A DNA stretch of 64,000 nt, from the NCBI RefSeq assembly GCF_023204875.1, contig NZ_CP096247.1:1550001-1614000 (forward strand), in the 5' to 3' direction. This document shows positions 1 to 64,000 of this stretch, one piece after another. The position numbers and the translations under genes are program-made. The first letter of the stretch is position 1. Every line of letters starts with the position of its first letter. This stretch comes from Prevotella sp. E15-22 (GTDB lineage Bacteria; Bacteroidota; Bacteroidia; Bacteroidales; Bacteroidaceae). The notes beneath the pieces are model-generated. The model ran no database searches, had not been told where the DNA came from, and saw only the letters and a list, made by a program, of their open reading frames with translations.

Positions 1-982
1 TGTAGAAGGCACAGTCTGGCGTGAGTGGGATATCACTTTTGGCAGAGAGCATGATGTCAACCTTGATACCTCGCTTAATGGCCCGTTTAATGGCTTTGCT
101 GACAGATGGAATCAGAGTGAAGTAGGGGTTGATGATGTGAATAGAGTCCTTCGCATCGTCTATGGCGTTAACATAGAAATAGCGCATCACATCGTTGGTG
201 GTTCGAGGCTCTCGGTTGATGATTCCCACCGTTTTCTGTCCCCTCGTAGCCGTTGTGTCTGCTTTCAGTCCTATGGCCTCCACCTGTTCGTAGGCACGAA
301 AATATTGGGGATGAATTGAAAGGTCCTCGCCTGTGGCTTTCTTCCAGATGCGCGCAAAGATTAATTGCAGGTCATTGACCACACCACCTTCCAGTCGGCA
401 ATGCATATCACGCCACGCACCCACCTGTTCCGTACCTTTTATATAATAGTCGGCCACATTCATACCGCCCGTATAGGCAATTCTTCCGTCTATAACCACA
501 ATCTTTCGATGGTCTCTGGGCCAGATGTGATTCACCCATGGAAAGCGGATTGGGTCGAACTCCACGATGTTGATGCTGTCAGCACGTAATACGTTCAGAT
601 GGCGTTTCTTCAGCGGTTGATTGTTCGAGTCGTTACCAAAACCGTCGAACATTGCTCTGACCTCTACACCTTCGCGTCGCTTTTGCTTCAGGAGATCGAA
701 TAAAAGCATGGCGATAGAGTCGTTGCGGAAATTGAAATACTCCAAATGAATGCTGTGCTTAGCCTGACGAATGGCTTCAAACATGTCATCAAACTTCTCC
801 TGTCCCGATAAAAGGAGTGCTACACTGTTGTTCTTTGTAAACGTGATGCCATAGTCCTCCAGTTGCTTTTGTATAAGTGAGTCAGAAGAAAGTGATTCGT
901 TATTCTGTGCGTTTATGCAGACGCAACACGAAACAAGGGCAATGATGATTGCCCTGATTCGCATGTGTGTGTTATTGCTCAT
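1..982 (-). CDS. Phospholipase D-like / cardiolipin synthase family protein (3' end outside window)
   Basis: This gene runs off the left edge; about 327 codons are visible. After a hydrophobic N-terminus (residues 9-26, ending near NAQ, with a Cys-Cys pair that could also be a lipobox) comes a PLD fold. One complete HKD motif is visible, H158-x-K160-x4-D165 (HRKIVVID), followed by AYTGGMN. The second HKD motif would lie beyond the window. Family members hydrolyse or transfer phosphatidyl groups, as in cardiolipin synthesis; the substrate cannot be read here. The ATG at 982 overlaps the stop of the upstream regulator gene by 4 bases (ATGA), which supports this start and co-transcription. A second Met at 964 is possible. 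Confidence 0.85.
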   Translation of the reverse strand, partial: MSNNTHMRIRAIIIALVSCCVCINAQNNESLSSDSLIQKQLEDYGITFTKNNSVALLLSGQEKFDDMFEAIRQAKHSIHLEYFNFRNDSIAMLLFDLLKQKRREGVEVRAMFDGFGNDSNNQPLKKRHLNVLRADSINIVEFDPIRFPWVNHIWPRDHRKIVVIDGRIAYTGGMNVADYYIKGTEQVGAWRDMHCRLEGGVVNDLQLIFARIWKKATGEDLSIHPQYFRAYEQVEAIGLKADTTATRGQKTVGIINREPRTTNDVMRYFYVNAIDDAKDSIHIINPYFTLIPSVSKAIKRAIKRGIKVDIMLSAKSDIPLTPDCAFY

Positions 983-3900
983 TTCCTGTATTTCAATCTG
1001 TATTCTGATGGCGACATGCCAAATCTTTCCTTAAAGATATTGATAAAGTGCTCGCCCGTGGCAAATCCCACATGATTGGCAAGTTCACTCATGTTGATAT
1101 TCGTGCGTTGCAGTAGTATGCAGGCATGCTTCAGTCGAAGGTCGCGCACCACCTCGGCAGGTGTTCTGCCCGTAATTTCGCGCACCTTTTGGAACAGGGG
1201 TTTCATACTCATGCCCATTGCTGCCGCCATATCTTCGAGATTGATGGTGCCTCGATTCATGTTTTGCTGTACATACTGCTCAATACTGTTCAACAGTTGT
1301 TGGTCCATTGAATCCGACATGCTGTATTTTTCGTGCATTTCGTCGTGATCATTGCCAAAGAGATAGTTGCTTTCTATTGCGTCGTCGCTGTGGTTCTTTA
1401 CAACGCGCAGACTGACGGCCCTCAACATCTCATCCTCATTGATGGTTCCCGAAGCACTGATAGTGGCAAGGTCCATGCTTTCCGTAGCGGTGGTCATACT
1501 CGAGTTCCTGTCTTCCAACTGTCTTGTCTCAGCACCTTCTATCAAGTCGCTGTTTACCTCGAACGGTCCAATTCCCAACAACTTATTGAATCGCATCACG
1601 GCCTCCTGAATATTAAATGGTTTAGCCAGATAGTCGTCGGCAGCCATTGTGATGTTCTGATTAATCATCTCCTGTCCAGACAACTTAGTATCTGTCATCA
1701 ACACGAACTTAATCTTGTTGAGGGTGGGGTGCATCTTGATGCTATTGCACAGTTCGCTACCCGTCATTCCCTCCATGTTCTGTTTACAAATCACCAGGTC
1801 GGGCATCATTGACTCAATCTCGGCAGCAGCTTTATGGATGTTGTCGTAGGGATGGATATCGTATATGTACTTCAGTCTTGAGTAAACGAACTGTGTGAAC
1901 TCCTGGTTACCATCGATAAACACCACGCGGAACTTCGCCGATGGCAGCTCAGACTGATAAGGTCTAATCTCTGATGTCAGCTCGTCGTTGAGCACCTCAG
2001 GCAGACTCATCTCGCCATTACTGTTCAGTTCATAGAAGCGGTGGACATTCTTCTTGGCTTTTTCTTGAGGATTCTCCAGGGCCATTTGCATATCACTCAC
2101 TCGGGTGATGACCTGCAGCATTTGCGAGTGGAGTGTGTTCAACTGTTCGCGTTCCTCAAGAGTACTTTCCTTTTCCGAGAGATTCATGATGATTGTCGTC
2201 ATTCTCGACATAGGCTGACGCAGGTCGTCGCTTGCCGCCTTGATTTCCTCCTTCTGTCGGGCCAGTTCAACGAGAATGGCGTTCTTCTTTTTCCAGAGAG
2301 CACGAAGTTCGTTCATGCCTTGCTTCCAGAGATATACGGCAACAATCAGGATGATGGCATAGACCACCAGCATCCACCACTGCAGGAACCAAGGTTTTCT
2401 GATGACAATTTCAATGACACGCTCTTGATTGCTCACCGCACCCTCGGCGCTGATGGCCTTGACATGTAGTCTATATGTGCCCGATGGCAGATCGGTGAAC
2501 GTGACGCCGTGCTTCATGGCATCACCGTCGTGCCAGGTCTTGTCCAGTCCCTCCATCATGTACATGAACTGCAGGCGCTCACTCAGGTTGTAGTTGCCAG
2601 CAGCAAACTTGATGGTAAATGTGTTTTGGTCGCTATTCAGTTCAATTCTGCTACTTTCGTTCAGAGATTGCTGCAGAGGCACATTGCCGTCGTAGGCGTG
2701 TCCAGTGAATATCTCCTCTTCACCAATGAAGAACTGCGTCAACATTACTCGCGGCAGACTCTCTGTCTCATCGGCCGTTCTTTTTCTTACCCAGTTAATA
2801 CCATTCAGACCACCGAAATAAACATTGCCATCATTATTCACCATCATGGCTCCGCGATTAAATTCGTCGCTCTGCAGACCATCCGCATGAGTATAGTTGT
2901 ACAAACCGAAGTTATATGTTCCGTCCTCGTGGTTTCTTTGCGTTACGATACGACATAGACCATTGCTCGTAGAGATCCAGACGTTTTTGTTTTTGTCCTC
3001 GGCAAAGCCGCAGATATTATTGTTGCAGAGTCCATTCTTTTCGGTCAGGTAGTCCAAGATATCGTTCTCTGGGTTATAGATGTTCACACCTTCGCGCGTA
3101 CCCACCCAAATCAGTCCACGAGAGTCCTCGAACACCTGAGTTACATAGTTGTTTGTGAATTTAGACAGGTTGGTAGAATTGCCTGTGAGATACTTCATCT
3201 CAGAGGTCGAGATGTTAAGTATGATAAGTCCCTCGGACGTACCAATCAGCATCTTGTTGCCCTTAGCATAATAGAGTGAAGTGATGTTGTTCACTCTTAT
3301 TTTACCATTCTCGCGTGTGTAGCTCGAGAACTGGTCTGTGCGCGGGTTATACACCTGCAGTCCGCCATCGGTAGCTATCCAAAGATTGTTCATCTTGTCG
3401 GCTGTGAGCGCGTTGATGTGGTCGTCTATCAGTGTGCGACGTGTGCTGTCCTGCGCCACCGAGTAGATGGTTGACTGTCCGTTCTTTATCCTTGTCAGTC
3501 CGTTTTGGATAGAGCCAACCCACAAGCTTCCGTCGTTAGTATAGACCAATGCCGACACCTTCAGACTGGCCAATCGTCCGTTGTAATCCAGCAGTCCGTT
3601 GTCGCTAGTTCCATACCATACCTTGCCTGTATTGTCTTGAGCCAGCGCTGTAATGTCGCCCAACGCAGAAGCTTCAAACTTATAGATGTTCTGTCCTGTA
3701 TAGGCAACACCCGATTTTGCGGTGCCCACCCAAAGCAGGTCCGTGTCGTCCACATAGATGCTACGCACCCCGACATTACTTCTGGCCGTTCGGTACGGAC
3801 TCATACTTTTGATGGTGACGAACTCCATGGCATGCGTGTTCACGTTGATTCTCACCAGACCATGACGGTTGGTGCCCACCCAAACATTGCCGCTGCGGTC

Positions 3901-4734
3901 GCCGCCAATCGAGTTGACAGCGTGGTCGACGGTCACGCTAGACAGTCCCAACTCGTCGCCAATGTGCGTGTTCCATTCATGCGTTTTCTTGTTATAGAGG
4001 AACAGCGTGCCCTGACCGTAGAGCCATAAGTTGTCCATCTGGTCGGCGAATACTCGAAGCGTCTTGGTGTTTCTCAAGTGCTGCTGAGCAATCTCCGTAC
4101 TTTTCCATACCACGTGCTGTTGGGGAATCACCTCGCAACAAGCCATACGTCCGTCGTCGTACACCAGCACCGTGCCATCCTTACATTCGCCAATCGAGCA
4201 GATGTTTCCTTGAGGGATGCCGTTAGCGTCGTTGGTATAACCAAACTCAAAATGCAGTTGTTGCTGCGTGTTATAGCAGATGGTGCCCCTCCCAGGGATG
4301 TATCCCCACAGGTTCTTGTGTCGGTCGATATAGATGATAGAAGGCACCTCTTTCAGTCCAATCCTCGAGAACACCAGTCGCATGTCGCGCTCAAAGCTCT
4401 CAGACTGCGGATGATAGATGCAGTAGCCTGCAGGCGTTTTAATCCAAAGATCGCCATCCATCTCCTGAATACTCTCGATATAGCTGTCGGGCAGCGACGA
4501 GCCGTCCTGCGAATCGCACTGGAAGTGCTTATAGATATAGCCATCGTAACGATAGAGTCCGGCGGGTGTGCCGAACCACATGAAGCCGCGCGAGTCTTTC
4601 AAGATGCAGTTCACCTGACTCGATGTAAGACCCTGCCTTGCATCCAGTATCTTGAACACATAGTCGGCCGACATGACATGTAGTGGTGCGATGACTGTCA
4701 GCAGAATGAATATAAGCTTTCTTAGGATTTTCAT
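979..4734 (-). CDS. Hybrid two-component regulator (HTCS type) with degenerate kinase and receiver
   Basis: This 1251-residue protein has the Bacteroidetes HTCS layout: signal peptide (about 1-22), a long periplasmic part with Reg_prop beta-propeller repeats (WFGT, WVGT and WIST-type motifs, about 30-690), a Y_Y_Y domain (about 740-800), one membrane helix (WWMLVVYAIILIVAVYLW), a helical dimerisation segment, a receiver-like domain and a C-terminal AraC-type HTH (last about 95 residues). The catalytic parts are missing. The H-box reads SDDLRQP with D836 where the phosphorylated His should be. No ATP-binding (HATPase) domain lies between it and the receiver. The receiver has K984 (ICKQNM) in place of the phosphoacceptor Asp, and IDG instead of the acidic pair. 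Lys of KPF remains. It probably works as a phosphorylation-independent transmembrane DNA-binding protein. It lies 16 bp after kdsD and overlaps the PLD gene. Confidence 0.9.
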   Translation of the reverse strand: MKILRKLIFILLTVIAPLHVMSADYVFKILDARQGLTSSQVNCILKDSRGFMWFGTPAGLYRYDGYIYKHFQCDSQDGSSLPDSYIESIQEMDGDLWIKTPAGYCIYHPQSESFERDMRLVFSRIGLKEVPSIIYIDRHKNLWGYIPGRGTICYNTQQQLHFEFGYTNDANGIPQGNICSIGECKDGTVLVYDDGRMACCEVIPQQHVVWKSTEIAQQHLRNTKTLRVFADQMDNLWLYGQGTLFLYNKKTHEWNTHIGDELGLSSVTVDHAVNSIGGDRSGNVWVGTNRHGLVRINVNTHAMEFVTIKSMSPYRTARSNVGVRSIYVDDTDLLWVGTAKSGVAYTGQNIYKFEASALGDITALAQDNTGKVWYGTSDNGLLDYNGRLASLKVSALVYTNDGSLWVGSIQNGLTRIKNGQSTIYSVAQDSTRRTLIDDHINALTADKMNNLWIATDGGLQVYNPRTDQFSSYTRENGKIRVNNITSLYYAKGNKMLIGTSEGLIILNISTSEMKYLTGNSTNLSKFTNNYVTQVFEDSRGLIWVGTREGVNIYNPENDILDYLTEKNGLCNNNICGFAEDKNKNVWISTSNGLCRIVTQRNHEDGTYNFGLYNYTHADGLQSDEFNRGAMMVNNDGNVYFGGLNGINWVRKRTADETESLPRVMLTQFFIGEEEIFTGHAYDGNVPLQQSLNESSRIELNSDQNTFTIKFAAGNYNLSERLQFMYMMEGLDKTWHDGDAMKHGVTFTDLPSGTYRLHVKAISAEGAVSNQERVIEIVIRKPWFLQWWMLVVYAIILIVAVYLWKQGMNELRALWKKKNAILVELARQKEEIKAASDDLRQPMSRMTTIIMNLSEKESTLEEREQLNTLHSQMLQVITRVSDMQMALENPQEKAKKNVHRFYELNSNGEMSLPEVLNDELTSEIRPYQSELPSAKFRVVFIDGNQEFTQFVYSRLKYIYDIHPYDNIHKAAAEIESMMPDLVICKQNMEGMTGSELCNSIKMHPTLNKIKFVLMTDTKLSGQEMINQNITMAADDYLAKPFNIQEAVMRFNKLLGIGPFEVNSDLIEGAETRQLEDRNSSMTTATESMDLATISASGTINEDEMLRAVSLRVVKNHSDDAIESNYLFGNDHDEMHEKYSMSDSMDQQLLNSIEQYVQQNMNRGTINLEDMAAAMGMSMKPLFQKVREITGRTPAEVVRDLRLKHACILLQRTNINMSELANHVGFATGEHFINIFKERFGMSPSEYRLKYRK

Positions 4735-4750
4735 ACTATTTATCTTCTTG

Positions 4751-5698
4751 CTAAATCATGCACGAATAGTGGTCGACCACACCCAGCAGTCGGTTGTCGT
4801 CGCTGACCACCAACACAGAGTGAATCTTATATTCCTGCATGATGCGTTGTATTTCTGTGATTTTTGTTTCTAAGCTCACCGTTTTAGGTTTGCGCGTCAT
4901 GATGTCGCTCACCGTATGGTTGAAGAAATCGGCCTGCCAGCGTTCGATGGCACGACGGATGTCGCCGTCGGTGATTAGTCCGGCAATCTTGCCGTCCACC
5001 TGAGCCACACCCAGTCCCAGTTTACCTTCGCTCACCAGCATGATAGCCGTTCCCAGAAGCGTTTCCGGTGCGAAGACAGGCAACTCGTCGGCTCGCATCA
5101 CATCCTGCGCCGTTGTCAGCAGACGCTTACCCAGTTCGCCGCCCGGATGGAAATGCGCGAAGTCCTGCGGGCGGAAGTTACGCTTCTGCATCAGGGCTAT
5201 GGCCAGCGCGTCGCCCATGGCCAGCGTGGCCGTGGTACTACTCGTTGGAGCCAGGTTTAGTGGGCATGCCTCTTTGCTGACGCCCACATAGAGGTGATAC
5301 GTAGAGTATTTGGCCAGCAGCGACTTAGGGTTGCCGCTCATGCCAATGATAGGAATCTTGGTGTGCAATACCATGGGAATGAATCGCAGCAGCTCGTCCG
5401 TCTGTCCCGAGTTCGAGATGGCAATCACCACATCGTCGCTTGTCATCACGCCCAGATCGCCGTGAAAGACATCGAGCGGGTTGATGAAGAACGAGGGCGT
5501 GCCCGTTGACGACAGCGTGGCAGCAATCTTGGCGCCGATGTGTCCACTCTTGCCGACGCCCGTCACCACCACCTTTCCCTTGCACTGCAGAATCAGATCG
5601 ACGGCCCGGTCGAAGTTCTCGTCCATCTTAGGAATCAACTCCAGCAAGGCTTCCGCCTCGTCTTTGATAGCTTGTATGCCGTATTCTCTTGTTGTCAT
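4751..5698 (-). CDS. kdsD: KpsF/GutQ family D-arabinose 5-phosphate isomerase
   Basis: This 315-residue protein has an N-terminal SIS sugar-isomerase domain (GVGKSGHIGAKIA at about 47-59, then a TGTPSFF segment) and two C-terminal CBS domains (about 205-315), the standard length and order for KdsD. It converts D-ribulose 5-phosphate to D-arabinose 5-phosphate, the precursor that KdsA condenses with phosphoenolpyruvate to make KDO 8-phosphate for lipopolysaccharide. Its ATG at 5698 overlaps the kdsA stop by 4 bases (ATGA), so the two consecutive enzymes are translationally coupled. The kdsC phosphatase is not in this window. Confidence 0.94.
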   Translation of the reverse strand: MTTREYGIQAIKDEAEALLELIPKMDENFDRAVDLILQCKGKVVVTGVGKSGHIGAKIAATLSSTGTPSFFINPLDVFHGDLGVMTSDDVVIAISNSGQTDELLRFIPMVLHTKIPIIGMSGNPKSLLAKYSTYHLYVGVSKEACPLNLAPTSSTTATLAMGDALAIALMQKRNFRPQDFAHFHPGGELGKRLLTTAQDVMRADELPVFAPETLLGTAIMLVSEGKLGLGVAQVDGKIAGLITDGDIRRAIERWQADFFNHTVSDIMTRKPKTVSLETKITEIQRIMQEYKIHSVLVVSDDNRLLGVVDHYSCMI

Positions 5699-6456
5699 GC
5701 GATAATTTGTTTTACCAGGTTCTCCAACTTGTCCAGCTCCAGCATATTAGCTGCGTCGCTCAGACCTTGGTCCGGGGTGGGGTGCACCTCGAAGAAATAG
5801 CCAGTGGCACCAAAAGCCTTGGCAGCCAGTGCCATTGAGGGCACGAAACGGCGGTCGCCGCCCGTCTTTCCGCCCTTGGCATCGGGTCGCTGAACACTGT
5901 GCGTGCAGTCCATGATGACCGTAGGCACAATCTCTTTCATATCGCTGATGTTTCGGAAGTCAACCACCAGGTTGCCATATCCCATCATGTTGCCGCGCTC
6001 TGTGAGCCACACCTCGGCAGCACCTGCCTCGCGAGCCTTCTCTACCGGATACAGCATGTCGCGTCCGCCCAGGAACTGCGCCTTTTTGATGTTCACCGTC
6101 TTGCCCGTTTTGGCTGCAGCCACCAGAAGGTCGGTCTGACGACAAAGAAAAGCGGGAATCTGAATCACGTCAACCACCTGACCAGTAGGCTCGGCCTGCC
6201 AAGCCTCGTGAATGTCGGTGAGCAACTTCAATCCGTATTTTGCTTTCACGTCGGCCAGCATCTGCAGTCCTTTCTCAATGCCAGGACCTCTGAACGAGTG
6301 GATGGATGTGCGGTTGGCCTTGTCGAACGAGGCCTTGAATATAATGTCTGTGCCCAACTTCTCATTGATGTCAACCAATTTCCTTGCCACTGTGTCCAGC
6401 AACTCGGCCGACTCAATAACGCAGGGCCCTGCAATAAACTTTATTTTGTTCTCCAT
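5695..6456 (-). CDS. kdsA: 3-deoxy-8-phosphooctulonate synthase (KDO 8-P synthase)
   Basis: The protein begins MENKIKFIAGPCVIES, the usual KdsA start. It continues through KASFDKANRTS, the phosphate-binding RGPG segment, DIHE and the C-terminal FFEVHPTPDQGLSDA region. About 253 residues are typical for the family. It condenses phosphoenolpyruvate with arabinose 5-phosphate in the cytoplasm. A longer reading from an ATG at 6474 is possible, but that ATG sits only a few bases from the -7 box at 6479-6486. The Met at 6456 fits the family and is preferred. It is the first gene of a minus-strand unit kdsA-kdsD-HTCS-PLD. Confidence 0.95.
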   Translation of the reverse strand: MENKIKFIAGPCVIESAELLDTVARKLVDINEKLGTDIIFKASFDKANRTSIHSFRGPGIEKGLQMLADVKAKYGLKLLTDIHEAWQAEPTGQVVDVIQIPAFLCRQTDLLVAAAKTGKTVNIKKAQFLGGRDMLYPVEKAREAGAAEVWLTERGNMMGYGNLVVDFRNISDMKEIVPTVIMDCTHSVQRPDAKGGKTGGDRRFVPSMALAAKAFGATGYFFEVHPTPDQGLSDAANMLELDKLENLVKQIIA

Positions 6457-6478
6457 AAATATGTATAATTCCAATGTG

Positions 6479-6486
6479 CAAAGATA
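6479..6486 (-). promoter_or_regulatory. -7 promoter box for the kdsA operon
   Basis: Read on the minus strand this is TATCTTTG, a match to the Bacteroidetes TAnnTTTG box. It is followed by CA and lies 22 bases before the preferred kdsA start. The -33 element is weak. Confidence 0.6.
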
Positions 6487-6546
6487 AACAATTCATATGA
6501 ATTTTTGAAAAATTTATCCGAAAAAATGCACTGTACACTGAAATTA

Positions 6547-6578
6547 TTTGCACAATTCTGCGAAAATGTGTACTTTTG
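6547..6578 (+). promoter_or_regulatory. Promoter of the VTC/DUF4956/DUF2490 unit
   Basis: TTTG at 6547-6550 and TACTTTTG at 6571-6578 are 20 bases apart, the expected Bacteroidetes -33/-7 spacing. The first ATG follows at 6608. Confidence 0.7.
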
Positions 6579-6607
6579 CAGCGATTTCAAATAACTAAAA
6601 GCTGAAT

Positions 6608-7357
6608 ATGGATGATTTACTGGCATCATTCGCCCCAATTACTTTGGCCGAGATGAGCAGTGTAAAACTGATGAATCGCACGGACACCAAGTTCGTGACG
6701 ACGCTCCCTATGCTGAGGAAACTGCTGGCGATGGCCCAATCCGACTATTACGTTCAGGATATCGACGGCGAGCGAAACATGCTGTACGATACCACCTACT
6801 ACGATACCGACACATTCGCCATGTATCGCCAGCATCAGTGTGGCCATACCAACCGTCAGAAGATTCGCTTCCGCACCTATGTGAGTAGTCACCTGCAGTT
6901 TATGGAGGTGAAGACAAAGAACAATCATGGACGTACCAAGAAGAAGCGTATTGAGGTGAAAGACATGGACTTAACCGATGAAGGTAAAAGAGAATTCTTG
7001 GCCTCGCATCTTCGGTTTAATGTCGACACGCTGATACCCCACATGCATAATTACTTCCGTCGCGTCACGTTGGTGAACAAGGCCAAGACCGAGCGCCTCA
7101 CCATCGACACCGCCCTGCAGTTTCATAACGTGCAGACCAACACCGACCGCGACATGGGCCAACTGGTTATCATCGAGTTGAAGCGCGACGGACTCGTCTT
7201 CTCGCCCGTGCTCGAGATGCTGCGCCAGCTGCACATCCATCCCCACGGTTTCAGTAAATACTGCATGGGTGCCGCCCTCACCAATCAGTCGCTGCCCGTA
7301 AACCGCTTCCGCCAGAAGTTGCGCGACGTTGAGAAGATATTATCAGCAAAGGACTAA
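6608..7357 (+). CDS. VTC-domain polyphosphate polymerase-like protein
   Basis: This 249-residue protein has the triphosphate-tunnel VTC fold. Visible features are MNRTDTKFV near residue 22 (basic tunnel residues), YYDTDTFAMY, QKIRFRTY, the strand FMEVKTKNNHGRTKKKR with its Glu-x-Lys pattern, TIDTALQF and VIIELKRDG. Eukaryotic Vtc4 uses this fold to make polyphosphate from ATP; bacterial relatives are usually annotated as polyphosphate polymerase domain proteins, and the substrate of this one is inferred. No membrane segment is present, so it is probably cytoplasmic. It is followed by a DUF4956 membrane protein, the usual partner of bacterial VTC genes. Confidence 0.85.
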   Translation: MDDLLASFAPITLAEMSSVKLMNRTDTKFVTTLPMLRKLLAMAQSDYYVQDIDGERNMLYDTTYYDTDTFAMYRQHQCGHTNRQKIRFRTYVSSHLQFMEVKTKNNHGRTKKKRIEVKDMDLTDEGKREFLASHLRFNVDTLIPHMHNYFRRVTLVNKAKTERLTIDTALQFHNVQTNTDRDMGQLVIIELKRDGLVFSPVLEMLRQLHIHPHGFSKYCMGAALTNQSLPVNRFRQKLRDVEKILSAKD

Positions 7358-7377
7358 GGCCCCGCACTGAATATATG

Positions 7378-7416
7378 CTTAATGTTATACTGTTATATTG
7401 TTACATTGTGGCAAAA
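7378..7416 (+). repeat. Octamer-type repeat, copy 1
   Basis: The block reads CTTAAT, then the 8-bp units GTTATACT, GTTATATT and GTTACATT, then GTGGCA. The same arrangement occurs at 11096, 16691 and 40933, and inverted at 20813, 23961, 28299 and 40763. It lies in the 105-bp gap between the VTC and DUF4956 genes. Confidence 0.8.
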
Positions 7417-7462
7417 TCAGAGATAAGTAAAGAATAATAATTTAAGGTAAAAAATAAAACTA

Positions 7463-8146
7463 ATGGACTACATTTTTAATTTCTTCGTGAGTGATTTTGG
7501 CTATGCACTTCTCCGATTCGCGTTGTGCATGCTGGTCAACTGGGTTATCATCGACCGACTCTACTACAAGAAGTCGCGCCGCCGTGATTTCTATTTCACC
7601 TTCATGCTCATGTCGGTGGCCATCTTCTTCCTCGTGTTCTTCATGATGGGCATGGATCGCGGCAAAGCCACAATGGGCGTAGGTCTCGGCCTGTTCGGCA
7701 TCTTCAGCATCATGCGCTATCGCACCGACACGATGCCCGTACGCGAGATGACCTACCTCTTCATCATCATCTGCCTGTCGGTGGTTCACGCCATGTTCGA
7801 TGCCGAGAGCGAGTGGGGCATCGCCATATTGTTAGACCTCCTAAAGTTGGCCATCATCGATGCTATTGTGATGAGCTTCATCGTGATGTGCGAACGCAGT
7901 CTGAAGATTCTTAACACCAAACTCATTCAGTACGACCGTCCCGAGCTGTGCAAGCCCGAGAACAAAGAGAAACTCATTGCCGACCTTGAGGAGCGCACCG
8001 GACTGAAGATCAGGAAGGTGGAAGTGGGTGGTTTCGATTTCCTGAAAGACACCGTGGTGCTGCGCGTCACCTACGACGGATCGGGCAAGGCCAACGAGGT
8101 TGATGGACAGTTTAAAGTTCGCAAGTCGCAATGGAGAAACGTGTAA
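7463..8146 (+). CDS. DUF4956 family membrane protein
   Basis: This 227-residue protein has about four to five hydrophobic segments in its first 145 residues, including a conserved-looking GLGLFGIFSIMRYRTD loop, and a soluble C-terminal domain. DUF4956 proteins are commonly encoded next to VTC-domain proteins, as here. By analogy with the yeast VTC complex it may provide the membrane or export part for a polyphosphate-like product; that is inference. The start at 7463 follows an A-rich stretch typical of Bacteroidetes translation starts. Confidence 0.82.
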   Translation: MDYIFNFFVSDFGYALLRFALCMLVNWVIIDRLYYKKSRRRDFYFTFMLMSVAIFFLVFFMMGMDRGKATMGVGLGLFGIFSIMRYRTDTMPVREMTYLFIIICLSVVHAMFDAESEWGIAILLDLLKLAIIDAIVMSFIVMCERSLKILNTKLIQYDRPELCKPENKEKLIADLEERTGLKIRKVEVGGFDFLKDTVVLRVTYDGSGKANEVDGQFKVRKSQWRNV

Positions 8147-8150
8147 TAAA

Positions 8151-8197
8151 CATCCGTAGCATGAAGAATTTTGTTTTAGGCATCCGTAGCATGAAGA
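8151..8197 (+). repeat. 17-bp direct repeat at the start of the DUF2490 gene
   Basis: CATCCGTAGCATGAAGA occurs at 8151-8167 and again at 8181-8197. The 30-bp period keeps the frame, so two in-frame ATG codons with the same context are present. Confidence 0.85.
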
Positions 8198-8913
8198 GTC
8201 GACTCGTCGCAGTCCTCTTCCTGGCGTTTTTCGCTGCATCTGCATATGCTCAGGGCGACGATGATTTCGGCATATGGAGCGAGGTGAATGTTGAGAAAAA
8301 GATAGACTCTCGCTGGAGTGTTCAGGGTGGGGCAGAGCTTCGCACACGCGACAACAGCAGCGAGTTGTCCCGCTGGAGTCTGAGTGCCGATGCAAGTTAT
8401 AAGATGACCAGTTGGCTGAAACTCTCGGCCGGCTACACACTGCTCCGCGACAACAACGAGAAGTGGAACGACGACCACGATAAGTTGGCCGAATACTGGG
8501 GCACGCGCCACCGCTTCAACACCTCGCTCACCGGTTCTTTGAGCATCGGGCGCCTCGACATCTCGCTTCGCGAGCGTTGGCAATACACCTACCGCCCCGA
8601 GGTCACCGTGGGCCGCACCAATGTGAACAGCGGCAAGGTGAAGGACAAGACCTATAACGGCAAAGGCAAGAACGTCTGGCGCAATCGTCTGATGCTGAAG
8701 TACAAGCTCACGCGCACGTTCCGTCCTTATATCAATGCCGAGAGTACCGTGGCCCGTTCGCTCGAGAAGATTCGTTATGGTGTTGGCACCGAGATCCGCT
8801 TGGACAAGCATCATTCTTTCGATGCCAAATACATCTACCAGCGCTATTACGACAGCGATGCCGACGAAGGCAATTTCCATGTGTTGGGTGTGGGTTATAC
8901 CTATAAATTTTAG
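8161..8913 (+). CDS. DUF2490 family outer-membrane beta-barrel protein
   Basis: A signal peptide (LVAVLFLAFFAASAYAQ) precedes a domain of alternating strands typical of DUF2490: GIWSEVNVEKKI, RWSVQGGAELRTR, WLKLSAGYTLLRD and the C-terminal FHVLGVGYTYKF ending in aromatic Phe. It is probably a small outer-membrane barrel. ATG codons at 8131, 8161 and 8191 are all in frame. The one at 8131 overlaps the previous gene, and the other two lie in a direct repeat; 8191 gives the most compact signal peptide. It is third in the unit with VTC and DUF4956, suggesting a function that spans the cell envelope. Confidence 0.8.
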   Translation: MKNFVLGIRSMKSRLVAVLFLAFFAASAYAQGDDDFGIWSEVNVEKKIDSRWSVQGGAELRTRDNSSELSRWSLSADASYKMTSWLKLSAGYTLLRDNNEKWNDDHDKLAEYWGTRHRFNTSLTGSLSIGRLDISLRERWQYTYRPEVTVGRTNVNSGKVKDKTYNGKGKNVWRNRLMLKYKLTRTFRPYINAESTVARSLEKIRYGVGTEIRLDKHHSFDAKYIYQRYYDSDADEGNFHVLGVGYTYKF

Positions 8914-8995
8914 GTAAAACCCCGCTCAATTCCTCTTTTTTCGTTGTTTTTCAAAAAAAAACTCCGAAAAATTTGGCTGTTACGCAAATAATGTG

Positions 8996-9003
8996 TACCT
9001 TTG
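8996..9003 (+). promoter_or_regulatory. -7 box of tRNA-Lys copy 1
   Basis: TACCTTTG followed by CACCCGC. It matches TAnnTTTG and lies 44 bases before the tRNA. Confidence 0.65.
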
Positions 9004-9047
9004 CACCCGCAATTCAGCAAGAGCGCTGAACAAGCACACAAAACGTT

Positions 9048-9120
9048 GCACCCGTAGCTCAGTTGGTAGAGCACCTGACTCTTAATCAGGGTGTCCAGAG
9101 TTCGAGCCTCTGCGGGTGTA
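9048..9120 (+). tRNA. tRNA-Lys (anticodon CTT), copy 1
   Basis: The cloverleaf reads cleanly: acceptor GCACCCG pairs with CGGGTGT, D arm GCTCAGTTGGTAGAGC, anticodon stem CCTGA/TCAGG around loop CTCTTAA (anticodon CTT), T arm with GTTCGAGCC, discriminator A. It is 73 bases with no encoded CCA. An identical copy lies at 10864-10936 on the other strand. Confidence 0.96.
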
Positions 9121-9133
9121 CTAAGAAACAAAG

Positions 9134-9161
9134 AAGCAGACCTTTAAGGCCTGCTTTTTTT
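9134..9161 (+). terminator. Terminator after tRNA-Lys copy 1
   Basis: AAGCAG and CTGCTT frame a CCTTTAAGG core, followed by seven T residues. It ends the tRNA transcript before the convergent thioesterase gene. Confidence 0.75.
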
Positions 9162-9187
9162 GTTTGTATTTGATTATAGTCTTTTAA

Positions 9188-9562
9188 TTATCCAAGTTTT
9201 GACATGAAGCGTTCTCTGTCGACGATGAACCTGAGGTGCGTGCCCTCGCCAAGAAGTGCATCGCCAGCATAGGCAGAGATTTTGAACTCAATCTTCTTGC
9301 CTTCAACTTTGGTCACCTCGGCCGTGGCAGAAACCCTGTCGCCAACCTTCGATGGTTTCAGATGCGATGACTCAATATGTCCGCCAACGGTAGTGCTACC
9401 TTCGGGCAGTTCGTCGGCAACGGCCAGCATGGCCGCATTCTCCATCAAAGCCAGCATGGCAGGCGTGGCCAATACGGGCATGTCGCCAGAGCCCATTCGA
9501 ACAGCGGTGACAGCATCAGTAACCGTCAACTCGCTGGTATGTTTTAATCCAATCTCAATCAT
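9188..9562 (-). CDS. Hotdog-fold thioesterase family protein (FlK-like)
   Basis: This 124-residue single-domain protein has the FlK (fluoroacetyl-CoA thioesterase)-like hotdog pattern: MGSGDMPVLATPAMLALMENAA at the N-terminus, then GSTTVGGHIESSHLKP and EFKISAYAGDALLGEGTHLRFIVD. It probably hydrolyses a small acyl-CoA or thioester in the cytoplasm; the substrate is unknown. It stands alone between the tRNA and a gene remnant. Confidence 0.82.
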   Translation of the reverse strand: MIEIGLKHTSELTVTDAVTAVRMGSGDMPVLATPAMLALMENAAMLAVADELPEGSTTVGGHIESSHLKPSKVGDRVSATAEVTKVEGKKIEFKISAYAGDALLGEGTHLRFIVDRERFMSKLG

Positions 9563-9621
9563 TTCTTCTTAAAGTATTGTAATATTTGGGCACAAAGATA
9601 GCAATTTTTATTCTTTTTTCG

Positions 9622-9629
9622 TACTTTTG
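9622..9629 (+). promoter_or_regulatory. -7 box before a gene remnant
   Basis: TACTTTTG followed by CAAAC lies 33 bases before an ATG that opens only 17 codons (9663). It looks like the surviving promoter of a lost gene. Confidence 0.5.
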
Positions 9630-9662
9630 CAAACAGAAAACCCAAACAAAAGCTATATAATT

Positions 9663-9716
9663 ATGAAGAGAATGATTTTCTGCCTCATGGCAATATCAGT
9701 TAGACTTAACAGATAA
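9663..9716 (+). pseudogene. Remnant: start of a lost exported protein
   Basis: The ATG opens 17 codons (MKRMIFCLMAISVRLNR) and then a stop. The first 13 residues look like the beginning of a signal peptide. With a good promoter box upstream and a toxin-antitoxin module immediately downstream, the simplest reading is that the rest of the gene was replaced when the module arrived. A chance ORF cannot be excluded. Confidence 0.4.
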
Positions 9717-9731
9717 AATATTCATAAATCC

Positions 9732-9790
9732 TTGGAGGTTTCGGATAATTGTCTTATCTTTGCAATCGAATGTATTACAATTGAATTACA
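9732..9790 (+). promoter_or_regulatory. Promoter and candidate operator of the toxin-antitoxin module
   Basis: TTGG at 9732-9735 and TATCTTTG at 9755-9762 form a promoter. Between it and the antitoxin ATG (9795) lies an imperfect 20-bp palindrome at 9771-9790 (TGTATTACAATTGAATTACA, 16 of 20 positions symmetric). Ribbon-helix-helix antitoxins commonly bind such a site to repress their own operon; this role is inferred. Confidence 0.55.
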
Positions 9791-9794
9791 TAGT

Positions 9795-10049
9795 ATGGCA
9801 ACAACGATTACAAGAAAGCCCGCTTCATTCAGACTTAGGGCTGACCTCTTAGAGGGATTAAAGCGAAATGCCGCACGAGAGAACAGGACGCTTAACAACT
9901 ATGTTGAGAGCGTGCTGCTCGGTATTGTATTTGATGAACCTAACGAGGAGACTAAAGCCGCTATTAAGGAAGCTAAGTCAGGTAAGAACCCCAACAAGGT
10001 TTATGATAGTGTTGATGAACTCTTTAAGGATTTAGATTCGGATAAATGA
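9795..10049 (+). CDS. Ribbon-helix-helix-type antitoxin
   Basis: This 84-residue protein starts MATTITRKPASFRLRADLLE, a pattern of a short beta strand followed by helices typical of ribbon-helix-helix DNA-binding antitoxins. It has an acidic C-terminal half (EPNEETKAAIKE, DELFKDLDSD) that would wrap the toxin. The start at 9795 is chosen because an upstream in-frame start (9732) lies within the promoter. Its last bases overlap the toxin start (ATGA). A+T content is higher than in neighbouring genes, in line with recent acquisition. Confidence 0.82.
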   Translation: MATTITRKPASFRLRADLLEGLKRNAARENRTLNNYVESVLLGIVFDEPNEETKAAIKEAKSGKNPNKVYDSVDELFKDLDSDK

Positions 10050-10318
10050 AAAAACTTCAACCTACAACCCAGTATAAGAAAGACTATAAGAAATACAGAA
10101 ATAATCCCAAAAAGGTTGAAGCACTAAAGGAAGTGCTGAAAATGTTGATGAATGAGCAACCTGTTCCCGCAGAGTATAAACCACATATGCTCCTCGGTGA
10201 ATACAAAGGCTGTATGGAATGTCACATAGAAGGCGACTTTCTTCTGATTTGGATTGACGAAGAGACCGACATCATTGAACTTGTAAGACTTGGCTCTCAC
10301 TCAGAGCTGTTTAAATAG
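10046..10318 (+). CDS. YafQ-type RelE-superfamily mRNA interferase toxin
   Basis: This 90-residue basic protein has the YafQ signature: HMLLGEYKGCMECHIEGDF, then LLIWIDEETDIIELVRLGSHSELF. In the family, His residues in the HxLxG, CHI and SHSE segments help cut mRNA on the ribosome. The start overlaps the antitoxin stop by 4 bases. The 3' end overlaps the convergent phosphatase gene by 18 bases, so the SELFK end of the toxin and the LFKQL end of the phosphatase are read from the same DNA on opposite strands. Confidence 0.88.
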   Translation: MKKLQPTTQYKKDYKKYRNNPKKVEALKEVLKMLMNEQPVPAEYKPHMLLGEYKGCMECHIEGDFLLIWIDEETDIIELVRLGSHSELFK

Positions 10319-10756
10319 CGCCAGCAGGGCGGTGCATCCTTCGAGGACATCGCGCCACGTAGCCTCGAAGTTGCCCGTATACCATGGGTCGGCCACGTCG
10401 CCCGGGCGGTCGGTATAATCCATTAGCATCTTGATTTTTCCCTCGTCATCGCCACCGCAGATGGCACGCATGTTGCGAATGTTCCACGAGTCCATGCCAA
10501 TGAGCAGGTCAAAGCGGCGATAGTCGGCAGCGGTGATCTGACGGGCCGTCTTGCCAGCACAGCCAATGCCATGCTCAGCCAGTTTGCGACGGGCAGGCGG
10601 ATAGACGCCATTGCCAATTTCCTCGGTCGAAGTGGCAGCCGACTCGATATAGAACTCGCTGTCCAGTCCGGCTTTGCTCACCAGGTCTTTCATCACAAAC
10701 TCAGCCATCGGACTGCGGCAGATGTTTCCGTGGCACACGAAGAGAATCTTATGCAT
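10301..10756 (-). CDS. Low-molecular-weight protein-tyrosine phosphatase
   Basis: This 151-residue protein has the active-site loop C8-HGNIC-R14 (VCHGNICRSPMAE) and the C-terminal general acid in DPWYTGNF (D123). Length and both motifs match the LMW-PTP family. It dephosphorylates phosphotyrosine or related substrates in the cytoplasm; in bacteria it often acts on polysaccharide-export kinases, none of which is nearby. Its last 18 bases overlap the toxin gene. Confidence 0.93.
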   Translation of the reverse strand: MHKILFVCHGNICRSPMAEFVMKDLVSKAGLDSEFYIESAATSTEEIGNGVYPPARRKLAEHGIGCAGKTARQITAADYRRFDLLIGMDSWNIRNMRAICGGDDEGKIKMLMDYTDRPGDVADPWYTGNFEATWRDVLEGCTALLALFKQL

Positions 10757-10823
10757 GATTTTATCTTGATTTTTCGAACGACATCGCTGTCAGTTCGCGG
10801 TTATTGTCCGTTGTTATATGAAA

Positions 10824-10855
10824 CAAAAAAGAGGTAAACCATTGTGGTTCACCTC
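10824..10855 (-). terminator. Terminator after tRNA-Lys copy 2
   Basis: On the minus strand GAGGTGAACC and GGTTTACCTC pair around ACAAT and are followed by a run of T. It lies 9 bases past the tRNA. It differs from the terminator of copy 1. Confidence 0.8.
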
Positions 10856-10862
10856 TCCTTTT

Positions 10863-10989
10863 GTACACCCGCAGAGGCTCGAACTCTGGACACCCTGATT
10901 AAGAGTCAGGTGCTCTACCAACTGAGCTACGGGTGCAACGTTTTGTGTACTTGTTCAGCTCTCTTGCTGAATTGCGGGTGCAAAGGTAC
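10863..10989 (-). repeat. Right arm of the 127-bp inverted repeat
   Basis: This arm mirrors 8995-9121 with two mismatches and carries its own TACCTTTG promoter box (10981-10988, minus strand). The arms enclose about 1.7 kb. Confidence 0.85.
10864..10936 (-). tRNA. tRNA-Lys (anticodon CTT), copy 2
   Basis: The reverse complement is identical over all 73 bases to the tRNA at 9048-9120, with the same loop CTCTTAA and no encoded CCA. Confidence 0.96.
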
Positions 10990-11095
10990 GGAGTTTTTGG
11001 GAAACTACCAAATTTTACGGCAACTTTTTTTATTTTTTTTTGAGGTGAGGGGTTATATGTGAGAGGTTATTGGACAGTTTTGCATGTGGAAAGTG

Positions 11096-11134
11096 CTTAT
11101 TGTTATACTGTTATATTGTTACATTGTGGCAAAA
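11096..11134 (+). repeat. Octamer-type repeat, copy 2
   Basis: CTTATT is followed by GTTATACT, GTTATATT, GTTACATT and GTGGCA, almost identical to copy 1. It is in the gap upstream of the DUF6057 gene. Confidence 0.8.
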
Positions 11135-11180
11135 GTGAAAAATAAAGAGTGAAAAGGTTTGTGCATTGTGATAAAATGTG

Positions 11181-11188
11181 TACCTTTG
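11181..11188 (+). promoter_or_regulatory. -7 box of the DUF6057 / TolB-like unit
   Basis: TACCTTTG followed by CACGG lies 22 bases before the ATG at 11211. Confidence 0.65.
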
Positions 11189-11210
11189 CACGGCTAAAAA
11201 ACTATAGAAT

Positions 11211-13031
11211 ATGAAACTATTAAAATACCTACCCATTGCATTGGTTGCTGTGCTGCTGTGTTTGGCAGGGTGGAGTCTGCTGACCTATGAGGACAATCAG
11301 CTGTGGAAACTGCAGGAGTTGAACCTCTTTATGGACACCAGTCTGTTCTTCAAGCAGCAACTGGTGGTGCCCGGCGGCCTGCTCACCTATCTTGGCACCT
11401 ATTTCACCCAGTACTTCTTCTATGCGTGGCAGGGCGTGCTCATCGTGTGCGCTTGGTGGATGCTGCTCGTGTGGCTGTCGGCCAAGGCCCTGAAGGTGCC
11501 CATGAAGTGGTGCCTGCTGCTGGCCGTTCCCGTGGCCCTGCTGCTGGCCGCCAACATGCAGATGGGCTATTGGATATACTACATGAAACTGCGCGGCTAT
11601 TTCTTCGTGCCCACCATCGCCCTCACCTTAGGCATGGCCGTGCTCTGGGGCTGGCGACTGATGCCCCGCATGGTGCGACTGGTAATGACCGCCGTGCTGC
11701 CCCTGATGCTCTATCCCTTGCTTGGTGCCTACGGACTGCTCATTGTTCTGCTGATGGGTGTGCTCGTGTGGCGATTGAATGATGCGACGCTGTGGATGCG
11801 CCTCGCCACCACCGTTGTGGCTTTGGCAGCCGTGATTGTGGTGCCCCGACTCTTTTATGCTTTCGTCTATTATCAGACCAACCTCGACTACATCTACATG
11901 AGTGCCCTGCCCATGTTCCAGTTGGAGGAGCAGTACAACCAATACTACCTGCCCTTTATATTAATAGGTGTGAGCTATGTGGTGATGGCCCTGCCCATGC
12001 CCCAGCAGATAGAAAAGCTCTTCAACCGCCTGCCCGTGTGGCTGGGCTGTCAGGTGCTGCTCGTGGGGGTGTGCGTGGCGTGTGCCCACCATTTCTGGTA
12101 TCACGATGCCAACTTCGAGAAAGAGCTGCAGATGCGCCGCGCCATGGACAACAGTCAGTGGGAAGACATGCTGCGTGCAGCCGCCAACCTCGACGAAGAA
12201 CCCACCCGCGCCATAGTGATGATGAAGAACCTGGCCCTGTTCCGATTGGGCCGTCAGGGCGACGAGATGTACCACTATCGCACCGGTGCTAAGAAAGCCG
12301 AAGCCCCTTTCCGTGTATATATGACCCAGGTGGTGGGCTGCGCCATCTATTATCAGTATGGCCAGGCCAACTATTGCTATCGCTGGTGCCTCGAGGATGG
12401 GGTGGAGTATGGCTGGCGCGCCGAGTACCTGAAGCTGATGACCCGCTGCGCCCTGGTGAATGGCGAATATGAAGTGGCCCGCAAATATATCAACCTGCTG
12501 AAGCACACCCGCTTCCATCGCGACTGGGCCCTGCAGCAGGAAGCCTTCGTCAATCATCCCGAGAAGATGAAGACCGACAAAGACTACGCCATCATCCGCC
12601 GACTGCTGATGAAGGACGACCACCTGGGCACCGACAACGGCATGATCGAGATGTATCTGATGAGCGTGCTCATGGACATCAACACCAAAGACCCGCTGGT
12701 TCAGGAGCTCACCCTCCTGTCGGCCATGTGGAAGAAAGACATCGCCCTCTTCTGGCCCCGCTTCTTCAACTATGCCTCGCTCCACCCGGGCCAGCACATG
12801 CCCAAGCACTATCAGGAGGCCGCCTATCTCTACGGCCATCTGGAGCACCAGGTTGACATCAGTCGCATGCCCTTCGACGATGATGTGAAAAAGAACTACG
12901 ACGAGTTTATGAAGATGGCCCAGCAGTATGTCGGCATGAGCGAAGAGCAGATGAAGCCCATCTTCTATCCCCGCTTTGGCCGCACCTTCTACTACGAGTA
13001 CTTCCTGATTAGAAACCAAAAGATTTATTAA
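11211..13031 (+). CDS. DUF6057 family membrane protein
   Basis: This 606-residue protein has about ten hydrophobic segments in its first half (beginning LLKYLPIALVAVLLCLAGWSL without the Q) and a soluble, helix-rich, TPR-like second half (about 310-606). I believe it is the Bacteroidales DUF6057 family; its function is unknown. The start is supported by the promoter box 22 bases upstream. It ends 4 bp before a lipoprotein gene, so the two are co-transcribed and probably act together at the inner membrane and periplasm. Confidence 0.75.
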   Translation: MKLLKYLPIALVAVLLCLAGWSLLTYEDNQLWKLQELNLFMDTSLFFKQQLVVPGGLLTYLGTYFTQYFFYAWQGVLIVCAWWMLLVWLSAKALKVPMKWCLLLAVPVALLLAANMQMGYWIYYMKLRGYFFVPTIALTLGMAVLWGWRLMPRMVRLVMTAVLPLMLYPLLGAYGLLIVLLMGVLVWRLNDATLWMRLATTVVALAAVIVVPRLFYAFVYYQTNLDYIYMSALPMFQLEEQYNQYYLPFILIGVSYVVMALPMPQQIEKLFNRLPVWLGCQVLLVGVCVACAHHFWYHDANFEKELQMRRAMDNSQWEDMLRAAANLDEEPTRAIVMMKNLALFRLGRQGDEMYHYRTGAKKAEAPFRVYMTQVVGCAIYYQYGQANYCYRWCLEDGVEYGWRAEYLKLMTRCALVNGEYEVARKYINLLKHTRFHRDWALQQEAFVNHPEKMKTDKDYAIIRRLLMKDDHLGTDNGMIEMYLMSVLMDINTKDPLVQELTLLSAMWKKDIALFWPRFFNYASLHPGQHMPKHYQEAAYLYGHLEHQVDISRMPFDDDVKKNYDEFMKMAQQYVGMSEEQMKPIFYPRFGRTFYYEYFLIRNQKIY

Positions 13032-13035
13032 ACCG

Positions 13036-14541
13036 ATGAAACACCTGATATACACCCTCATGGCCGTCCTCGCGCTGATGTCGTGCGGCGGCGCCAGTGT
13101 GCCCCAGACTTATACCACCGTCAATGCTCAGCCCGATATCTATCCCGACTATACCGACGTGACCATCCCCGTGAACATAGCGCCCCTCACGTTTATGATG
13201 AACGACGACGCCCTCGAGGTGGTGGCCCGACTTGCGTGCGGCGACAACCAGCTGATTGTGGGCGGCGACAAGGTGCAGCCCGACATCGACGAATGGCACG
13301 AGTTGCTCCAGCAGTCCAAGGGCCGCGACATCACCGTCGATGTCTATGCCCGCTATAGCGACGATCAATGGAAGCGCTATCAGCAGTTTGCCTTCCACGT
13401 GTCTACGGATAGCATCGACCCCTGGCTCAGCTACCGACTCATCTCGCCCTCCTACGTCACCTACGAAGAGCTCACCCTGAACCAGCGCTGCCTGGAGAAC
13501 TACGACGAGCGCGTGATGGTGGACAACATGCTGTGCAGCACCGAGAAGAGCGGCCAGTGCGTCAACTGCCACAACTATCAGCAGTACAACCCCGACCGCA
13601 TGCTGTTTCACGCCCGCCAGAATATGGGCGGTACCATCATTGCCTACGACGGTCAGGTGCGCAAGATCAACATGCGCCACGACAGCATCATCTCGGCCGG
13701 CGTCTATCCCACATGGCACCCCACGCTGCCCCTCGTGGTCTTCTCGACGAACCACACCGGACAGAGCTTTCATACTGCCCACCGCAACAAGATTGAGGTG
13801 TTCGATTCCGCCAGCGACCTCATTGCCTACGACGTGAAGAAAAACCAGGTGACCACCATCGAGGCCGACACCACCGAGTTTGAGGTCTATCCCTTCTGGG
13901 CCCCCGACGGTCGCACGCTCTACTACTGCAGCGCCCACTTCGAGTTTAGCGATAGCGTTGACCACGAGGCCGACGTGATCCTGCGCACCCAGGAAATCAA
14001 ATACAACATCTATAAGAAGAGTTTTGATTCAGAGACGATGACCTTCGGGCCCCGCCAACTGGTGTTCGACGCTGTCGCCATGGGCAAGAGTGCCACGCTG
14101 CCGCGCCTGTCGCCCGACGGCCGCTTCCTGGTGTTTGCCTTGGGCAACTATGGCGTGTTCCACATCTGGCACCACGAGGCCGACCTATGGCTGATGGACC
14201 TGACCACGGGCCAGGCACGCCGCATGGACGGCATCAACTCCGACAACACCGAGAGCTATCACTCATGGTCGAGCAACGGCCGCTGGATGGTGGTGAGCAG
14301 TAGGCGCGAGGACGGCAACTACACCCGCCCGTTCATTGCCCATGTCGATGCCCAGGGCCACAGCACCAAGGCCTTTGTCCTGCCGCAGGCCGACCCCGAG
14401 TATCACCGCCAGTTTATGAAGAGCTACAACATACCCGAGTTTATGCGCGGCCCCGTGCGCTTCAAGGCCACCGACTTTGCCGACGTGCTCCGAAACGAGG
14501 ACGGCGACCCCGTGGAGTATGTTGAGAAACTGACGAAATAA
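13036..14541 (+). CDS. Lipoprotein with TolB/PD40-like repeats and a CxxCH motif
   Basis: This 501-residue protein starts with a lipoprotein signal (LALMSCGGA; lipobox Cys near residue 16). The middle has CVNCH at residues 175-179, a c-type heme-binding motif, followed by beta-propeller WD40-like (PD40) repeats such as YPTWHPTLP, VYPFWAPDGRTLYY, LPRLSPDGRFLVF and SYHSWSSNGRWMVVSS. A single CxxCH in an exported protein suggests, but does not prove, covalent heme. It is coupled to the DUF6057 gene (4-bp gap). Its role is unknown. Confidence 0.8.
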   Translation: MKHLIYTLMAVLALMSCGGASVPQTYTTVNAQPDIYPDYTDVTIPVNIAPLTFMMNDDALEVVARLACGDNQLIVGGDKVQPDIDEWHELLQQSKGRDITVDVYARYSDDQWKRYQQFAFHVSTDSIDPWLSYRLISPSYVTYEELTLNQRCLENYDERVMVDNMLCSTEKSGQCVNCHNYQQYNPDRMLFHARQNMGGTIIAYDGQVRKINMRHDSIISAGVYPTWHPTLPLVVFSTNHTGQSFHTAHRNKIEVFDSASDLIAYDVKKNQVTTIEADTTEFEVYPFWAPDGRTLYYCSAHFEFSDSVDHEADVILRTQEIKYNIYKKSFDSETMTFGPRQLVFDAVAMGKSATLPRLSPDGRFLVFALGNYGVFHIWHHEADLWLMDLTTGQARRMDGINSDNTESYHSWSSNGRWMVVSSRREDGNYTRPFIAHVDAQGHSTKAFVLPQADPEYHRQFMKSYNIPEFMRGPVRFKATDFADVLRNEDGDPVEYVEKLTK

Positions 14542-14581
14542 CCCATCGAAAACTGACGAAATAAAAAGACCGCGAACAACG

Positions 14582-15229
14582 ATGCGACGCGAAGAACGAT
14601 ACCGCTATGTGGTCGACCACTTTAGGCGCGAGATGCCCGAGGCCGACACCGAGCTATGCTACGGCAGCACGTTCCAACTGCTGGTGGCCGTGATGCTCAG
14701 TGCCCAGTGCACCGACAAGCGCGTCAACCAGGTGACGCCCGCACTCTTTGCCCGCTATCCCGATGCCCGCGCCATGGCCGAGGCCGAGCCCGACGAGGTG
14801 CTGGAATACATCAGCAGTGTGAGTTACCCCAACGCCAAGAGTAGGCACCTGGTTCAGATGGCGCGCCTGCTCATGGCGCAACACCAAGGCGCCGTGCCCG
14901 CCACCATCGACGAGCTGATGCAGTTGCCCGGGGTGGGGCGCAAGACCGCCAACGTGATGGTGGCCGTGGCCTTTGGCGGACAAGCCATGCCCGTGGATAC
15001 GCACGTCTTTCGGGTGAGTCACCGACTGGGACTCGTTGCTCCTGCCGACAACACGCCGCTCAAGGTCGAAACCACCCTGCGCCGACACCTGCCCGAGGAT
15101 GTGCTGTCGCTGGCCCACCACTGGCTGCTGCTTCACGGCCGCTATGTGTGCACCGCCCGCGCGCCCCATTGCCATCAATGCGAAATCAAGGAAGCCTGCA
15201 AGAGCTATCCGCTGAACTCTAAACTATGA
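14582..15229 (+). CDS. nth: Endonuclease III (DNA glycosylase/AP lyase)
   Basis: This 215-residue protein has the helix-hairpin-helix LPGVGRKTA with catalytic Lys121, catalytic Asp139 in VDTHVFRVS, and a C-terminal [4Fe-4S] loop with spacing C-x6-C-x2-C-x5-C (CTARAPHC, HQC, EIKEAC). It removes oxidised pyrimidines in base excision repair. The C-terminal stop lies within a period-7 repeat (15216-15250) shared with the start region of ispE. Confidence 0.96.
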   Translation: MRREERYRYVVDHFRREMPEADTELCYGSTFQLLVAVMLSAQCTDKRVNQVTPALFARYPDARAMAEAEPDEVLEYISSVSYPNAKSRHLVQMARLLMAQHQGAVPATIDELMQLPGVGRKTANVMVAVAFGGQAMPVDTHVFRVSHRLGLVAPADNTPLKVETTLRRHLPEDVLSLAHHWLLLHGRYVCTARAPHCHQCEIKEACKSYPLNSKL

Positions 15230-15250
15230 ACTATGAACTATGAACTCTAA
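15216..15250 (+). repeat. Period-7 repeat at the nth/ispE junction
   Basis: Five heptamers in a row: ACTCTAA, three ACTATGA, ACTCTAA. The array covers the nth stop codon and contains several ATGA strings, including a potential upstream ispE start at 15240. Confidence 0.85.
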
Positions 15251-15260
15251 AAAAAAACAT

Positions 15261-16091
15261 ATGATTACATTCCCCCTTGCAAAAATAAACCTCGGACTGA
15301 ACGTTGTTGAGCGTCGGCCCGACGGCTATCATAACTTGCAGACCGTGTTCATGCCCGTGCCGCTTACCGACGCCCTCGAGGTGCACGAGATGGATGCCGC
15401 CTTCCCCTCGGAGGTGGACTGCGACCTCAAGGTGACGAACATCGCCGTGGAGGGCGACGAGCAGCGCAACCTCGTGGTGAGGGCCTACAACATGCTGAAG
15501 AGCGAGTTCCCTGATATGCCGCGCGTGCACGCCCACCTGCGCAAGGACATACCCACGCAGGCAGGCATGGGCGGGGGCAGCAGCGATTGTGCCGCCATGC
15601 TCCTGCTGTTGAACCGCATGTTCAGCCTCAGACTCACCCAGCAGCAACTCATCGACAGGGCTGCCCGCCTGGGTGCCGACTGCCCCATCTTCATTCTCAA
15701 CCGCCCCGCTTATGCCGAGGGCATCGGCGAGAAGTTGACCCCCATCGAACTGAGTTTGAAGGACTACTATCTGGCCATCGTGCGCCCCAATATTCCCGTG
15801 CCCACGAAGGAGGCCTTTTCACGCATCACGCCACATATGCCCGCGAAAAACTGCCTGGACATTGTGCGACAGCCCATCGACACCTGGCGCCACGAGCTGG
15901 TGAACGACTTCGAAGAGAGTGTCTTCGCCCTGCATCCCGAGATTGGCGCCGTGAAGCAGCGCCTCTACGACCTCGGTGCCGTCTATGCGGCCATGAGTGG
16001 CAGCGGCAGCGCCCTGTTCGGCATATTCAAAAAAGAACCCGCCCTTGAGGGCGAGTTCCAGGGGATGTACAAGAAAGTGGTTAAGGGTTAA
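15261..16091 (+). CDS. ispE: 4-diphosphocytidyl-2-C-methyl-D-erythritol kinase
   Basis: This GHMP kinase of the non-mevalonate isoprenoid pathway phosphorylates CDP-methylerythritol with ATP. Key parts are the start MITFPLAKINLGLNVV, RRPDGYHNL, the glycine-rich ATP loop PTQAGMGGGSSDCAA and the C-terminal MSGSGSALFG. The start at 15261 matches the family; an in-frame ATG at 15240 would only add residues encoded by the heptamer repeat and an A-run. About 276 residues is normal. Confidence 0.95.
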   Translation: MITFPLAKINLGLNVVERRPDGYHNLQTVFMPVPLTDALEVHEMDAAFPSEVDCDLKVTNIAVEGDEQRNLVVRAYNMLKSEFPDMPRVHAHLRKDIPTQAGMGGGSSDCAAMLLLLNRMFSLRLTQQQLIDRAARLGADCPIFILNRPAYAEGIGEKLTPIELSLKDYYLAIVRPNIPVPTKEAFSRITPHMPAKNCLDIVRQPIDTWRHELVNDFEESVFALHPEIGAVKQRLYDLGAVYAAMSGSGSALFGIFKKEPALEGEFQGMYKKVVKG

Positions 16092-16096
16092 TTGTG

Positions 16097-16201
16097 CATT
16101 GTACATTGTACATTGTACATTGTTCATTGTACATTGTTCATTGTACATTGTTCATTGTTCATTGTACATTGTTCATTGTACATTGTTCATTGTTCATTGT
16201 T
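16097..16201 (+). repeat. Heptamer array 1: 15 units of CATTGTW
   Basis: Fifteen uninterrupted 7-bp units, each CATTGTA or CATTGTT, fill the space between the ispE stop (16091) and the stop of the convergent DUF5675 gene (16203). The order of A and T variants is irregular. The reverse-complement array is at 21805-21874. Confidence 0.95.
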
Positions 16202-16689
16202 CATTCAATCGTAATCCACACCCCTTCACCTTGCTTCTTCGCCTCGACGATTCGCTGCTTCAGTTCATAGACCCACTTGCGCGATTCCAGCACGAGGCCC
16301 ACCAGTTGGTTGCGGCCCAGCAGGATGCAGCCCTCGGTGTCGGCGGCCGAGTTGCCGGGATGCATGCGGATGCCTTCGAACAGGGGCACGCCCAGCAGCA
16401 GGGGCAGCCATTTGTTGAACCTGGGGCTCCACGTGATCACCACGGCATAGCGACCGGGCGGAATGGCGAAGGGCTTTAGGTTCCTTACCTTGTCGGCCGA
16501 GCGGGTGCGCATCAGCTGTCCCATGTCGAGTGTGGTGTCCTTCTGTTCGAGTACGGGCGGCTCCAGCGTGTCGCAGAAATACTGGTCTTTCTGATAGGTG
16601 ACCAGTTCGGTGCTCACTTCCTGACGGATGTACAGATGACCGATGGTATACTTTTCTTTCTTGAATTTTCTTTTTAATATCAGTTCCAT
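16201..16689 (-). CDS. DUF5675 family protein
   Basis: This 162-residue protein has a C-terminal core with RMHPGNSAADTEGCILLG, which resembles the HG...S.GC pattern of L,D-transpeptidase-type enzymes, and a preceding PPGRYAVVITWSPRFN segment. DUF5675 proteins are common in phages and phage-like loci of Bacteroidales, and a role on peptidoglycan is possible but not shown. There is no signal peptide. It lies downstream of the primase-like gene, separated by an octamer repeat. Its stop codon is contributed by the heptamer array. Confidence 0.78.
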   Translation of the reverse strand: MELILKRKFKKEKYTIGHLYIRQEVSTELVTYQKDQYFCDTLEPPVLEQKDTTLDMGQLMRTRSADKVRNLKPFAIPPGRYAVVITWSPRFNKWLPLLLGVPLFEGIRMHPGNSAADTEGCILLGRNQLVGLVLESRKWVYELKQRIVEAKKQGEGVWITIE

Positions 16690-16690
16690 A

Positions 16691-16731
16691 ACTCCTTAAT
16701 GTTATACTGTTATACTGTTACATTGTTACAC
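16691..16731 (+). repeat. Octamer-type repeat, copy 3
   Basis: ACTCCTTAAT is followed by GTTATACT, GTTATACT, GTTACATT and GTTACACA. It fills the 44-bp gap between the DUF5675 and primase-like genes. Confidence 0.8.
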
Positions 16732-16733
16732 AT

Positions 16734-19115
16734 TTAAAAACTATCCTTTTTTCGCCAGCACTGTGTGCCCACCTTCTCGATCCAGCCGTCGCGCAGCCAG
16801 CGTGAGATGATCATGCGCAATGACTTGTCGGAACAGACGCCGCGCTTCAGCTGGCGCAGATGGTCGAGGGTGAACTCGGGCTGCAGCTCGTCGAACACCG
16901 AATGGTTGGCACTGCGACGCTGGCATTCCTCCTCGGCCACCACAAACTCCTTACTCAGCGCATGGCCGAAGGCCTTCATCTGCTGCTCCAGACAGTACTC
17001 GGCCATGGTGACGGCAAAGTCCTGACAAGCCTTACTCTCGCGCATGGCCTTACTCTCGCGCATGCCGTTCTCCAGCAGATGGAACACCACGCCACAACGA
17101 AAGCCGATCACGGCCGCACGCTTGCGATAGGTGTCCTTCACGTGGTCTATGTCCTTGGCGGCCTCGATGCGTTTCTCCTCGACCCACTGCTCGATGGTGC
17201 GGCGCAGGCGGGGCACGTTGACCACGCCCTGCCATCGGCGAAGCAGTTCCGCGGCCTGACTGATGCGTCCTTCCTCGGCGGCCGAGCGCTTGTGGAACTT
17301 AGGCATCTTCTGGAACGAGGCGTCGGGCATCTCGGCCACCAGCACGCGCGACGAGAGTCCATTCTCGATGTTGTCGCTTCTGAAGCACTTGCGCAGCGCA
17401 CCGTTCGTGCCCAGCATGGTCCAGTTGTAGGCCACGTTCACCATGCCACTCTCGGCCATGTCCGAGTTGTAGTCCTGACCCCATTCGCCATGGTCAAAAC
17501 TCAGTCGGTAGATGTCGTACTTGCTCGACCACGACCCCGCGCCGTTGGTCTTGCGCAGCGTGTCGAGCTCCTCGCCAAAGGAAAAGAGCGTGTGGCCCTG
17601 CGCATTCTTCAGTCGCTTCAGCAGCGTTGAGCAACTCACCGTCACGGGCACCACGCGAATCAGCACGTGGGGGTCGTCGGGTGCTTTCTCGTTGGCCTTG
17701 CGGTTCTTCTTCTGCTCGCGCCAGGCTTCCTCGCGCTTGCGACTCACGGCATCCTCGGCATCCATCAGGCGCTTCCACAGGTCGACGGCCATCTTACACA
17801 CGCTCTTGCCCGAGGCCTGCTCGCCCCTGACGATGGCCATCAGTCCCAGTTGCTGCATGTTGCCGTCGCAATATTCCACGCTCACCTGGTCGGCATAGGC
17901 GGCCGCAATGGGCATCACGGCGCAGAGCACGGGCATGTGCATCGACGGGGGCACGCCCACCAGACTCTCTTTGAGGCCTATGGGCAGCTTCGTGTGCAGC
18001 GCGGCCAGGGGCGATGCGGGCTCGGCGACGGTGGTTGTCTCGGCTTCGAGGGCTTCGTCGATGGTGTCGGCCACCTCGGGTTCTTCGGTCTTTTTCGACA
18101 GCTGGTCCACAATCTGATCCATCAGTCGGGAGCCCTTCGTGGGCTCTTTGCAGGCCGACTCCACCACCTGGCGCAGCTCCATGTCGGTGAGTCCGAAGCG
18201 GGGCATCACCTGCATCAGCACGTCGGGATGGTTGTCGCAGATGGCGCGCAGGTTCACGGCCAGTTTGTGCAACTTCACATTCCTTTCGCCCGTCTGGGGC
18301 TCGCCGCCCGTGCGCTGCCAGTATTCGGCGATGATGGCGGAGTAGGGGATGCCTTTGAAGGAAAGATGAGAGATGAGAGATGAAAGATGTGAGATGTCTT
18401 GCTCGTGGCTGCCGAACGTGCTGCTGCTGAGCGACTTACCATCATAATACGCGCCCTCCTTGGTTCGGCCGTCGATGGTGAGTCCGCGGTCGGTGTAGGC
18501 CTTGCGGCGCAGAGCGATGTCGCGGTCGGGTAGGGGTTCGTACCAGCCGTCGGCACGATAGATCTCATACGTGTCGGGCGTGATGAAGATGGCGCGCTCG
18601 GGCGTAAAGCAGCTGGTGTCGGGCTCCACACCCAGTGCCTCGCAATAGGCGCGCTGGGCCTCGGCCACGGTCATGCCCACGGGCAGCCGGATGTCGATGT
18701 GCAGTTTGCGGCGGGCGGAATAGTCCTTGTGCAGCATCATGCCCTGCCACGGTCCGCCAATCTTCATGTCCAGTCGCTCCGACATCTCGTTGGCCTTGTC
18801 CACCAGCGCTGCATCGTCGATGTCCACGCAGGTCATAAACGTGAAACTCTCGGGGTCGATGTGCTGGCGGTCGCGGTGGTTGTCCGTGAAGCGGGTGTAG
18901 TGGGGGCAGCGGTAGGGCAGTCTGCTCTTCAGCTGTCGCTGCTGCTCCTCGCTGGTGGCGGCGGCAATGTCGCGGGCCAGTGTTTTCAGCTGTTCGCTGC
19001 GCGTCAGTTTGTTGTACTCGCTCAGGCTGTACGTACCCACATAGGCGCGGTTCTGCTCGGGCGTCTGGCGTGGGTTCATGGCCATGGTGGCCGGTTGGTT
19101 AATGGTCTGTGTCAT
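16734..19115 (-). CDS. VirE-N / DUF3987 primase-helicase-like protein
   Basis: This 793-residue protein has an N-terminal primase-like domain (BT4734/VirE-N type, about 65-225) with an acidic centre CVDIDD (98-101) and HIDIRLP, a linker, and a DUF3987 P-loop domain with Walker A GEQASGKS (431-438) and a Walker B-like FGEELDTL. This architecture is found in Bacteroidales phages, mobile elements and isolated chromosomal loci and suggests DNA replication or processing. Two oddities lie inside it: five heptamers (18361-18395) encode a DISHLSSLISHLS linker near residue 245, and an 18-bp tandem duplication encodes MRESKA twice (about 684-695). The promoter box is at 19207-19214. Confidence 0.85.
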   Translation of the reverse strand: MTQTINQPATMAMNPRQTPEQNRAYVGTYSLSEYNKLTRSEQLKTLARDIAAATSEEQQRQLKSRLPYRCPHYTRFTDNHRDRQHIDPESFTFMTCVDIDDAALVDKANEMSERLDMKIGGPWQGMMLHKDYSARRKLHIDIRLPVGMTVAEAQRAYCEALGVEPDTSCFTPERAIFITPDTYEIYRADGWYEPLPDRDIALRRKAYTDRGLTIDGRTKEGAYYDGKSLSSSTFGSHEQDISHLSSLISHLSFKGIPYSAIIAEYWQRTGGEPQTGERNVKLHKLAVNLRAICDNHPDVLMQVMPRFGLTDMELRQVVESACKEPTKGSRLMDQIVDQLSKKTEEPEVADTIDEALEAETTTVAEPASPLAALHTKLPIGLKESLVGVPPSMHMPVLCAVMPIAAAYADQVSVEYCDGNMQQLGLMAIVRGEQASGKSVCKMAVDLWKRLMDAEDAVSRKREEAWREQKKNRKANEKAPDDPHVLIRVVPVTVSCSTLLKRLKNAQGHTLFSFGEELDTLRKTNGAGSWSSKYDIYRLSFDHGEWGQDYNSDMAESGMVNVAYNWTMLGTNGALRKCFRSDNIENGLSSRVLVAEMPDASFQKMPKFHKRSAAEEGRISQAAELLRRWQGVVNVPRLRRTIEQWVEEKRIEAAKDIDHVKDTYRKRAAVIGFRCGVVFHLLENGMRESKAMRESKACQDFAVTMAEYCLEQQMKAFGHALSKEFVVAEEECQRRSANHSVFDELQPEFTLDHLRQLKRGVCSDKSLRMIISRWLRDGWIEKVGTQCWRKKDSF
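17031..17066 (-). repeat. 18-bp in-frame tandem duplication in the primase-like gene
   Basis: CTTACTCTCGCGCATGGC occurs twice in tandem (one mismatch at the end) and encodes MRESKA twice. It keeps the frame. Confidence 0.85.
18361..18395 (-). repeat. Heptamer array inside the primase-like coding region
   Basis: On the plus strand five 7-bp units follow each other: GAAAGAT, GAGAGAT, GAGAGAT, GAAAGAT, GTGAGAT. They encode the Ser/His/Leu-rich linker. Because 7 is not a multiple of 3, gain or loss of one unit shifts the frame at about residue 245 of 793. Confidence 0.92.
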
Positions 19116-19206
19116 AATCTTTTAACCTTTGTTTGTTAAATTAATGGGTATTTATGATTCCTAGGCCGAACAGTCGGGTTTCGTTTTCGGTGGCTGTCCG
19201 ACGATG

Positions 19207-19214
19207 CAAAGGTA
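19207..19214 (-). promoter_or_regulatory. -7 box of the primase-like gene
   Basis: On the minus strand TACCTTTG followed by CATCG, 92 bases before the ATG. The leader has a possible 7-bp stem (CGGACAG with CTGTTCG) around an A-rich loop. Confidence 0.6.
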
Positions 19215-19270
19215 CACACGTTTTCCCTAACGACCTGACGAATGGGGCCGTGGTGTGCTAAAATTATGAA

Positions 19271-19300
19271 AAATAACAGTGAATAACAGTGAATAACAGT
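19271..19300 (+). repeat. Three tandem copies of a 10-bp repeat
   Basis: RAATAACAGT occurs three times in a row between the promoter of the primase-like gene and the end of the next gene (19314). No function is evident. Confidence 0.8.
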
Positions 19301-19313
19301 AGACTGTAACAGT

Positions 19314-19733
19314 TTACTTCTCTTTCTTCCGCATCTGCTGGTTCCAGTTCGACTCGCTTCTGGTATAGAGTTCGAACTCGTGGAGCACCTGCCACAGGGT
19401 GCGGCGGCACGAGATGTCCGATATCTTATGCTCGGCCACCATCTGCTTCACAATCCTTATCACGTGCTGCGAATCGGCCACCTTGGCCTGCTTGAGAAAC
19501 TCGTCCACGTAGTCCTCGATGCCATAGAAGATAGGGGAGAGGCGCGCCATCAGTTGCTGGTGGGCGTCGTCCGAGATGGTTAACGGACTACTGGCCGACT
19601 CGCTCCGTGTGGGTCTCGAGTCAGGGATATTGATAATACAATTTTCGATATTTACTGTAATGGGTGCGGTGGTAAAATTTACCGTGCCGCACCCATTGAT
19701 GGATATGTTTTTGTTTTTGCGTTGTTTTCGCAT
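19314..19733 (-). CDS. Small unrecognised protein of the primase/HU island
   Basis: I do not recognise the family. The 139-residue product has a basic N-terminus (MRKQRKNKNISINGCG), an Asn/Thr/Ile-rich stretch, and a helical, mostly polar C-terminal part (IEDYVDEFLKQAKVADSQHV, then LWQVLHEFELYTRSESNWN). No signal peptide or membrane helix is seen. The start at 19733 is chosen because a -7 box lies at 19752-19759; a longer reading from 19841 would begin upstream of the promoter. It precedes the primase-like gene in the same direction but has its own promoter. Confidence 0.7.
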   Translation of the reverse strand: MRKQRKNKNISINGCGTVNFTTAPITVNIENCIINIPDSRPTRSESASSPLTISDDAHQQLMARLSPIFYGIEDYVDEFLKQAKVADSQHVIRIVKQMVAEHKISDISCRRTLWQVLHEFELYTRSESNWNQQMRKKEK

Positions 19734-19751
19734 AGTTTTAATTAAGCGATG

Positions 19752-19759
19752 CAAAGGTA
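19752..19759 (-). promoter_or_regulatory. -7 box that sets the start of the small island protein
   Basis: TACCTTTG on the minus strand, followed by CATCGC, 18 bases before the ATG at 19733. Confidence 0.6.
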
Positions 19760-19810
19760 CGGATTTTTCTGAGAACTTGCAAATTCTGCGCGTGGAAATT
19801 TCTTTTACGT

Positions 19811-20020
19811 GCCACAATGTAACAGCGCCACAGTATAACACTAAGCGGTTTTCAGAATAATTTGGCCGAGGTGGTGCACCCTGTACTCTGCACCCTGTAC
19901 TAATGCCTTAATATATTATATATATTATAATATATATAATATATTACACCTTGGGTCGTAACTCCTTAATGTGATACTGTTATATTGTTACAATGTTACA
20001 ATGTTACATTTTGACCCAAA
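19811..20020. repeat. Paired octamer element A (about 210 bp)
   Basis: The left end (19811-19846) is an inverted octamer block beginning GCCACAATGTAACAG and ending CACTAAGC. The centre has two direct copies of GCACCCTGTACT and an AT-only palindromic core (about 19909-19947). The right end (19961-20020) is a direct octamer block starting ACTCCTTAAT. The same order occurs at 40763-40973. Apart from this element and the HU promoter, nothing else is seen in the gap 19760-20174. Confidence 0.65.
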
Positions 20021-20092
20021 ACAACATGTTTCCAACTTCCAAATATATTGTACAAACTTTTAACGATTATTCACACCTCGCAGGGCCCTCAA

Positions 20093-20124
20093 TTTGCTAT
20101 TCGGACGAAAATTGGCTAACTTTG
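20093..20124 (+). promoter_or_regulatory. Promoter of the HU-like / smalltalk unit
   Basis: TTTG at 20093-20096 and TAACTTTG at 20117-20124 are 20 bases apart. The HU-like ATG is at 20175. Confidence 0.7.
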
Positions 20125-20174
20125 CATCGTCATTCAGACATAAACCTTAACCATTTTAATTTAATTCAAACATT

Positions 20175-20609
20175 ATGAGTCTTATCTACGAAAAGTATCA
20201 AAACAAGAACATGGAGTCGAAGGCTTACTGCAAGTGGTATGCACGCACGGTGACCGTGAGCACGGTGGGCCTCGACGAGTTGGCCGAGCACATGGCCAGT
20301 CACCACACACCGTTTTCGAAGGGCGTTGTCAAGGGCATCCTGACCGACATGGTGAGTTGCATTCGCGAGCTGGTGCTCGACGGCCGCGCAGTGAAGATTC
20401 CCGACCTGGCCATCTTCTCTGTGGGCATCAAGAGCGAAGGTGTCGACAAGCCCGAGCTGTTTACCACGGCCAACATTAAAAGCGCATACATGCGCGCGCG
20501 AGCCACTGGCAAGTTTACGCGTTCGATGATCACACGCGACGGCCACCTGCGCGAGGCACGTCAGTACATCGATCCAGACTCCAAGAAGGAGGAAGTTACT
20601 AACGATTAA
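20175..20609 (+). CDS. HU-like DNA-binding protein (HU-HIG type)
   Basis: This 144-residue protein matches the Bacteroidales HU-related family: VSTVGLDELAEHMASHHTPFSKGVVKGILTDMV reads as the HU dimerisation helices (written here in parts: LDELAEHM, VVKGILTDMV), and VKIPDLAIFSVGIKSEG as the beta region leading to the DNA-binding arm. It is about 1.5 times the length of standard HU. It has its own promoter and heads a unit with the smalltalk gene. Confidence 0.85.
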   Translation: MSLIYEKYQNKNMESKAYCKWYARTVTVSTVGLDELAEHMASHHTPFSKGVVKGILTDMVSCIRELVLDGRAVKIPDLAIFSVGIKSEGVDKPELFTTANIKSAYMRARATGKFTRSMITRDGHLREARQYIDPDSKKEEVTND

Positions 20610-20664
20610 AAATCGGAAGCCAAGGAAAAAGCAAGTTATTAACGATTAAAAAATTCAGAAGCAA

Positions 20665-20766
20665 ATGAAGAATTCAGGATGGAAAACCGTTCTCCAGGTG
20701 ATTGTCAGCATCATCACCGCCGTACTCACAACCATTGGAACCACCAGTTGCATGAGTCATACATAA
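20665..20766 (+). CDS. Smalltalk protein (33 residues)
   Basis: The product is MKNSGWKTVLQVIVSIITAV followed by LTTIGTTSCMSHT. The order MK-x-S-x-WKT-x-LQ, one hydrophobic helix and a TTIGTTSC end is the pattern of the tiny Bacteroidales family named smalltalk protein. It has one probable membrane helix (residues 9-25) and a Cys at 29. The function is unknown. It lies 55 bp after the HU-like gene in the same direction, its usual position. The family is easily missed because of its size. Confidence 0.85.
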   Translation: MKNSGWKTVLQVIVSIITAVLTTIGTTSCMSHT

Positions 20767-20812
20767 AAGTATCAGAATCGGCATTATGATAAATAGGAGT
20801 TTTTGGAGTGCC

Positions 20813-20901
20813 ACAAAATAACATTATAACAGTATCACATTAAGGAGTTACAATCTCTGAAAAGAACAGTATCACATTAAGGAGTTACAATCTCTGAAAA
20901 G
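20813..20901 (-). repeat. Octamer-type repeat with a 37-bp tandem duplication
   Basis: A GCCACAAAATAACATTATAAC block is followed by two exact 37-bp copies at 20828-20864 and 20865-20901, each containing CACATTAAGGAGTTAC. It is the octamer family in inverted orientation, here with its end duplicated. Confidence 0.85.
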
Positions 20902-20932
20902 CAAAAGAGGGAACCTTCTCAGGCTCCCTCTC
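20902..20932 (-). terminator. Terminator of the candidate small RNA
   Basis: A 10-bp stem with one mismatch (AGAGGGAGCC / GGTTCCCTCT), loop TGAGAA, then TTTTGC on the minus strand. It could also stop plus-strand readthrough from the smalltalk gene. Confidence 0.75.
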
Positions 20933-21046
20933 TTTACTTAATTACTTTCGATTGAAATTAACAACCAATCGATTTTGGGGAAGATTGCTTATCTCACGAC
21001 AATCAATCTTCGAATTAACCTTAATAATCTAATACCATGAAAAACA
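20902..21046 (-). ncRNA. Candidate small RNA (about 140 nt)
   Basis: On the minus strand a TATATTTG box (21052-21059) is followed by about 140 bases without a plausible ORF. The stretch forms three stem-loops in order: GAAGATTG with CAATCTTC (perfect 8 bp), CGATTG with CAATCG (perfect 6 bp), and AGAGGGAGCC with GGTTCCCTCT followed by TTTT, a good intrinsic terminator. Promoter, folded body and terminator together support an independent transcript. I cannot match it to a known RNA family. It lies between the smalltalk gene and the divergently placed LuxR-type regulator. Confidence 0.65.
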
Positions 21047-21051
21047 CTGTG

Positions 21052-21059
21052 CAAATATA
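21052..21059 (-). promoter_or_regulatory. -7 box of the candidate small RNA
   Basis: TATATTTG on the minus strand, followed by CACAG. No exact -33 TTTG is seen at the ideal distance. Confidence 0.5.
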
Positions 21060-21188
21060 GTAAGATTTAGCGAAACATGGTGCGTTTTACACTAATATTT
21101 ATTCGAGTTTTAATCTTTATTAACCCTTTTGGGGCTATTTGTAGAACTTATTGATACAGATTTAGTTGCGCGTGTCGCAGAATCTTCG

Positions 21189-21196
21189 TAACTTTG
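21189..21196 (+). promoter_or_regulatory. -7 box of the LuxR-type regulator
   Basis: TAACTTTG ends only 7 bases before the ATG at 21204. The transcript would have a leader of very few bases or none. Confidence 0.6.
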
Positions 21197-21203
21197 CAGC
21201 CGA

Positions 21204-21800
21204 ATGAATTATACACGTCCAAAAATAGCCATCGTTGATGCCAACACCCTGTCGGTGCTGGGACTGAAACAACTGCTCCAAACGGTGATGCCCATCATGA
21301 CCGTTGACACCTATGGCACCATGACCGAACTCACGGCCAACAACCCCGAGCAATACATGCACTATTTCGTGGCGATGAACATTGTGCTGGAAAACCGCGC
21401 GTTCTTCAGTGACCACCGCCGCAAGACCATTGTGCTCACGCTCTCGCTGGCCTCCAGCAGTCAGTTGGCCGAGTTTCACTCCATCTGCATCAACGTGCCC
21501 GAAGACCAGCTGGTGCGCCAGCTCCTCACCCTGCAGCAGATGGCCCACGGCGGCGGCCGCAACATGCCGCCCATGCCCCCGGTGCTTCAGCAGAAGATAC
21601 TGAGCGACAGAGAGATAGAGGTGATGGCACTCATCGTGCAGGGCTGCATCAACAAGGAGATTGCCGACAAGCTGAACATCGGACTGGCCACCGTGGTGAC
21701 CCACCGCCGCAAGATTATGGAGAAGCTGGGCATGAAGAGCGTGTCGGCCCTCACCATCTATGCCGTGACGCATGGCTACGTTGACATTAATAAGATTTGA
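21204..21800 (+). CDS. LuxR/NarL-type transcription regulator with degenerate receiver
   Basis: This 198-residue protein begins like a receiver domain (IAIVDANTLSVLGLKQLL, Asp12), but the region that should carry the phosphoacceptor Asp reads MHYFVAMNIVLENRAFF and has none. The C-terminus (about 133-193) is a clear LuxR-type HTH: LSDREIEVMALIVQGCINKE, then IADKLNIGLATVVTHRRKIMEKLG. It is probably regulated without phosphotransfer. It is transcribed away from the candidate small RNA and ends directly before heptamer array 2. Confidence 0.85.
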   Translation: MNYTRPKIAIVDANTLSVLGLKQLLQTVMPIMTVDTYGTMTELTANNPEQYMHYFVAMNIVLENRAFFSDHRRKTIVLTLSLASSSQLAEFHSICINVPEDQLVRQLLTLQQMAHGGGRNMPPMPPVLQQKILSDREIEVMALIVQGCINKEIADKLNIGLATVVTHRRKIMEKLGMKSVSALTIYAVTHGYVDINKI

Positions 21801-21804
21801 AATG

Positions 21805-21874
21805 TACAATGAACAATGTACAATGTACAATGTACAATGAACAATGTACAATGAACAATGTACAATGAACAATG
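21805..21874 (+). repeat. Heptamer array 2: 10 units of WACAATG
   Basis: Ten uninterrupted 7-bp units, TACAATG or AACAATG, start 4 bases after the regulator stop. This is the reverse complement of the unit at 16097-16201, so the two arrays are inverted with respect to each other and bracket the 16.2-21.8 kb region. Confidence 0.95.
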
Positions 21875-21945
21875 AACATTCTTAAAATTTCTTAAATATT
21901 ATATATATATAAGGTGAAGCGTGCTCAAGTCTAAAAAAATTTGAG

Positions 21946-21953
21946 TACCTTTG
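21946..21953 (+). promoter_or_regulatory. -7 box of rpsA
   Basis: TACCTTTG followed by CACCCG. The gene starts at 22092, so the leader is about 130 bases. Confidence 0.65.
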
Positions 21954-21959
21954 CACCCG

Positions 21960-22091
21960 TTTTATGCCCCACGACGGGGCGGTAGGTGCCGGAACAGGCG
22001 CTGGTGCCTATGAAATATTAACCCATTAAACTGTCTGAGAACGCCTGGTCAGACAACAAACAATGCCCACTAAAGGGCGAAAATTAAATTT
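21960..22091 (+). promoter_or_regulatory. Structured 5' leader of rpsA
   Basis: The leader contains several hairpins: GCCCC/GGGGC around ACGAC (21966-21980), AGGCG/TGCCT (about 21995-22009), TGTCTGA/TCAGACA around a 10-base loop (22032-22055), and GCCC/GGGC (22065-22078) ending 13 bases before the ATG. In other bacteria S1 controls its own translation through folded leader RNA; a similar role here is inference. Confidence 0.5.
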
Positions 22092-23870
22092 ATGTCAGAA
22101 TTAACAAAGAACGTTCAGCCGTTGCAGGACTTCAACTGGGACGAGTTTGAAAATGGCACCGTGGCCAACATCAGCAAGGAAGAGCTCGACAAGGCCTACG
22201 ATGAGACCCTGAACAAGGTAGCCGATCATCAGGTGGTTGAGGGTAAAGTCATCTCGGTTGACAAGAAAGAGGTAGTCGTTAACATCGGCTACAAGAGCGA
22301 CGGTATCATCCCCGCTGCAGAGTTCCGCTACAACCCCGAGCTGAAAGAGGGCGACGTAGTAGAAGTTTACGTGGAGACCGCTGAGGACAAGAAAGGCCAG
22401 CTGGTGCTTTCACACAAGAAGGCACGCCTGAGCAAGGCTTGGGATCGCGTGAACGAGGCTCTTGAGGCACAGGAGATTGTACAGGGCTACATCAAGTGCC
22501 GCACCAAGGGTGGTATGATCGTTGACGTATTTGGTATCGAGGCCTTCCTGCCCGGCAGCCAGATCGACGTTCACCCCATACGCGACTACGACCAGTTCGT
22601 GGGCAAGACCATGGAGTTCAAGATCGTGAAGATCAACCAGGAGTTCCGCAACGTGGTTGTAAGTCACAAGGCCCTCATCGAGCAGGAGCTCGAGGCTCAG
22701 AAGCAGGAGATCATCTCTCGCCTGGAGAAGGGTCAGATTCTGGAGGGTACTGTCAAGAACATCACTTCTTACGGTGTATTCGTAGACCTGGGTGGTGTAG
22801 ACGGACTGATCCACATCACCGACCTGAGCTGGGGCCGCGTAGACGATCCCAAGAAGGTTGTGGAGCTCGACCAGAAGATCAACGTGGTTATCCTCGACTT
22901 CGACGAGGAGAAGAAGCGCATTGCTCTGGGTCTGAAGCAGCTCACTCCTCATCCCTGGGATGCTCTGGACGCTAACCTCAAGGTGGGCGACCACATCAAG
23001 GGTAAGGTGGTTGTTATCGCCGACTACGGTGCATTCGTTGAGGTTCAGCCCGGCGTTGAGGGTCTGATCCACGTTTCTGAGATGTCATGGAGCCAGCACC
23101 TGCGCTCAGCTCAGGAGTTCATGAAGGTGGGCGACGAGGTAGAGGCAGTGATCCTGACTCTGGACCGCGAGGAGCGCAAGATGTCACTGGGCATCAAGCA
23201 GCTGAAGGAAGATCCCTGGGAGGCTATCGAGGTGAAATACCCCGTTGGCAGCAAGCACACCGCTAAGGTTCGCAACTTCACCAACTTCGGCGTATTCGTT
23301 GAGCTCGAGGAGGGTGTTGACGGCCTGATCCACATCAGCGACCTGAGCTGGACCAAGAAGGTGAAGCACCCCTCTGAGTTTACCAAGGTTGGCGAGCAGA
23401 TCGACGTTGTCGTTCTCGACATCGACAAGGAGAACCGTCGCCTGAGCCTCGGCCACAAGCAGCTGGAGGACAACCCCTGGGATGTATTCGAGGAGAAGTA
23501 TACCGTTGGTTCAATCCACACTGGTAAGATCACTGAGGTTCTGGAGAAGGGCGCCGTTGTTTCTCTCGAGGAGAACGTTGAGGGCTTCGCTACTCCTAAG
23601 CACCTCGTTAAGGAGGACGGCTCACAGGCCCAGCAGGGCGAGGAGCTCGAGTTCAAGGTGATCGAGTTCAACAAGGACAGCAAGCGCATCATCCTGAGCC
23701 ACAGCCGCACCTTCGAGGATCCGAAGCGTGAGGAGAAGGCTGCTCAGAAGAAGACTCGTGCTGCCAAGAAGGACGATACTCCTAAGATTGAGAACGTTGC
23801 TGCAAGCACCACTCTGGGTGACTTGGACGTTCTGGCCAATCTGAAGGCTCAGATGGAGAAGGGCGAGTAA
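22092..23870 (+). CDS. rpsA: 30S ribosomal protein S1
   Basis: This 592-residue protein has six S1 RNA-binding repeats, recognisable by GYKSDGIIPAAEF, the GMIVDVFGIEAFLPGSQID unit, YGVFVDLGGVDGLIHITDLSW, YGAFVEVQPGVEGLIHVSEMSW, FGVFVELEEGVDGLIHISDLSW and a more divergent last repeat. The C-terminus is Lys/Ala-rich. It unfolds and holds mRNA on the ribosome, which matters in a genus lacking Shine-Dalgarno sites. Codon use is strongly biased, as expected for high expression. The gene has its own promoter and a strong terminator. Confidence 0.97.
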   Translation: MSELTKNVQPLQDFNWDEFENGTVANISKEELDKAYDETLNKVADHQVVEGKVISVDKKEVVVNIGYKSDGIIPAAEFRYNPELKEGDVVEVYVETAEDKKGQLVLSHKKARLSKAWDRVNEALEAQEIVQGYIKCRTKGGMIVDVFGIEAFLPGSQIDVHPIRDYDQFVGKTMEFKIVKINQEFRNVVVSHKALIEQELEAQKQEIISRLEKGQILEGTVKNITSYGVFVDLGGVDGLIHITDLSWGRVDDPKKVVELDQKINVVILDFDEEKKRIALGLKQLTPHPWDALDANLKVGDHIKGKVVVIADYGAFVEVQPGVEGLIHVSEMSWSQHLRSAQEFMKVGDEVEAVILTLDREERKMSLGIKQLKEDPWEAIEVKYPVGSKHTAKVRNFTNFGVFVELEEGVDGLIHISDLSWTKKVKHPSEFTKVGEQIDVVVLDIDKENRRLSLGHKQLEDNPWDVFEEKYTVGSIHTGKITEVLEKGAVVSLEENVEGFATPKHLVKEDGSQAQQGEELEFKVIEFNKDSKRIILSHSRTFEDPKREEKAAQKKTRAAKKDDTPKIENVAASTTLGDLDVLANLKAQMEKGE

Positions 23871-23898
23871 TCTCTCCCCTATCCTATCTGATAACAAA

Positions 23899-23935
23899 AA
23901 GGACATCCGATGAAAATCGGGTGTCCTTCTTTTAT
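23899..23935 (+). terminator. Terminator of rpsA
   Basis: AAGGACATCCGAT and ATCGGGTGTCCTT pair around GAAA, followed by CTTTTATTTT. Confidence 0.85.
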
Positions 23936-23960
23936 TTTGTTCTTTGTTTAGTGTTTAGTG

Positions 23961-24004
23961 TTGTAACAATGTAACAGTATAACAGTATAACATTAAGGAG
24001 TTAC
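23961..24004 (-). repeat. Octamer-type repeat, inverted copy
   Basis: TTGTAACAATGTAACAG, two ATAACAGT-type units and CATTAAGGAGTTAC. It lies between the rpsA terminator and the end of the minus-strand metallo-hydrolase gene. Confidence 0.8.
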
Positions 24005-24014
24005 ACGTTACACG

Positions 24015-24818
24015 CTACACTAGCTCAAAGATGCCTGTGGGCTTGGTGCGCTTGAGCACTTCGAGTTCGAAGTCCTTGCCGGCCACGATGCCATACGAAC
24101 GCAGCACGGTCTCAACGGTCTTGCGGGCCAACTCGGGATGGTTGTTCTCTTCCGACAGGTGGCACAGCCATACGTGGCGCAGGTGCTCGCCCATGTTCTT
24201 GGCAATGGCCTCGCCGCAGAGCTCGTTGTTCAGATGGCCCGAGCCGCTGGTGATGCGGTCTTTCAGAAACTGCGGGTATGAGCCCTGCTGCAGCATCTCC
24301 TTGTCGTGGTTGGCCTCTATCACCAGGTAGTGGGCACGACCGATATACTCGGCCATCTCGTCGGTCACGCGTCCCACGTCGGTCATCAGACAGAAGTTGG
24401 TGTCAGCGGTCTCAACGAAATAGCCCACGTTGTCGCTGCTGTCGTGGGGCACGGTGAAGGGCGTCACGGTAAACTCGCCCAGCTGCTGGGCAACGCCCGG
24501 CTCGACATAGCGGCGCAGCGAGGCGTCAACCTTGCGCGCCACGCAGTAGTTGCGGTCGATGCCGCTGTGCACGGTCTTCGTGGCATAGATGGGCACCTGC
24601 AGCTCGTGACTCATGCTGCCCACGCACTTGATGTGGTCGGCATGGTCGTGGGTGATGAGCACGTGGCGCACCTTCGACAAGCTGAGTCCGTAGTCGCGCA
24701 CATGCTTCTTCAGCGTGCGGATGCCCACGCCTGCGTCTATGATCAGCGCGTCGGTGTCGGTATATAGCAGGTAGCAGTTGCCACTGCTTCCACTTCCAAA
24801 TGATATGAATCGTAACAT
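24015..24818 (-). CDS. MBL-fold metallo-hydrolase (YycJ/WalJ-like)
   Basis: This 267-residue protein begins FGSGSSGNCYLL, has the metal-binding THDHADH motif near residue 56, further conserved His/Asp residues (VPHDSSDNVGY, MTDVGR) and the late CHLSEENNHPE motif. The closest familiar group is the YycJ/WalJ type, a presumed nuclease linked to cell-wall or DNA metabolism. It follows tamL by 42 bp on the same strand and is probably the last gene of a long unit. Confidence 0.88.
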   Translation of the reverse strand: MLRFISFGSGSSGNCYLLYTDTDALIIDAGVGIRTLKKHVRDYGLSLSKVRHVLITHDHADHIKCVGSMSHELQVPIYATKTVHSGIDRNYCVARKVDASLRRYVEPGVAQQLGEFTVTPFTVPHDSSDNVGYFVETADTNFCLMTDVGRVTDEMAEYIGRAHYLVIEANHDKEMLQQGSYPQFLKDRITSGSGHLNNELCGEAIAKNMGEHLRHVWLCHLSEENNHPELARKTVETVLRSYGIVAGKDFELEVLKRTKPTGIFELV

Positions 24819-24860
24819 AGTATTTCTTTTTCTATCTATTGAATTCTAATTGGTGTCTTC

Positions 24861-27083
24861 TTAGAAGGGCATTCCCACGGCAAAGTGGAAAGCGAAGTCG
24901 CGACCGAGACGGGGCTTGAGTATGGGGTAATGCTCGTCGTCCTCTATCTCGTAGGCGGGGTTCACGGCCTTCATACCCATGTCGAAACGCAGGATGAAGT
25001 AGTCGAAGTTAAGGCGCAGACCCAGTCCGTAGCTGGCGGCCAACTGCTCGTAGAAGTCCTTCAGATGAAACTGTCCGCCGGGCTGTGCCTCGTAGTTGCG
25101 CAGGGTCCACACGTTGCCGGCATCCACGAACAGAGCACCGCTGAACTTCCAGAACAGTTTGGTGCGGTATTCGGCGTTGAGGTCAATCTTCACATCGCCG
25201 GTCTGATTGATGAAGTTGATGCGGCCGTCCTTCTCTTTGTATTTGCCGGGGCCCAGCGAGCGCACGGTCCAGCCGCGAACGCTGTTGGCACCGCCCGAGA
25301 AATAGCGCTTCTCGAAGGGCAGCACGTTGGAGTTGCCATAGGGATAGGCTATGCCGAAGCCCATGTGCAGCACCAGTTGGTTGTTGTTGTCTATCTGGAG
25401 CGAGTGACTCAGGTCGAAGTCGAACTTGGCATATTGTGCGAAGGCTATATTGAAAAGGCGGTAGTGACCCATCTCGTCTTTCTCGGCATCGAAGGTCTTG
25501 GCGCCCAACGACAGCAGGTTGCCCGAGCTCTCGATGTTGGTCTTCAGCGCGGTGTTGTTCTTGCTCCATGAATAGCCAAAGCCTATCTTCGTGATGAAGA
25601 GGTCTTCGTAGTTGTAGCGAAGAAAGGCATTGCTGGTGTTGTCGTTGTCAAGATACATCTGGCGGAAGGTGCTCGATATCCAGGGCATGAAGACGTAGTT
25701 CAGGTCGAGCACGTCGAGCTGGAAGCGGTCGTTGCGATTAGGGAAACTCCACTTATAGCGCCACGCGGCCGACAGGAGGCGGCGGTGAAACTCGGGGCGG
25801 TCCTGGAGGTCGTAGAGCAGCGACACCTCACTGGTGGCGTTCACGTTCTGGCGCACGCGGTTGTTGATGAAGGGCGAGATGAAGCGGGGAAACTGCAGGC
25901 GGGCCTCGGCACTATATTCCACGAAGTCTTGGTTCGAGTAGCCTTCCAGTCCCTTGATGGCTTCGTAGGCGCCGCGCAGCTGTATGCTGAGCACCTCGCT
26001 GCCGCGAAACAGGTTGCGGTTCTGATAGGTGAGCGAGGCGGCGGCGCCCAGGTCGCCAGCGGTGTTGGTGCCTTCGGGCTGGAAACTGATGGTCGATGCC
26101 TTGTTGGTTTGCAGTTGCACGGTGCAGTCGAGCGAGTCGGTCTGGGGCACCTGGCTAAAGGTGATATTGGTGTATTTCACAGCCTGCAGTCGGCCAAAGT
26201 GGTTGTAGGTGTTCTGCAGTCCTGTGGCGGAATAGGGCTCGCCTTCCTTCAGGTGGGTGCACTCCTGCAGCACGTGGTGGCGCAGGTGTATGCGGGGGTC
26301 GTTCTTGTCGCCGCTCACGTGGTCGATATGGCGTATCCAATAGCGCGTGTGGGGCATGGTGGTCATGTCGGGCTGCTGATACTCCTGCAGTCGCAGGGTG
26401 AGGTCGATGAGTCGCGAACCGCCCAAGGTGTCGGCGATATAGGTGATGTAGTCTTTGTGGAAACGGTAGTAGCCGCTGTCGCTCAGCAACTTGGTGATGC
26501 GCTTGCGCTCGGCATCCAGTCGGGCCACGTCGAACTTCATGCCGGCCTTGATGATGCTCTTCGTGGAGTCTTGCTCCGACAGCATGCGGGCAATGGCCGT
26601 GTCTTCGATGGCGTAGTCTATGCGATGCACGAAATAGGGTTCACCGGGCTTCAGCAGATAGGTCAGGTCAACCTTCTTGCCGTGCTTCTTCTCGCTCGCC
26701 TCTACGCGGGCATTTAAAAATCCTTCGTTGAGCAGCTGCTGGGTGAGGTCCGACAGGGTGCGCTGGGTCTGGGTGCTGTCGTAGATCACGGGGGGCTCGC
26801 CCATCTTCTTCAGCGCGCGGTTGATCCATAGCGACGAGTCGCGCCCCGACAGCGAATAGGTGGCCAGGGGAAGTTTAAACAGCGAGAACCAGCGCTGGTT
26901 GGGCGTCTGGCGCACGTAGGAACGCAAAGCGAGGGTGTTCAAGTCGCGATACTCGCCTTCGCTACTGACCTTCATCTTGTTCAGCAGATACGCTCCATCG
27001 GGTACGTATTTCGTGCTCGAGCACGACGAAAGCATGATCAGAATGCTCAGCAGATGTATGGCGACTTGACACTCTCTTCTCAT
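24861..27083 (-). CDS. tamL: TamL-type outer-membrane lipoprotein of the BamA/TamA superfamily
   Basis: This 740-residue protein has a lipoprotein signal with lipobox MLSSCSST (Cys about 21), POTRA-like periplasmic domains (about 90-340) and a C-terminal Omp85 barrel with the conserved YFSGGANSVRGW loop and an F-terminated last strand (AFHFAVGMPF). This is the layout of TamL, the Bacteroidetes lipid-anchored TamA relative that pairs with TamB. tamB is not in the window. The gene lies 18 bp after the decarboxylase beta-subunit gene. Confidence 0.88.
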   Translation of the reverse strand: MRRECQVAIHLLSILIMLSSCSSTKYVPDGAYLLNKMKVSSEGEYRDLNTLALRSYVRQTPNQRWFSLFKLPLATYSLSGRDSSLWINRALKKMGEPPVIYDSTQTQRTLSDLTQQLLNEGFLNARVEASEKKHGKKVDLTYLLKPGEPYFVHRIDYAIEDTAIARMLSEQDSTKSIIKAGMKFDVARLDAERKRITKLLSDSGYYRFHKDYITYIADTLGGSRLIDLTLRLQEYQQPDMTTMPHTRYWIRHIDHVSGDKNDPRIHLRHHVLQECTHLKEGEPYSATGLQNTYNHFGRLQAVKYTNITFSQVPQTDSLDCTVQLQTNKASTISFQPEGTNTAGDLGAAASLTYQNRNLFRGSEVLSIQLRGAYEAIKGLEGYSNQDFVEYSAEARLQFPRFISPFINNRVRQNVNATSEVSLLYDLQDRPEFHRRLLSAAWRYKWSFPNRNDRFQLDVLDLNYVFMPWISSTFRQMYLDNDNTSNAFLRYNYEDLFITKIGFGYSWSKNNTALKTNIESSGNLLSLGAKTFDAEKDEMGHYRLFNIAFAQYAKFDFDLSHSLQIDNNNQLVLHMGFGIAYPYGNSNVLPFEKRYFSGGANSVRGWTVRSLGPGKYKEKDGRINFINQTGDVKIDLNAEYRTKLFWKFSGALFVDAGNVWTLRNYEAQPGGQFHLKDFYEQLAASYGLGLRLNFDYFILRFDMGMKAVNPAYEIEDDEHYPILKPRLGRDFAFHFAVGMPF

Positions 27084-27101
27084 ATTCTAATTTAAAGTGT
27101 A

Positions 27102-28253
27102 TTACGACAGGAAGCCTAACAATGCGCCTGCCGCAACTGCAGAACCGATGACGCCGGCCACGTTGGGTCCCATGGCGTGCATCAGCAGGAAGTTATGACG
27201 GTCGTACTCCAGTCCAAGGTTGTTCGAGATGCGGGCGGCCATGGGCACGGCACTCACACCGGCATTGCCAATCAGGGGGTTCAACTTCTTGTCCTTGGGC
27301 AGGAACAGGTTCATCAACTTAACGAAGCACACTCCGCTGGCCGTGGCGATGGCAAAGGCAAAGGCGCCGATGATGAAGATGAAGATGGTGTTCAGCGTGA
27401 GGAACTCGCTGGCCTGCGTCGAGCAGCCCACGGTGAGACCAAGCAGCACTACCACGATGTCGTTCAGGGCGTTGCCGGCTGTCTTGGCCAGACGGGTGGT
27501 CTTGCCGCTTTCCTTCAGCAGGTTGCCGAAGAAGAGCATGCCGAGCAGTGGCAGGGCCGAGGGCACAATGAAGGTGGTGATGAGTAGGCCGATGATGGGG
27601 AACAGGATGCGCTCGGTTTGACTCACCTGGCGCGAGGGCTTCATCTTGATCACGCGCTCTTTCTTGGTGGTGAGCAGGCGCATCAGTGGGGGCTGGATCA
27701 GGGGCACCAGGGCCATGTAGCTATAGGCGCAAACGGCAATGGCTCCCATCAAGTTGGGCGACAACTTCGACGAAAGGAAGATGGCCGTGGGGCCGTCGGC
27801 TCCACCGATGATGGCAATACCTGCTGCCTGGTTGGGCTCGAAACCCAGGGCCAGGGCCAGCATGTAGGCACCGAAGATGCCAAACTGCGCGGCGGCTCCG
27901 ATGAGCATCAGCTTGGGGTTGGCCAGCAGGGCCGAGAAGTCGGTCATGGCGCCTATGCCCAAGAAGATGAGGGGCGGATACCAGCCTTGGCGCACGCCTT
28001 GATAGAAGATGTTCAGCACGGAGTTGTCTTCGTAGAGGCCAATCTCCAGGCCTGCATCAGCACGGAAGGGAATGTTTCCCAGGATAATACCCAGTCCGAT
28101 GGGCACCAGCAACAGGGGCTCGAAGTCTTTCTTGATGGCAAGATAGATGAACAGGGCGCCCACCGCTATCATAATCAAGTTGCCCACCGAGGCATTGGCA
28201 AAGCCTGTGTAGGTGAGAAACTCGTTGAAATTGTCGATGATAAACTCAAACAT
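27102..28253 (-). CDS. Sodium-ion-translocating decarboxylase beta subunit
   Basis: This 383-residue, multi-helix membrane protein matches the OadB/MmdB/GcdB family: GIGAMTDFSALLANPKL, GAAAQFGIFGAYMLA, the GGADGPTAIFLSSKL sodium-site region and the C-terminal NFLLMHAMGPNVAGVIGSA. It pumps Na+ outward using the energy of decarboxylation of a biotin-bound carboxyl group. The substrate (oxaloacetate, methylmalonyl-CoA or glutaconyl-CoA) is set by an alpha subunit that is not in this window; methylmalonyl-CoA is likely in a propionate-forming Prevotella. Confidence 0.95.
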   Translation of the reverse strand: MFEFIIDNFNEFLTYTGFANASVGNLIMIAVGALFIYLAIKKDFEPLLLVPIGLGIILGNIPFRADAGLEIGLYEDNSVLNIFYQGVRQGWYPPLIFLGIGAMTDFSALLANPKLMLIGAAAQFGIFGAYMLALALGFEPNQAAGIAIIGGADGPTAIFLSSKLSPNLMGAIAVCAYSYMALVPLIQPPLMRLLTTKKERVIKMKPSRQVSQTERILFPIIGLLITTFIVPSALPLLGMLFFGNLLKESGKTTRLAKTAGNALNDIVVVLLGLTVGCSTQASEFLTLNTIFIFIIGAFAFAIATASGVCFVKLMNLFLPKDKKLNPLIGNAGVSAVPMAARISNNLGLEYDRHNFLLMHAMGPNVAGVIGSAVAAGALLGFLS

Positions 28254-28298
28254 AATTCTTAATCGTTATGTGTTAATATCTTCCGTTCGCATGTACTT

Positions 28299-28342
28299 TG
28301 TAACATTGTAACAATGTAACATTATAACAGTATAACATTAAG
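28299..28342 (-). repeat. Octamer-type repeat, inverted copy within the decarboxylase unit
   Basis: GTAACATT, GTAACAAT, GTAACATT and ATAACAGT units end in CATTAAGC and abut the stop codon of the biotin-carrier gene at 28343. It lies in the 89-bp gap between two co-oriented subunit genes. Confidence 0.8.
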
Positions 28343-28819
28343 CTATGCTATCGTCAGCAATACGGTGCCTTCCATCACTGAGTCGCCTTGCTTCACCATG
28401 ATGGCGCTGATCTTACCGCTGGCCTCGGCCTCGATGTTGTTCTGCATCTTCATGGCTTCGAGCACCAAAACGATGTCGCCGGCGCTTACTTGCTGGCCCA
28501 CCTGCACGCGGATGTCGGTGATGGTGCCGGGAAGTGGCGCCTTAACAGCTTGTCCTGCACCTGCGGCGGGTGCGGCTGCGGGTGCTTCTGCCTGGGCAGC
28601 GGGTGCTGCGGCGGGTGCGGCTGCGGGTTTGGCGGCGGCTGGTTGGGGGGCCTGCACCTTGGGAGCCGTCATCGTGGGATGCTTGGCGGCATTGATGGGC
28701 TTCTGCAGTTCCACCTCGAAGGGGATTCCGTTTACGTTTACCTTGGCAATGTTGCCTTCTACTTCGGCGATTTCAACTTCGTAGTCCACGCCTTTTACTT
28801 TATATTGATACTTGTTCAT
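28343..28819 (-). CDS. Biotin carrier subunit of the decarboxylase
   Basis: This 158-residue protein has a short N-terminal domain, an Ala/Pro-rich flexible linker (about 58-88) and a C-terminal biotinyl domain with the biotin attachment site EAMKM (Lys124). It carries the carboxyl group from the carboxyltransferase to the membrane beta subunit. It lies 4 bp after the OadG-type gene. Confidence 0.94.
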   Translation of the reverse strand: MNKYQYKVKGVDYEVEIAEVEGNIAKVNVNGIPFEVELQKPINAAKHPTMTAPKVQAPQPAAAKPAAAPAAAPAAQAEAPAAAPAAGAGQAVKAPLPGTITDIRVQVGQQVSAGDIVLVLEAMKMQNNIEAEASGKISAIMVKQGDSVMEGTVLLTIA

Positions 28820-28823
28820 GGGT

Positions 28824-29852
28824 TTAGTATAATTCTGGAGTTGTAGGAATATTTGGTGCGTTGTGGTCGAGAGGCAGGAAGGGGTTGTGCAAGTGGGTCA
28901 TCTGACTGTATTCGTTGTCCCATTCGGTATCCTTTGACTTGATGGTGATGATGCCACTCTCTACGTCGTGCACATCATCTTCATACTGACGGATGGCCAT
29001 GCCGATGACGGCCATATAGACTTCCATGTCAATACCTTTCTTATCAAAGCCTTCCTGAAGGAGATTGCTGGTCTTTCTGCCTATCTCGGCGGTCATCTCA
29101 ACGGTCTTCGTGATGGGCTTGATGGGCTGCTGGTTGACTACCTTCTTGGCGGTGTCAATGTGGCGCATCACCATGCCGAAGAGCGTGAAGAAGATCCACA
29201 GCAGGGCCAGACACAGGAACACGATGCCCATGGCCATGATGGCCATCGCAAAGCCGTGCGGGTCGCGGTCCTTGAACTGCTCTATCTTTCCCTTGGCTGC
29301 ATTGGATTGTACCTTGTTGTCGTGACCAGGGGTGGCTTCCCCTACTCCACATACTGTCCATTTGCCGTCAATGCGCGCATAACTCTCGTCGGCCTTCAAC
29401 GCGGGTACGGTGACTGAGTCGACGAGCTCTACGCCATTGGCATTGTAAAGAGCAAGGAATACGGAACCTGTACTGTCGACAGGCAATGAGAGGTGTAGTT
29501 TTCCCTGTGCGGGGTTTGTGTTACAGAAGAGCATCAGATAATGGTGGCCGCCAAGATTGGTGCGGTCGTCGCCATTAGGTATGACACTCATCATCGCAAT
29601 ACGCTGAGGGGCTGAGAGCGACTCGTCGAGAACCTTGGGATTGGTGGTCAGATACATGCCTCGGACGTTGTACGTGGAGAACGATGTATTGGCCAACTCA
29701 ACCCAGGCCTCACGATGTCCAAACTCATCCTCAATGCTTTCTACGTTGCTGGTCATTACTTCGCTGATGACGATGTTCTTGGCTCCTTGTCCAAACATCG
29801 CCACCGAGCTAAGCAATGTCAGCGAACTTAGCATAAGTCTTAAGTTTGTCAT
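28824..29852 (-). CDS. OadG family subunit fused to a lamin-tail domain
   Basis: This 342-residue protein has a signal peptide, an N-terminal lamin-tail-like domain (about 24-165: IVISEVMTSNVESIEDEFG, AWVELANTS, YLTTNPKVLDES), then an OadG-like part with a single membrane helix (GFAMAIMAMGIVFLCLALLWIFF read in parts, about 200-225) and a cytoplasmic tail. OadG subunits are normally about 80-100 residues and tether the complex. The added periplasmic domain is a Bacteroidales feature of unknown purpose. No TAnnTTTG box is seen in the 43 bp upstream, so it may be transcribed from further up. Confidence 0.86.
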   Translation of the reverse strand: MTNLRLMLSSLTLLSSVAMFGQGAKNIVISEVMTSNVESIEDEFGHREAWVELANTSFSTYNVRGMYLTTNPKVLDESLSAPQRIAMMSVIPNGDDRTNLGGHHYLMLFCNTNPAQGKLHLSLPVDSTGSVFLALYNANGVELVDSVTVPALKADESYARIDGKWTVCGVGEATPGHDNKVQSNAAKGKIEQFKDRDPHGFAMAIMAMGIVFLCLALLWIFFTLFGMVMRHIDTAKKVVNQQPIKPITKTVEMTAEIGRKTSNLLQEGFDKKGIDMEVYMAVIGMAIRQYEDDVHDVESGIITIKSKDTEWDNEYSQMTHLHNPFLPLDHNAPNIPTTPELY

Positions 29853-29895
29853 ATTGGTAATTATTTAAATGTGTATTATTATATAGGTCGTAGCG

Positions 29896-31614
29896 TTAAA
29901 AGAGTTGCCCACAGCAGAACAGCACAATGAGCTGTGCCGTCAGGATGCGCAGGAACATGGCAAGAGGATATACCGTAGAATAGCCTACTGCGGGTGCTTC
30001 CTTCGAACAGATGCTGTTGGCATAGGCCAGTGCGGGGGGATCGGTGTAGGTGCCGGCCAGCATACCTGCGATGGTGAAGTAGTTGAACTTCATGCGGCTG
30101 GCAATGGGACCGATAATTAAGATAGGTATGATGGTGATCAGGAAACCTGTGAGCACGTAGAGCACACCGTCGCCTGTCATCACCGTGTCGAAGAAGTTGG
30201 CTCCGGCCTTAATACCTACTGATGCCAGGAAGAGCACCAGACCTATCTCTCGTAACATCATATTGGCGGATGTGGTGGTATAGGTCACCAGCTTCATCTT
30301 ATAGCCGTAACGGCCAATCAGAATGGCGATGATCAGCGGACCGCCTGCAATACCCAGCTTCATCAGGGGCATGCCGGGGATGAAGGGCAGCGAACCGAAG
30401 ATGATACCGATGATGATGCCCACGAAGATGGTGGCGATGTTGGGCGCATCCAAACGCTTGATACTGTTGCCCATCATATTGGCCACGCGGTCTACATCGT
30501 CCTGAGGACCGACAACCATGATGCGGTCGCCTACCTGCAAGGGAAGGTTGGGCGATGCGAAGATGTCCATGCCGTGACGGGTCACGCGGGTCACGTTAAC
30601 GCCATAGACACTTGAGAAGTGCATCTGACCGAATGACTTACCGTTGATCTTGGGGTTGGTCACCAATACGCGCTTTGATACCAGGGGCTGGTCTTGCTTG
30701 TCCCAGTCTACCTCGATAACGGGACCGATGAAGGCTACGATGGCCTCGTAGTCGGCCTCGGCACATACGATGTACATCTGGTCGCCTACGTGGAACACGG
30801 TGTCGCGATTGGGGATCGATACGTGGCCGTCGTGCAGAATGCGTGATACCACGAAGTCGCGGTTCAGGAAGTTGTGCACCTGAAGAACGGTCTTGCCTTC
30901 AAGGTAGTTGTTCGTCACCTCGAGGTGCATGTGGTGGGGCTTCTGAGTGGCCTTTGCACCAGCCTGCTCCTCAAGGGCTGCTTCTTCCTTCTCTAACTTC
31001 ACGCGGCAGATATAGCGCACCAGGATGGTAGCACCAATGATACCCAGCACACCAAGGGGATAGGCACATGCATAGGCTGAAGCAATCTGGGGTACGGGCA
31101 GGTTCAACTGTCCGAACACTGAGTTCAGGGCCTCGTTGGCAGCACCCAGACCGGGGGTGTTCGTCACCGCACCATAGAGGGTACCTACCATCATGGGCAG
31201 ATCGTTCACATCGTGCTTCTGATAGAAGAAGATAAAGTAGCATGCAAACATCACAAGGATGTTGAGCACAATGGCCGATGCAGCCAAGGCATTGAGTTTG
31301 ATGCCTGCTTTACCAAAGCTCTCAAAGAAACCGGGACCTACCTGCAAACCTATCATGAAGACAAACAGTATCAATCCGAAGTCTTGAATGAAGGTGAGGG
31401 TGGCACCCGGAGCGGCAAACTCCGACTCCGGGGCGTAGATCTTGTAGATGTGACCCAACAGAATGCCCGCAAAGAGCACGAAGGTGACACCAAGTGAAAT
31501 ACCAAAAATCTTAATCTTGCCGAGGTATACACCCACAGCAATCACGATGGCGTATATCAACGCGATGTGCGCCACCGATTCCGTATTAGCAAATAGATTA
31601 ACAAACCATTCCAT
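29896..31614 (-). CDS. AspT/YidE/YbjL family transporter
   Basis: This 572-residue protein has two halves of about five to six membrane helices each (ends 1-190 and 390-572), around a cytoplasmic pair of RCK_C/TrkA_C domains (about 220-375; [13 protein letters not shown] and [13 protein letters not shown]). The repeated [12 protein letters not shown] and GDRIMVVGP motifs are typical. AspT exchanges aspartate for alanine; the substrate of this protein is unknown. It follows valS by 18 bp. Confidence 0.88.
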
Positions 31615-31632
31615 AAATTATCCTGATAATTA

Positions 31633-34335
31633 TTATTTCTTAAGTGCATTTATTGATTCCTTCAGTGCGGCAATCTTCTCTTCTGAGTCGGCCAACTTCT
31701 TGCGCTCCAGTGCCACCACGGCCTCAGGCGCATTCTGAACGAATCGCTCGTTTGAGAGCTTTTTCTCAACGCCAGCCTTGAATCCCTCAAGGTGCTTGAG
31801 CTGTGCTTCCATCTTCTGAATCTCGGCTTCCACATCAATAAGGTCGCCCAGGGGCACTGCAAACTCGTCTGTTCCAACCATGAAGGCTGAAGCTGAGGGG
31901 TCTTTTGCCTCTACCACGTCGATGGATGCAAGGTTGCCCATCTTCATGATGACGTCGTTGTAGGCCTCGAACTGGTTCTGACCAACGGTCTGAAGGGTGA
32001 GCTGCTCTTTGGGAGCAATGTTCTTCTGACTGCGAACGGTGCGAACACCAGAGACAACTTGCTTTACTTGCTCGATATTCTCAATGAGCTTCAGCTCCTC
32101 TGCTGTGGGTGCGTCGAGCACGAGACTGTCGCGCATGATGCTCTCGCCATCCTTACGCTCGTAGAGTGCCTGCCACAATTCCTCGGTGATGAATGGCATG
32201 AAGGGATGAAGCATCTTGAGAAGAAGTTCGAAGAAACGCAGGGTGGCGTCGTAGGTCTCGCGATCGATGGGCTGCTGCACGCCATCCTTATAGGCGGGCT
32301 TCACCATCTCGAGATACCACTGTGAGAACTCATCCCAGAAGAGCTTGTAGACGGTCATCAGTGCATCGTTGATACGGTACTTTGAGAAGTGGTCTTTCAG
32401 TTCCTCGTTGGCCTGCTTGATGCGTGCTTCCATCCAAGCAACGGCGGTCTTGTTTGTGGTTGAGGCAGCACCGTCGGCTACCTGCCAACCCTTCACCAGT
32501 CGGAAGGCGTTCCAAATCTTGTTATTGAAGTTACGTCCCTGCTCGCAGAGTGCCTCGTCGAAGAGGATGTCGTTACCTGCAGGGGCTGAGAGCATCATAC
32601 CCATACGTACACCATCGGCACCAAACTTATCGATGAGGTCGATGGGATCGGGCGAGTTGCCCAGTGACTTTGACATCTTGCGTCCCAGCTTGTCGCGAAC
32701 GATACCGGTGAAGTACACGTTCTTGAAGGGGAAGGTGCCCAGATACTCTTCGCCGGCCATAATCATACGTGCCACCCAGAAGAAGATAATATCGGGACCG
32801 GTCACCAGATCGCTGGTGGGATAATAGTACTTGATCTCCTCGTTGCCGGGGTTGTTGATGCCATCGAAAAGCGAGATAGGCCACAACCATGAAGAGAACC
32901 ATGTGTCGAGGGCATCCTCGTCCTGACGAAGGTCGGCATCTGTAACCGATGCGTCTTTCTGCTGTGCCAGTTTCAGTGCCTCTTCACGGGTCTCAGCAAC
33001 GACGTAGTCATCGTTGTCATTATAGTAATATGCGGGAATACGATGTCCCCACCACAGCTGACGAGAGATACACCAGTCCTGAATGTTCTCCAACCAGTTC
33101 TTGTAGGTGTTCTTATACTTAGCGGGATAGAACTTCAACTCGTCGTTCATCACAGGAGGCAGGGCGATGTCAGCGAAGTGCTGCATCTTGAGGAACCACT
33201 GCAATGAGAGACGTGGCTCGATGGCTGTGTCGGGATTGCGCTCTGAATAGCCTACCTTGTTGACATAGTCCTCGATTCGCTCCATCAGACCGGCTTCCTG
33301 CAGGTCTTTGGCAATCTGCTTGCGGCAGTCGAAGCGGTCCATGCCTACATAGAGGGTGCTCTGATCAGAGATGGTTCCATCTGCATTGAAGATGTCGATG
33401 GTCTCCAGATTGTGGGTCTTACCCAGCATATAGTCGTTAGTATCGTGGGCAGGTGTAACCTTCAGACAGCCTGTACCAAACTCGATGTCCACATAACGGT
33501 CCTCGATAACGGGAATCACGCGGTTCACCAGAGGTACAATCACCTTGCGGCCCTTCAGCCACTGGTTCTTCGGGTCCTTGGGGTTGATGCACATAGCGGT
33601 ATCGCCCATGATGGTCTCAGGACGGGTGGTGGCAACAACAGCATAGTAACCTTTGGCATCCTTGTGGATGACGTTGCCTTCGGCCTTCAAAGTCTCTTCA
33701 TTGTCGAGAGATGTCAAGCCGTCAACATAATATTTCAGGTGGAATAAATGACTCTGCTCTTCTTTGTAAATAACCTCCTCGGTTGAAAGAGCTGTCAGAG
33801 CCTTTGGATCCCAGTTGACCATACGCAGACCGCGATAGATAAGGCCCTTGTTGTAAAGGTCAACGAACACCTTGATGACGCTCTCACTACGCTTCTCGTC
33901 CATGGTGAAGGCGGTGCGGTCCCAATCGCAACTGGCACCCAAACGGCGCAACTGCTTCAGAATGATGCCTCCATGCTCATTGGTCCAATCCCAGGCGTGC
34001 TCAAGGAATTGTTCACGTGTCAGGTCACGCTTCTTGATACCCTGACTGGCCAACTTCTTTACCACCTTTGCTTCGGTAGCAATAGAAGCATGGTCTGTGC
34101 CAGGCACCCAACATGCGTTTTTACCCTCCATGCGGGCGCGACGAACTAAGATATCCTGGATTGTGTTGTTCAGCATGTGTCCCATGTGGAGCACACCTGT
34201 AACGTTGGGGGGTGGAATCACCACCGTGTAGGGTTCACGACCATCTGGCTTAGAACTAAACAGTTTATTGTCCAGCCAGTACTGATACCATTTGCCTTCG
34301 ACCTCTTTTGGGTCGTACTTACTTGCTATTTCCAT
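31633..34335 (-). CDS. valS: Valine--tRNA ligase
   Basis: This 900-residue class I synthetase has the HIGH motif as HMGHMLN in [13 protein letters not shown] (about 39-51), an inserted editing domain, [24 protein letters not shown] and the C-terminal coiled-coil arm (last about 65 residues, [19 protein letters not shown]). It charges tRNA-Val and hydrolyses mischarged Thr-tRNA. It is the first gene of the long minus-strand run that continues to 24015. Confidence 0.97.
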
Positions 34336-34368
34336 ACCAATTTAATAATGCTTTCTCTTTTCAGCATG

Positions 34369-34376
34369 CAAAGGTA
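34369..34376 (-). promoter_or_regulatory. -7 box of valS
   Basis: TACCTTTG on the minus strand followed by CATGC, 33 bases before the valS ATG. Confidence 0.65.
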
Positions 34377-34403
34377 CGAAAAAATATTGAAACAAGAATA
34401 AAG

Positions 34404-34434
34404 AACACCGACTAAAATCGAGTTAATCGGTGTT
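34404..34434 (-). terminator. Terminator of the ligA - B3/B4 unit
   Basis: AACACCGA and TCGGTGTT form an 8-bp stem with a 15-base loop, followed on the minus strand by CTTTATTC. It lies 12 bases past the B3/B4 stop codon. Confidence 0.6.
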
Positions 34435-34445
34435 AAACTTTAGGC

Positions 34446-37117
<2,672 letters not shown>

Positions 37118-37126
37118 TTACGACTG

Positions 37127-37134
37127 CAAAATTA
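37127..37134 (-). promoter_or_regulatory. -7 box of ligA
   Basis: TAATTTTG on the minus strand followed by CAGTCG, 21 bases before the ligA ATG. Confidence 0.55.
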
Positions 37135-37175
37135 CAAATAAAAAACTGAATATCTTCAACTTCAATAGAATATTG

Positions 37176-37207
37176 TTTGCATAATAAAAAAAAAAGTACT
37201 ACTTTTG
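37176..37207 (+). promoter_or_regulatory. Promoter of the patatin / trmD unit
   Basis: TTTG at 37176-37179 and TACTTTTG at 37200-37207, spaced by 20 bases. The ATG is at 37234. Confidence 0.7.
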
Positions 37208-37233
37208 CACGTCAAAAACTAATAGAATAAGGA

Positions 37234-38085
37234 ATGAAGTGCGGACTGGTATTAGAAGGCGGCGCCTTTCGAGGGCTATTCACCTCAGGCATCATCGATG
37301 TGATGATGGCGCATGACGTGTGGCCAGACGGACTCATCGGTGTATCGGCAGGTGCTGCTTTCGGTTGTAATTACAAGAGCAGACAGCTTGGCCGTGCCAT
37401 TCGCTATAATAAAGCCTATGCCCGCGATTCGCGCTACAGTGGTGTTCGCTCATTCCTTACTACAGGCAATTATTTTAACGCCCAGTTTGCCTATCACACA
37501 ATGCCCCGCGAACTGGATGTTTTCGATAACGAGGCTTTTAATGCCAACCCTATGCAGTTTTATGCGGTGTGCACCGATGTTGAGTCGGGAAAAGCCGTGT
37601 ACAAACACTTGGAGAAAGCCGACGACACAACCTACGACTGGATTCGTGCGTCGGCATCAATGCCCCTTGTTTCGCGCATCATCGAACTTGAAGGCTACAA
37701 ATTGCTCGATGGCGGAGTATCTGACTCTATTCCCTTGGAGTATTTCGAGAGTCTGGGATACGACAGGAACGTCGTTGTGTTGACCCAGCCCGATGGCTAT
37801 CAGAAGGAGCACAACAAGTTGATGCCCCTACTCCGTTTATCGCTGAGGAAATACCCTAAGATGATTGAGGCCCTCGACAAGCGCCATCTGATGTATAATC
37901 GCCAGTTGGACTATGTTAAGAAAGCCGAGCAGGAAGGCCGTTGCCTTGTGATTCGTCCCAATGGCCCAATCCCCATAGGCCATGTGAGTCATGACCCCGC
38001 AAAAATGCAACACGCCTACGACATGGGGCGTCAGGAAGGCGAGCGTCGCATTGCCGACATCATCCGTTTTTACAAAGAACAGTAA
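37234..38085 (+). CDS. Patatin-like phospholipase family protein
   Basis: This 283-residue protein has the patatin oxyanion loop [10 protein letters not shown], the nucleophile elbow GVSAG (Ser about 47) and the catalytic Asp in [11 protein letters not shown]. It probably hydrolyses acyl esters of lipids; there is no signal peptide, so it is likely cytoplasmic. It precedes trmD by 10 bp. Confidence 0.92.
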
Positions 38086-38095
38086 ATCTAAGAAA

Positions 38096-38779
38096 ATGAG
38101 AATAGACATCATTACCGTATTGCCCGAGATGCTCGAGGGCTTTGTTCACGAAAGCATTCTGGCCCGTGCCGAGAAGAAAGGACTGGCCGAGATACGTTTG
38201 CATAACCTGCGCGACTACACACTGGACAAGTGGCGCCGCGTTGACGACTACCCCTATGGCGGCAGTGCCGGCATGGTGATGCAGTGTGAGCCTATCGACC
38301 GATGCATCACAGCCCTGAAGGCCGAGCGCGACTACGATGAGGTTATCTTTACCTCGCCCGATGGTGAGCGCTTTGACCAGCATATTGCCAACGAGTTATC
38401 GCTTAAAGGCAACCTGATTATTCTGGCAGGTCACTACAAAGGCATAGACCAGCGTGTTCGCGACCACCTGATTACCCGCGAGATTTCCATTGGCGACTTT
38501 GTTTTGACGGGGGGCGAGTTGGTGGCAGCTATGATTGCCGATGCCGTGGTGCGTGTGGTGCCCGGTGTTATTGGCGATGAGCAGAGCGCCCTTTCCGACT
38601 GTTTTCAGGACGACATCCTGGCAGCGCCCATCTATACCCGTCCTGCCGACTATAAAGGATGGAAGGTGCCCGAGATTCTGCTGAGTGGCAATGAGGCCAA
38701 GATTCGCAATTGGGAGTTGGAACAGGCCATGGAGCGCACACGCCGCCTGCGTCCCGACCTCCTGGGCGAGAAGGCATAA
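38096..38779 (+). CDS. trmD: tRNA (guanine-37-N1)-methyltransferase
   Basis: This 227-residue SPOUT methyltransferase begins [16 protein letters not shown] and carries the knot signatures [44 protein letters not shown] and the late [12 protein letters not shown]. It methylates G37 of tRNAs reading CNN codons and prevents frameshifting. The start at 38096 matches the family; an in-frame reading from 37991 would lie inside the patatin gene. Confidence 0.96.
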
Positions 38780-38836
38780 CCACCACAAGTCTCCGACAAA
38801 TGAAATTATAACTTAGTAAAATCATTCATAAAAACA

Positions 38837-40459
38837 ATGTCACAAACTATTCAAAAGACACTTCGCGATTCTGCCGCCATGCGGTGGACCGCACTGCTGC
38901 TATTGGCCCTAGCCATGTTCTGCAGCTACATTTTCATGGACATCCTCTCGCCCATCAAGGATCTGATGCTCTCAGAGCGCGGATGGGACTCAAGTGCTTT
39001 TGGCACGATGCAGGGTTCTGAGGTGTTCCTCAATGTATTTGCATTCTTCCTGATCTTTGCAGGTATCATCCTCGACAAGATGGGCGTTCGCTTCACAGCT
39101 GTTCTTTCGGCTGTGGTTATGCTGGTGGGCGCAGTCATCAAGTGGTACGCTGTTACCGATGCCTTCGTGGGCTCAGGTCTGGATACTTGGTTCACCAACA
39201 ACCTTAACTACATTCCCGTGTTTGATGAATTGGGCGTATCGCCTTTCTATGAGGGAATGCCCGCTTCGGCTAAGTTTGCCGCTTGTGGCTTCATGATATT
39301 TGGTTGCGGATGCGAGATGGCTGGCATCACCGTCAGTCGCGGTATTGTTAAGTGGTTCAAGGGTCGCGAGATGGCATTGGCCATGGGTTCCGAGATGGCA
39401 CTGGCTCGTCTGGGTGTGGCCACCTGTATGATTTTCTCGCCCTTCTTTGCCCGTCTGGGCGGCACCATCAGCGTGAGCCGTTCGGTGGCCTTCGGCGTAG
39501 TATTGCTTTGCATCGCCCTCATTATGACCATCGTTTATTTTGTGATGGATAAGAAACTCGACGCACAGACTGGCGAGGCTGAGGAGAAGGACGATCCCTT
39601 CAAGATTTCTGACCTTGGACAGATTCTTACCTCTAGCGGCTTCTGGCTCGTGGCTCTGCTCTGCGTGCTCTACTATAGCGCCATCTTCCCCTTCCAGAAG
39701 TATGCCGTCAACATGCTTCAGTGCAACCTGACGCTCGAAGCTCCAGCAGCCGATTCGTTCTGGGCGCTGCCCGACGTTACCATCGTACAGTATGTCATCA
39801 TGCTGCTCGTGGCAGGATTCGGTTTCGCCAGCAACTTCCAGAAGCAGGCCAGCGCCAAGTACACCCTTCTGGCATTGTCTATTGCATCGCTCATCACCTA
39901 TTGCTACATGGGCTATATGCGTCAGTCTGCCGAGTCAATCTTTGCCGTGTTCCCCCTGTTGGCAGTACTCATCACGCCAATCCTTGGAAGTTATGTTGAC
40001 CACAAGGGAAAGGCTGCTTCGATGCTCGTGCTGGGTTCGCTGCTCCTGATTGCATGTCACCTCACGTTTGCCTTTGTTCTGCCCATGTTTAATGGTAGCA
40101 CCGTTGGCGGCGTTATTGTGGCCTATGCCACCATCCTTGTGCTGGGTGCCTCGTTCTCGCTGGTTCCTGCTTCATTGTGGCCCAGTGTTCCCAAGCTCGT
40201 AGACGCCAAGATTATCGGTTCGGCCTATGCGCTCATCTTCTGGATTCAGAACATCGGCCTCTGGCTGTTCCCCTTGCTCATTGGTAAGGTGCTCGACAAG
40301 ACGAACCCCGGCGTTACCGACCCCACACAGTACGATTACACATGGCCTCTTATCATGCTTGCCTCGTTAGGTGTAGCTGCTCTGGTGCTTGGTCTTCTGC
40401 TGAAGGTTGTCGACCGCAAGAAGGGTCTTGGTTTGGAAGAGCCAAACATTAAGGCATAA
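38837..40459 (+). CDS. Major facilitator superfamily transporter
   Basis: This 540-residue protein has about twelve membrane helices, MFS loop motifs (LDKMGVRF after helix 2) and an unusually long first periplasmic loop (about 105-145). The substrate is unknown. It has no visible TAnnTTTG box within the 57 bp after trmD and may share that transcript. A terminator follows. Confidence 0.88.
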   Translation: MSQTIQKTLRDSAAMRWTALLLLALAMFCSYIFMDILSPIKDLMLSERGWDSSAFGTMQGSEVFLNVFAFFLIFAGIILDKMGVRFTAVLSAVVMLVGAVIKWYAVTDAFVGSGLDTWFTNNLNYIPVFDELGVSPFYEGMPASAKFAACGFMIFGCGCEMAGITVSRGIVKWFKGREMALAMGSEMALARLGVATCMIFSPFFARLGGTISVSRSVAFGVVLLCIALIMTIVYFVMDKKLDAQTGEAEEKDDPFKISDLGQILTSSGFWLVALLCVLYYSAIFPFQKYAVNMLQCNLTLEAPAADSFWALPDVTIVQYVIMLLVAGFGFASNFQKQASAKYTLLALSIASLITYCYMGYMRQSAESIFAVFPLLAVLITPILGSYVDHKGKAASMLVLGSLLLIACHLTFAFVLPMFNGSTVGGVIVAYATILVLGASFSLVPASLWPSVPKLVDAKIIGSAYALIFWIQNIGLWLFPLLIGKVLDKTNPGVTDPTQYDYTWPLIMLASLGVAALVLGLLLKVVDRKKGLGLEEPNIKA

Positions 40460-40483
40460 TATAATAAGGTGAAATAATCCAAG

Positions 40484-40520
40484 AAAACGCTCTACTTGAA
40501 AAAGTAGGGCGTTTATTTTT
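40484..40520 (+). terminator. Terminator after the MFS gene
   Basis: AAACGCTCTAC and GTAGGGCGTTT pair around TTGAAAAA, followed by ATTTTT. Confidence 0.8.
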
Positions 40521-40562
40521 ATAAAAAATCGTCGAATACTTGCACAACTCAAAAACTTTTTG

Positions 40563-40570
40563 TACCTTTG
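40563..40570 (+). promoter_or_regulatory. -7 box of tRNA-Tyr
   Basis: TACCTTTG followed by CATCCG, 18 bases before the tRNA. Confidence 0.65.
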
Positions 40571-40588
40571 CATCCGCTTTCGGGCAAT

Positions 40589-40671
40589 GGGTGTTTTCCA
40601 GAGTGGCCAAATGGGGCAGACTGTAAATCTGCTGTCTTTCGACTTCGGTGGTTCGAATCCATCAGCACCCA
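40589..40671 (+). tRNA. tRNA-Tyr (anticodon GTA)
   Basis: This 83-base class II tRNA has a long variable arm. Acceptor GGGTGTT pairs with AGCACCC, the anticodon loop is CTGTAAA with GTA, the T arm contains GGTTCGAATCC and the discriminator is A. Confidence 0.96.
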
Positions 40672-40676
40672 CGCAA

Positions 40677-40718
40677 GAACGGGCGATTCAGACATACTGA
40701 TTCGCTCGTTCTTTTTTA
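40677..40718 (+). terminator. Terminator after tRNA-Tyr
   Basis: GAACGGGCGATTCAG and CTGATTCGCTCGTTC form a long imperfect stem around ACATA, followed by six T. Confidence 0.8.
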
Positions 40719-40762
40719 TTTTTTTTATCATCTTCAATGCGCAAATTGTGAATGCATTCATT

Positions 40763-40973
40763 TTGCCACAAAATAACAATATAACATTATAACACTAAGC
40801 ACGTTTTTGCTGCGTGCTGGTATGGCAAGATAGAAATATGATATTGTATCAATTAATATATTATATTATTATTAATACCATTATATATAATATATATTAC
40901 TCTACCCTCCCCGCGCGCCAATATTACAAAAACACGCTTAGTGTTATAATGTTATATTGTTATATTGTGGCAC
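40763..40973. repeat. Paired octamer element B (about 211 bp)
   Basis: The left block (40763-40800) reads GCCACAAAATAAC, ATAACATT-type units, CACTAAGC. The AT-rich core (about 40850-40910) contains TTAATATATTATAT and ATATATAATATATATTAC. The right block (40933-40973) is CTTAGT, GTTATAAT, GTTATATT, GTTATATT, GTGGCAC, the mirror of the left. The layout matches element A at 19811-20020. Apart from this, the 468-bp gap between tRNA-Tyr and tRNA-Asp holds only a terminator and a promoter box. Confidence 0.65.
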
Positions 40974-41103
40974 ATTTCCTTAAAGTGTGGGTAAAACGGG
41001 TGAAAAAGCATGGAAAGTGGAACGGAATTGTACATGAAATGTTAAAGGATGTTATCGCATGAAAGTTTCCTGCAAATTGTTTTTTTTATTCGCAAAAAAT
41101 TCG

Positions 41104-41111
41104 TACCTTTG
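41104..41111 (+). promoter_or_regulatory. -7 box of the tRNA-Asp pair
   Basis: TACCTTTG followed by CACCCGC, 29 bases before the first tRNA-Asp. Confidence 0.65.
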
Positions 41112-41140
41112 CACCCGCAAAACAGAAAGAGACACTAACT

Positions 41141-41214
41141 GGTGCGTTAGTTCAGTAGGTTAGAATGCCTGCCTGTCACGCAGGAGGTCACGAGTTCGAA
41201 TCTCGTACGCACCG
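41141..41214 (+). tRNA. tRNA-Asp (anticodon GTC), copy 1
   Basis: Acceptor GGTGCGT pairs with ACGCACC, anticodon loop CTGTCAC with GTC, T arm with GAGTTCGAATCTC, discriminator G. Length 74; no encoded CCA. Confidence 0.96.
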
Positions 41215-41248
41215 CTCTCAATCTGAAATGCAGCGTAAATCACGGTTT

Positions 41249-41322
41249 GGTGCGTTAGTTCAGTAGGTTAGAATGCCTGCCTGTCACGCAGGAGGTCACG
41301 AGTTCGAATCTCGTACGCACCG
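41249..41322 (+). tRNA. tRNA-Asp (anticodon GTC), copy 2
   Basis: Identical over 74 bases to copy 1 and 34 bases downstream. No separate TAnnTTTG box lies between them, so both are probably cut from one transcript. Confidence 0.96.
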
Positions 41323-41335
41323 CAAAAAAAATATG

Positions 41336-41370
41336 AAGCTCATTGATTACCAAATCGATGGGCTTTTTAA
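41336..41370 (+). terminator. Terminator after the tRNA-Asp pair
   Basis: AAGCTCATTGAT and ATCGATGGGCTT form a stem with two mismatches, followed by TTT. It ends 18 bases before the next ATG. Confidence 0.65.
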
Positions 41371-41387
41371 CTATAAACGCTGAAACT

Positions 41388-42041
41388 ATGAATAAAAAAC
41401 TTTTCTTAACCGCAGCGCTGGTAGCTTTGACACTGGGCACATTTGCTCAGAAGCGCACCACACAACTCACGCTTTACAAGCAGTTTAAACCCAGTACGAT
41501 CACGCTGAAGAACGGTCGCAGCATCAAGCAGTCGCTCACGAACGTGTTCCTGAAGAACAGTTCGCTGGTCTACATGCAGGGCGACCATGCCATGGAGGCC
41601 AACATGGACAACGTGGCCAAAGTGCAGTTCGACAACAAAACGTTCTATAACGTGAACAACCAATTGGCTTATATTGTTGACTCCGTTGGCGGCAATATCC
41701 TCTATCGCATTGATATCTTTGATTTGGATGCTTATAATCAGCAAATCAAGAACAATGTGAACATCACAGCCATCCCGTCGTTCTCGGGCGACATGATCAG
41801 TACCTCGTCAACAGACTTGAACAACGAGGGCGATTATCAGTTGCCTGTGTTCCCGCATTTCTATATTATGTTTAACGGCGAGCTCATCAAAGCTCATGAG
41901 CGCGAGATATCGCGACGCTTGCCCAAGAGCGACAAGGAACTCAATCGTAGGTATCGCACGGTGATTGAAATGAAGGACTTCTCGTGGACCGATAACAACA
42001 GTCTGAAGCAATTGCTCAAGGCTATTACTATCAAGAAATAA
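41388..42041 (+). CDS. Exported protein of unknown function
   Basis: I do not recognise the family. The 217-residue product has a signal peptide (KLFLTAALVALTLGTFAQ) and a soluble part starting with QLTLYKQFKPSTITLKNGRS, with strand-rich segments (ANMDNVAKVQFDN) and a basic C-terminal third. The start at 41388 gives a clean signal peptide; an in-frame start at 41343 lies inside the preceding terminator. No promoter is seen other than that of the tRNAs. Confidence 0.75.
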   Translation: MNKKLFLTAALVALTLGTFAQKRTTQLTLYKQFKPSTITLKNGRSIKQSLTNVFLKNSSLVYMQGDHAMEANMDNVAKVQFDNKTFYNVNNQLAYIVDSVGGNILYRIDIFDLDAYNQQIKNNVNITAIPSFSGDMISTSSTDLNNEGDYQLPVFPHFYIMFNGELIKAHEREISRRLPKSDKELNRRYRTVIEMKDFSWTDNNSLKQLLKAITIKK

Positions 42042-42072
42042 AAACGCTACGAAAGTATAAGTGAGAAAAGAA

Positions 42073-42103
42073 AAAGGTTTCGGAAAAATCCGAAACCTTT
42101 TTT
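42073..42103 (+). terminator. Bidirectional terminator between convergent genes
   Basis: AAAGGTTTCGGA and TCCGAAACCTTT pair around AAAA, with A-run before and T-run after. It serves both the exported protein gene and the DUF3078 gene. Confidence 0.85.
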
Positions 42104-42106
42104 ATG

Positions 42107-43288
42107 TTAGAACGAATAAGAGAATCCCAGTGACGAATACTCTTTAAACTGCCAATATCCAAGGTTTTCGTCTCTATTGTTGGCATCGTCGAAGCGTGGG
42201 AATAGGAATAGATTTGCTGAGATGTATTTTGACACGCGAAGTGCAAATGTGTTTTCCCATTCAATCTCCTGACGGTGATAGCTGGTGAAGCCGTAGATGC
42301 GCGATTTCCATTCTACATTGTCGTTAAGTTTCCATGTGAGTGAAGCCGTCAGCTGCGAACCGAAATCGGTCAGCGAATGTGTGTGGCGATCCAGTTTTAC
42401 ACCAAAGCTTCCGGCCAGGTCGGCACGGTCCACATAGCGATAGTTGATGGCCAGGGGGGCGATGTTGACAGTACCCGTGAGTCGTTTCTTGAAAGCTTCT
42501 ACTTTATAGTCCATACCAAGACCTACACTGAGGTTGAACGGCGACATGAAATCCGAGAATGTCTTGGTGTTGTTGGCCTTAAAACCGCGCGTAAACTGCG
42601 TGTAGGCCAGCAATTGCAGTGTGTAGTACCAGCGATTGGCGGCTTGCAGACCCACCTTACCGGTGTAACGAAGCAGATCCTCGTTGGCCTTGAAGCGGTG
42701 TACGGTGTCCGAGGGCGACGTCTGGAAACCGAGTTTCATCTCGAGCTTGTTGTCCCACTTCCATATCGATTTGTTGTCATAGTTGGCTTCAACGGTGAAA
42801 CTACCCACTGCAGCATAGTTATTCTCACCGCCTTTATACCAGTTGTCCGATACGTAGTTCTGCATAAACTGCAGGTAGGTGTCGGCCTTGTACTTCCAAA
42901 AGTTTGGCTTTTCAATCACCACCTGAACAGGCTCTGCCTCAGGCATTTCCGGCATAGGAGCTGCCTGCTCAACCATCTCGACTTCCTGCTTCACAACCGA
43001 TTCCTCGATGATGTCCTGACGAAGGGCGCCAGACTTCTCCTGCTCCGACTGTGTGACCTGTACTAATTCCGGACGAGTCAGATAAACATGCATCAGTGCT
43101 TGGTCAATGGCCTGGCTCACCTCGTCGGGGTCGGACGATGCAATAGACAATTGGTTGCTGGCAACTGAGTGATAGAACGTGAGCGGAGCAAAAAGACGGA
43201 AGTATTGTCCGCTCGACAAATTACCATACTGTGCGGCACTTGCGCTTAGCGCAATTGTTGCCACCATAAATAATGCAAATTTTCTCAT
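42107..43288 (-). CDS. DUF3078 family outer-membrane protein
   Basis: This 393-residue protein has a signal peptide (MRKFALFMVATIALSASAAQ), an N-terminal part with a Pro/Glu-rich stretch (about 120-140) and a DUF3078 domain starting at FWKYKADTYLQFMQNYVSDN with repeated amphipathic strands to a terminal Phe (YSSLGFSYSF), consistent with an outer-membrane barrel. The start at 43288 is chosen because a longer in-frame reading to 43984 would run through the promoters and into yidC on the opposite strand. Confidence 0.85.
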   Translation of the reverse strand: MRKFALFMVATIALSASAAQYGNLSSGQYFRLFAPLTFYHSVASNQLSIASSDPDEVSQAIDQALMHVYLTRPELVQVTQSEQEKSGALRQDIIEESVVKQEVEMVEQAAPMPEMPEAEPVQVVIEKPNFWKYKADTYLQFMQNYVSDNWYKGGENNYAAVGSFTVEANYDNKSIWKWDNKLEMKLGFQTSPSDTVHRFKANEDLLRYTGKVGLQAANRWYYTLQLLAYTQFTRGFKANNTKTFSDFMSPFNLSVGLGMDYKVEAFKKRLTGTVNIAPLAINYRYVDRADLAGSFGVKLDRHTHSLTDFGSQLTASLTWKLNDNVEWKSRIYGFTSYHRQEIEWENTFALRVSKYISANLFLFPRFDDANNRDENLGYWQFKEYSSLGFSYSF

Positions 43289-43297
43289 AACTGCGTG

Positions 43298-43326
43298 CAA
43301 AGTTATGATTTTTTTTTGTAACTTTG
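43298..43326. promoter_or_regulatory. Overlapping divergent promoters of DUF3078 gene and yidC
   Basis: TAACTTTG lies on the minus strand at 43298-43305 and on the plus strand at 43319-43326, only 13 bases apart. The -33 region of each therefore overlaps the other's -7 box. The DUF3078 ATG is about 10 bases past its box, so its leader is almost absent. Confidence 0.6.
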
Positions 43327-43366
43327 CACCTTGTTTGAGAAAAAGTAATAAAAATATTCTAAAATA

Positions 43367-45244
43367 ATGAACAGAAACACTCTTATTGGCTTTAGCCTCA
43401 TTGCTGTGGTGCTCATCGCATTCAGTTATCTGAACACACCTTCGCAGGAGGAGATTGAAGCCTACAACCGACAACAGGACAGCATCGAGGCTGTAAAGAA
43501 ACAAATTGAGGCTAGTCAGCTGGCGGCCGCTCAGGAGAAACAAGTGGTGAAGGTCGATTCTACCGACCTTTTCTTGCCCGTTATGAACGATTCGGCACTT
43601 GCAGAGAACCGCCTGGTGGTGCTGAAAAACGATTCGCTGGAGCTGGCATTCAACACCAAGGGTGGCACATTGGCCAGCGCTCGTATCATTGCCCACAAAG
43701 ACACCGCCAACAACGCAGGTATTGAGTTGCTGAGTGCCGAGGGTCAGAAGATGAACTTTGTTTTGAAAGGCCTGAAAAAATATATCAATACTGCCGATTT
43801 GTATTTCACCGACTCTGTCAGCGCCGATGGTTCGCTGCTGATGACAGCACAGGCACAAAACGGCGGTACGCTGGTGTTTAAATACACGCTGGGTCCCGAC
43901 TATATGCTGCACTTCGCTCTTCAGGCAAATGGACTGGCCGACCAGCTGGACCCCACGAGTAAGGAACTCACCATTCAGTGGCAAGACTCATGTCGCCAGC
44001 AGGAGAAAGGCTTTACGTTTGAGAACTATCGCTCGGCCCTCACCTATAAGTTCTGCGACGGTGGCACCGATTATCTGAGCGAGACCTCCGACAAGAAGGA
44101 AACCATCGACGAGGCTATCGACTGGGTGGCATTCAAAAACCAGTACTTCTCGGCTGTACTCATCTCGAAGGATGCCTTCAATGCTGGTGCCGAGTTGACA
44201 AGTACACCGCTCGATAAGAGTACCCGCATCCTAAAAAACTACGAGGCCAACCTCACAACGAAGTTTGACCCCACGGGAACACAGGCCTCTGAGTTCGAGA
44301 TGTTCATCGGTCCTAACGACTTCCGACTGATTCAGGACGTTGAGGAACAGAGCACCTTCGGAAAAGACCTGGAACTGGAGCGTCTTGTATATCTGGGATG
44401 GCCGTTGTTCCGCTTCATCAACCGCTGGTTCACACTCTATGTGTTCGACTGGCTCACCAAGCTGGGATTGCCCATGGGCATCGTTCTGATTCTCATCACC
44501 CTGCTTCTCAAGGCCATCACCTATCCCATGGTCAAAAAGAGCTATATGTCGAGTGCCAAGATGCGTGTATTGAAACCGAAACTCGACGAAGCTACTAAGC
44601 AGTTTAACAAGCCTGAAGACCAAATGCAAAAGCAGCAGGCCATGATGGCGCTCTATTCGAAATATGGCGTGTCTCCTCTGGGTGGCTGTCTGCCTATGCT
44701 CATTCAGATGCCCATCTGGATTGCGATGTTCAACTTCGTGCCTAACGCCATCCAGCTGCGCCGCGAGTCGTTCCTATGGATGGACGACCTGTCAACCTAC
44801 GATCCTTTCGTGGAATGGGGCTTCCATATCTGGGGCATTGGCGACCATCTGTCGCTCACCTGTATCTTGTTCTGCGTCAGCAACCTGCTCTACTCTTACA
44901 TGACCATGCGTCAGCAGCGCGACCAGATGGTGGGTCAGCAGGCCGAGCAGATGAAGATGATGTCGTGGATGATGTATATCATGCCTTTGATGTTCTTCTT
45001 CATGTTCAACGACTACTCAAGCGGTCTTAACTTCTATTATTTCATCTCGCTGTTCTTCTCAGCTGCCATTATGTGGACACTGCGCAAGACTACTGATGAC
45101 GAGAAGCTCCTGGCCATTCTCGAAGCAAAATACAAGGAGAATCAGAACAACCCCAAGAAGATGACCGGACTGGCCGCCCGACTGGAGGAGATGCAGAAGC
45201 GTGCTGCCGAGATTCAGAAGATGCAGCAGCAGAACCGTAAGTAA
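43367..45244 (+). CDS. yidC: Membrane protein insertase YidC
   Basis: This 625-residue protein has an N-terminal membrane helix, the large periplasmic beta domain typical of Gram-negative YidC (about 70-350) and the conserved C-terminal helices with GLPMGIVLILITLLLKAIT, SPLGGCLPMLIQMPIW and a basic Lys/Arg-rich tail. It inserts inner-membrane proteins with or without SecYEG. The promoter is at 43319. Confidence 0.97.
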   Translation: MNRNTLIGFSLIAVVLIAFSYLNTPSQEEIEAYNRQQDSIEAVKKQIEASQLAAAQEKQVVKVDSTDLFLPVMNDSALAENRLVVLKNDSLELAFNTKGGTLASARIIAHKDTANNAGIELLSAEGQKMNFVLKGLKKYINTADLYFTDSVSADGSLLMTAQAQNGGTLVFKYTLGPDYMLHFALQANGLADQLDPTSKELTIQWQDSCRQQEKGFTFENYRSALTYKFCDGGTDYLSETSDKKETIDEAIDWVAFKNQYFSAVLISKDAFNAGAELTSTPLDKSTRILKNYEANLTTKFDPTGTQASEFEMFIGPNDFRLIQDVEEQSTFGKDLELERLVYLGWPLFRFINRWFTLYVFDWLTKLGLPMGIVLILITLLLKAITYPMVKKSYMSSAKMRVLKPKLDEATKQFNKPEDQMQKQQAMMALYSKYGVSPLGGCLPMLIQMPIWIAMFNFVPNAIQLRRESFLWMDDLSTYDPFVEWGFHIWGIGDHLSLTCILFCVSNLLYSYMTMRQQRDQMVGQQAEQMKMMSWMMYIMPLMFFFMFNDYSSGLNFYYFISLFFSAAIMWTLRKTTDDEKLLAILEAKYKENQNNPKKMTGLAARLEEMQKRAAEIQKMQQQNRK

Positions 45245-45283
45245 AAAACGAACGAACATTCATTCACACACATAGACACAGAA

Positions 45284-46747
45284 ATGAAAATAGGATTCGA
45301 CAACGACAAATATCTGAAGATACAGTCGGAACACATCAAAGAGCGCATTGCGAAGTTCGATGGCAAACTGTATCTGGAGTTGGGTGGCAAACTCTTTGAC
45401 GACCATCACGCCAGCCGTGTGCTGCCTGGCTTCAAGCCCGATTCAAAGTTGCGTATGTTCGGTCAGCTGCGCGATCAGTTGGAAATCGTTATCGTGGTTA
45501 GCGCTGAGGACATCGAGAAGAATAAGGTGCGTGCCGACTTGGGCATAACATACGATGAGGATGTGCTACGCCTGCGTGAAGAGTTCATGAACCGCGACTT
45601 CATGGTGGGATCTGTTGTTATCACTCATTATAATGGTCAGAAGGCTGCCGATCAGTTCCGTCATCGTCTCGAGCGCATGGGCATCAAGTCGTATGTTCAC
45701 TATCTCATCGATGGTTATCCCCACAATGTGGAATTGATTGCCAGTGACGAGGGGTTCGGCAAGAACGACTATGTGGAGACTTCTCGCGAGCTGGTTATTG
45801 TTACTGCACCTGGTCCTGGCTCAGGCAAGATGGCCGTTTGCCTTTCTCAGTTGTACAACGAGAACAAGCGCGGTGTGCGTGCCGGCTATGCTAAGTTCGA
45901 GACTTTCCCCGTATGGAACCTGCCTCTGAAGCATCCTGTGAACATCGCCTACGAAGCAGCAACTGCCGACCTGAACGATGTGAACATGATCGACCCGTTC
46001 CATTTGGAGGCCTACGACAAGATTGCCATCAACTACAACCGCGATATCGAGATTTTCCCTGTGCTCAACGCTCTGTTCGAGGGTATCTATGGCGAGAATC
46101 CTTATAAGAGTCCCACGGATATGGGTGTCAACATGGTGGGCTTCTGTATCAGCGATGATGAGGTGTGCTGTCAGGCTTCTCGCGACGAGATTATCCGCCG
46201 TTATTACTCGGCCACGAACAAAATGGCTGAGGGGGCAGACAACGAGCGTGAGGTAAATAAGATTCTGATGCTCTTTAATCAGGCTAAGATCACCACAGCA
46301 TATCGACGTGTTACCGTTGCTGCTCAGGCTAAACAGGAACTCACCGAACAGACATCGGCTGCTATGGAACTGGAAGATGGCACAATCATCACATCTAAGT
46401 CGTCTCCCCTGCTTGGTTGCTCGGCTGCTTTGTTGCTTAATGCTACGAAGCATTTGGCTGGCATCGACCATCAGATAAAACTGATTCCTGAGAGTCTTAT
46501 CGAACCTGTTCAGAAAACTAAGATTGAGTACTTGGGAGGAAAGAACCCTCGCTTGCATACTGACGAGGTGTTGGTCGCTCTTAGCGTTCTTTCTAAGGAT
46601 GATGAAATGTGTCGTCGTGCATTGGAGCAGTTGCCTAAACTCAAAGGCTGTCAGGTCCACTCTACGGTGATGCTTTCTGAGGTAGACCGCAAAATCTTTA
46701 ATAAATTGGGTTGCGGACTGACGTGTGATCCTGTGAAAAAGAAATAA
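45284..46747 (+). CDS. DUF1846 family protein
   Basis: This 487-residue soluble protein matches DUF1846 over its whole length: MKIGFDNDKYLKIQSEHI, GGKLFDDHHASRVLPGF, TAPGPGSGKMAVCLSQLYN (a nucleotide-binding-like loop) and the SSPLLGCSAALLLNATKHLAG segment. The function is unknown. It lies 39 bp after yidC in the same direction and may be co-transcribed. Confidence 0.9.
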   Translation: MKIGFDNDKYLKIQSEHIKERIAKFDGKLYLELGGKLFDDHHASRVLPGFKPDSKLRMFGQLRDQLEIVIVVSAEDIEKNKVRADLGITYDEDVLRLREEFMNRDFMVGSVVITHYNGQKAADQFRHRLERMGIKSYVHYLIDGYPHNVELIASDEGFGKNDYVETSRELVIVTAPGPGSGKMAVCLSQLYNENKRGVRAGYAKFETFPVWNLPLKHPVNIAYEAATADLNDVNMIDPFHLEAYDKIAINYNRDIEIFPVLNALFEGIYGENPYKSPTDMGVNMVGFCISDDEVCCQASRDEIIRRYYSATNKMAEGADNEREVNKILMLFNQAKITTAYRRVTVAAQAKQELTEQTSAAMELEDGTIITSKSSPLLGCSAALLLNATKHLAGIDHQIKLIPESLIEPVQKTKIEYLGGKNPRLHTDEVLVALSVLSKDDEMCRRALEQLPKLKGCQVHSTVMLSEVDRKIFNKLGCGLTCDPVKKK

Positions 46748-46766
46748 TTAGCCTATTCTACATAAT

Positions 46767-48977
46767 ATGAACAAAGCATTATCACTTGCTGCAGCAGCTT
46801 TACTGATGACGGCCTGCGGCACACAGAAAGAGACTGATACAGTGAATATCCAGAAACAGACGATAGAACTTACCAGTGACCAAATGACTCCAGAGGCTCT
46901 CTGGGCTATGAGTCGCATTGGTGGTTACGAGCCTTCGCCCGACGGCCAACACATTGTATTTCAGATGGGATACTATAGTGTAGAGGAGAACAAAAGCCAC
47001 CAGGTGTTGTGGATGATGAATGCCGATGGCACGGAGCAGAAACAGTTGACCGAGGACGCTGACAACGAGACGGATGCACAGTGGCTCGACAACGAGACTG
47101 TGGCCTTCATCAAGGGTGGCGAGGTATGGAAAATGAACCTCGATGGTTCTGGTCGTAAGCAACTCTCTGAGACGGATGGCAAGGTTGAGGGCTTTATGTT
47201 CTCGCCCGACTATTCAAAGGTTATTATCCTACAGAGCATACCCTTCAACGAAATCATCAAAGAGAAACCTGCCGACCTGCCCAAGACTACTGGACGCGTG
47301 GTGACCGACTTGATGTATCGCCACTGGGACCATTATGTGGAGAGTATCCAGCATCCATTCGTATTCACTGTGGATGATGATTTTACCATCGCTAATGAGG
47401 GCAAAGATATGCTCGAAGGTGAGCCTTTTGAATGTCCAATGGAACCCTTTGGTGGTATGGAACAGTTAGCTTGGAGCACCGACTCAAAGTGTATAGCCTT
47501 CACTTGTCGCTGTAAGACAGGACTGGCCTACAGTGTCTCGACCGATTCAGACATATTTCTCTATGACGTGGAGAGCGGCGACATGAATAAAACTAAGAAC
47601 CTCTGCAAAGGATGTGAGTGGGGTGTCGTGTCTGATGGCACCGTTCCGTACGAGACTGATAATCTGCTCGACCCAACAAAGTCTCTCAAGAACCAGTTCG
47701 TCAACACAAATCTGAAGGACATGAACGTTGGTTACGATACCAATCCGAAGTTCTCGCCAGACGGCCGCTATGTGGCTTGGCTCTCGATGGAGCGCGACGG
47801 CTATGAGGCCGACCGCAATCGCCTCTGTGTCTACGATCTGAAAGAAGGCACAAAGAGCTACGTCACAGAGTCGTTCGACTCAAACGTGGATGACTATTGC
47901 TGGGCTCCCGATTCTAAGACTATTTATTTCATTGGTGTATGGCATGCTACAGAGAATCTTTACAGCACTAACTTACAGGGTGAGGTTAAGCCTATCATCA
48001 CCGAATGGGCCGACTTCGGTTCGCTAAAGATGCTGAACGATAAGCAAATCTTAGCTGAGCAGCACAGTTTTACATCACCATATGATCTCTATGTAATAAC
48101 ACCTGGTGATGGAAATAACGGTGCAAAGAAAACACAGATTACTGAGGTCAACAAGGAGATTCTCGATCAGTTGGCTAAACCTTCTGTTGAACAGTATTGG
48201 GTGAAGACAACCGACAACAAGGAACTTCTTACATGGGTGATTCTTCCACCACATTTTGATAAAACAAAGAAATACCCCACCCTGCTCTTCTGCGAAGGTG
48301 GTCCTCAGAGTCCTGTATCTCAGTTCTGGAGCTATCGCTGGAACTTCTTCATTATGGCTTCTCAGGGCTATGTCGTTGTGGCACCGAACCGTCGTGGGTT
48401 ACCAGGATTTGGTCAGGAATGGCTCGAGGAAATCTCGGGTGACTGGACTGGCCAATGCATGAACGACTATCTTTCGGCCATTGACTTCGCATGCGACAGT
48501 CTACCTTATGTCGATCGCGACCGTCTGGCGGCAGTAGGAGCATCATTTGGCGGCTTCTCTGTCTACTATCTGGCAGGTCATCACGATAAGCGATTCAAGT
48601 GCTTTATCGCTCACGATGGTGCTTTCAACCTGGAGGCCATGTACACTGAGACCGAGGAAAACTGGTTCTCTAACTGGGAGTACGATGATGCTTATTGGAA
48701 TAAGGATCAGACTGCACAAGCCAAAAAGACTTACGATAACTCGCCCCATCGTTTCGTAGACAAATGGGATACACCTATACTCTGTATCCACGGTGAAAAG
48801 GACTATCGCATCAATGCAACTCAAGGCATGAGCGCTTTCAATGCGGCTCGTATGCGTGGCATAGAAGCAGAACTTCTCATCTTCCCTGATGAGAATCACT
48901 GGGTTCTAAAACCACAAAATGGTATTCTGTGGCAGAGAACATACTTCGAGTGGCTGGAACGCTGGATAGGAAAATAA
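46767..48977 (+). CDS. S9 family peptidase (prolyl oligopeptidase / DPP-like lipoprotein)
   Basis: This 736-residue protein has a lipoprotein signal (LLMTACGTQ), an N-terminal beta-propeller with PD40-type repeats (about 50-450) and a C-terminal alpha/beta hydrolase. The catalytic triad is readable: Ser593 in GASFGGF, Asp679 in HGEKDYRIN, His711 in DENHW. It resembles exported dipeptidyl peptidases such as DPP5 of asaccharolytic Bacteroidales and probably helps use peptides. That suits the gdhA gene next to it. The exact specificity is unknown. Confidence 0.92.
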   Translation: MNKALSLAAAALLMTACGTQKETDTVNIQKQTIELTSDQMTPEALWAMSRIGGYEPSPDGQHIVFQMGYYSVEENKSHQVLWMMNADGTEQKQLTEDADNETDAQWLDNETVAFIKGGEVWKMNLDGSGRKQLSETDGKVEGFMFSPDYSKVIILQSIPFNEIIKEKPADLPKTTGRVVTDLMYRHWDHYVESIQHPFVFTVDDDFTIANEGKDMLEGEPFECPMEPFGGMEQLAWSTDSKCIAFTCRCKTGLAYSVSTDSDIFLYDVESGDMNKTKNLCKGCEWGVVSDGTVPYETDNLLDPTKSLKNQFVNTNLKDMNVGYDTNPKFSPDGRYVAWLSMERDGYEADRNRLCVYDLKEGTKSYVTESFDSNVDDYCWAPDSKTIYFIGVWHATENLYSTNLQGEVKPIITEWADFGSLKMLNDKQILAEQHSFTSPYDLYVITPGDGNNGAKKTQITEVNKEILDQLAKPSVEQYWVKTTDNKELLTWVILPPHFDKTKKYPTLLFCEGGPQSPVSQFWSYRWNFFIMASQGYVVVAPNRRGLPGFGQEWLEEISGDWTGQCMNDYLSAIDFACDSLPYVDRDRLAAVGASFGGFSVYYLAGHHDKRFKCFIAHDGAFNLEAMYTETEENWFSNWEYDDAYWNKDQTAQAKKTYDNSPHRFVDKWDTPILCIHGEKDYRINATQGMSAFNAARMRGIEAELLIFPDENHWVLKPQNGILWQRTYFEWLERWIGK

Positions 48978-49038
48978 GGATATACCTTATTAATTATATA
49001 TATGAAATAACTTCTGCCACGTTAGGCATGAAATGTAT

Positions 49039-49080
49039 AAAGAGACATTTTGTCAAGTATGACAAGGTGTCTCTTTTCCT
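49039..49080 (+). terminator. Terminator after the S9 peptidase gene
   Basis: AAAGAGACA and TGTCTCTTT enclose an inner TTGTCA/TGACAA stem, followed by TCCTTTTG. The rest of the 48978-49298 gap holds AT-rich sequence and the gdhA promoter; nothing else is seen. Confidence 0.8.
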
Positions 49081-49207
49081 TTTGTTGCTTTTTGCCATTT
49101 GTTTGTGATATTTCGATATATTTATACATAAATCCTTGACATATATCAAAAATATAATAATCTAATTATCAAAACGTCACATTTTTCACAAAAAAGATGA
49201 TAAAACG

Positions 49208-49238
49208 TTTGTGTTTTCCAAAAAATACGATAACTTTG
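49208..49238 (+). promoter_or_regulatory. Promoter of gdhA
   Basis: TTTG at 49208-49211 and TAACTTTG at 49231-49238, spaced by 19 bases; 60-base leader to the ATG. Confidence 0.7.
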
Positions 49239-49298
49239 CACACGCAAATGCAAAATAAACAAACTTTAGTTCAATTTAATTTTCAAAGGTAAAAGATT

Positions 49299-50636
49299 AT
49301 GAATGCAGCACAAGTTGTAGAGCAGTTGAAACAGCGCTTTCCTAACGAGCCCGAATACATTCAGGCCGTAAGTCAGGTACTTCCCACTATCGAGGAAGAG
49401 TACAACAAGCACCCCGAGTTTGAAAAGAGCAACCTTATCGAGCGTCTTTGCATCCCCGATCGTGTGATTGAGTTCCGCGTGACATGGGTTGACGATAAGG
49501 GCAATGTTCAGACCAACATGGGTTATCGCATTCAGCACAATAACGCCATTGGCCCGTACAAAGGCGGTATCCGTTATCACAAGTCTGTAAACCTGGGCAT
49601 TCTGAAGTTCTTGGCTTTTGAGCAGACTTTCAAGAATTCACTGACAACCCTTCCTATGGGTGGTGCTAAGGGTGGTTCAGACTTCTCTCCCCGTGGCAAG
49701 AGCGATGCTGAGGTAATGCGTTTCTGCCAGGCTTTCATGAATGAGCTTTATCGCCATATTGGTCCTGACGAGGACGTTCCTGCAGGTGATATCGGTGTAG
49801 GTGGTCGTGAGGTTGGCTATATGTTTGGTCAGTACAAGAAGCTCACCCACCAGTTCCAGGGTGTACTCACTGGTAAGGGCATTCAGTTTGGTGGTTCTCT
49901 CATCCGTCCTGAGGCTACTGGTTATGGCACAGTTTATTTCCTCGTTTCTATGCTGCAGACTCGCGGCATCGAGCTGAAGGGCAAGAAGGTTCTTATCTCT
50001 GGTGCAGGTAACGTAGCTCAGTATGCTGCAGAGAAGTGCTTGCAGCTCGGCGCTATTCCTATGACCATGTCAGACTCTGACGGTTATATCTATGATCCCG
50101 ATGGTATCACTCGTGAGAAGCTTGACTACATCATGCAGTTGAAGAACGTGGAGCGCGGACGTATTAAGGAGTATGTTGAGGAGTATCCCACTGCAAAATA
50201 TTACGAAGGCAAGCGTCCTTGGTTCGAAAAGGCCGACATCGCACTGCCTTGCGCTACTCAGAACGAGATTAACGGTGAGCAGGCTCAGGCTCTCGTAGAC
50301 AACGGTGTTATCGCTGTTGCTGAGGGTGCCAACATGCCTTCACTGCCCGAGGCTATCAAGATCTTCCAGGATGCTAAGATTCTGTATGCTCCTGGTAAAG
50401 CTTCTAATGCTGGTGGTGTATCAGTATCAGGTCTTGAGATGTCACAGAACTCTGAGCGCCTGTCATGGACAGCTAAGGAGGTTGACGACTACCTGAAGCG
50501 CATCATGAACGATATTCATGAGAACTGCGTGAAGTATGGTACTCAGGCTGATGGCTACATCAACTATGTGAAGGGTGCTAACGTTGCAGGCTTCATGAAG
50601 GTTGCTAAGGCTATGATGGCTCAGGGCATTGTATAA
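49299..50636 (+). CDS. gdhA: Glutamate dehydrogenase (NADP-type)
   Basis: This 445-residue protein has the GDH catalytic segment YKGGIRYHKSVNLGILKFLA and LPMGGAKGGSDFSP (active-site Lys residues), DVPAGDIGVGGREVGYMFG and the nucleotide-binding GAGNVAQYAAEK. Length and motifs fit the hexameric NADP-type enzyme that makes glutamate from ammonia, the main ammonia-assimilation route in Prevotella. It has its own promoter and terminator. Confidence 0.96.
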   Translation: MNAAQVVEQLKQRFPNEPEYIQAVSQVLPTIEEEYNKHPEFEKSNLIERLCIPDRVIEFRVTWVDDKGNVQTNMGYRIQHNNAIGPYKGGIRYHKSVNLGILKFLAFEQTFKNSLTTLPMGGAKGGSDFSPRGKSDAEVMRFCQAFMNELYRHIGPDEDVPAGDIGVGGREVGYMFGQYKKLTHQFQGVLTGKGIQFGGSLIRPEATGYGTVYFLVSMLQTRGIELKGKKVLISGAGNVAQYAAEKCLQLGAIPMTMSDSDGYIYDPDGITREKLDYIMQLKNVERGRIKEYVEEYPTAKYYEGKRPWFEKADIALPCATQNEINGEQAQALVDNGVIAVAEGANMPSLPEAIKIFQDAKILYAPGKASNAGGVSVSGLEMSQNSERLSWTAKEVDDYLKRIMNDIHENCVKYGTQADGYINYVKGANVAGFMKVAKAMMAQGIV

Positions 50637-50663
50637 TGCATCTATTAATGTTATAACACTATT

Positions 50664-50695
50664 CGAGCGGGTTGGTTTTAACCCGCTCGATTTTT
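50664..50695 (+). terminator. Terminator of gdhA
   Basis: CGAGCGGGTT and AACCCGCTCG form a perfect 10-bp stem around GGTTTT, followed by ATTTTT. Confidence 0.88.
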
Positions 50696-50773
50696 GTATA
50701 TAGGACTCAATGAACTGACATGATGGTGCAAATTGACAATAAATGATTTATCACCCCTATTATTTGCTAATTC

Positions 50774-50805
50774 TTTGGCTAATCAGAAAAAGTTTAGTAC
50801 TTTTG
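50774..50805 (+). promoter_or_regulatory. Promoter of uxaB
   Basis: TTTG at 50774-50777 and TACTTTTG at 50798-50805, spaced by 20 bases. Confidence 0.7.
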
Positions 50806-50849
50806 CATGCTCAAAAAGGCAAAACATTATCTATAAAATAATACTAACA

Positions 50850-52295
50850 ATGGAAATGAAACCATTAAACAAACACTTTGCACCTAAAAGTGTGATGCCA
50901 GAAAAAGTGATTCAGTTTGGCGAGGGTAACTTCCTCCGTGCATTCGTAGATTGGATTATTTGGAATATGGACCAGAAGACAAACTTCAATGGTTCGGTTG
51001 TTGTTGTGCAGCCCATCGAAAAAGGCATGGTAGAATGGCTTAACGGTCAGGATTGTTTGTATCACGTGAACCTTCAAGGTCGTGAAAATGGCAAACCGGT
51101 CAATACGCTTGAGCGCATCGATGTCATTAGTCGCGCATTGAATCCCTACTCTCAGAATGATGCTTTCATGGCGTTGGCCGATCAGCCTGAGATTCGTTTT
51201 GTTATTTCAAACACTACAGAAGCTGGTATTGCTTTCGATTCTACTTGCAAACTTGACGACAAACCCGCATCGAGTTATCCAGGCAAATTGGTTCAGCTGC
51301 TGTATCGTCGTTATAAGACATTTAATGGTGATCCTACTAAGGGCTTGATTATCTTCCCCTGTGAATTGATATTCCTGAATGGCCATGTACTGAAGGACTG
51401 CATTAATAAATACATAGAATTATGGAATCTAGGCGCAGACTTTAAGAAATGGTTTGATGAATGCTGTGGCGTCTATGCTACGCTTGTTGACCGTATTGTG
51501 CCAGGCTTCCCTCGTAAGGACATAGCCGAGATTCAGGAGAAGGTGGGCTATCGCGACAACCTCGTAGTACAGGCCGAGAACTTCCATCTTTGGGTTATCG
51601 AGGCTCCTAAAGAGGTTGCAAAGGAATTCCCTGCCGACAAAGCTGGTCTGCACGTATTGTTCGTTCCGTCTGAAGAACCATATCACAAACGTAAGGTGAC
51701 TCTGCTGAACGGCCCGCACACGGTTCTCTCGCCAGTAGCTTTCCTTAGTGGCGTAAACATTGTACGTGATGCCTGTCAGCATGAAGTTATATCGAAGTAT
51801 ATCCACAAGGTTCAGTTCGAAGAATTGATGCAGACACTTGATTTGCCGATGGACGAATTGGAAAAGTTTGCTGGCGACGTATTGGAGCGCTTCGACAATC
51901 CATTCGTAGATCATCAGGTAACTTCTATCATGCTTAATTCATTCCCAAAGTTCCAAGCACGCGACCTGCCTGGTGTAAAGACATTCTTAGAGCGTAAAGG
52001 TGAACTGCCCAAGGGACTTGTATTTGGCTTGGCTGCCATCATCACCTACTATAAAGGTGGCAAGCGCGCAGATGGTGTTGAGATCGTGCCCAATGACGAT
52101 GAAAAGATTACGGGCCTGCTAAAAGAACTTTGGGCTACTGGCGACACTCAGAAAGTAACTGATGGCGTACTTGGTGCCGAGTTTATATGGCAAGAAGACC
52201 TGAATAAAATTCAAGGATTGAATCAAATGGTAAAACAATTCTTGGATTTGATACAAGAAAAAGGAATGCTTGAAGCCGTCAAGACAATTCTTTAA
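50850..52295 (+). CDS. uxaB: Tagaturonate reductase
   Basis: This 481-residue mannitol-dehydrogenase-family protein has VIQFGEGNFLRAFVDWII near the N-terminus (NAD-binding), SNTTEAGIAF, FPCELIFLNGHVL and the late HKRKVTLLNGPHTVLSP catalytic helix (Lys). It reduces tagaturonate to altronate in galacturonate breakdown. The start at 50850 is set by the promoter at 50798-50805; the longer reading from 50733 starts upstream of it. No other pectin or galacturonate genes are nearby, so the gene stands alone between two terminators. Confidence 0.93.
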   Translation: MEMKPLNKHFAPKSVMPEKVIQFGEGNFLRAFVDWIIWNMDQKTNFNGSVVVVQPIEKGMVEWLNGQDCLYHVNLQGRENGKPVNTLERIDVISRALNPYSQNDAFMALADQPEIRFVISNTTEAGIAFDSTCKLDDKPASSYPGKLVQLLYRRYKTFNGDPTKGLIIFPCELIFLNGHVLKDCINKYIELWNLGADFKKWFDECCGVYATLVDRIVPGFPRKDIAEIQEKVGYRDNLVVQAENFHLWVIEAPKEVAKEFPADKAGLHVLFVPSEEPYHKRKVTLLNGPHTVLSPVAFLSGVNIVRDACQHEVISKYIHKVQFEELMQTLDLPMDELEKFAGDVLERFDNPFVDHQVTSIMLNSFPKFQARDLPGVKTFLERKGELPKGLVFGLAAIITYYKGGKRADGVEIVPNDDEKITGLLKELWATGDTQKVTDGVLGAEFIWQEDLNKIQGLNQMVKQFLDLIQEKGMLEAVKTIL

Positions 52296-52304
52296 CACAC
52301 TTTA

Positions 52305-52338
52305 ATCTCCGAATCTAACGATGATTCGGAGATTTTTT
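52305..52338 (+). terminator. Terminator of uxaB
   Basis: ATCTCCGAATC and GATTCGGAGAT form an 11-bp stem around TAACGAT, followed by five T. Confidence 0.85.
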
Positions 52339-52339
52339 A

Positions 52340-52347
52340 TACCTTTG
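52340..52347 (+). promoter_or_regulatory. -7 box of the TonB-dependent receptor gene
   Basis: TACCTTTG followed by CACCG, directly after the uxaB terminator and 26 bases before the ATG. The leader is too short for a cobalamin riboswitch. Confidence 0.65.
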
Positions 52348-52373
52348 CACCGTTTTTTTTTAATTAACTCAGT

Positions 52374-54497
52374 ATGTTTAAACCACAATTCATCAAGCAT
52401 GAGGTGTTGGTATTCCGCCAGTTTCAGCGCAAAGGCTATTCGCTTTTTGCCTGTCTGGGTCGTGAAGTCGTAATCTCTGTGCTCAGTGTGGCAACCCTCC
52501 AATCAGCAGGAGCCACCAGCATTAGCGACGAGACTTGGCGAGCTAACGAAGACAGCACCAAGACTGCAGCCCGAGAAGTAATGCTCGACGACGTGAGTAT
52601 TACAGGCTCTAGGGCTCCCCTGACCGTGAGTCAGGCTGCGAGAATGGTAACTGTACTGAGCCGCGAAGATATTGCGCAGGCGCCAGTACAAAGTATTAAC
52701 GATTTGCTGAAGATGGCCGTAGGCATAGACGTCCGGCAACGTGGGCCACTTGGTTCGCAGACAGACATCTCAATTAGAGGAGGCACTCAGGAGCAAATCA
52801 TCATCCTACTGAATGGCATCAACATCTCTGACCCGCAAACGGCCCATAACACAATGGACCTGCCATGCGATGTGTCCGACATTGAGCGTATTGAGGTGCT
52901 TGAAGGTCCTGCGGGCCGTACATATGGTACCTCGTCACTCGTTGGCGCCATTAACATCGTTACCCGCACACATCAGCCTAATACTCATGCGGAAATTAGA
53001 CTGGAAAGCGGTTCATACGGCTATGCAAAAGCAGGAGCACGTATTAATCCACTAAGCAATGCACTTCACTGGAACGGAATGATTTCTGCATCGTATGCAA
53101 GAAGTGATGGCTATTCACGTTCGCGAGACGGTAAACTGAATACAGATTTCAGTGGCTCAAAAGCATTCTATCAGGGTGGATATCATAACCAGCTTGTGCG
53201 TTTGTCATGGCACCTAGGTATCAGTGATAAAGGATGGGGCTCCGGTACATTTTATGCTACGCCGAAATGGCAGGCTGACGAGCAATATGAACATACCACC
53301 AAAACGTTTTTTGCACTGCAAGGCGAGAATCGTGAAGGTCCTGTTCACTTTCAAACGGCCATCTATTGGAACCAGAACAAGGATCGATACGAAGGCTACA
53401 GAGATTGTCCGGAAAAGATGAAATATAACTATAACCGTTGTAATGTATACGGTTTGAAATTAAATAGTTATTTTGATTGGATATGTGGACGAACTGCTCT
53501 TGGTGCAGAGATGCGAAACGAAGATCTGGTGAGTGGCAATCTTGGGGAGCCACTATTCCGTACGCATCACATCAACGGCACCGATCGCGACTATACACTT
53601 GGTGTTAACCGAACAAACATCTCGGCCCATTTGGAACATAATGTGCTATTAAACAGACTAACCATCTCGGCTGGTTTTGTGGCAGCTAAGAGTTCCTGGA
53701 GTAACATGAATATGACGCTCTATCCGGGCATTGATGTGAGTTATCAGTTGATGGGACATGGCGCATCATCCGTCAGTCGCCAATCGTCTTCTCTGAAACT
53801 ATTCGCATCCTATAATAGTTCACTTCGTTTACCGTCGTTCACGGAGATGTACTACAAGTTACAAGGCTATTCGGCTGATCCGCATTTGAAGCCCGAGGAA
53901 ATGCAGGCCTTGGAAATAGGAGCGCACTACATCTCGTCCATTATCGACGCAAAAGCCAGTATCTATCATCATCATGGTAAAGATATGATAGACTGGATTA
54001 TGGACACCAACCAAGGTAGTGAGGCACAATGGAAAAGTGTGAACCACACAAAGGTAAACTCGTATGGCGTGGAGGCAAATATGGGCGTGAACTTGTCGCA
54101 ATGGCTTAAGTTTAACGACAGGAACACGAGAATCAGCCTTAGTTACAGCTACATTTATCAAGACAAAGACTTGGAGGAAGGCATTGTGTCGCAATATGCA
54201 TTGGAATATCTGCGTCATAAACTTGTAGGAAGTCTGCAAACAGATGTTTGGAAAAACCTAAGTCTGAGACTTGATTATCGCTGGCAAGACCGCGTGGGCT
54301 CATATACATCCTTCAGCGGTGAGACAATGAACTACAAACCGTATATGCTGATGGATGCCCACATACAATGGGATGCCAAGCGTTACGTAGTCTATGCAGA
54401 TGTAAACAATCTACTGAATAATCGTTCGTATGTAGACTTTGGAAACGTGCCGCAACCTGGTCGATGGTTTGTGGCAGGTCTTAAAATAAGGCTATAA
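52374..54497 (+). CDS. TonB-dependent receptor, BtuB-like
   Basis: This 707-residue protein has an unusually long N-terminus before cleavage (FRQFQRKGYSLFACLGREV, then VISVLSVATLQSAGA), a plug domain (about 75-200: DVSITGSRAPLTVSQAARMV, SIRGGTQEQIIILLNG, RIEVLEGPAGRTYG, GAINIVT) and a 22-strand-type barrel ending AGLKIRL. It lacks the carboxypeptidase-like domain of SusC proteins and is closer to BtuB/siderophore receptors. The substrate is unknown. No SusD-like gene or riboswitch accompanies it. Confidence 0.9.
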   Translation: MFKPQFIKHEVLVFRQFQRKGYSLFACLGREVVISVLSVATLQSAGATSISDETWRANEDSTKTAAREVMLDDVSITGSRAPLTVSQAARMVTVLSREDIAQAPVQSINDLLKMAVGIDVRQRGPLGSQTDISIRGGTQEQIIILLNGINISDPQTAHNTMDLPCDVSDIERIEVLEGPAGRTYGTSSLVGAINIVTRTHQPNTHAEIRLESGSYGYAKAGARINPLSNALHWNGMISASYARSDGYSRSRDGKLNTDFSGSKAFYQGGYHNQLVRLSWHLGISDKGWGSGTFYATPKWQADEQYEHTTKTFFALQGENREGPVHFQTAIYWNQNKDRYEGYRDCPEKMKYNYNRCNVYGLKLNSYFDWICGRTALGAEMRNEDLVSGNLGEPLFRTHHINGTDRDYTLGVNRTNISAHLEHNVLLNRLTISAGFVAAKSSWSNMNMTLYPGIDVSYQLMGHGASSVSRQSSSLKLFASYNSSLRLPSFTEMYYKLQGYSADPHLKPEEMQALEIGAHYISSIIDAKASIYHHHGKDMIDWIMDTNQGSEAQWKSVNHTKVNSYGVEANMGVNLSQWLKFNDRNTRISLSYSYIYQDKDLEEGIVSQYALEYLRHKLVGSLQTDVWKNLSLRLDYRWQDRVGSYTSFSGETMNYKPYMLMDAHIQWDAKRYVVYADVNNLLNNRSYVDFGNVPQPGRWFVAGLKIRL

Positions 54498-54575
54498 GCA
54501 ATAATGTTTCGGATGCAGAGGCGCATGAGAGGAAAGAAAAATGGATTTTCATTTGGTTTTTCACTCGATTTGCAC

Positions 54576-54583
54576 TACCTTTG
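54576..54583 (+). promoter_or_regulatory. -7 box that sets the pheS start
   Basis: TACCTTTG followed by CATCCG. A TTG at 54581 in frame with pheS lies inside this box and cannot be the start. Confidence 0.65.
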
Positions 54584-54610
54584 CATCCGAAATTGCAATT
54601 TATAAAAAAA

Positions 54611-55669
54611 ATGATACTTGATAAAATCAATGAACTCCTTCTGCAGGTAGATAGCCTGAAGGCCTGCAACGCAGAAGAAGTAGAACAACTTCGACTGAAA
54701 TATCTGAGTAAAAAAGGCGAAATCTCGGAGTTGATGAACGATTTCCGCTCGGTGCCTGCTGAGCAGAAAAAAGAGGTAGGTATTAAGATTAATGAGTTGA
54801 AACAACGTTTCACCGACCGCATTAACCAATTGCGTGACGAATTGGCCACTCAGGAGGGTGATGCCGAAGCTATCGACCTGACACGTACCCCCTATCCTAT
54901 CCAGTTAGGAACACGCCACCCGCTGACTATTGTTACCAACGAAATTATCGACATCTTCAGTCGTATGGGATTCGTATTGGCCGATGGTCCTGAGGTGGAA
55001 GACGATCTTCATGTGTTCACTCGCATGAACTTTGCCGCTGACCATCCCGCTCGTGATATGCAGGACACCTTCTTCGTGAGCCAGCATCCCAACGATGTAA
55101 CAAAGAACATTCTACTCCGTTCTCACACATCGAGTGTTCAGGCTCGCGTGATGGAGCAGATGCACACCGAGGATGGCAAACTCACAGGACCAATCCGCGT
55201 CATCTGCCCGGGTCGCGTTTATCGTAACGAGGCCATTACAGCCCGCGCTCACTGCTTCTTCCATCAGGTTGAGGGACTTTATATCGACAAGAACGTATCG
55301 TTTACCGACCTGAAGCAGGTGTTGCTCTCGTTTGCACGCGAGATGTTTGGTGCCGACACGAAGATTCGTCTGCGTCCTTCATACTTCCCATTCACCGAGC
55401 CTAGCGCCGAGATGGATATCTCTTGCTTTATCTGTGGTGGCGAAGGTTGCGGTTTCTGTAAGCACACTGGCTGGGTAGAGATTCTGGGATGCGGTATGGT
55501 AGACCCGAACGTGCTGGAGCAGTGTGGCATTGATTCAAGCATCTATAGCGGCTATGCATTCGGCATGGGTGTTGAACGTATCACAAACCTGAAGTATCGT
55601 GTGAGCGATCTTCGCATGTTCTCGGAGAACGACACCCGTTTCCTGGAAGAGTTCCAGTCGGCAGACTAA
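54611..55669 (+). CDS. pheS: Phenylalanine--tRNA ligase alpha subunit
   Basis: This 352-residue protein has the N-terminal coiled-coil (first about 90 residues) and class II motifs: HPLTIVTNEIIDIFSRMGF, DTFFVSQ, LLRSHTSSVQARVM, RVYRNEAITARAHCFFHQVEG, PSYFPFTEPSAEMDI and GFGMG-like AFGMGVERI. It charges tRNA-Phe together with PheT, which is not in the window. The start at 54611 follows an A-rich stretch. Confidence 0.96.
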   Translation: MILDKINELLLQVDSLKACNAEEVEQLRLKYLSKKGEISELMNDFRSVPAEQKKEVGIKINELKQRFTDRINQLRDELATQEGDAEAIDLTRTPYPIQLGTRHPLTIVTNEIIDIFSRMGFVLADGPEVEDDLHVFTRMNFAADHPARDMQDTFFVSQHPNDVTKNILLRSHTSSVQARVMEQMHTEDGKLTGPIRVICPGRVYRNEAITARAHCFFHQVEGLYIDKNVSFTDLKQVLLSFAREMFGADTKIRLRPSYFPFTEPSAEMDISCFICGGEGCGFCKHTGWVEILGCGMVDPNVLEQCGIDSSIYSGYAFGMGVERITNLKYRVSDLRMFSENDTRFLEEFQSAD

Positions 55670-55675
55670 TCCATG

Positions 55676-55706
55676 ATATGATACTTTCACCAAGAAAGTA
55701 TCATAT
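55676..55706. terminator. Perfect 13-bp hairpin after pheS
   Basis: ATATGATACTTTC and GAAAGTATCATAT pair perfectly around ACCAA. It has no T-run directly after it, so it may act with the larger hairpin that follows. Confidence 0.65.
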
Positions 55707-55720
55707 TTACAGGTAATAAA

Positions 55721-55778
55721 TATGGCACTTAGCAAACGAAAGTCATATACTTTCAATAGCTAAGTGCCATACTTTTTT
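55721..55778. terminator. Nested bidirectional terminator
   Basis: TATGGCACTTAGC and GCTAAGTGCCATA form a perfect 13-bp outer stem. The 25-base loop contains an inner stem GAAAGT/ACTTTC. Six T follow on the plus strand. It separates convergent pheS and the DUF5687 gene. Confidence 0.75.
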
Positions 55779-55799
55779 ATTTGTATTTAAACTATTCTA

Positions 55800-57284
55800 T
55801 CAACGTGAAGCATGAAAGCCTTCAAGATTCTCGTATTTACGGCTCATCATGCGCTTATAGATATTACGCAACCAAATAGGATGAGTCAGAGTGAAGAGTA
55901 AGCCGATGATGGCCAAAGCCACATAAGCCGTGGTCTCGTCAAACAGAAGAATGAACACAGACACTAAAACCAGCGGCAGGAACATTGCCACCATTTGGAT
56001 AATGAACTGAATGCCATTCTCAACGTTATTCTTGCCTGTAATCTTCTCGTTCAAAGGAATCGTCTGCTTGTTGTATACAGCCATCTGGAACAGCGTGAAA
56101 TAAAGCATCCCGCTGCTTAACAAGAAATACGCGATGACCATCAACAGCGAGAACTTGCCTGCAATTATTGCTGGAATCATCAACAACAGAGGCACAACAA
56201 GAATAGCTACATGAAAATAGTACTTGGCTTTTAGCAGCGACAGGATATTTTCTTTGTTGGTCATCAGCAGGTCGATATAATTGCCTTCTGGTGCCATAAT
56301 CTTAATTAAGGTGGACATGCCATAGAGTCCAAAGAAATAGAAACACCAGAAATTAAGCATCATATGACCATCGTAAATTGATGTATAGGAAATGAGCAAC
56401 GTAAGAATGACTATCAAAGTCAGACTCATGATGACTCGCTGGCGGATGGCCTTGTTGCGGAAGATGGACTTGAGCTCTAGCTTCAGGTATTCACCCGTCT
56501 GACCAAATCGCTCGAGGAACGTGTACTGTGAAATATGCTTCATGTCGGCCTCTTTTTTCTCAAGTTTCATAATCTCCTCGCGCACATAGCGGAACTGCAT
56601 CCAGCGATTCAGATAGAATAATCCGGCCAGCAGAACAACGCTGAAAACAAAGAAGAACCATGTGGATGTAAAGTCGAGGATCATATCCATCTGAGCATCA
56701 AACCAATCTTCGTTGATAGGCAAACTTATCCATGGTGCTCCATAAACAACAATGGGCAGTATCCACCACAACACAGAACGCTGAGCAAGCGTGCGAACCA
56801 TCAAATAGAACTGACTATTGGCCAGCGTCATGATTAATCCACAAAGAATAACCAAAAGCACAGTAAGGAAAGAAGCTCCGCCAAAGCCCAAAATGACAGC
56901 GTAGGGCAAATAGAGGGCCAACCAAATCCAATTGAATCCTGCCAGGAGTGTATTCAGCAGGAAGGTCTCAACTACGGAATAGAAAGGCAGTGGTTGCAGC
57001 AAGTACGGCTTCACCATTACCGCTGGTGTTTGCTGAAAGACAAGACGCTCGCCGAAGTCTATGGCCAGCCACAATGGCAGCAAAGCTAGTACCAAAGTGT
57101 ATGTTCGAGACTCCGTGGCCCCCAAAGCCATAAAGGAGCCTATGAAAATAAAATAGATAATAAACATGCCTGCGCCAAACAACGTCATGATTTTAGCCAC
57201 AATGCTTTGTTCGAAAGCAGGACTACGACGCAGAGCCAAATTGCCCTGTTTGCGCAAAATAAGGAGGAGTTTCCAGCGATTCAT
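55800..57284 (-). CDS. DUF5687 family membrane protein
   Basis: This 494-residue protein has about twelve hydrophobic segments in two groups separated by a basic cytoplasmic loop (KLEKKEADMKHISQYTFLE, near the middle). DUF5687 proteins look like ABC-transporter permeases, but no ATPase gene is next to it. It lies 20 bp after the LolA-like gene. The function is unknown. Confidence 0.82.
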   Translation of the reverse strand: MNRWKLLLILRKQGNLALRRSPAFEQSIVAKIMTLFGAGMFIIYFIFIGSFMALGATESRTYTLVLALLPLWLAIDFGERLVFQQTPAVMVKPYLLQPLPFYSVVETFLLNTLLAGFNWIWLALYLPYAVILGFGGASFLTVLLVILCGLIMTLANSQFYLMVRTLAQRSVLWWILPIVVYGAPWISLPINEDWFDAQMDMILDFTSTWFFFVFSVVLLAGLFYLNRWMQFRYVREEIMKLEKKEADMKHISQYTFLERFGQTGEYLKLELKSIFRNKAIRQRVIMSLTLIVILTLLISYTSIYDGHMMLNFWCFYFFGLYGMSTLIKIMAPEGNYIDLLMTNKENILSLLKAKYYFHVAILVVPLLLMIPAIIAGKFSLLMVIAYFLLSSGMLYFTLFQMAVYNKQTIPLNEKITGKNNVENGIQFIIQMVAMFLPLVLVSVFILLFDETTAYVALAIIGLLFTLTHPIWLRNIYKRMMSRKYENLEGFHASR

Positions 57285-57304
57285 AGTTGAAAATCTATTG
57301 GTAA

Positions 57305-57907
57305 TTATCTTAGGTCAATAACCTCGGCTGTGGGGAAATCTTTTGAATTGAATTTGAAAGCAGCATCGCTCAGCTTGGCTGTCTTCATATTCTTGATCGT
57401 AAAGGTGGTCCACTTTTGTTTCTGAAGCAACTTAACCTCAGTGGGATGATATGTCTTTTTATCAACGGTGATAAACATCTCTTTTACCCGTTTCGACGAA
57501 TCGGTTGAAGTGAGATGAACCTGATAGGCACCTGCAGACTGAGTCATCGTATAGCGGAATCCTTTCTTATACATATTAATAAAATTATAAGGATTCATCA
57601 CCTGTAGTTGAGCTTCAGAGGGAGTGGTCACATTCACTTCATCATTATTTGACATATAGGTCCAAAGTGTCTTGCCGTCGAACCACAAAGTAGCCATTGA
57701 CGTGTTAGCTGTAAACATTCGGCCCTTCACAGAAATCTTTCCAGATGAATTACCATACTGAGCGCTATTCATAATGAAATCAGCCTGTACGCCGGTTTTT
57801 GCGTTGATAGAAGCCGCACACTTGTCAAGAACGGTTTTAGCATCCTGTGCATAAGAAGCTGTAAAGCATGCTGTCAACAGCGTGAGAACTAAAAACAATC
57901 TTTTCAT
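57305..57907 (-). CDS. lolA: LolA-like outer-membrane lipoprotein carrier
   Basis: This 200-residue protein has a signal peptide (FLVLTLLTACFTASYAQ) and a LolA-type half-barrel: FIMNSAQYGNSSGKISVKG, ATLWFDGKTLWTYMSNNDEVNV and TVDKKTYHPTEVKLLQKQ. It probably carries lipoproteins or other lipids across the periplasm. It follows ftsK, an arrangement often seen in Bacteroidales. Confidence 0.87.
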   Translation of the reverse strand: MKRLFLVLTLLTACFTASYAQDAKTVLDKCAASINAKTGVQADFIMNSAQYGNSSGKISVKGRMFTANTSMATLWFDGKTLWTYMSNNDEVNVTTPSEAQLQVMNPYNFINMYKKGFRYTMTQSAGAYQVHLTSTDSSKRVKEMFITVDKKTYHPTEVKLLQKQKWTTFTIKNMKTAKLSDAAFKFNSKDFPTAEVIDLR

Positions 57908-57958
57908 ATACCTTATTTGAATTTATTTTCTATTATATAATGAACTCTTTCGCTTGTT

Positions 57959-60403
57959 TTATTTTAATGAATTCAATAGGTTCTCCAGACTCATGTCGTC
58001 TTGGATCAAAACCTCACGGGGCTTCGATCCATGTGCCTGTCCTACGATACCTGCCTTCTCTAATTGGTCCATCAAACGGCCTGCACGGTTATAGCCAATG
58101 GCAAACTTACGCTGAATCAAACTCGTCGAACCGCTCTGCTCATGAACAATGAGGCGTGCAGCATCATCAAACATTGGGTCAAGATGACTCAAATCTGCAT
58201 CGCTGCCAGATGAACTCAAGCCTTCAGACTCACTTACGGGAGGCTCAGGCAACTCGTAAGGTTCCAAATAGCCCTGTTGTTGAGCAATAAACTGATTAAT
58301 ATTATCAACCTCTGGTGTGTCAACGAATGCACATTGTACACGAACGGGATCGTTTCCTTGGAGGTAAAGCATGTCGCCTCGGCCAATAAGTTGCTGCGCA
58401 CCCATACGGTCGAGAATGGTCTTCGAGTCAATTCCCTGTGAAACCTTGAAGGCAATACGCGCTGGGAAGTTGGCCTTGATGGTACCAGTAATGATGTTCG
58501 TGGTAGGACGCTGAGTGGCAATAATCATGTGAATACCTACGGCACGGGCCTTCTGGGCAATTCGGGCAATAGGCAATTCGATTTCTTTGCCTGCAGTCAT
58601 AATCAGGTCGCCATACTCATCGATAACAACCACGATGTATGGCATAAACTTATGGCCCTTCTCGGGGTTCAACTTTCGGGCAATGAACTTGCGGTTATAG
58701 TCCTTGATATTGCGTTCGCCCGCAGCCATCAGCAACTCGTAACGAGCATCCATCTCTACACAAAGACTTTGAAGCGTACGAATAACCTTTGTGGTGTCAG
58801 TAATGATAGGTGACGCATTGTCATCTGGTACCTTTGCCAAGAAGTGATTAGCAATCTTGGCATAGATACTGAACTCAACCATCTTGGGGTCAACCAGCAC
58901 AATTTTCATCTCGGCTGGGTGCTTTTTGTATAGCAATGAGGTTAGGATGGCATTCAAACCAACAGACTTACCCTGACCAGTGGCACCGGCCACAAGCAAG
59001 TGCGGGGCTTTTGCAAGGTCAAACATAAACACCTCGTTTGTGATAGTCTTACCCATGGCACAAGGCAATTCCATCGTGGTTTCCTGGAACTTCTTTGAGT
59101 TAAGGATTGACTCCATCGACACGATGTTTGCTTTTGCGTTTGGCACCTCAATACCTATAGTTCCCTTACCGGGAATAGGTGCAATGATACGAATACCAAG
59201 AGCTTTCAGACTCAAGGCGATATCATCCTCAAGGCCGCGTATCTTAGATATGCGAACACCTTGAGCTGGAGTAATCTCGTAAAGAGTGATGGTTGGGCCA
59301 ACGGTGGCCTTGATGCTGCTAATCTCAATGCCGAACGTGCGAAGGACTTCTATGATTCGATTCTTGTTGGCTGTCTGCTCTTCCATGTCAATGTAGGGCT
59401 TGCCATCCGACTCATAGGTGTTTAGCAGGTCCAGCGTGGGATAATGGTAATTTTCCAAATCACGTTTAGGGTCATAAGGCTCTAAGTTGTCAACGTCCAC
59501 CTGGGGATTCTCCGTGTCGTCGGCCTTCTCCTCTTCGCCAGCAACAGTTATCTCAATTTCAGGCTCATCCTTTTGTTCCATCGTTGTTACAACAGGCTCG
59601 ACAACAGTCTTTTGTTGTCCAAAGTCCACAACCTGCGTCTGGGGGTTGTCAAACACTTCAGGGTCCTCTTCTGTTTGAATTAATTTCTCGTAGGAATCGT
59701 CAGGTGCGACTTCCGTCGTGTCATTATTGTTGACGGTGAATTTCACCTTTCTGACAAATCCCATTGGATTCAGAATTTTGCGAATCCACACAATGGTCTC
59801 TGAACTAACATACATCAGAAACAATATAGCAACAATAATCAATATGGCAACAAGACCAGGACTTCCTATGTATCGTTCCAGCAAGCGGCAAACATATAAG
59901 CCATGTTCACCTCCTGGGCAGAAATGCGAAGAAGAGCACAAAGGCGTTGCAAACTTTGCTAAGGCTACTGAGAACCATTCCATAACCACGGCTACGCAAA
60001 TGAACCATTTGAGCAATGAAGGTTTGTAGGCCTTCATTAATGCCAATGAGAAAAGGAACATCAACAAGGGTAATCCAAAAGAGGACACACCAAAACAATG
60101 ATTCATGAAGAAATAGGCTGCATAGGCGCCAAGGCTACCTACGGCATTTCCAAACTTCTGAGGCTCGTTTTCCAAATCGCCTTCTCTTAAATTCTCAATG
60201 ATACTCTGGTCGGCAGCTCCTGTTGTGAAGTATGAAACAAAGGCCCACGTTAAGCAAACAGAGAGCGCAAAAAGAAGCATTCCTAAGAAGAAATGCAAAC
60301 GCTCATTTTGAAAAACTTGTGAAATATGACGTAGTCCCAATGATTCCAACATAGACGGACTTGCAGATTGCGACATCGACTTCTTGCTCTTTTTCTTAGC
60401 CAT
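57959..60403 (-). CDS. ftsK: DNA translocase FtsK/SpoIIIE
   Basis: This 814-residue protein has four N-terminal membrane helices (about 38-210), an acidic linker (about 230-320), the motor with Walker A VAGATGQGKS and Walker B IVVVIDEYGDL, and a C-terminal gamma winged helix (LIVHEQSGSTSLIQRKF and on). It pumps chromosome ends through the closing septum and helps XerCD resolution. A promoter box is at 60433-60440 on the minus strand, and the unit continues with lolA and the DUF5687 gene. Confidence 0.96.
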   Translation of the reverse strand: MAKKKSKKSMSQSASPSMLESLGLRHISQVFQNERLHFFLGMLLFALSVCLTWAFVSYFTTGAADQSIIENLREGDLENEPQKFGNAVGSLGAYAAYFFMNHCFGVSSFGLPLLMFLFSLALMKAYKPSLLKWFICVAVVMEWFSVALAKFATPLCSSSHFCPGGEHGLYVCRLLERYIGSPGLVAILIIVAILFLMYVSSETIVWIRKILNPMGFVRKVKFTVNNNDTTEVAPDDSYEKLIQTEEDPEVFDNPQTQVVDFGQQKTVVEPVVTTMEQKDEPEIEITVAGEEEKADDTENPQVDVDNLEPYDPKRDLENYHYPTLDLLNTYESDGKPYIDMEEQTANKNRIIEVLRTFGIEISSIKATVGPTITLYEITPAQGVRISKIRGLEDDIALSLKALGIRIIAPIPGKGTIGIEVPNAKANIVSMESILNSKKFQETTMELPCAMGKTITNEVFMFDLAKAPHLLVAGATGQGKSVGLNAILTSLLYKKHPAEMKIVLVDPKMVEFSIYAKIANHFLAKVPDDNASPIITDTTKVIRTLQSLCVEMDARYELLMAAGERNIKDYNRKFIARKLNPEKGHKFMPYIVVVIDEYGDLIMTAGKEIELPIARIAQKARAVGIHMIIATQRPTTNIITGTIKANFPARIAFKVSQGIDSKTILDRMGAQQLIGRGDMLYLQGNDPVRVQCAFVDTPEVDNINQFIAQQQGYLEPYELPEPPVSESEGLSSSGSDADLSHLDPMFDDAARLIVHEQSGSTSLIQRKFAIGYNRAGRLMDQLEKAGIVGQAHGSKPREVLIQDDMSLENLLNSLK

Positions 60404-60432
60404 TATTCTATAGTATTTCGTTAATTCTTCTG

Positions 60433-60440
60433 CAAAATTA
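60433..60440 (-). promoter_or_regulatory. -7 box of the ftsK unit
   Basis: TAATTTTG on the minus strand followed by CAGAAG, 29 bases before the ATG. Confidence 0.55.
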
Positions 60441-60483
60441 GCGGAAAAAAATCAGTTATCATCATAAAATCACATTTTTTTTG

Positions 60484-60491
60484 TATTTTTG
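60484..60491 (+). promoter_or_regulatory. -7 box of the exonuclease unit
   Basis: TATTTTTG followed by CACCACG, 20 bases before the ATG at 60512. Confidence 0.55.
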
Positions 60492-60511
60492 CACCACGAA
60501 AAAGATATAGA

Positions 60512-61144
60512 ATGCTTAAAACGATATACAACAAATATGACAAGGCAATGATTCCATCGTTGCCAATTGCCCAATTTCCCGGAAGAATCATTGTGATTCT
60601 GACGCCAGGAGAAACAGAGAAGGCTGTGCGATATTTACTCTCACAACCCATTTTGGGATTTGATACAGAGACTCGGCCATCTTTTAAGCGTGGTCATCAA
60701 TACAAAGTATCGCTTTTGCAAGTGTCTACCATAGACACATGTTTCTTGTTTAGGTTAAACCACACAGGGCTTACCCCTGCAATCATTCAATTATTGGAAG
60801 ACCGAACAGTAAAGAAAATAGGTCTTTCCTGGCATGATGACTTAAATTCACTCAATAAAATCGGGAATTTCAAAACGGGTAGTTTTATTGAAATCCAAGA
60901 CCTTGTTCGCGATTTGGGTATAGAAGACTTGAGTCTACAGAAATTATATGCAAATCTATTTAATCAGAAAATCAGCAAAAGACAACAGTTGAGCAATTGG
61001 GAAACTGATATTCTAACTGATAAGCAAAAGATGTATGCTGCCACAGATGCATGGGCTTGCATCATGATATACCAAGAAATCATAAAACTCAAAGAATCGG
61101 GCAATTACAAATTAATTATTAAAGAAGAACATAATAATGAATAA
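60512..61144 (+). CDS. 3'-5' exonuclease domain protein (RNase D-like)
   Basis: This 210-residue protein has the DEDDy pattern: ILGFDTETRPSF (Asp-x-Glu, near residue 49), a middle GLSWHDDLNSLNKIG (Asp) and YAATDAWACIMIYQE (Tyr/Asp). The HRDC domain of RNase D is absent. It probably trims RNA or DNA 3' ends. Its last 8 bases overlap the methyltransferase gene, so they are coupled. Confidence 0.9.
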   Translation: MLKTIYNKYDKAMIPSLPIAQFPGRIIVILTPGETEKAVRYLLSQPILGFDTETRPSFKRGHQYKVSLLQVSTIDTCFLFRLNHTGLTPAIIQLLEDRTVKKIGLSWHDDLNSLNKIGNFKTGSFIEIQDLVRDLGIEDLSLQKLYANLFNQKISKRQQLSNWETDILTDKQKMYAATDAWACIMIYQEIIKLKESGNYKLIIKEEHNNE

Positions 61145-62303
61145 AGTATATTTAAAACGAGGCAAAGAAGAAAGTCTTCTTCGTTTTCACCCATGGATTT
61201 TCTCTGGTGCAATCCATCATATGGATAACGGAATTGAAGAAGGAGAAGTAGTGCGTGTGGTTACGGAAAAGGGTGATTTCATCGCTATCGGGCACTATCA
61301 GCAAGGGTCAATTGCTGTGCGTGTGCTCACCTTTAATGATGTAGAAATCAACCAACAGTTTTGGACTTCCCGTATCCAATCTGCTCTTGACATGCGTATT
61401 GCTATCGGGCTAACAAACAATCCTCAGACCAACGCCTATCGATTAATTCACGGCGAAGGTGACCTTCTTCCTGGACTTATCATCGATATTTATGCAGACA
61501 CAGCGGTAATGCAGGCGCATAGCATCGGCATGCATTTAGCGCGTCACACCATTGCTTCAGCACTTGCTGAGGTGATGAAGGAACATGTTTCTAACATTTA
61601 TTACAAGAGCGAGACTACCCTATCGTTCATGGAACCTGAAAATGGTTTCTTGCTTGGAGAGACAGACAATAACATTGCAATAGAAAACGGCCTGAAATTC
61701 TATGTTGACTGGCTTCGTGGACAGAAAACTGGCTTCTTTGTAGATCAACGTGAGAATCGTGCTTTACTTGAGAAATACGCTAAAGGAAAGAACGTCCTAA
61801 ACATGTTCTGCTATACAGGTGGCTTCTCCTTTTATGCCATGCGTGGTGGAGCAAAGTGCGTTCATTCCGTCGACAGCTCAGCAAAAGCCATTGAACTGAC
61901 GCGTCGCAACGTGGAACTTAACTTTCCGGGAGACCCGCGTCATGAAGCCTTTTGCGAGGATGCATTCAAGTATTTAGATAAAATCAAAGGCTATGACTTG
62001 ATTATTCTTGACCCACCTGCTTTTGCTAAGCATCGTGGTGCACTTCATAATGCATTGAAGGGTTATACACGTTTGAATCAAAAGGCTTTCGAAAAGATTG
62101 AACGAGGCGGAATACTCTTTACGTTCTCTTGCTCACAAGTCGTTACAAAAGATCATTTCCGTAATGCAGTATTCACTGCAGCTGCCCTGGCAGGTCGCAA
62201 AGTGCGTATCTTGCATCAGTTGCATCAGCCTGCTGATCACCCCATCAACATCTATCATCCCGAGGGAGAATACCTTAAGGGTCTAGTACTTTATGTTGAA
62301 TAA
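61137..62303 (+). CDS. RlmI-like class I rRNA methyltransferase
   Basis: This 388-residue protein has an N-terminal PUA domain (about 1-75, HPWIFSGAIHHMD), a middle domain, and a Rossmann methyltransferase: FFVDQRENRALL, VLNMFCYTGGFSFYAMRGGA, VDSSAKAIELTRRN, LIILDPPAFAK and FTFSCSQVV. The family methylates cytosine C5 in 23S rRNA; the target here is inferred. It overlaps the exonuclease gene by 8 bases and tilS by 11. Confidence 0.92.
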   Translation: MNKVYLKRGKEESLLRFHPWIFSGAIHHMDNGIEEGEVVRVVTEKGDFIAIGHYQQGSIAVRVLTFNDVEINQQFWTSRIQSALDMRIAIGLTNNPQTNAYRLIHGEGDLLPGLIIDIYADTAVMQAHSIGMHLARHTIASALAEVMKEHVSNIYYKSETTLSFMEPENGFLLGETDNNIAIENGLKFYVDWLRGQKTGFFVDQRENRALLEKYAKGKNVLNMFCYTGGFSFYAMRGGAKCVHSVDSSAKAIELTRRNVELNFPGDPRHEAFCEDAFKYLDKIKGYDLIILDPPAFAKHRGALHNALKGYTRLNQKAFEKIERGGILFTFSCSQVVTKDHFRNAVFTAAALAGRKVRILHQLHQPADHPINIYHPEGEYLKGLVLYVE

Positions 62304-63612
62304 GGTAAAGAAATATATCGAAAAGCATCAGTTGCTTAGTTTCGACAAGCATTATATAGTTGCTTTGAGCGGTGGAGCCGACAGTGTGTGCCTCTTGCTG
62401 GCTATGCTGCGTTTGGGTTATCATGTTGAAGCCGTTCATTGCAACTTTCATTTGCGTCAAGAGGAAAGCAACCGAGATGAGTCATTTGTTGTTGATCTTT
62501 GTAATAAATATGATATTGCATTACATCTTATTCACTTTGATACAAGGACATATGCCAAGGTCCACAAAATAAGCGTCGAGATGGCTGCCCGTGAACTTAG
62601 ATACAATTATTTCGAACGTTTGCGTCAGGATCTTGGGTTTGATGGAATTTGTGTGGCTCATCATCAAAACGACTCTGCCGAGACTGTTCTTCTCAACTTG
62701 ATTCGAGGCACAGGAATTCACGGACTCACAGGTATTAATCCATGTAATGGATATATTATCCGACCTTTATTGTGTGTCAATAAAGAAGAAATCACGAGGT
62801 GGCTTGTTGAGCAACATCAGGATTATGTTACTGACTCGAGTAATTTGCAAGCAGAGGTTGTTAGGAATAAGATTCGTCTTAACATTCTCCCGTTGTTAAA
62901 AGAAATCAATCCAAACGTTGAGAATAATATCTTGCGGGCGGCTCAGAACCTAAACGAGATTGTTTCAATCTATGACAAAGAAGTAAGTAAAGCCTTGGAG
63001 AAACTTCTGGATGGAAACAGACTTGATATTCATGCTTTGTTAAAAGAAACATTGCCCAAAAGCATACTATTCGAATGGCTCAAGACATACAATTATTCTC
63101 CAGCTACAATCGACCACATTTATGAATCACTTACGTCTCTGCAATCAGGCAGGGAATGGACTTCTGAAACCCATCAGTTAACTATTCATCAGGGATGCTT
63201 ACTCTTAGAAGTAAAGGTTCCAGACCTTCCCATTCTGCGTATACCTGAACCTGGAAATTATATCTATAATAACGATTGTATGCTGAAAATTGAATCTCAA
63301 CCTCAAAAATATATTTTAAAAGATTCATCGTATGCGTGCCTGGATAAATCAAAAGTATCATTTCCATTGACTATCCGACCAATTCAATCTGGTGACAGAT
63401 TCTTCCCATACGGAATGAAGGGAAGTAAATTACTAAGCGATTATCTAACCGATCGCCATTTATCAATCTTCGAGAAACGTCGTACATTAGTGCTTTGTGA
63501 CAAACAAGGCCATATAATTTGGTTGGTAAATCATCGTCCTGATGCACGATTCTGCGTAAATGATTTAACGCAAGAAACATTGCTATTTTCTTTTTTTAAC
63601 AGAAAAAAATAG
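62293..63612 (+). CDS. tilS: tRNA(Ile)-lysidine synthase
   Basis: This 439-residue protein has the PP-loop SGGADS (about 27-32), VAHHQNDSAETVLLNLIRGTGIHGLTGI, and a C-terminal domain with RPIQSGDRFFPYGMKGSKLLSDYLTDRHLS (read in parts). It makes lysidine at C34 of tRNA-Ile(CAU), so that the tRNA reads AUA. It starts inside the end of the methyltransferase gene. Confidence 0.95.
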   Translation: MLNKVKKYIEKHQLLSFDKHYIVALSGGADSVCLLLAMLRLGYHVEAVHCNFHLRQEESNRDESFVVDLCNKYDIALHLIHFDTRTYAKVHKISVEMAARELRYNYFERLRQDLGFDGICVAHHQNDSAETVLLNLIRGTGIHGLTGINPCNGYIIRPLLCVNKEEITRWLVEQHQDYVTDSSNLQAEVVRNKIRLNILPLLKEINPNVENNILRAAQNLNEIVSIYDKEVSKALEKLLDGNRLDIHALLKETLPKSILFEWLKTYNYSPATIDHIYESLTSLQSGREWTSETHQLTIHQGCLLLEVKVPDLPILRIPEPGNYIYNNDCMLKIESQPQKYILKDSSYACLDKSKVSFPLTIRPIQSGDRFFPYGMKGSKLLSDYLTDRHLSIFEKRRTLVLCDKQGHIIWLVNHRPDARFCVNDLTQETLLFSFFNRKK

Positions 63613-63644
63613 CCGTTTCGAGAACAACGTATTGATATTTTTTG

Positions 63645-63652
63645 TAACTTTG
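63645..63652 (+). promoter_or_regulatory. -7 box of rpoD
   Basis: TAACTTTG followed by CAGCCGC, giving a leader of about 70 bases. Confidence 0.65.
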
Positions 63653-63728
63653 CAGCCGCAAATAAAGAAATATACATGTATAGGCCTATATATCAGGCAG
63701 TTAGTTTATTAAATTCGAGGAAAGATAG

Positions 63729-64000
63729 ATGAGACAACTAAAGATTCAGAAAAGTATCACCAACCGTTCAAGCGAAGCTCTTGATAAGTATCTTGTAGAA
63801 ATTGGACGTGCCCCACTAATCAGTATTGACGAAGAAATTGAGTTGGCACAAAAAATTCGCAAGGGAGGCTTGGAAGGTGAACGTGCGAAGGATAAACTGG
63901 TTACCGCTAATCTGCGATTCGTCGTGTCAGTGGCTAAACAGTATCAGCACCAGGGTCTGACACTTACTGACTTGATTGACGAAGGAAATATTGGACTCAT
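63729..64000 (+). CDS. rpoD: Primary sigma factor RpoD (3' end outside window)
   Basis: Only the first 90 codons are visible. The protein begins [20 protein letters not shown], then [20 protein letters not shown] (region 1.2) and [30 protein letters not shown] (region 2). There is no region 1.1, as in the Bacteroidetes primary sigma factor (sigma-ABfr), which reads the TAnnTTTG promoters seen across this window. Confidence 0.95.

Follow-up and report, generated by a model that had tools for sequence, protein, structure and literature searches.

The window, a 64,000-nucleotide stretch of the Prevotella sp. E15-22 genome (positions 1550001-1614000 of a single contig of 3.34 Mb), harbors one cargo-poor copy of a conserved two-armed chassis which, judged from gene content and order across many genomes, carries exchangeable cargo, often defence genes. 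The unit spans 16201-20766, with an arm consisting of smalltalk and HU-HIG and an arm consisting of the primase-helicase and DUF5675, both pointing outward (Table 1). An ispE-like gene (15240-16091; identified by eye) adjoins the block on one side and a LuxR gene on the other, and the genes directly outside it are housekeeping-like (by eye). The block is probably a satellite-like chassis of Prevotella-type genomes that works in the manner of the P4 and PICMI satellites with their hotspots; replication and lysis are the likely functions of its arms, and the element may be mobile. The label "domesticated phage module" offered in the preliminary description is too weak, as the chassis is multi-copy and its cargo is exchangeable. 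No publication describing this gene set as a unit was found; the accessible part of PMC10434189 mentions single members of the set and, in that part, never the whole set.

Table 1. Features of the block and its borders (window coordinates)
Feature	Position	Strand	Evidence
Heptamer array TTGTACA/TTGTTCA just beyond DUF5675	16087..16205		TRF, genome pattern search
DUF5675, 162 aa, outer chassis gene	16201..16689	-	PF18925, E 1.8e-27
Primase-helicase, 793 aa	16734..19115	-	PF13148 (DUF3987) 33.5 bits, cut-off 27
Walker A of DUF3987 P-loop domain, residues 431-438	17802-17825	-	K437
Heptamer repeat SHLSSLISHLSF within primase-helicase gene	18364..18396		TRF, period 7, 4.7 copies
Predicted AEP-like N-terminal domain of primase-helicase, residues 1-200	18516-19115	-	D98, D100, D166; AEP-like fold of model
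Small basic protein SBAS, 139 aa from inner ATG	19314..19733	-	Relatives in other copies
Divergent intergenic region, cargo to HU	19842..20174		One 25-bp repeat copy, 19960-19984
HU-HIG DNA-binding protein, 144 aa	20175..20609	+	PF18291 E 4.1e-16, above cut-off
Smalltalk (DUF6486), 33 aa	20665..20766	+	NF033879 42.2 bits, cut-off 24.7
Two inverted copies of 25-bp repeat AACTCCTTAATGTKATACTGTTATA, 2 x 37 bp tandem	20825..20901		Repeat search
LuxR-type regulator, outside element	21204..21800	+	GerE E 3.2e-17
Heptamer array, inverted orientation, other side of block past LuxR	21801..21878		TRF, genome pattern search

A primase-helicase match was found in 25 of 60 same-genus genomes, the window's genome included, with up to 17 matches in one genome. 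The recurring layout places smalltalk and HU-HIG outward at one end and the primase-helicase and a wall enzyme outward at the other. It was evaluated in an 80-locus set, the best 80 of 180 confirmed GTDB relatives, of which 75 are new and five (L299, L305, L337, L352, and L358) repeat a first set; families were assigned by profiles built from the first set instead of Pfam. The hosts were by title mostly Prevotella/Prevotellaceae, including Xylanibacter ruminicola and Prevotella communis. Among these best 80 of 180, the primase-helicase ORF was present in 78 loci and was followed by DUF5675 in 71/78 and by a muramidase-like gene in 2/78, the remaining five comprising one split ORF, three with another gene and one ended by the contig. 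A companion gene of ∼148 aa preceded the primase in 71 of the 80 loci. HU-HIG was located upstream in 44 of the 78, in each case on the opposite strand, and was accompanied by smalltalk in 41; it lay at 1.8 to 8.6 kb from the primase (median 5.1 kb); it was not found in 34 of the 78, where the upstream DNA was shorter than 8 kb in 26 and at least 8.8 kb in 8. The linkage of the set in other genomes, which the preliminary description had put forward for Bacteroidales, is borne out by the 80-locus comparison, in which the genes did not prove to be unlinked. The more distant primase-helicase relatives match the layout less well in gene order: in the first set, which includes them, a wall-enzyme gene lay within the next two genes in 34 of the 71 primase-helicase loci having 700 bp downstream (29 with DUF5675 or M15 and five muramidase-like), and HU lay within the fetched stretch of 28/73 loci.

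Clusters of HU-HIG, smalltalk, amidase, DUF4248, and VirE-type genes occur in Bacteroidales, and the window's genome itself contains two HU-HIG/smalltalk/amidase-type loci (L014 and L016). In such clusters the amidase lies beside smalltalk, and the helicase, DUF4248, HU, and smalltalk genes are on one strand, whereas the type in the window has two diverging arms around a cargo slot. The suggestion that DUF5675 stands in for the amidase agrees with these comparisons, as the same place holds an M15 peptidase or a muramidase-like gene in other copies and the amidase belongs to the other gene order.

Alignment of 27 homologues of the primase-helicase showed that D98, D100, D166, R174, and K437 are invariant, which upholds the DIDD and Walker A motifs (D98, D100, K437) reported earlier. 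We take D98, D100, and D166 to be the catalytic acids of an AEP, by analogy with the DhD plus third-Asp motif. The N-terminal domain has an AEP-like fold in the predicted model, and priming activity is predicted; this fold assignment and that of the L,D-transpeptidase below rest on the VIA-align Z of predicted models, Foldseek alone having returned no match at E ≤ 0.001 for the primase-helicase or the DUF5675 model. Sequence comparison of the primase-helicase with the PDB yielded nothing useful. The earlier name "VirE-N/DUF3987 primase" stands in its second half, PF13148 being above the cut-off, and falls in its first, as no PF08800 match was obtained at E ≤ 1; a relative of the primase-helicase in another genome does match BT4734-like_N (PF08800, formerly VirE-N). 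The heptamer repeat SHLSSLISHLSF forms, by its position in the alignment, a low-complexity stretch between the two domains.

DUF5675 was predicted from its model to be an L,D-transpeptidase/L,D-carboxypeptidase-like wall enzyme. H110 and C121 make up an H...GC motif, and the catalytic His and Cys were both present in 13 of 15 aligned DUF5675 proteins and lacking in 2/15 relatives. The best PDB matches by sequence (E about 0.5) were to L,D-transpeptidases; compared with the YkuD-type enzymes (PDB 5lb1, 5uwv, 5e51, and 5bmq), DUF5675 shows 12-13% identity and is shorter, and its activity is predicted. Smalltalk consists of one hydrophobic stretch ending in a lipobox-like TTSC (C29) with four residues after it, and a C-terminal lipobox-like Cys was found in 42 of 43 smalltalk peptides of the 80-locus set (best 80 of 180). 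The DUF5675, HU-like, and smalltalk assignments of the preliminary description were all confirmed by profile matches, and its small basic protein does represent a protein family, with relatives at E 1e-13 to 1e-18, although SBAS gave nothing above the Pfam cut-off and no NCBIfam match. Two further members proposed for the set were discarded. The small RNA found no support, since Rfam gave only tRNAs across the window at gathering scores. The LuxR gene does encode a GerE protein, but it does not belong to the set on account of its other neighbours in relatives: HU, smalltalk, ispE-like, and rpsA-like genes were not found at any of 29 relatives' LuxR loci (1.5 kb on each side; one shorter), and in nine of the 29 the gene beside the LuxR relative is related to the one at window positions 27102-28253.

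The copy in the window represents the chassis with almost no cargo, because HU and the primase are only 1.06 kb apart, the ∼148-aa companion gene is absent, and SBAS stands without the cassette partners described below. Pfam and PADLOC identified no recognisable defence gene in it. SBAS probably starts at 19733, the longest ORF extending to 19841. The key positions of the copy are intact, namely, D98, D100, D166, and K437 of the primase-helicase, H110 and C121 of DUF5675, and C29 of smalltalk.

In other copies the slot is occupied by varying genes, many of them of the restriction-modification, RhuM/Fic, and toxin-like kinds. Pfam analysis identified RloB with AAA_21 in the slots of L097 and L211 (between the arms or upstream), Eco29kI with a C5 methylase in L091, a C5 methylase fragment in L088, an Eco57I/MmeI-like enzyme in L098 (in a stretch without HU), an N6_N4 methylase in L107, RhuM-Fic in L213, and Gp49 with an HTH partner in L209. 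Across the 80-locus set (best 80 of 180), 145 of 233 cargo-zone ORFs were scanned, the companion and ORFs below 115 aa being left out and the longest 150 less five being taken. The top families among the 145 proteins were RhuM (5) and HIRAN (4), followed at three each by N6_N4 methylases, N6 methylases, PIN, Eco57I, and BspA-like LRR; BsaWI, XamI, Eco29kI, EcoRII-C, MvaI/BcnI, Vsr, and YhcG occurred once or twice, and a peptidyl-arginine deiminase and an IS200-type transposase (Y1_Tnp, 2) were also present (25 of 50 families are listed in these counts, and an integrase may be among the others). Some slots thus carry non-defence genes such as BspA-like LRR and peptidyl-arginine deiminase. PADLOC matched 223 families in 104 cargo proteins and 89 in 104 flank proteins, counted by family and not per protein; as flank proteins also give matches, enrichment of the cargo is not cleanly proved. 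In L088, L280, and L290, SBAS relatives (E 1e-16 to 4e-18) occupy the third position of a cassette encoding proteins of 329, 245, and 131 aa, of which the 329- and 245-aa proteins have no Pfam match; the cassette could be an undescribed defence system. Its three genes recur at L088 3590-5718, L280 6455-8580, and L290 6885-9010.

Comparison of 42 complete elements provided eight pairs, at three sites, in which both flanks and nearly the whole chassis align and the slot mostly does not. The three sites comprise four, two, and two loci, and the pairs cannot be treated as independent. The aligned flanks span 2.3-4.6 kb on the upstream side and 5.4-7.9 kb on the downstream side at 85-96% identity, and the chassis aligns at 85-94%, while the slot aligns over only 0.7-2.0 of 3.1-6.7 kb. 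For example, L321 and L355 are 89-96% identical on both sides, and the intervening 2.3 kb aligns over 35 bp only; alignment ends ∼350 bp upstream of HU and restarts shortly ahead of the companion gene. L355 lacks the two cargo genes of L321 and carries three different ones. With the same flanks and arms around a different slot in all eight pairs, the cargo has been exchanged in place. In several of the eight pairs, nucleotide identity is reduced in the DNA adjoining the cargo. A recombination gradient around the cargo was considered and rejected, as four-fold sites across the primase gene showed no consistent trend.

The elements also adjoin many different genes, and one genome (G024) carries five related-chassis copies at five sites with differing cargo. 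Their chassis comprises M15, a Lin1244-type gene, a Toprim/DnaB-like gene, a BT4734-N/VapE-like primase, the slot, HU, and smalltalk, with DUF5906 above the cut-off in one copy; the cargo is HTH-Gp49, RloAB-like, RhuM-Fic, or none. In four copies the main blocks are 93-98% alike (88% in one block of L210/L211, and 78-88% at the M15 end), and the fifth is more diverged. The five sites indicate that a related chassis can also disperse. As a separate observation, a CRISPR array (by eye) at L209 8000-9077 abuts the smalltalk end of one G024 copy, and Cas9-, Cas1-, and Cas2-like ORFs (by eye) adjoin it.

Genes for mobility were sought inside the elements. Across 16 elements from ten genomes, among them the element of the window, no internal match to PF00589 (tyrosine recombinase) or PF00239 (resolvase) occurred, and a phmmer query with a single tyrosine recombinase from the window's genome had no match at the 80 loci (best 80 of 180; a weak test). 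Excised, replicated, or packaged forms of the element were not encountered. The block's six proteins matched no integrase, capsid, or conjugation family, as the preliminary description had maintained, nor PF07508 or head, tail, and packaging genes. A tyrosine recombinase gene starts 0.6 kb beyond the smalltalk end in two of the five G024 copies (L210 and L211), and a second is located 2.3 kb away from the helicase gene of L016 in the window's genome; these recombinase genes are outside the shared backbone. At the site of L096 the three relatives compared have the neighbour gene and lack the element, with a non-syntenic far flank (one genome per species), and a search with the L097 flank gave no close orthologue. 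In relatives of the window's genome ispE precedes other genes (galE-like, by eye, in several of the closest), and no clean empty site could be defined for the window's element, gene order being too rearranged among relatives.

In-place exchange of cargo at three sites and the 16 elements free of PF00589 and PF00239 matches also agree with a fixed chromosomal defence locus, i.e., a vertically inherited chassis whose cargo is traded by ordinary homologous recombination with incoming DNA and whose replication and wall genes are relics or re-used. We consider this account doubtful, however, in view of the five dispersed G024 copies, four of them largely 93-98% alike, the many different genes adjoining the elements, and the different wall enzymes found in the same place, which suggest selection for wall cutting.

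Repeats at the joints of the modules were considered as an exchange point and not retained. They occurred in 27 of 46 gaps inside elements and 6 of 23 outside (p 0.012), a weak signal since by bases they cover 12.7% inside and 9.1% outside. With up to two mismatches, AACTCCTTAATGTKATACTGTTATA has six copies in the genome, of which four lie in or at the block (16690, 19960, 20825, and 20862), one at 23978 (3 kb beyond), and one elsewhere; weaker copies occur at window positions 7373 and 11091. The TTGTACA/TTGTTCA arrays occupy about 13 genome sites (22-base pattern, up to two mismatches), and the two that flank the block are mutually inverted. Another inverted pair of such arrays, 0.4 kb apart, is present at genome positions 549844/550289. 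Elsewhere in the window, two inverted tRNA-Lys(ctt) genes (9048-9121 and 10863-10936) lie 1.7 kb apart with a small toxin-antitoxin-like pair (by eye; 9732-10318) between them.

The association of smalltalk with wall enzymes was evaluated around 72 HU-HIG genes of at least 125 aa in seven genomes (a subset of the matches, with shorter genes and one overlapping stretch left out, and with dependence among related species and among the five G024 copies). A wall enzyme was nearby in 17 of 23 HU loci with smalltalk vs. 1 of 49 without it, and an M15 gene lay at 9-10 kb in three of the six smalltalk loci counted as having no wall enzyme. Such an association would be expected if the chassis itself were an abortive-infection system, with HU-HIG as the sensor of foreign DNA and smalltalk plus the wall enzyme as the killing agents. 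In 2017 Burroughs and colleagues reportedly proposed that the HU-HIG expansion in Bacteroidetes serves the recognition of invading DNA, which also speaks for it. We nevertheless regard such a system as unlikely: PADLOC returned a single weak PrimPol match (E 0.028) for the chassis proteins, the exchangeable cargo already provides known defence genes, and 48 of the 72 HU-HIG genes have neither smalltalk nor a wall enzyme nearby. Of the defence or abortive role suggested earlier, what holds is that the set frames a slot receiving known defence genes, and not that the set itself is the defence. Two other HU contexts were observed. A minimal M15-HU-smalltalk triad lacking the primase occurs in five genomes (L013, L171, L191, L207, and L226). 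In two genomes (G003 and G026, loci L168-L205) many HU-HIG genes adjoin genes for ∼530-aa fimbrillin-like lipoproteins (by eye) without smalltalk, which is a second, different HU-linked cassette; among these loci, L169 carries an insertion at 12749-16912 when compared with L193.

Carriage of the primase-helicase by phages or plasmids proved to be rare or absent, with two matches in 50,697 phage records, none in 72,556 plasmids, and a single confirmed IMG/VR locus, which lies at the end of its contig; the IMG/VR search detects only close relatives. A few faecal "Bacteriophage sp." contigs contain genes of the set, the order in L228 being DUF3127-132 aa-primase-DUF5675-like; these contigs may be cell DNA. 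The refuting case named in the preliminary description, that the set always sits inside larger prophages, does not hold for the window, given its housekeeping-like neighbours (by eye), and one relative does lie in an IMG/VR contig. A remnant of a tailed or crAss-like prophage retaining lysis and replication genes is very improbable, for although DUF5675 has relatives in 116 phage records, many of them crAss-like, and some copies have a Rha-type regulator, BRO-like proteins (by eye), and a Lin1244-type replication gene, dozens of loci show the gene order with unchanged limits and the primase-helicase is rare in phage records.

The favoured reading, a satellite-like chassis, draws on two known systems. 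As far as the accessible text describes them, PICMI satellites of Vibrionaceae carry a DUF3987/DUF5906 primase with a defence hotspot between prim and fis and have integrase, AlpA, primase, and Fis as their defining genes, and known satellites have an integrase (PMC10803314). From that text, the element resembles PICMIs in being small and capsid-less, with a PF13148-type primase and a hotspot between the primase and a DNA-binding-protein gene, a hotspot present in related copies, the copy in the window being almost cargo-free. At the border of the hotspot where PICMIs have Fis, HU-HIG is found here. Fis and HU-HIG are both nucleoid-associated proteins. Among the block's six proteins AlpA/HTH_17 had no match at E ≤ 1, and neither had Fis; the block is not a PICMI, as none of integrase, AlpA, and Fis was found in the window. 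The wall enzyme and smalltalk are extra to the PICMI gene set as given there, and induction by phage has been demonstrated for PICMIs, whereas for the present element it is a conjecture. P4 satellites, in the part of the report consulted, have a defence hotspot between psu and int, beside cos (PMC9122126). The likeness to P4-like and P2 elements lies in conserved genes framing one slot with a differing system per copy, restriction-modification included (PMC9122126, as available); the P4 slot borders int, whereas the elements here have no internal PF00589 or PF00239 match, and neither psu nor cos was noticed in the window.

If the chassis is satellite-like, the primase-helicase would prime and unwind the element's own DNA on a trigger, e.g., an infecting phage, and HU-HIG would bind or bend the divergent control or origin region. 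The L,D-peptidase and smalltalk, presumably a minimal lysis lipopeptide (a signal sequence and a lipidated Cys with almost nothing more), would open the envelope so that the copied DNA exits, free or in the particles of another phage. Entry without an integrase could occur by homologous recombination between conserved arms and flanks, replacing the cargo only. Satellites are mobilisable by natural competence according to the accessible part of PMC13376191, which would fit spread through homologous recombination. Tentatively, these elements may thus be integrase-free Bacteroidales phage satellites that combine AEP-DUF3987 copying, a wall peptidase with the smalltalk lysis lipopeptide, and cargo-swapping recombination of the arms; we regard this as possible, though short of probable.

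The finding raises the question of how such an element spreads without its own recombinase. The satellites with defence hotspots in the cited work, as far as it was accessible, come from E. coli and Vibrio (PMC10803314; PMC9122126). The orphan families DUF5675 and smalltalk gain a testable role, and a rule follows for the discovery of defence genes in Bacteroidales, i.e., to inspect the DNA between HU-smalltalk and the primase-helicase.
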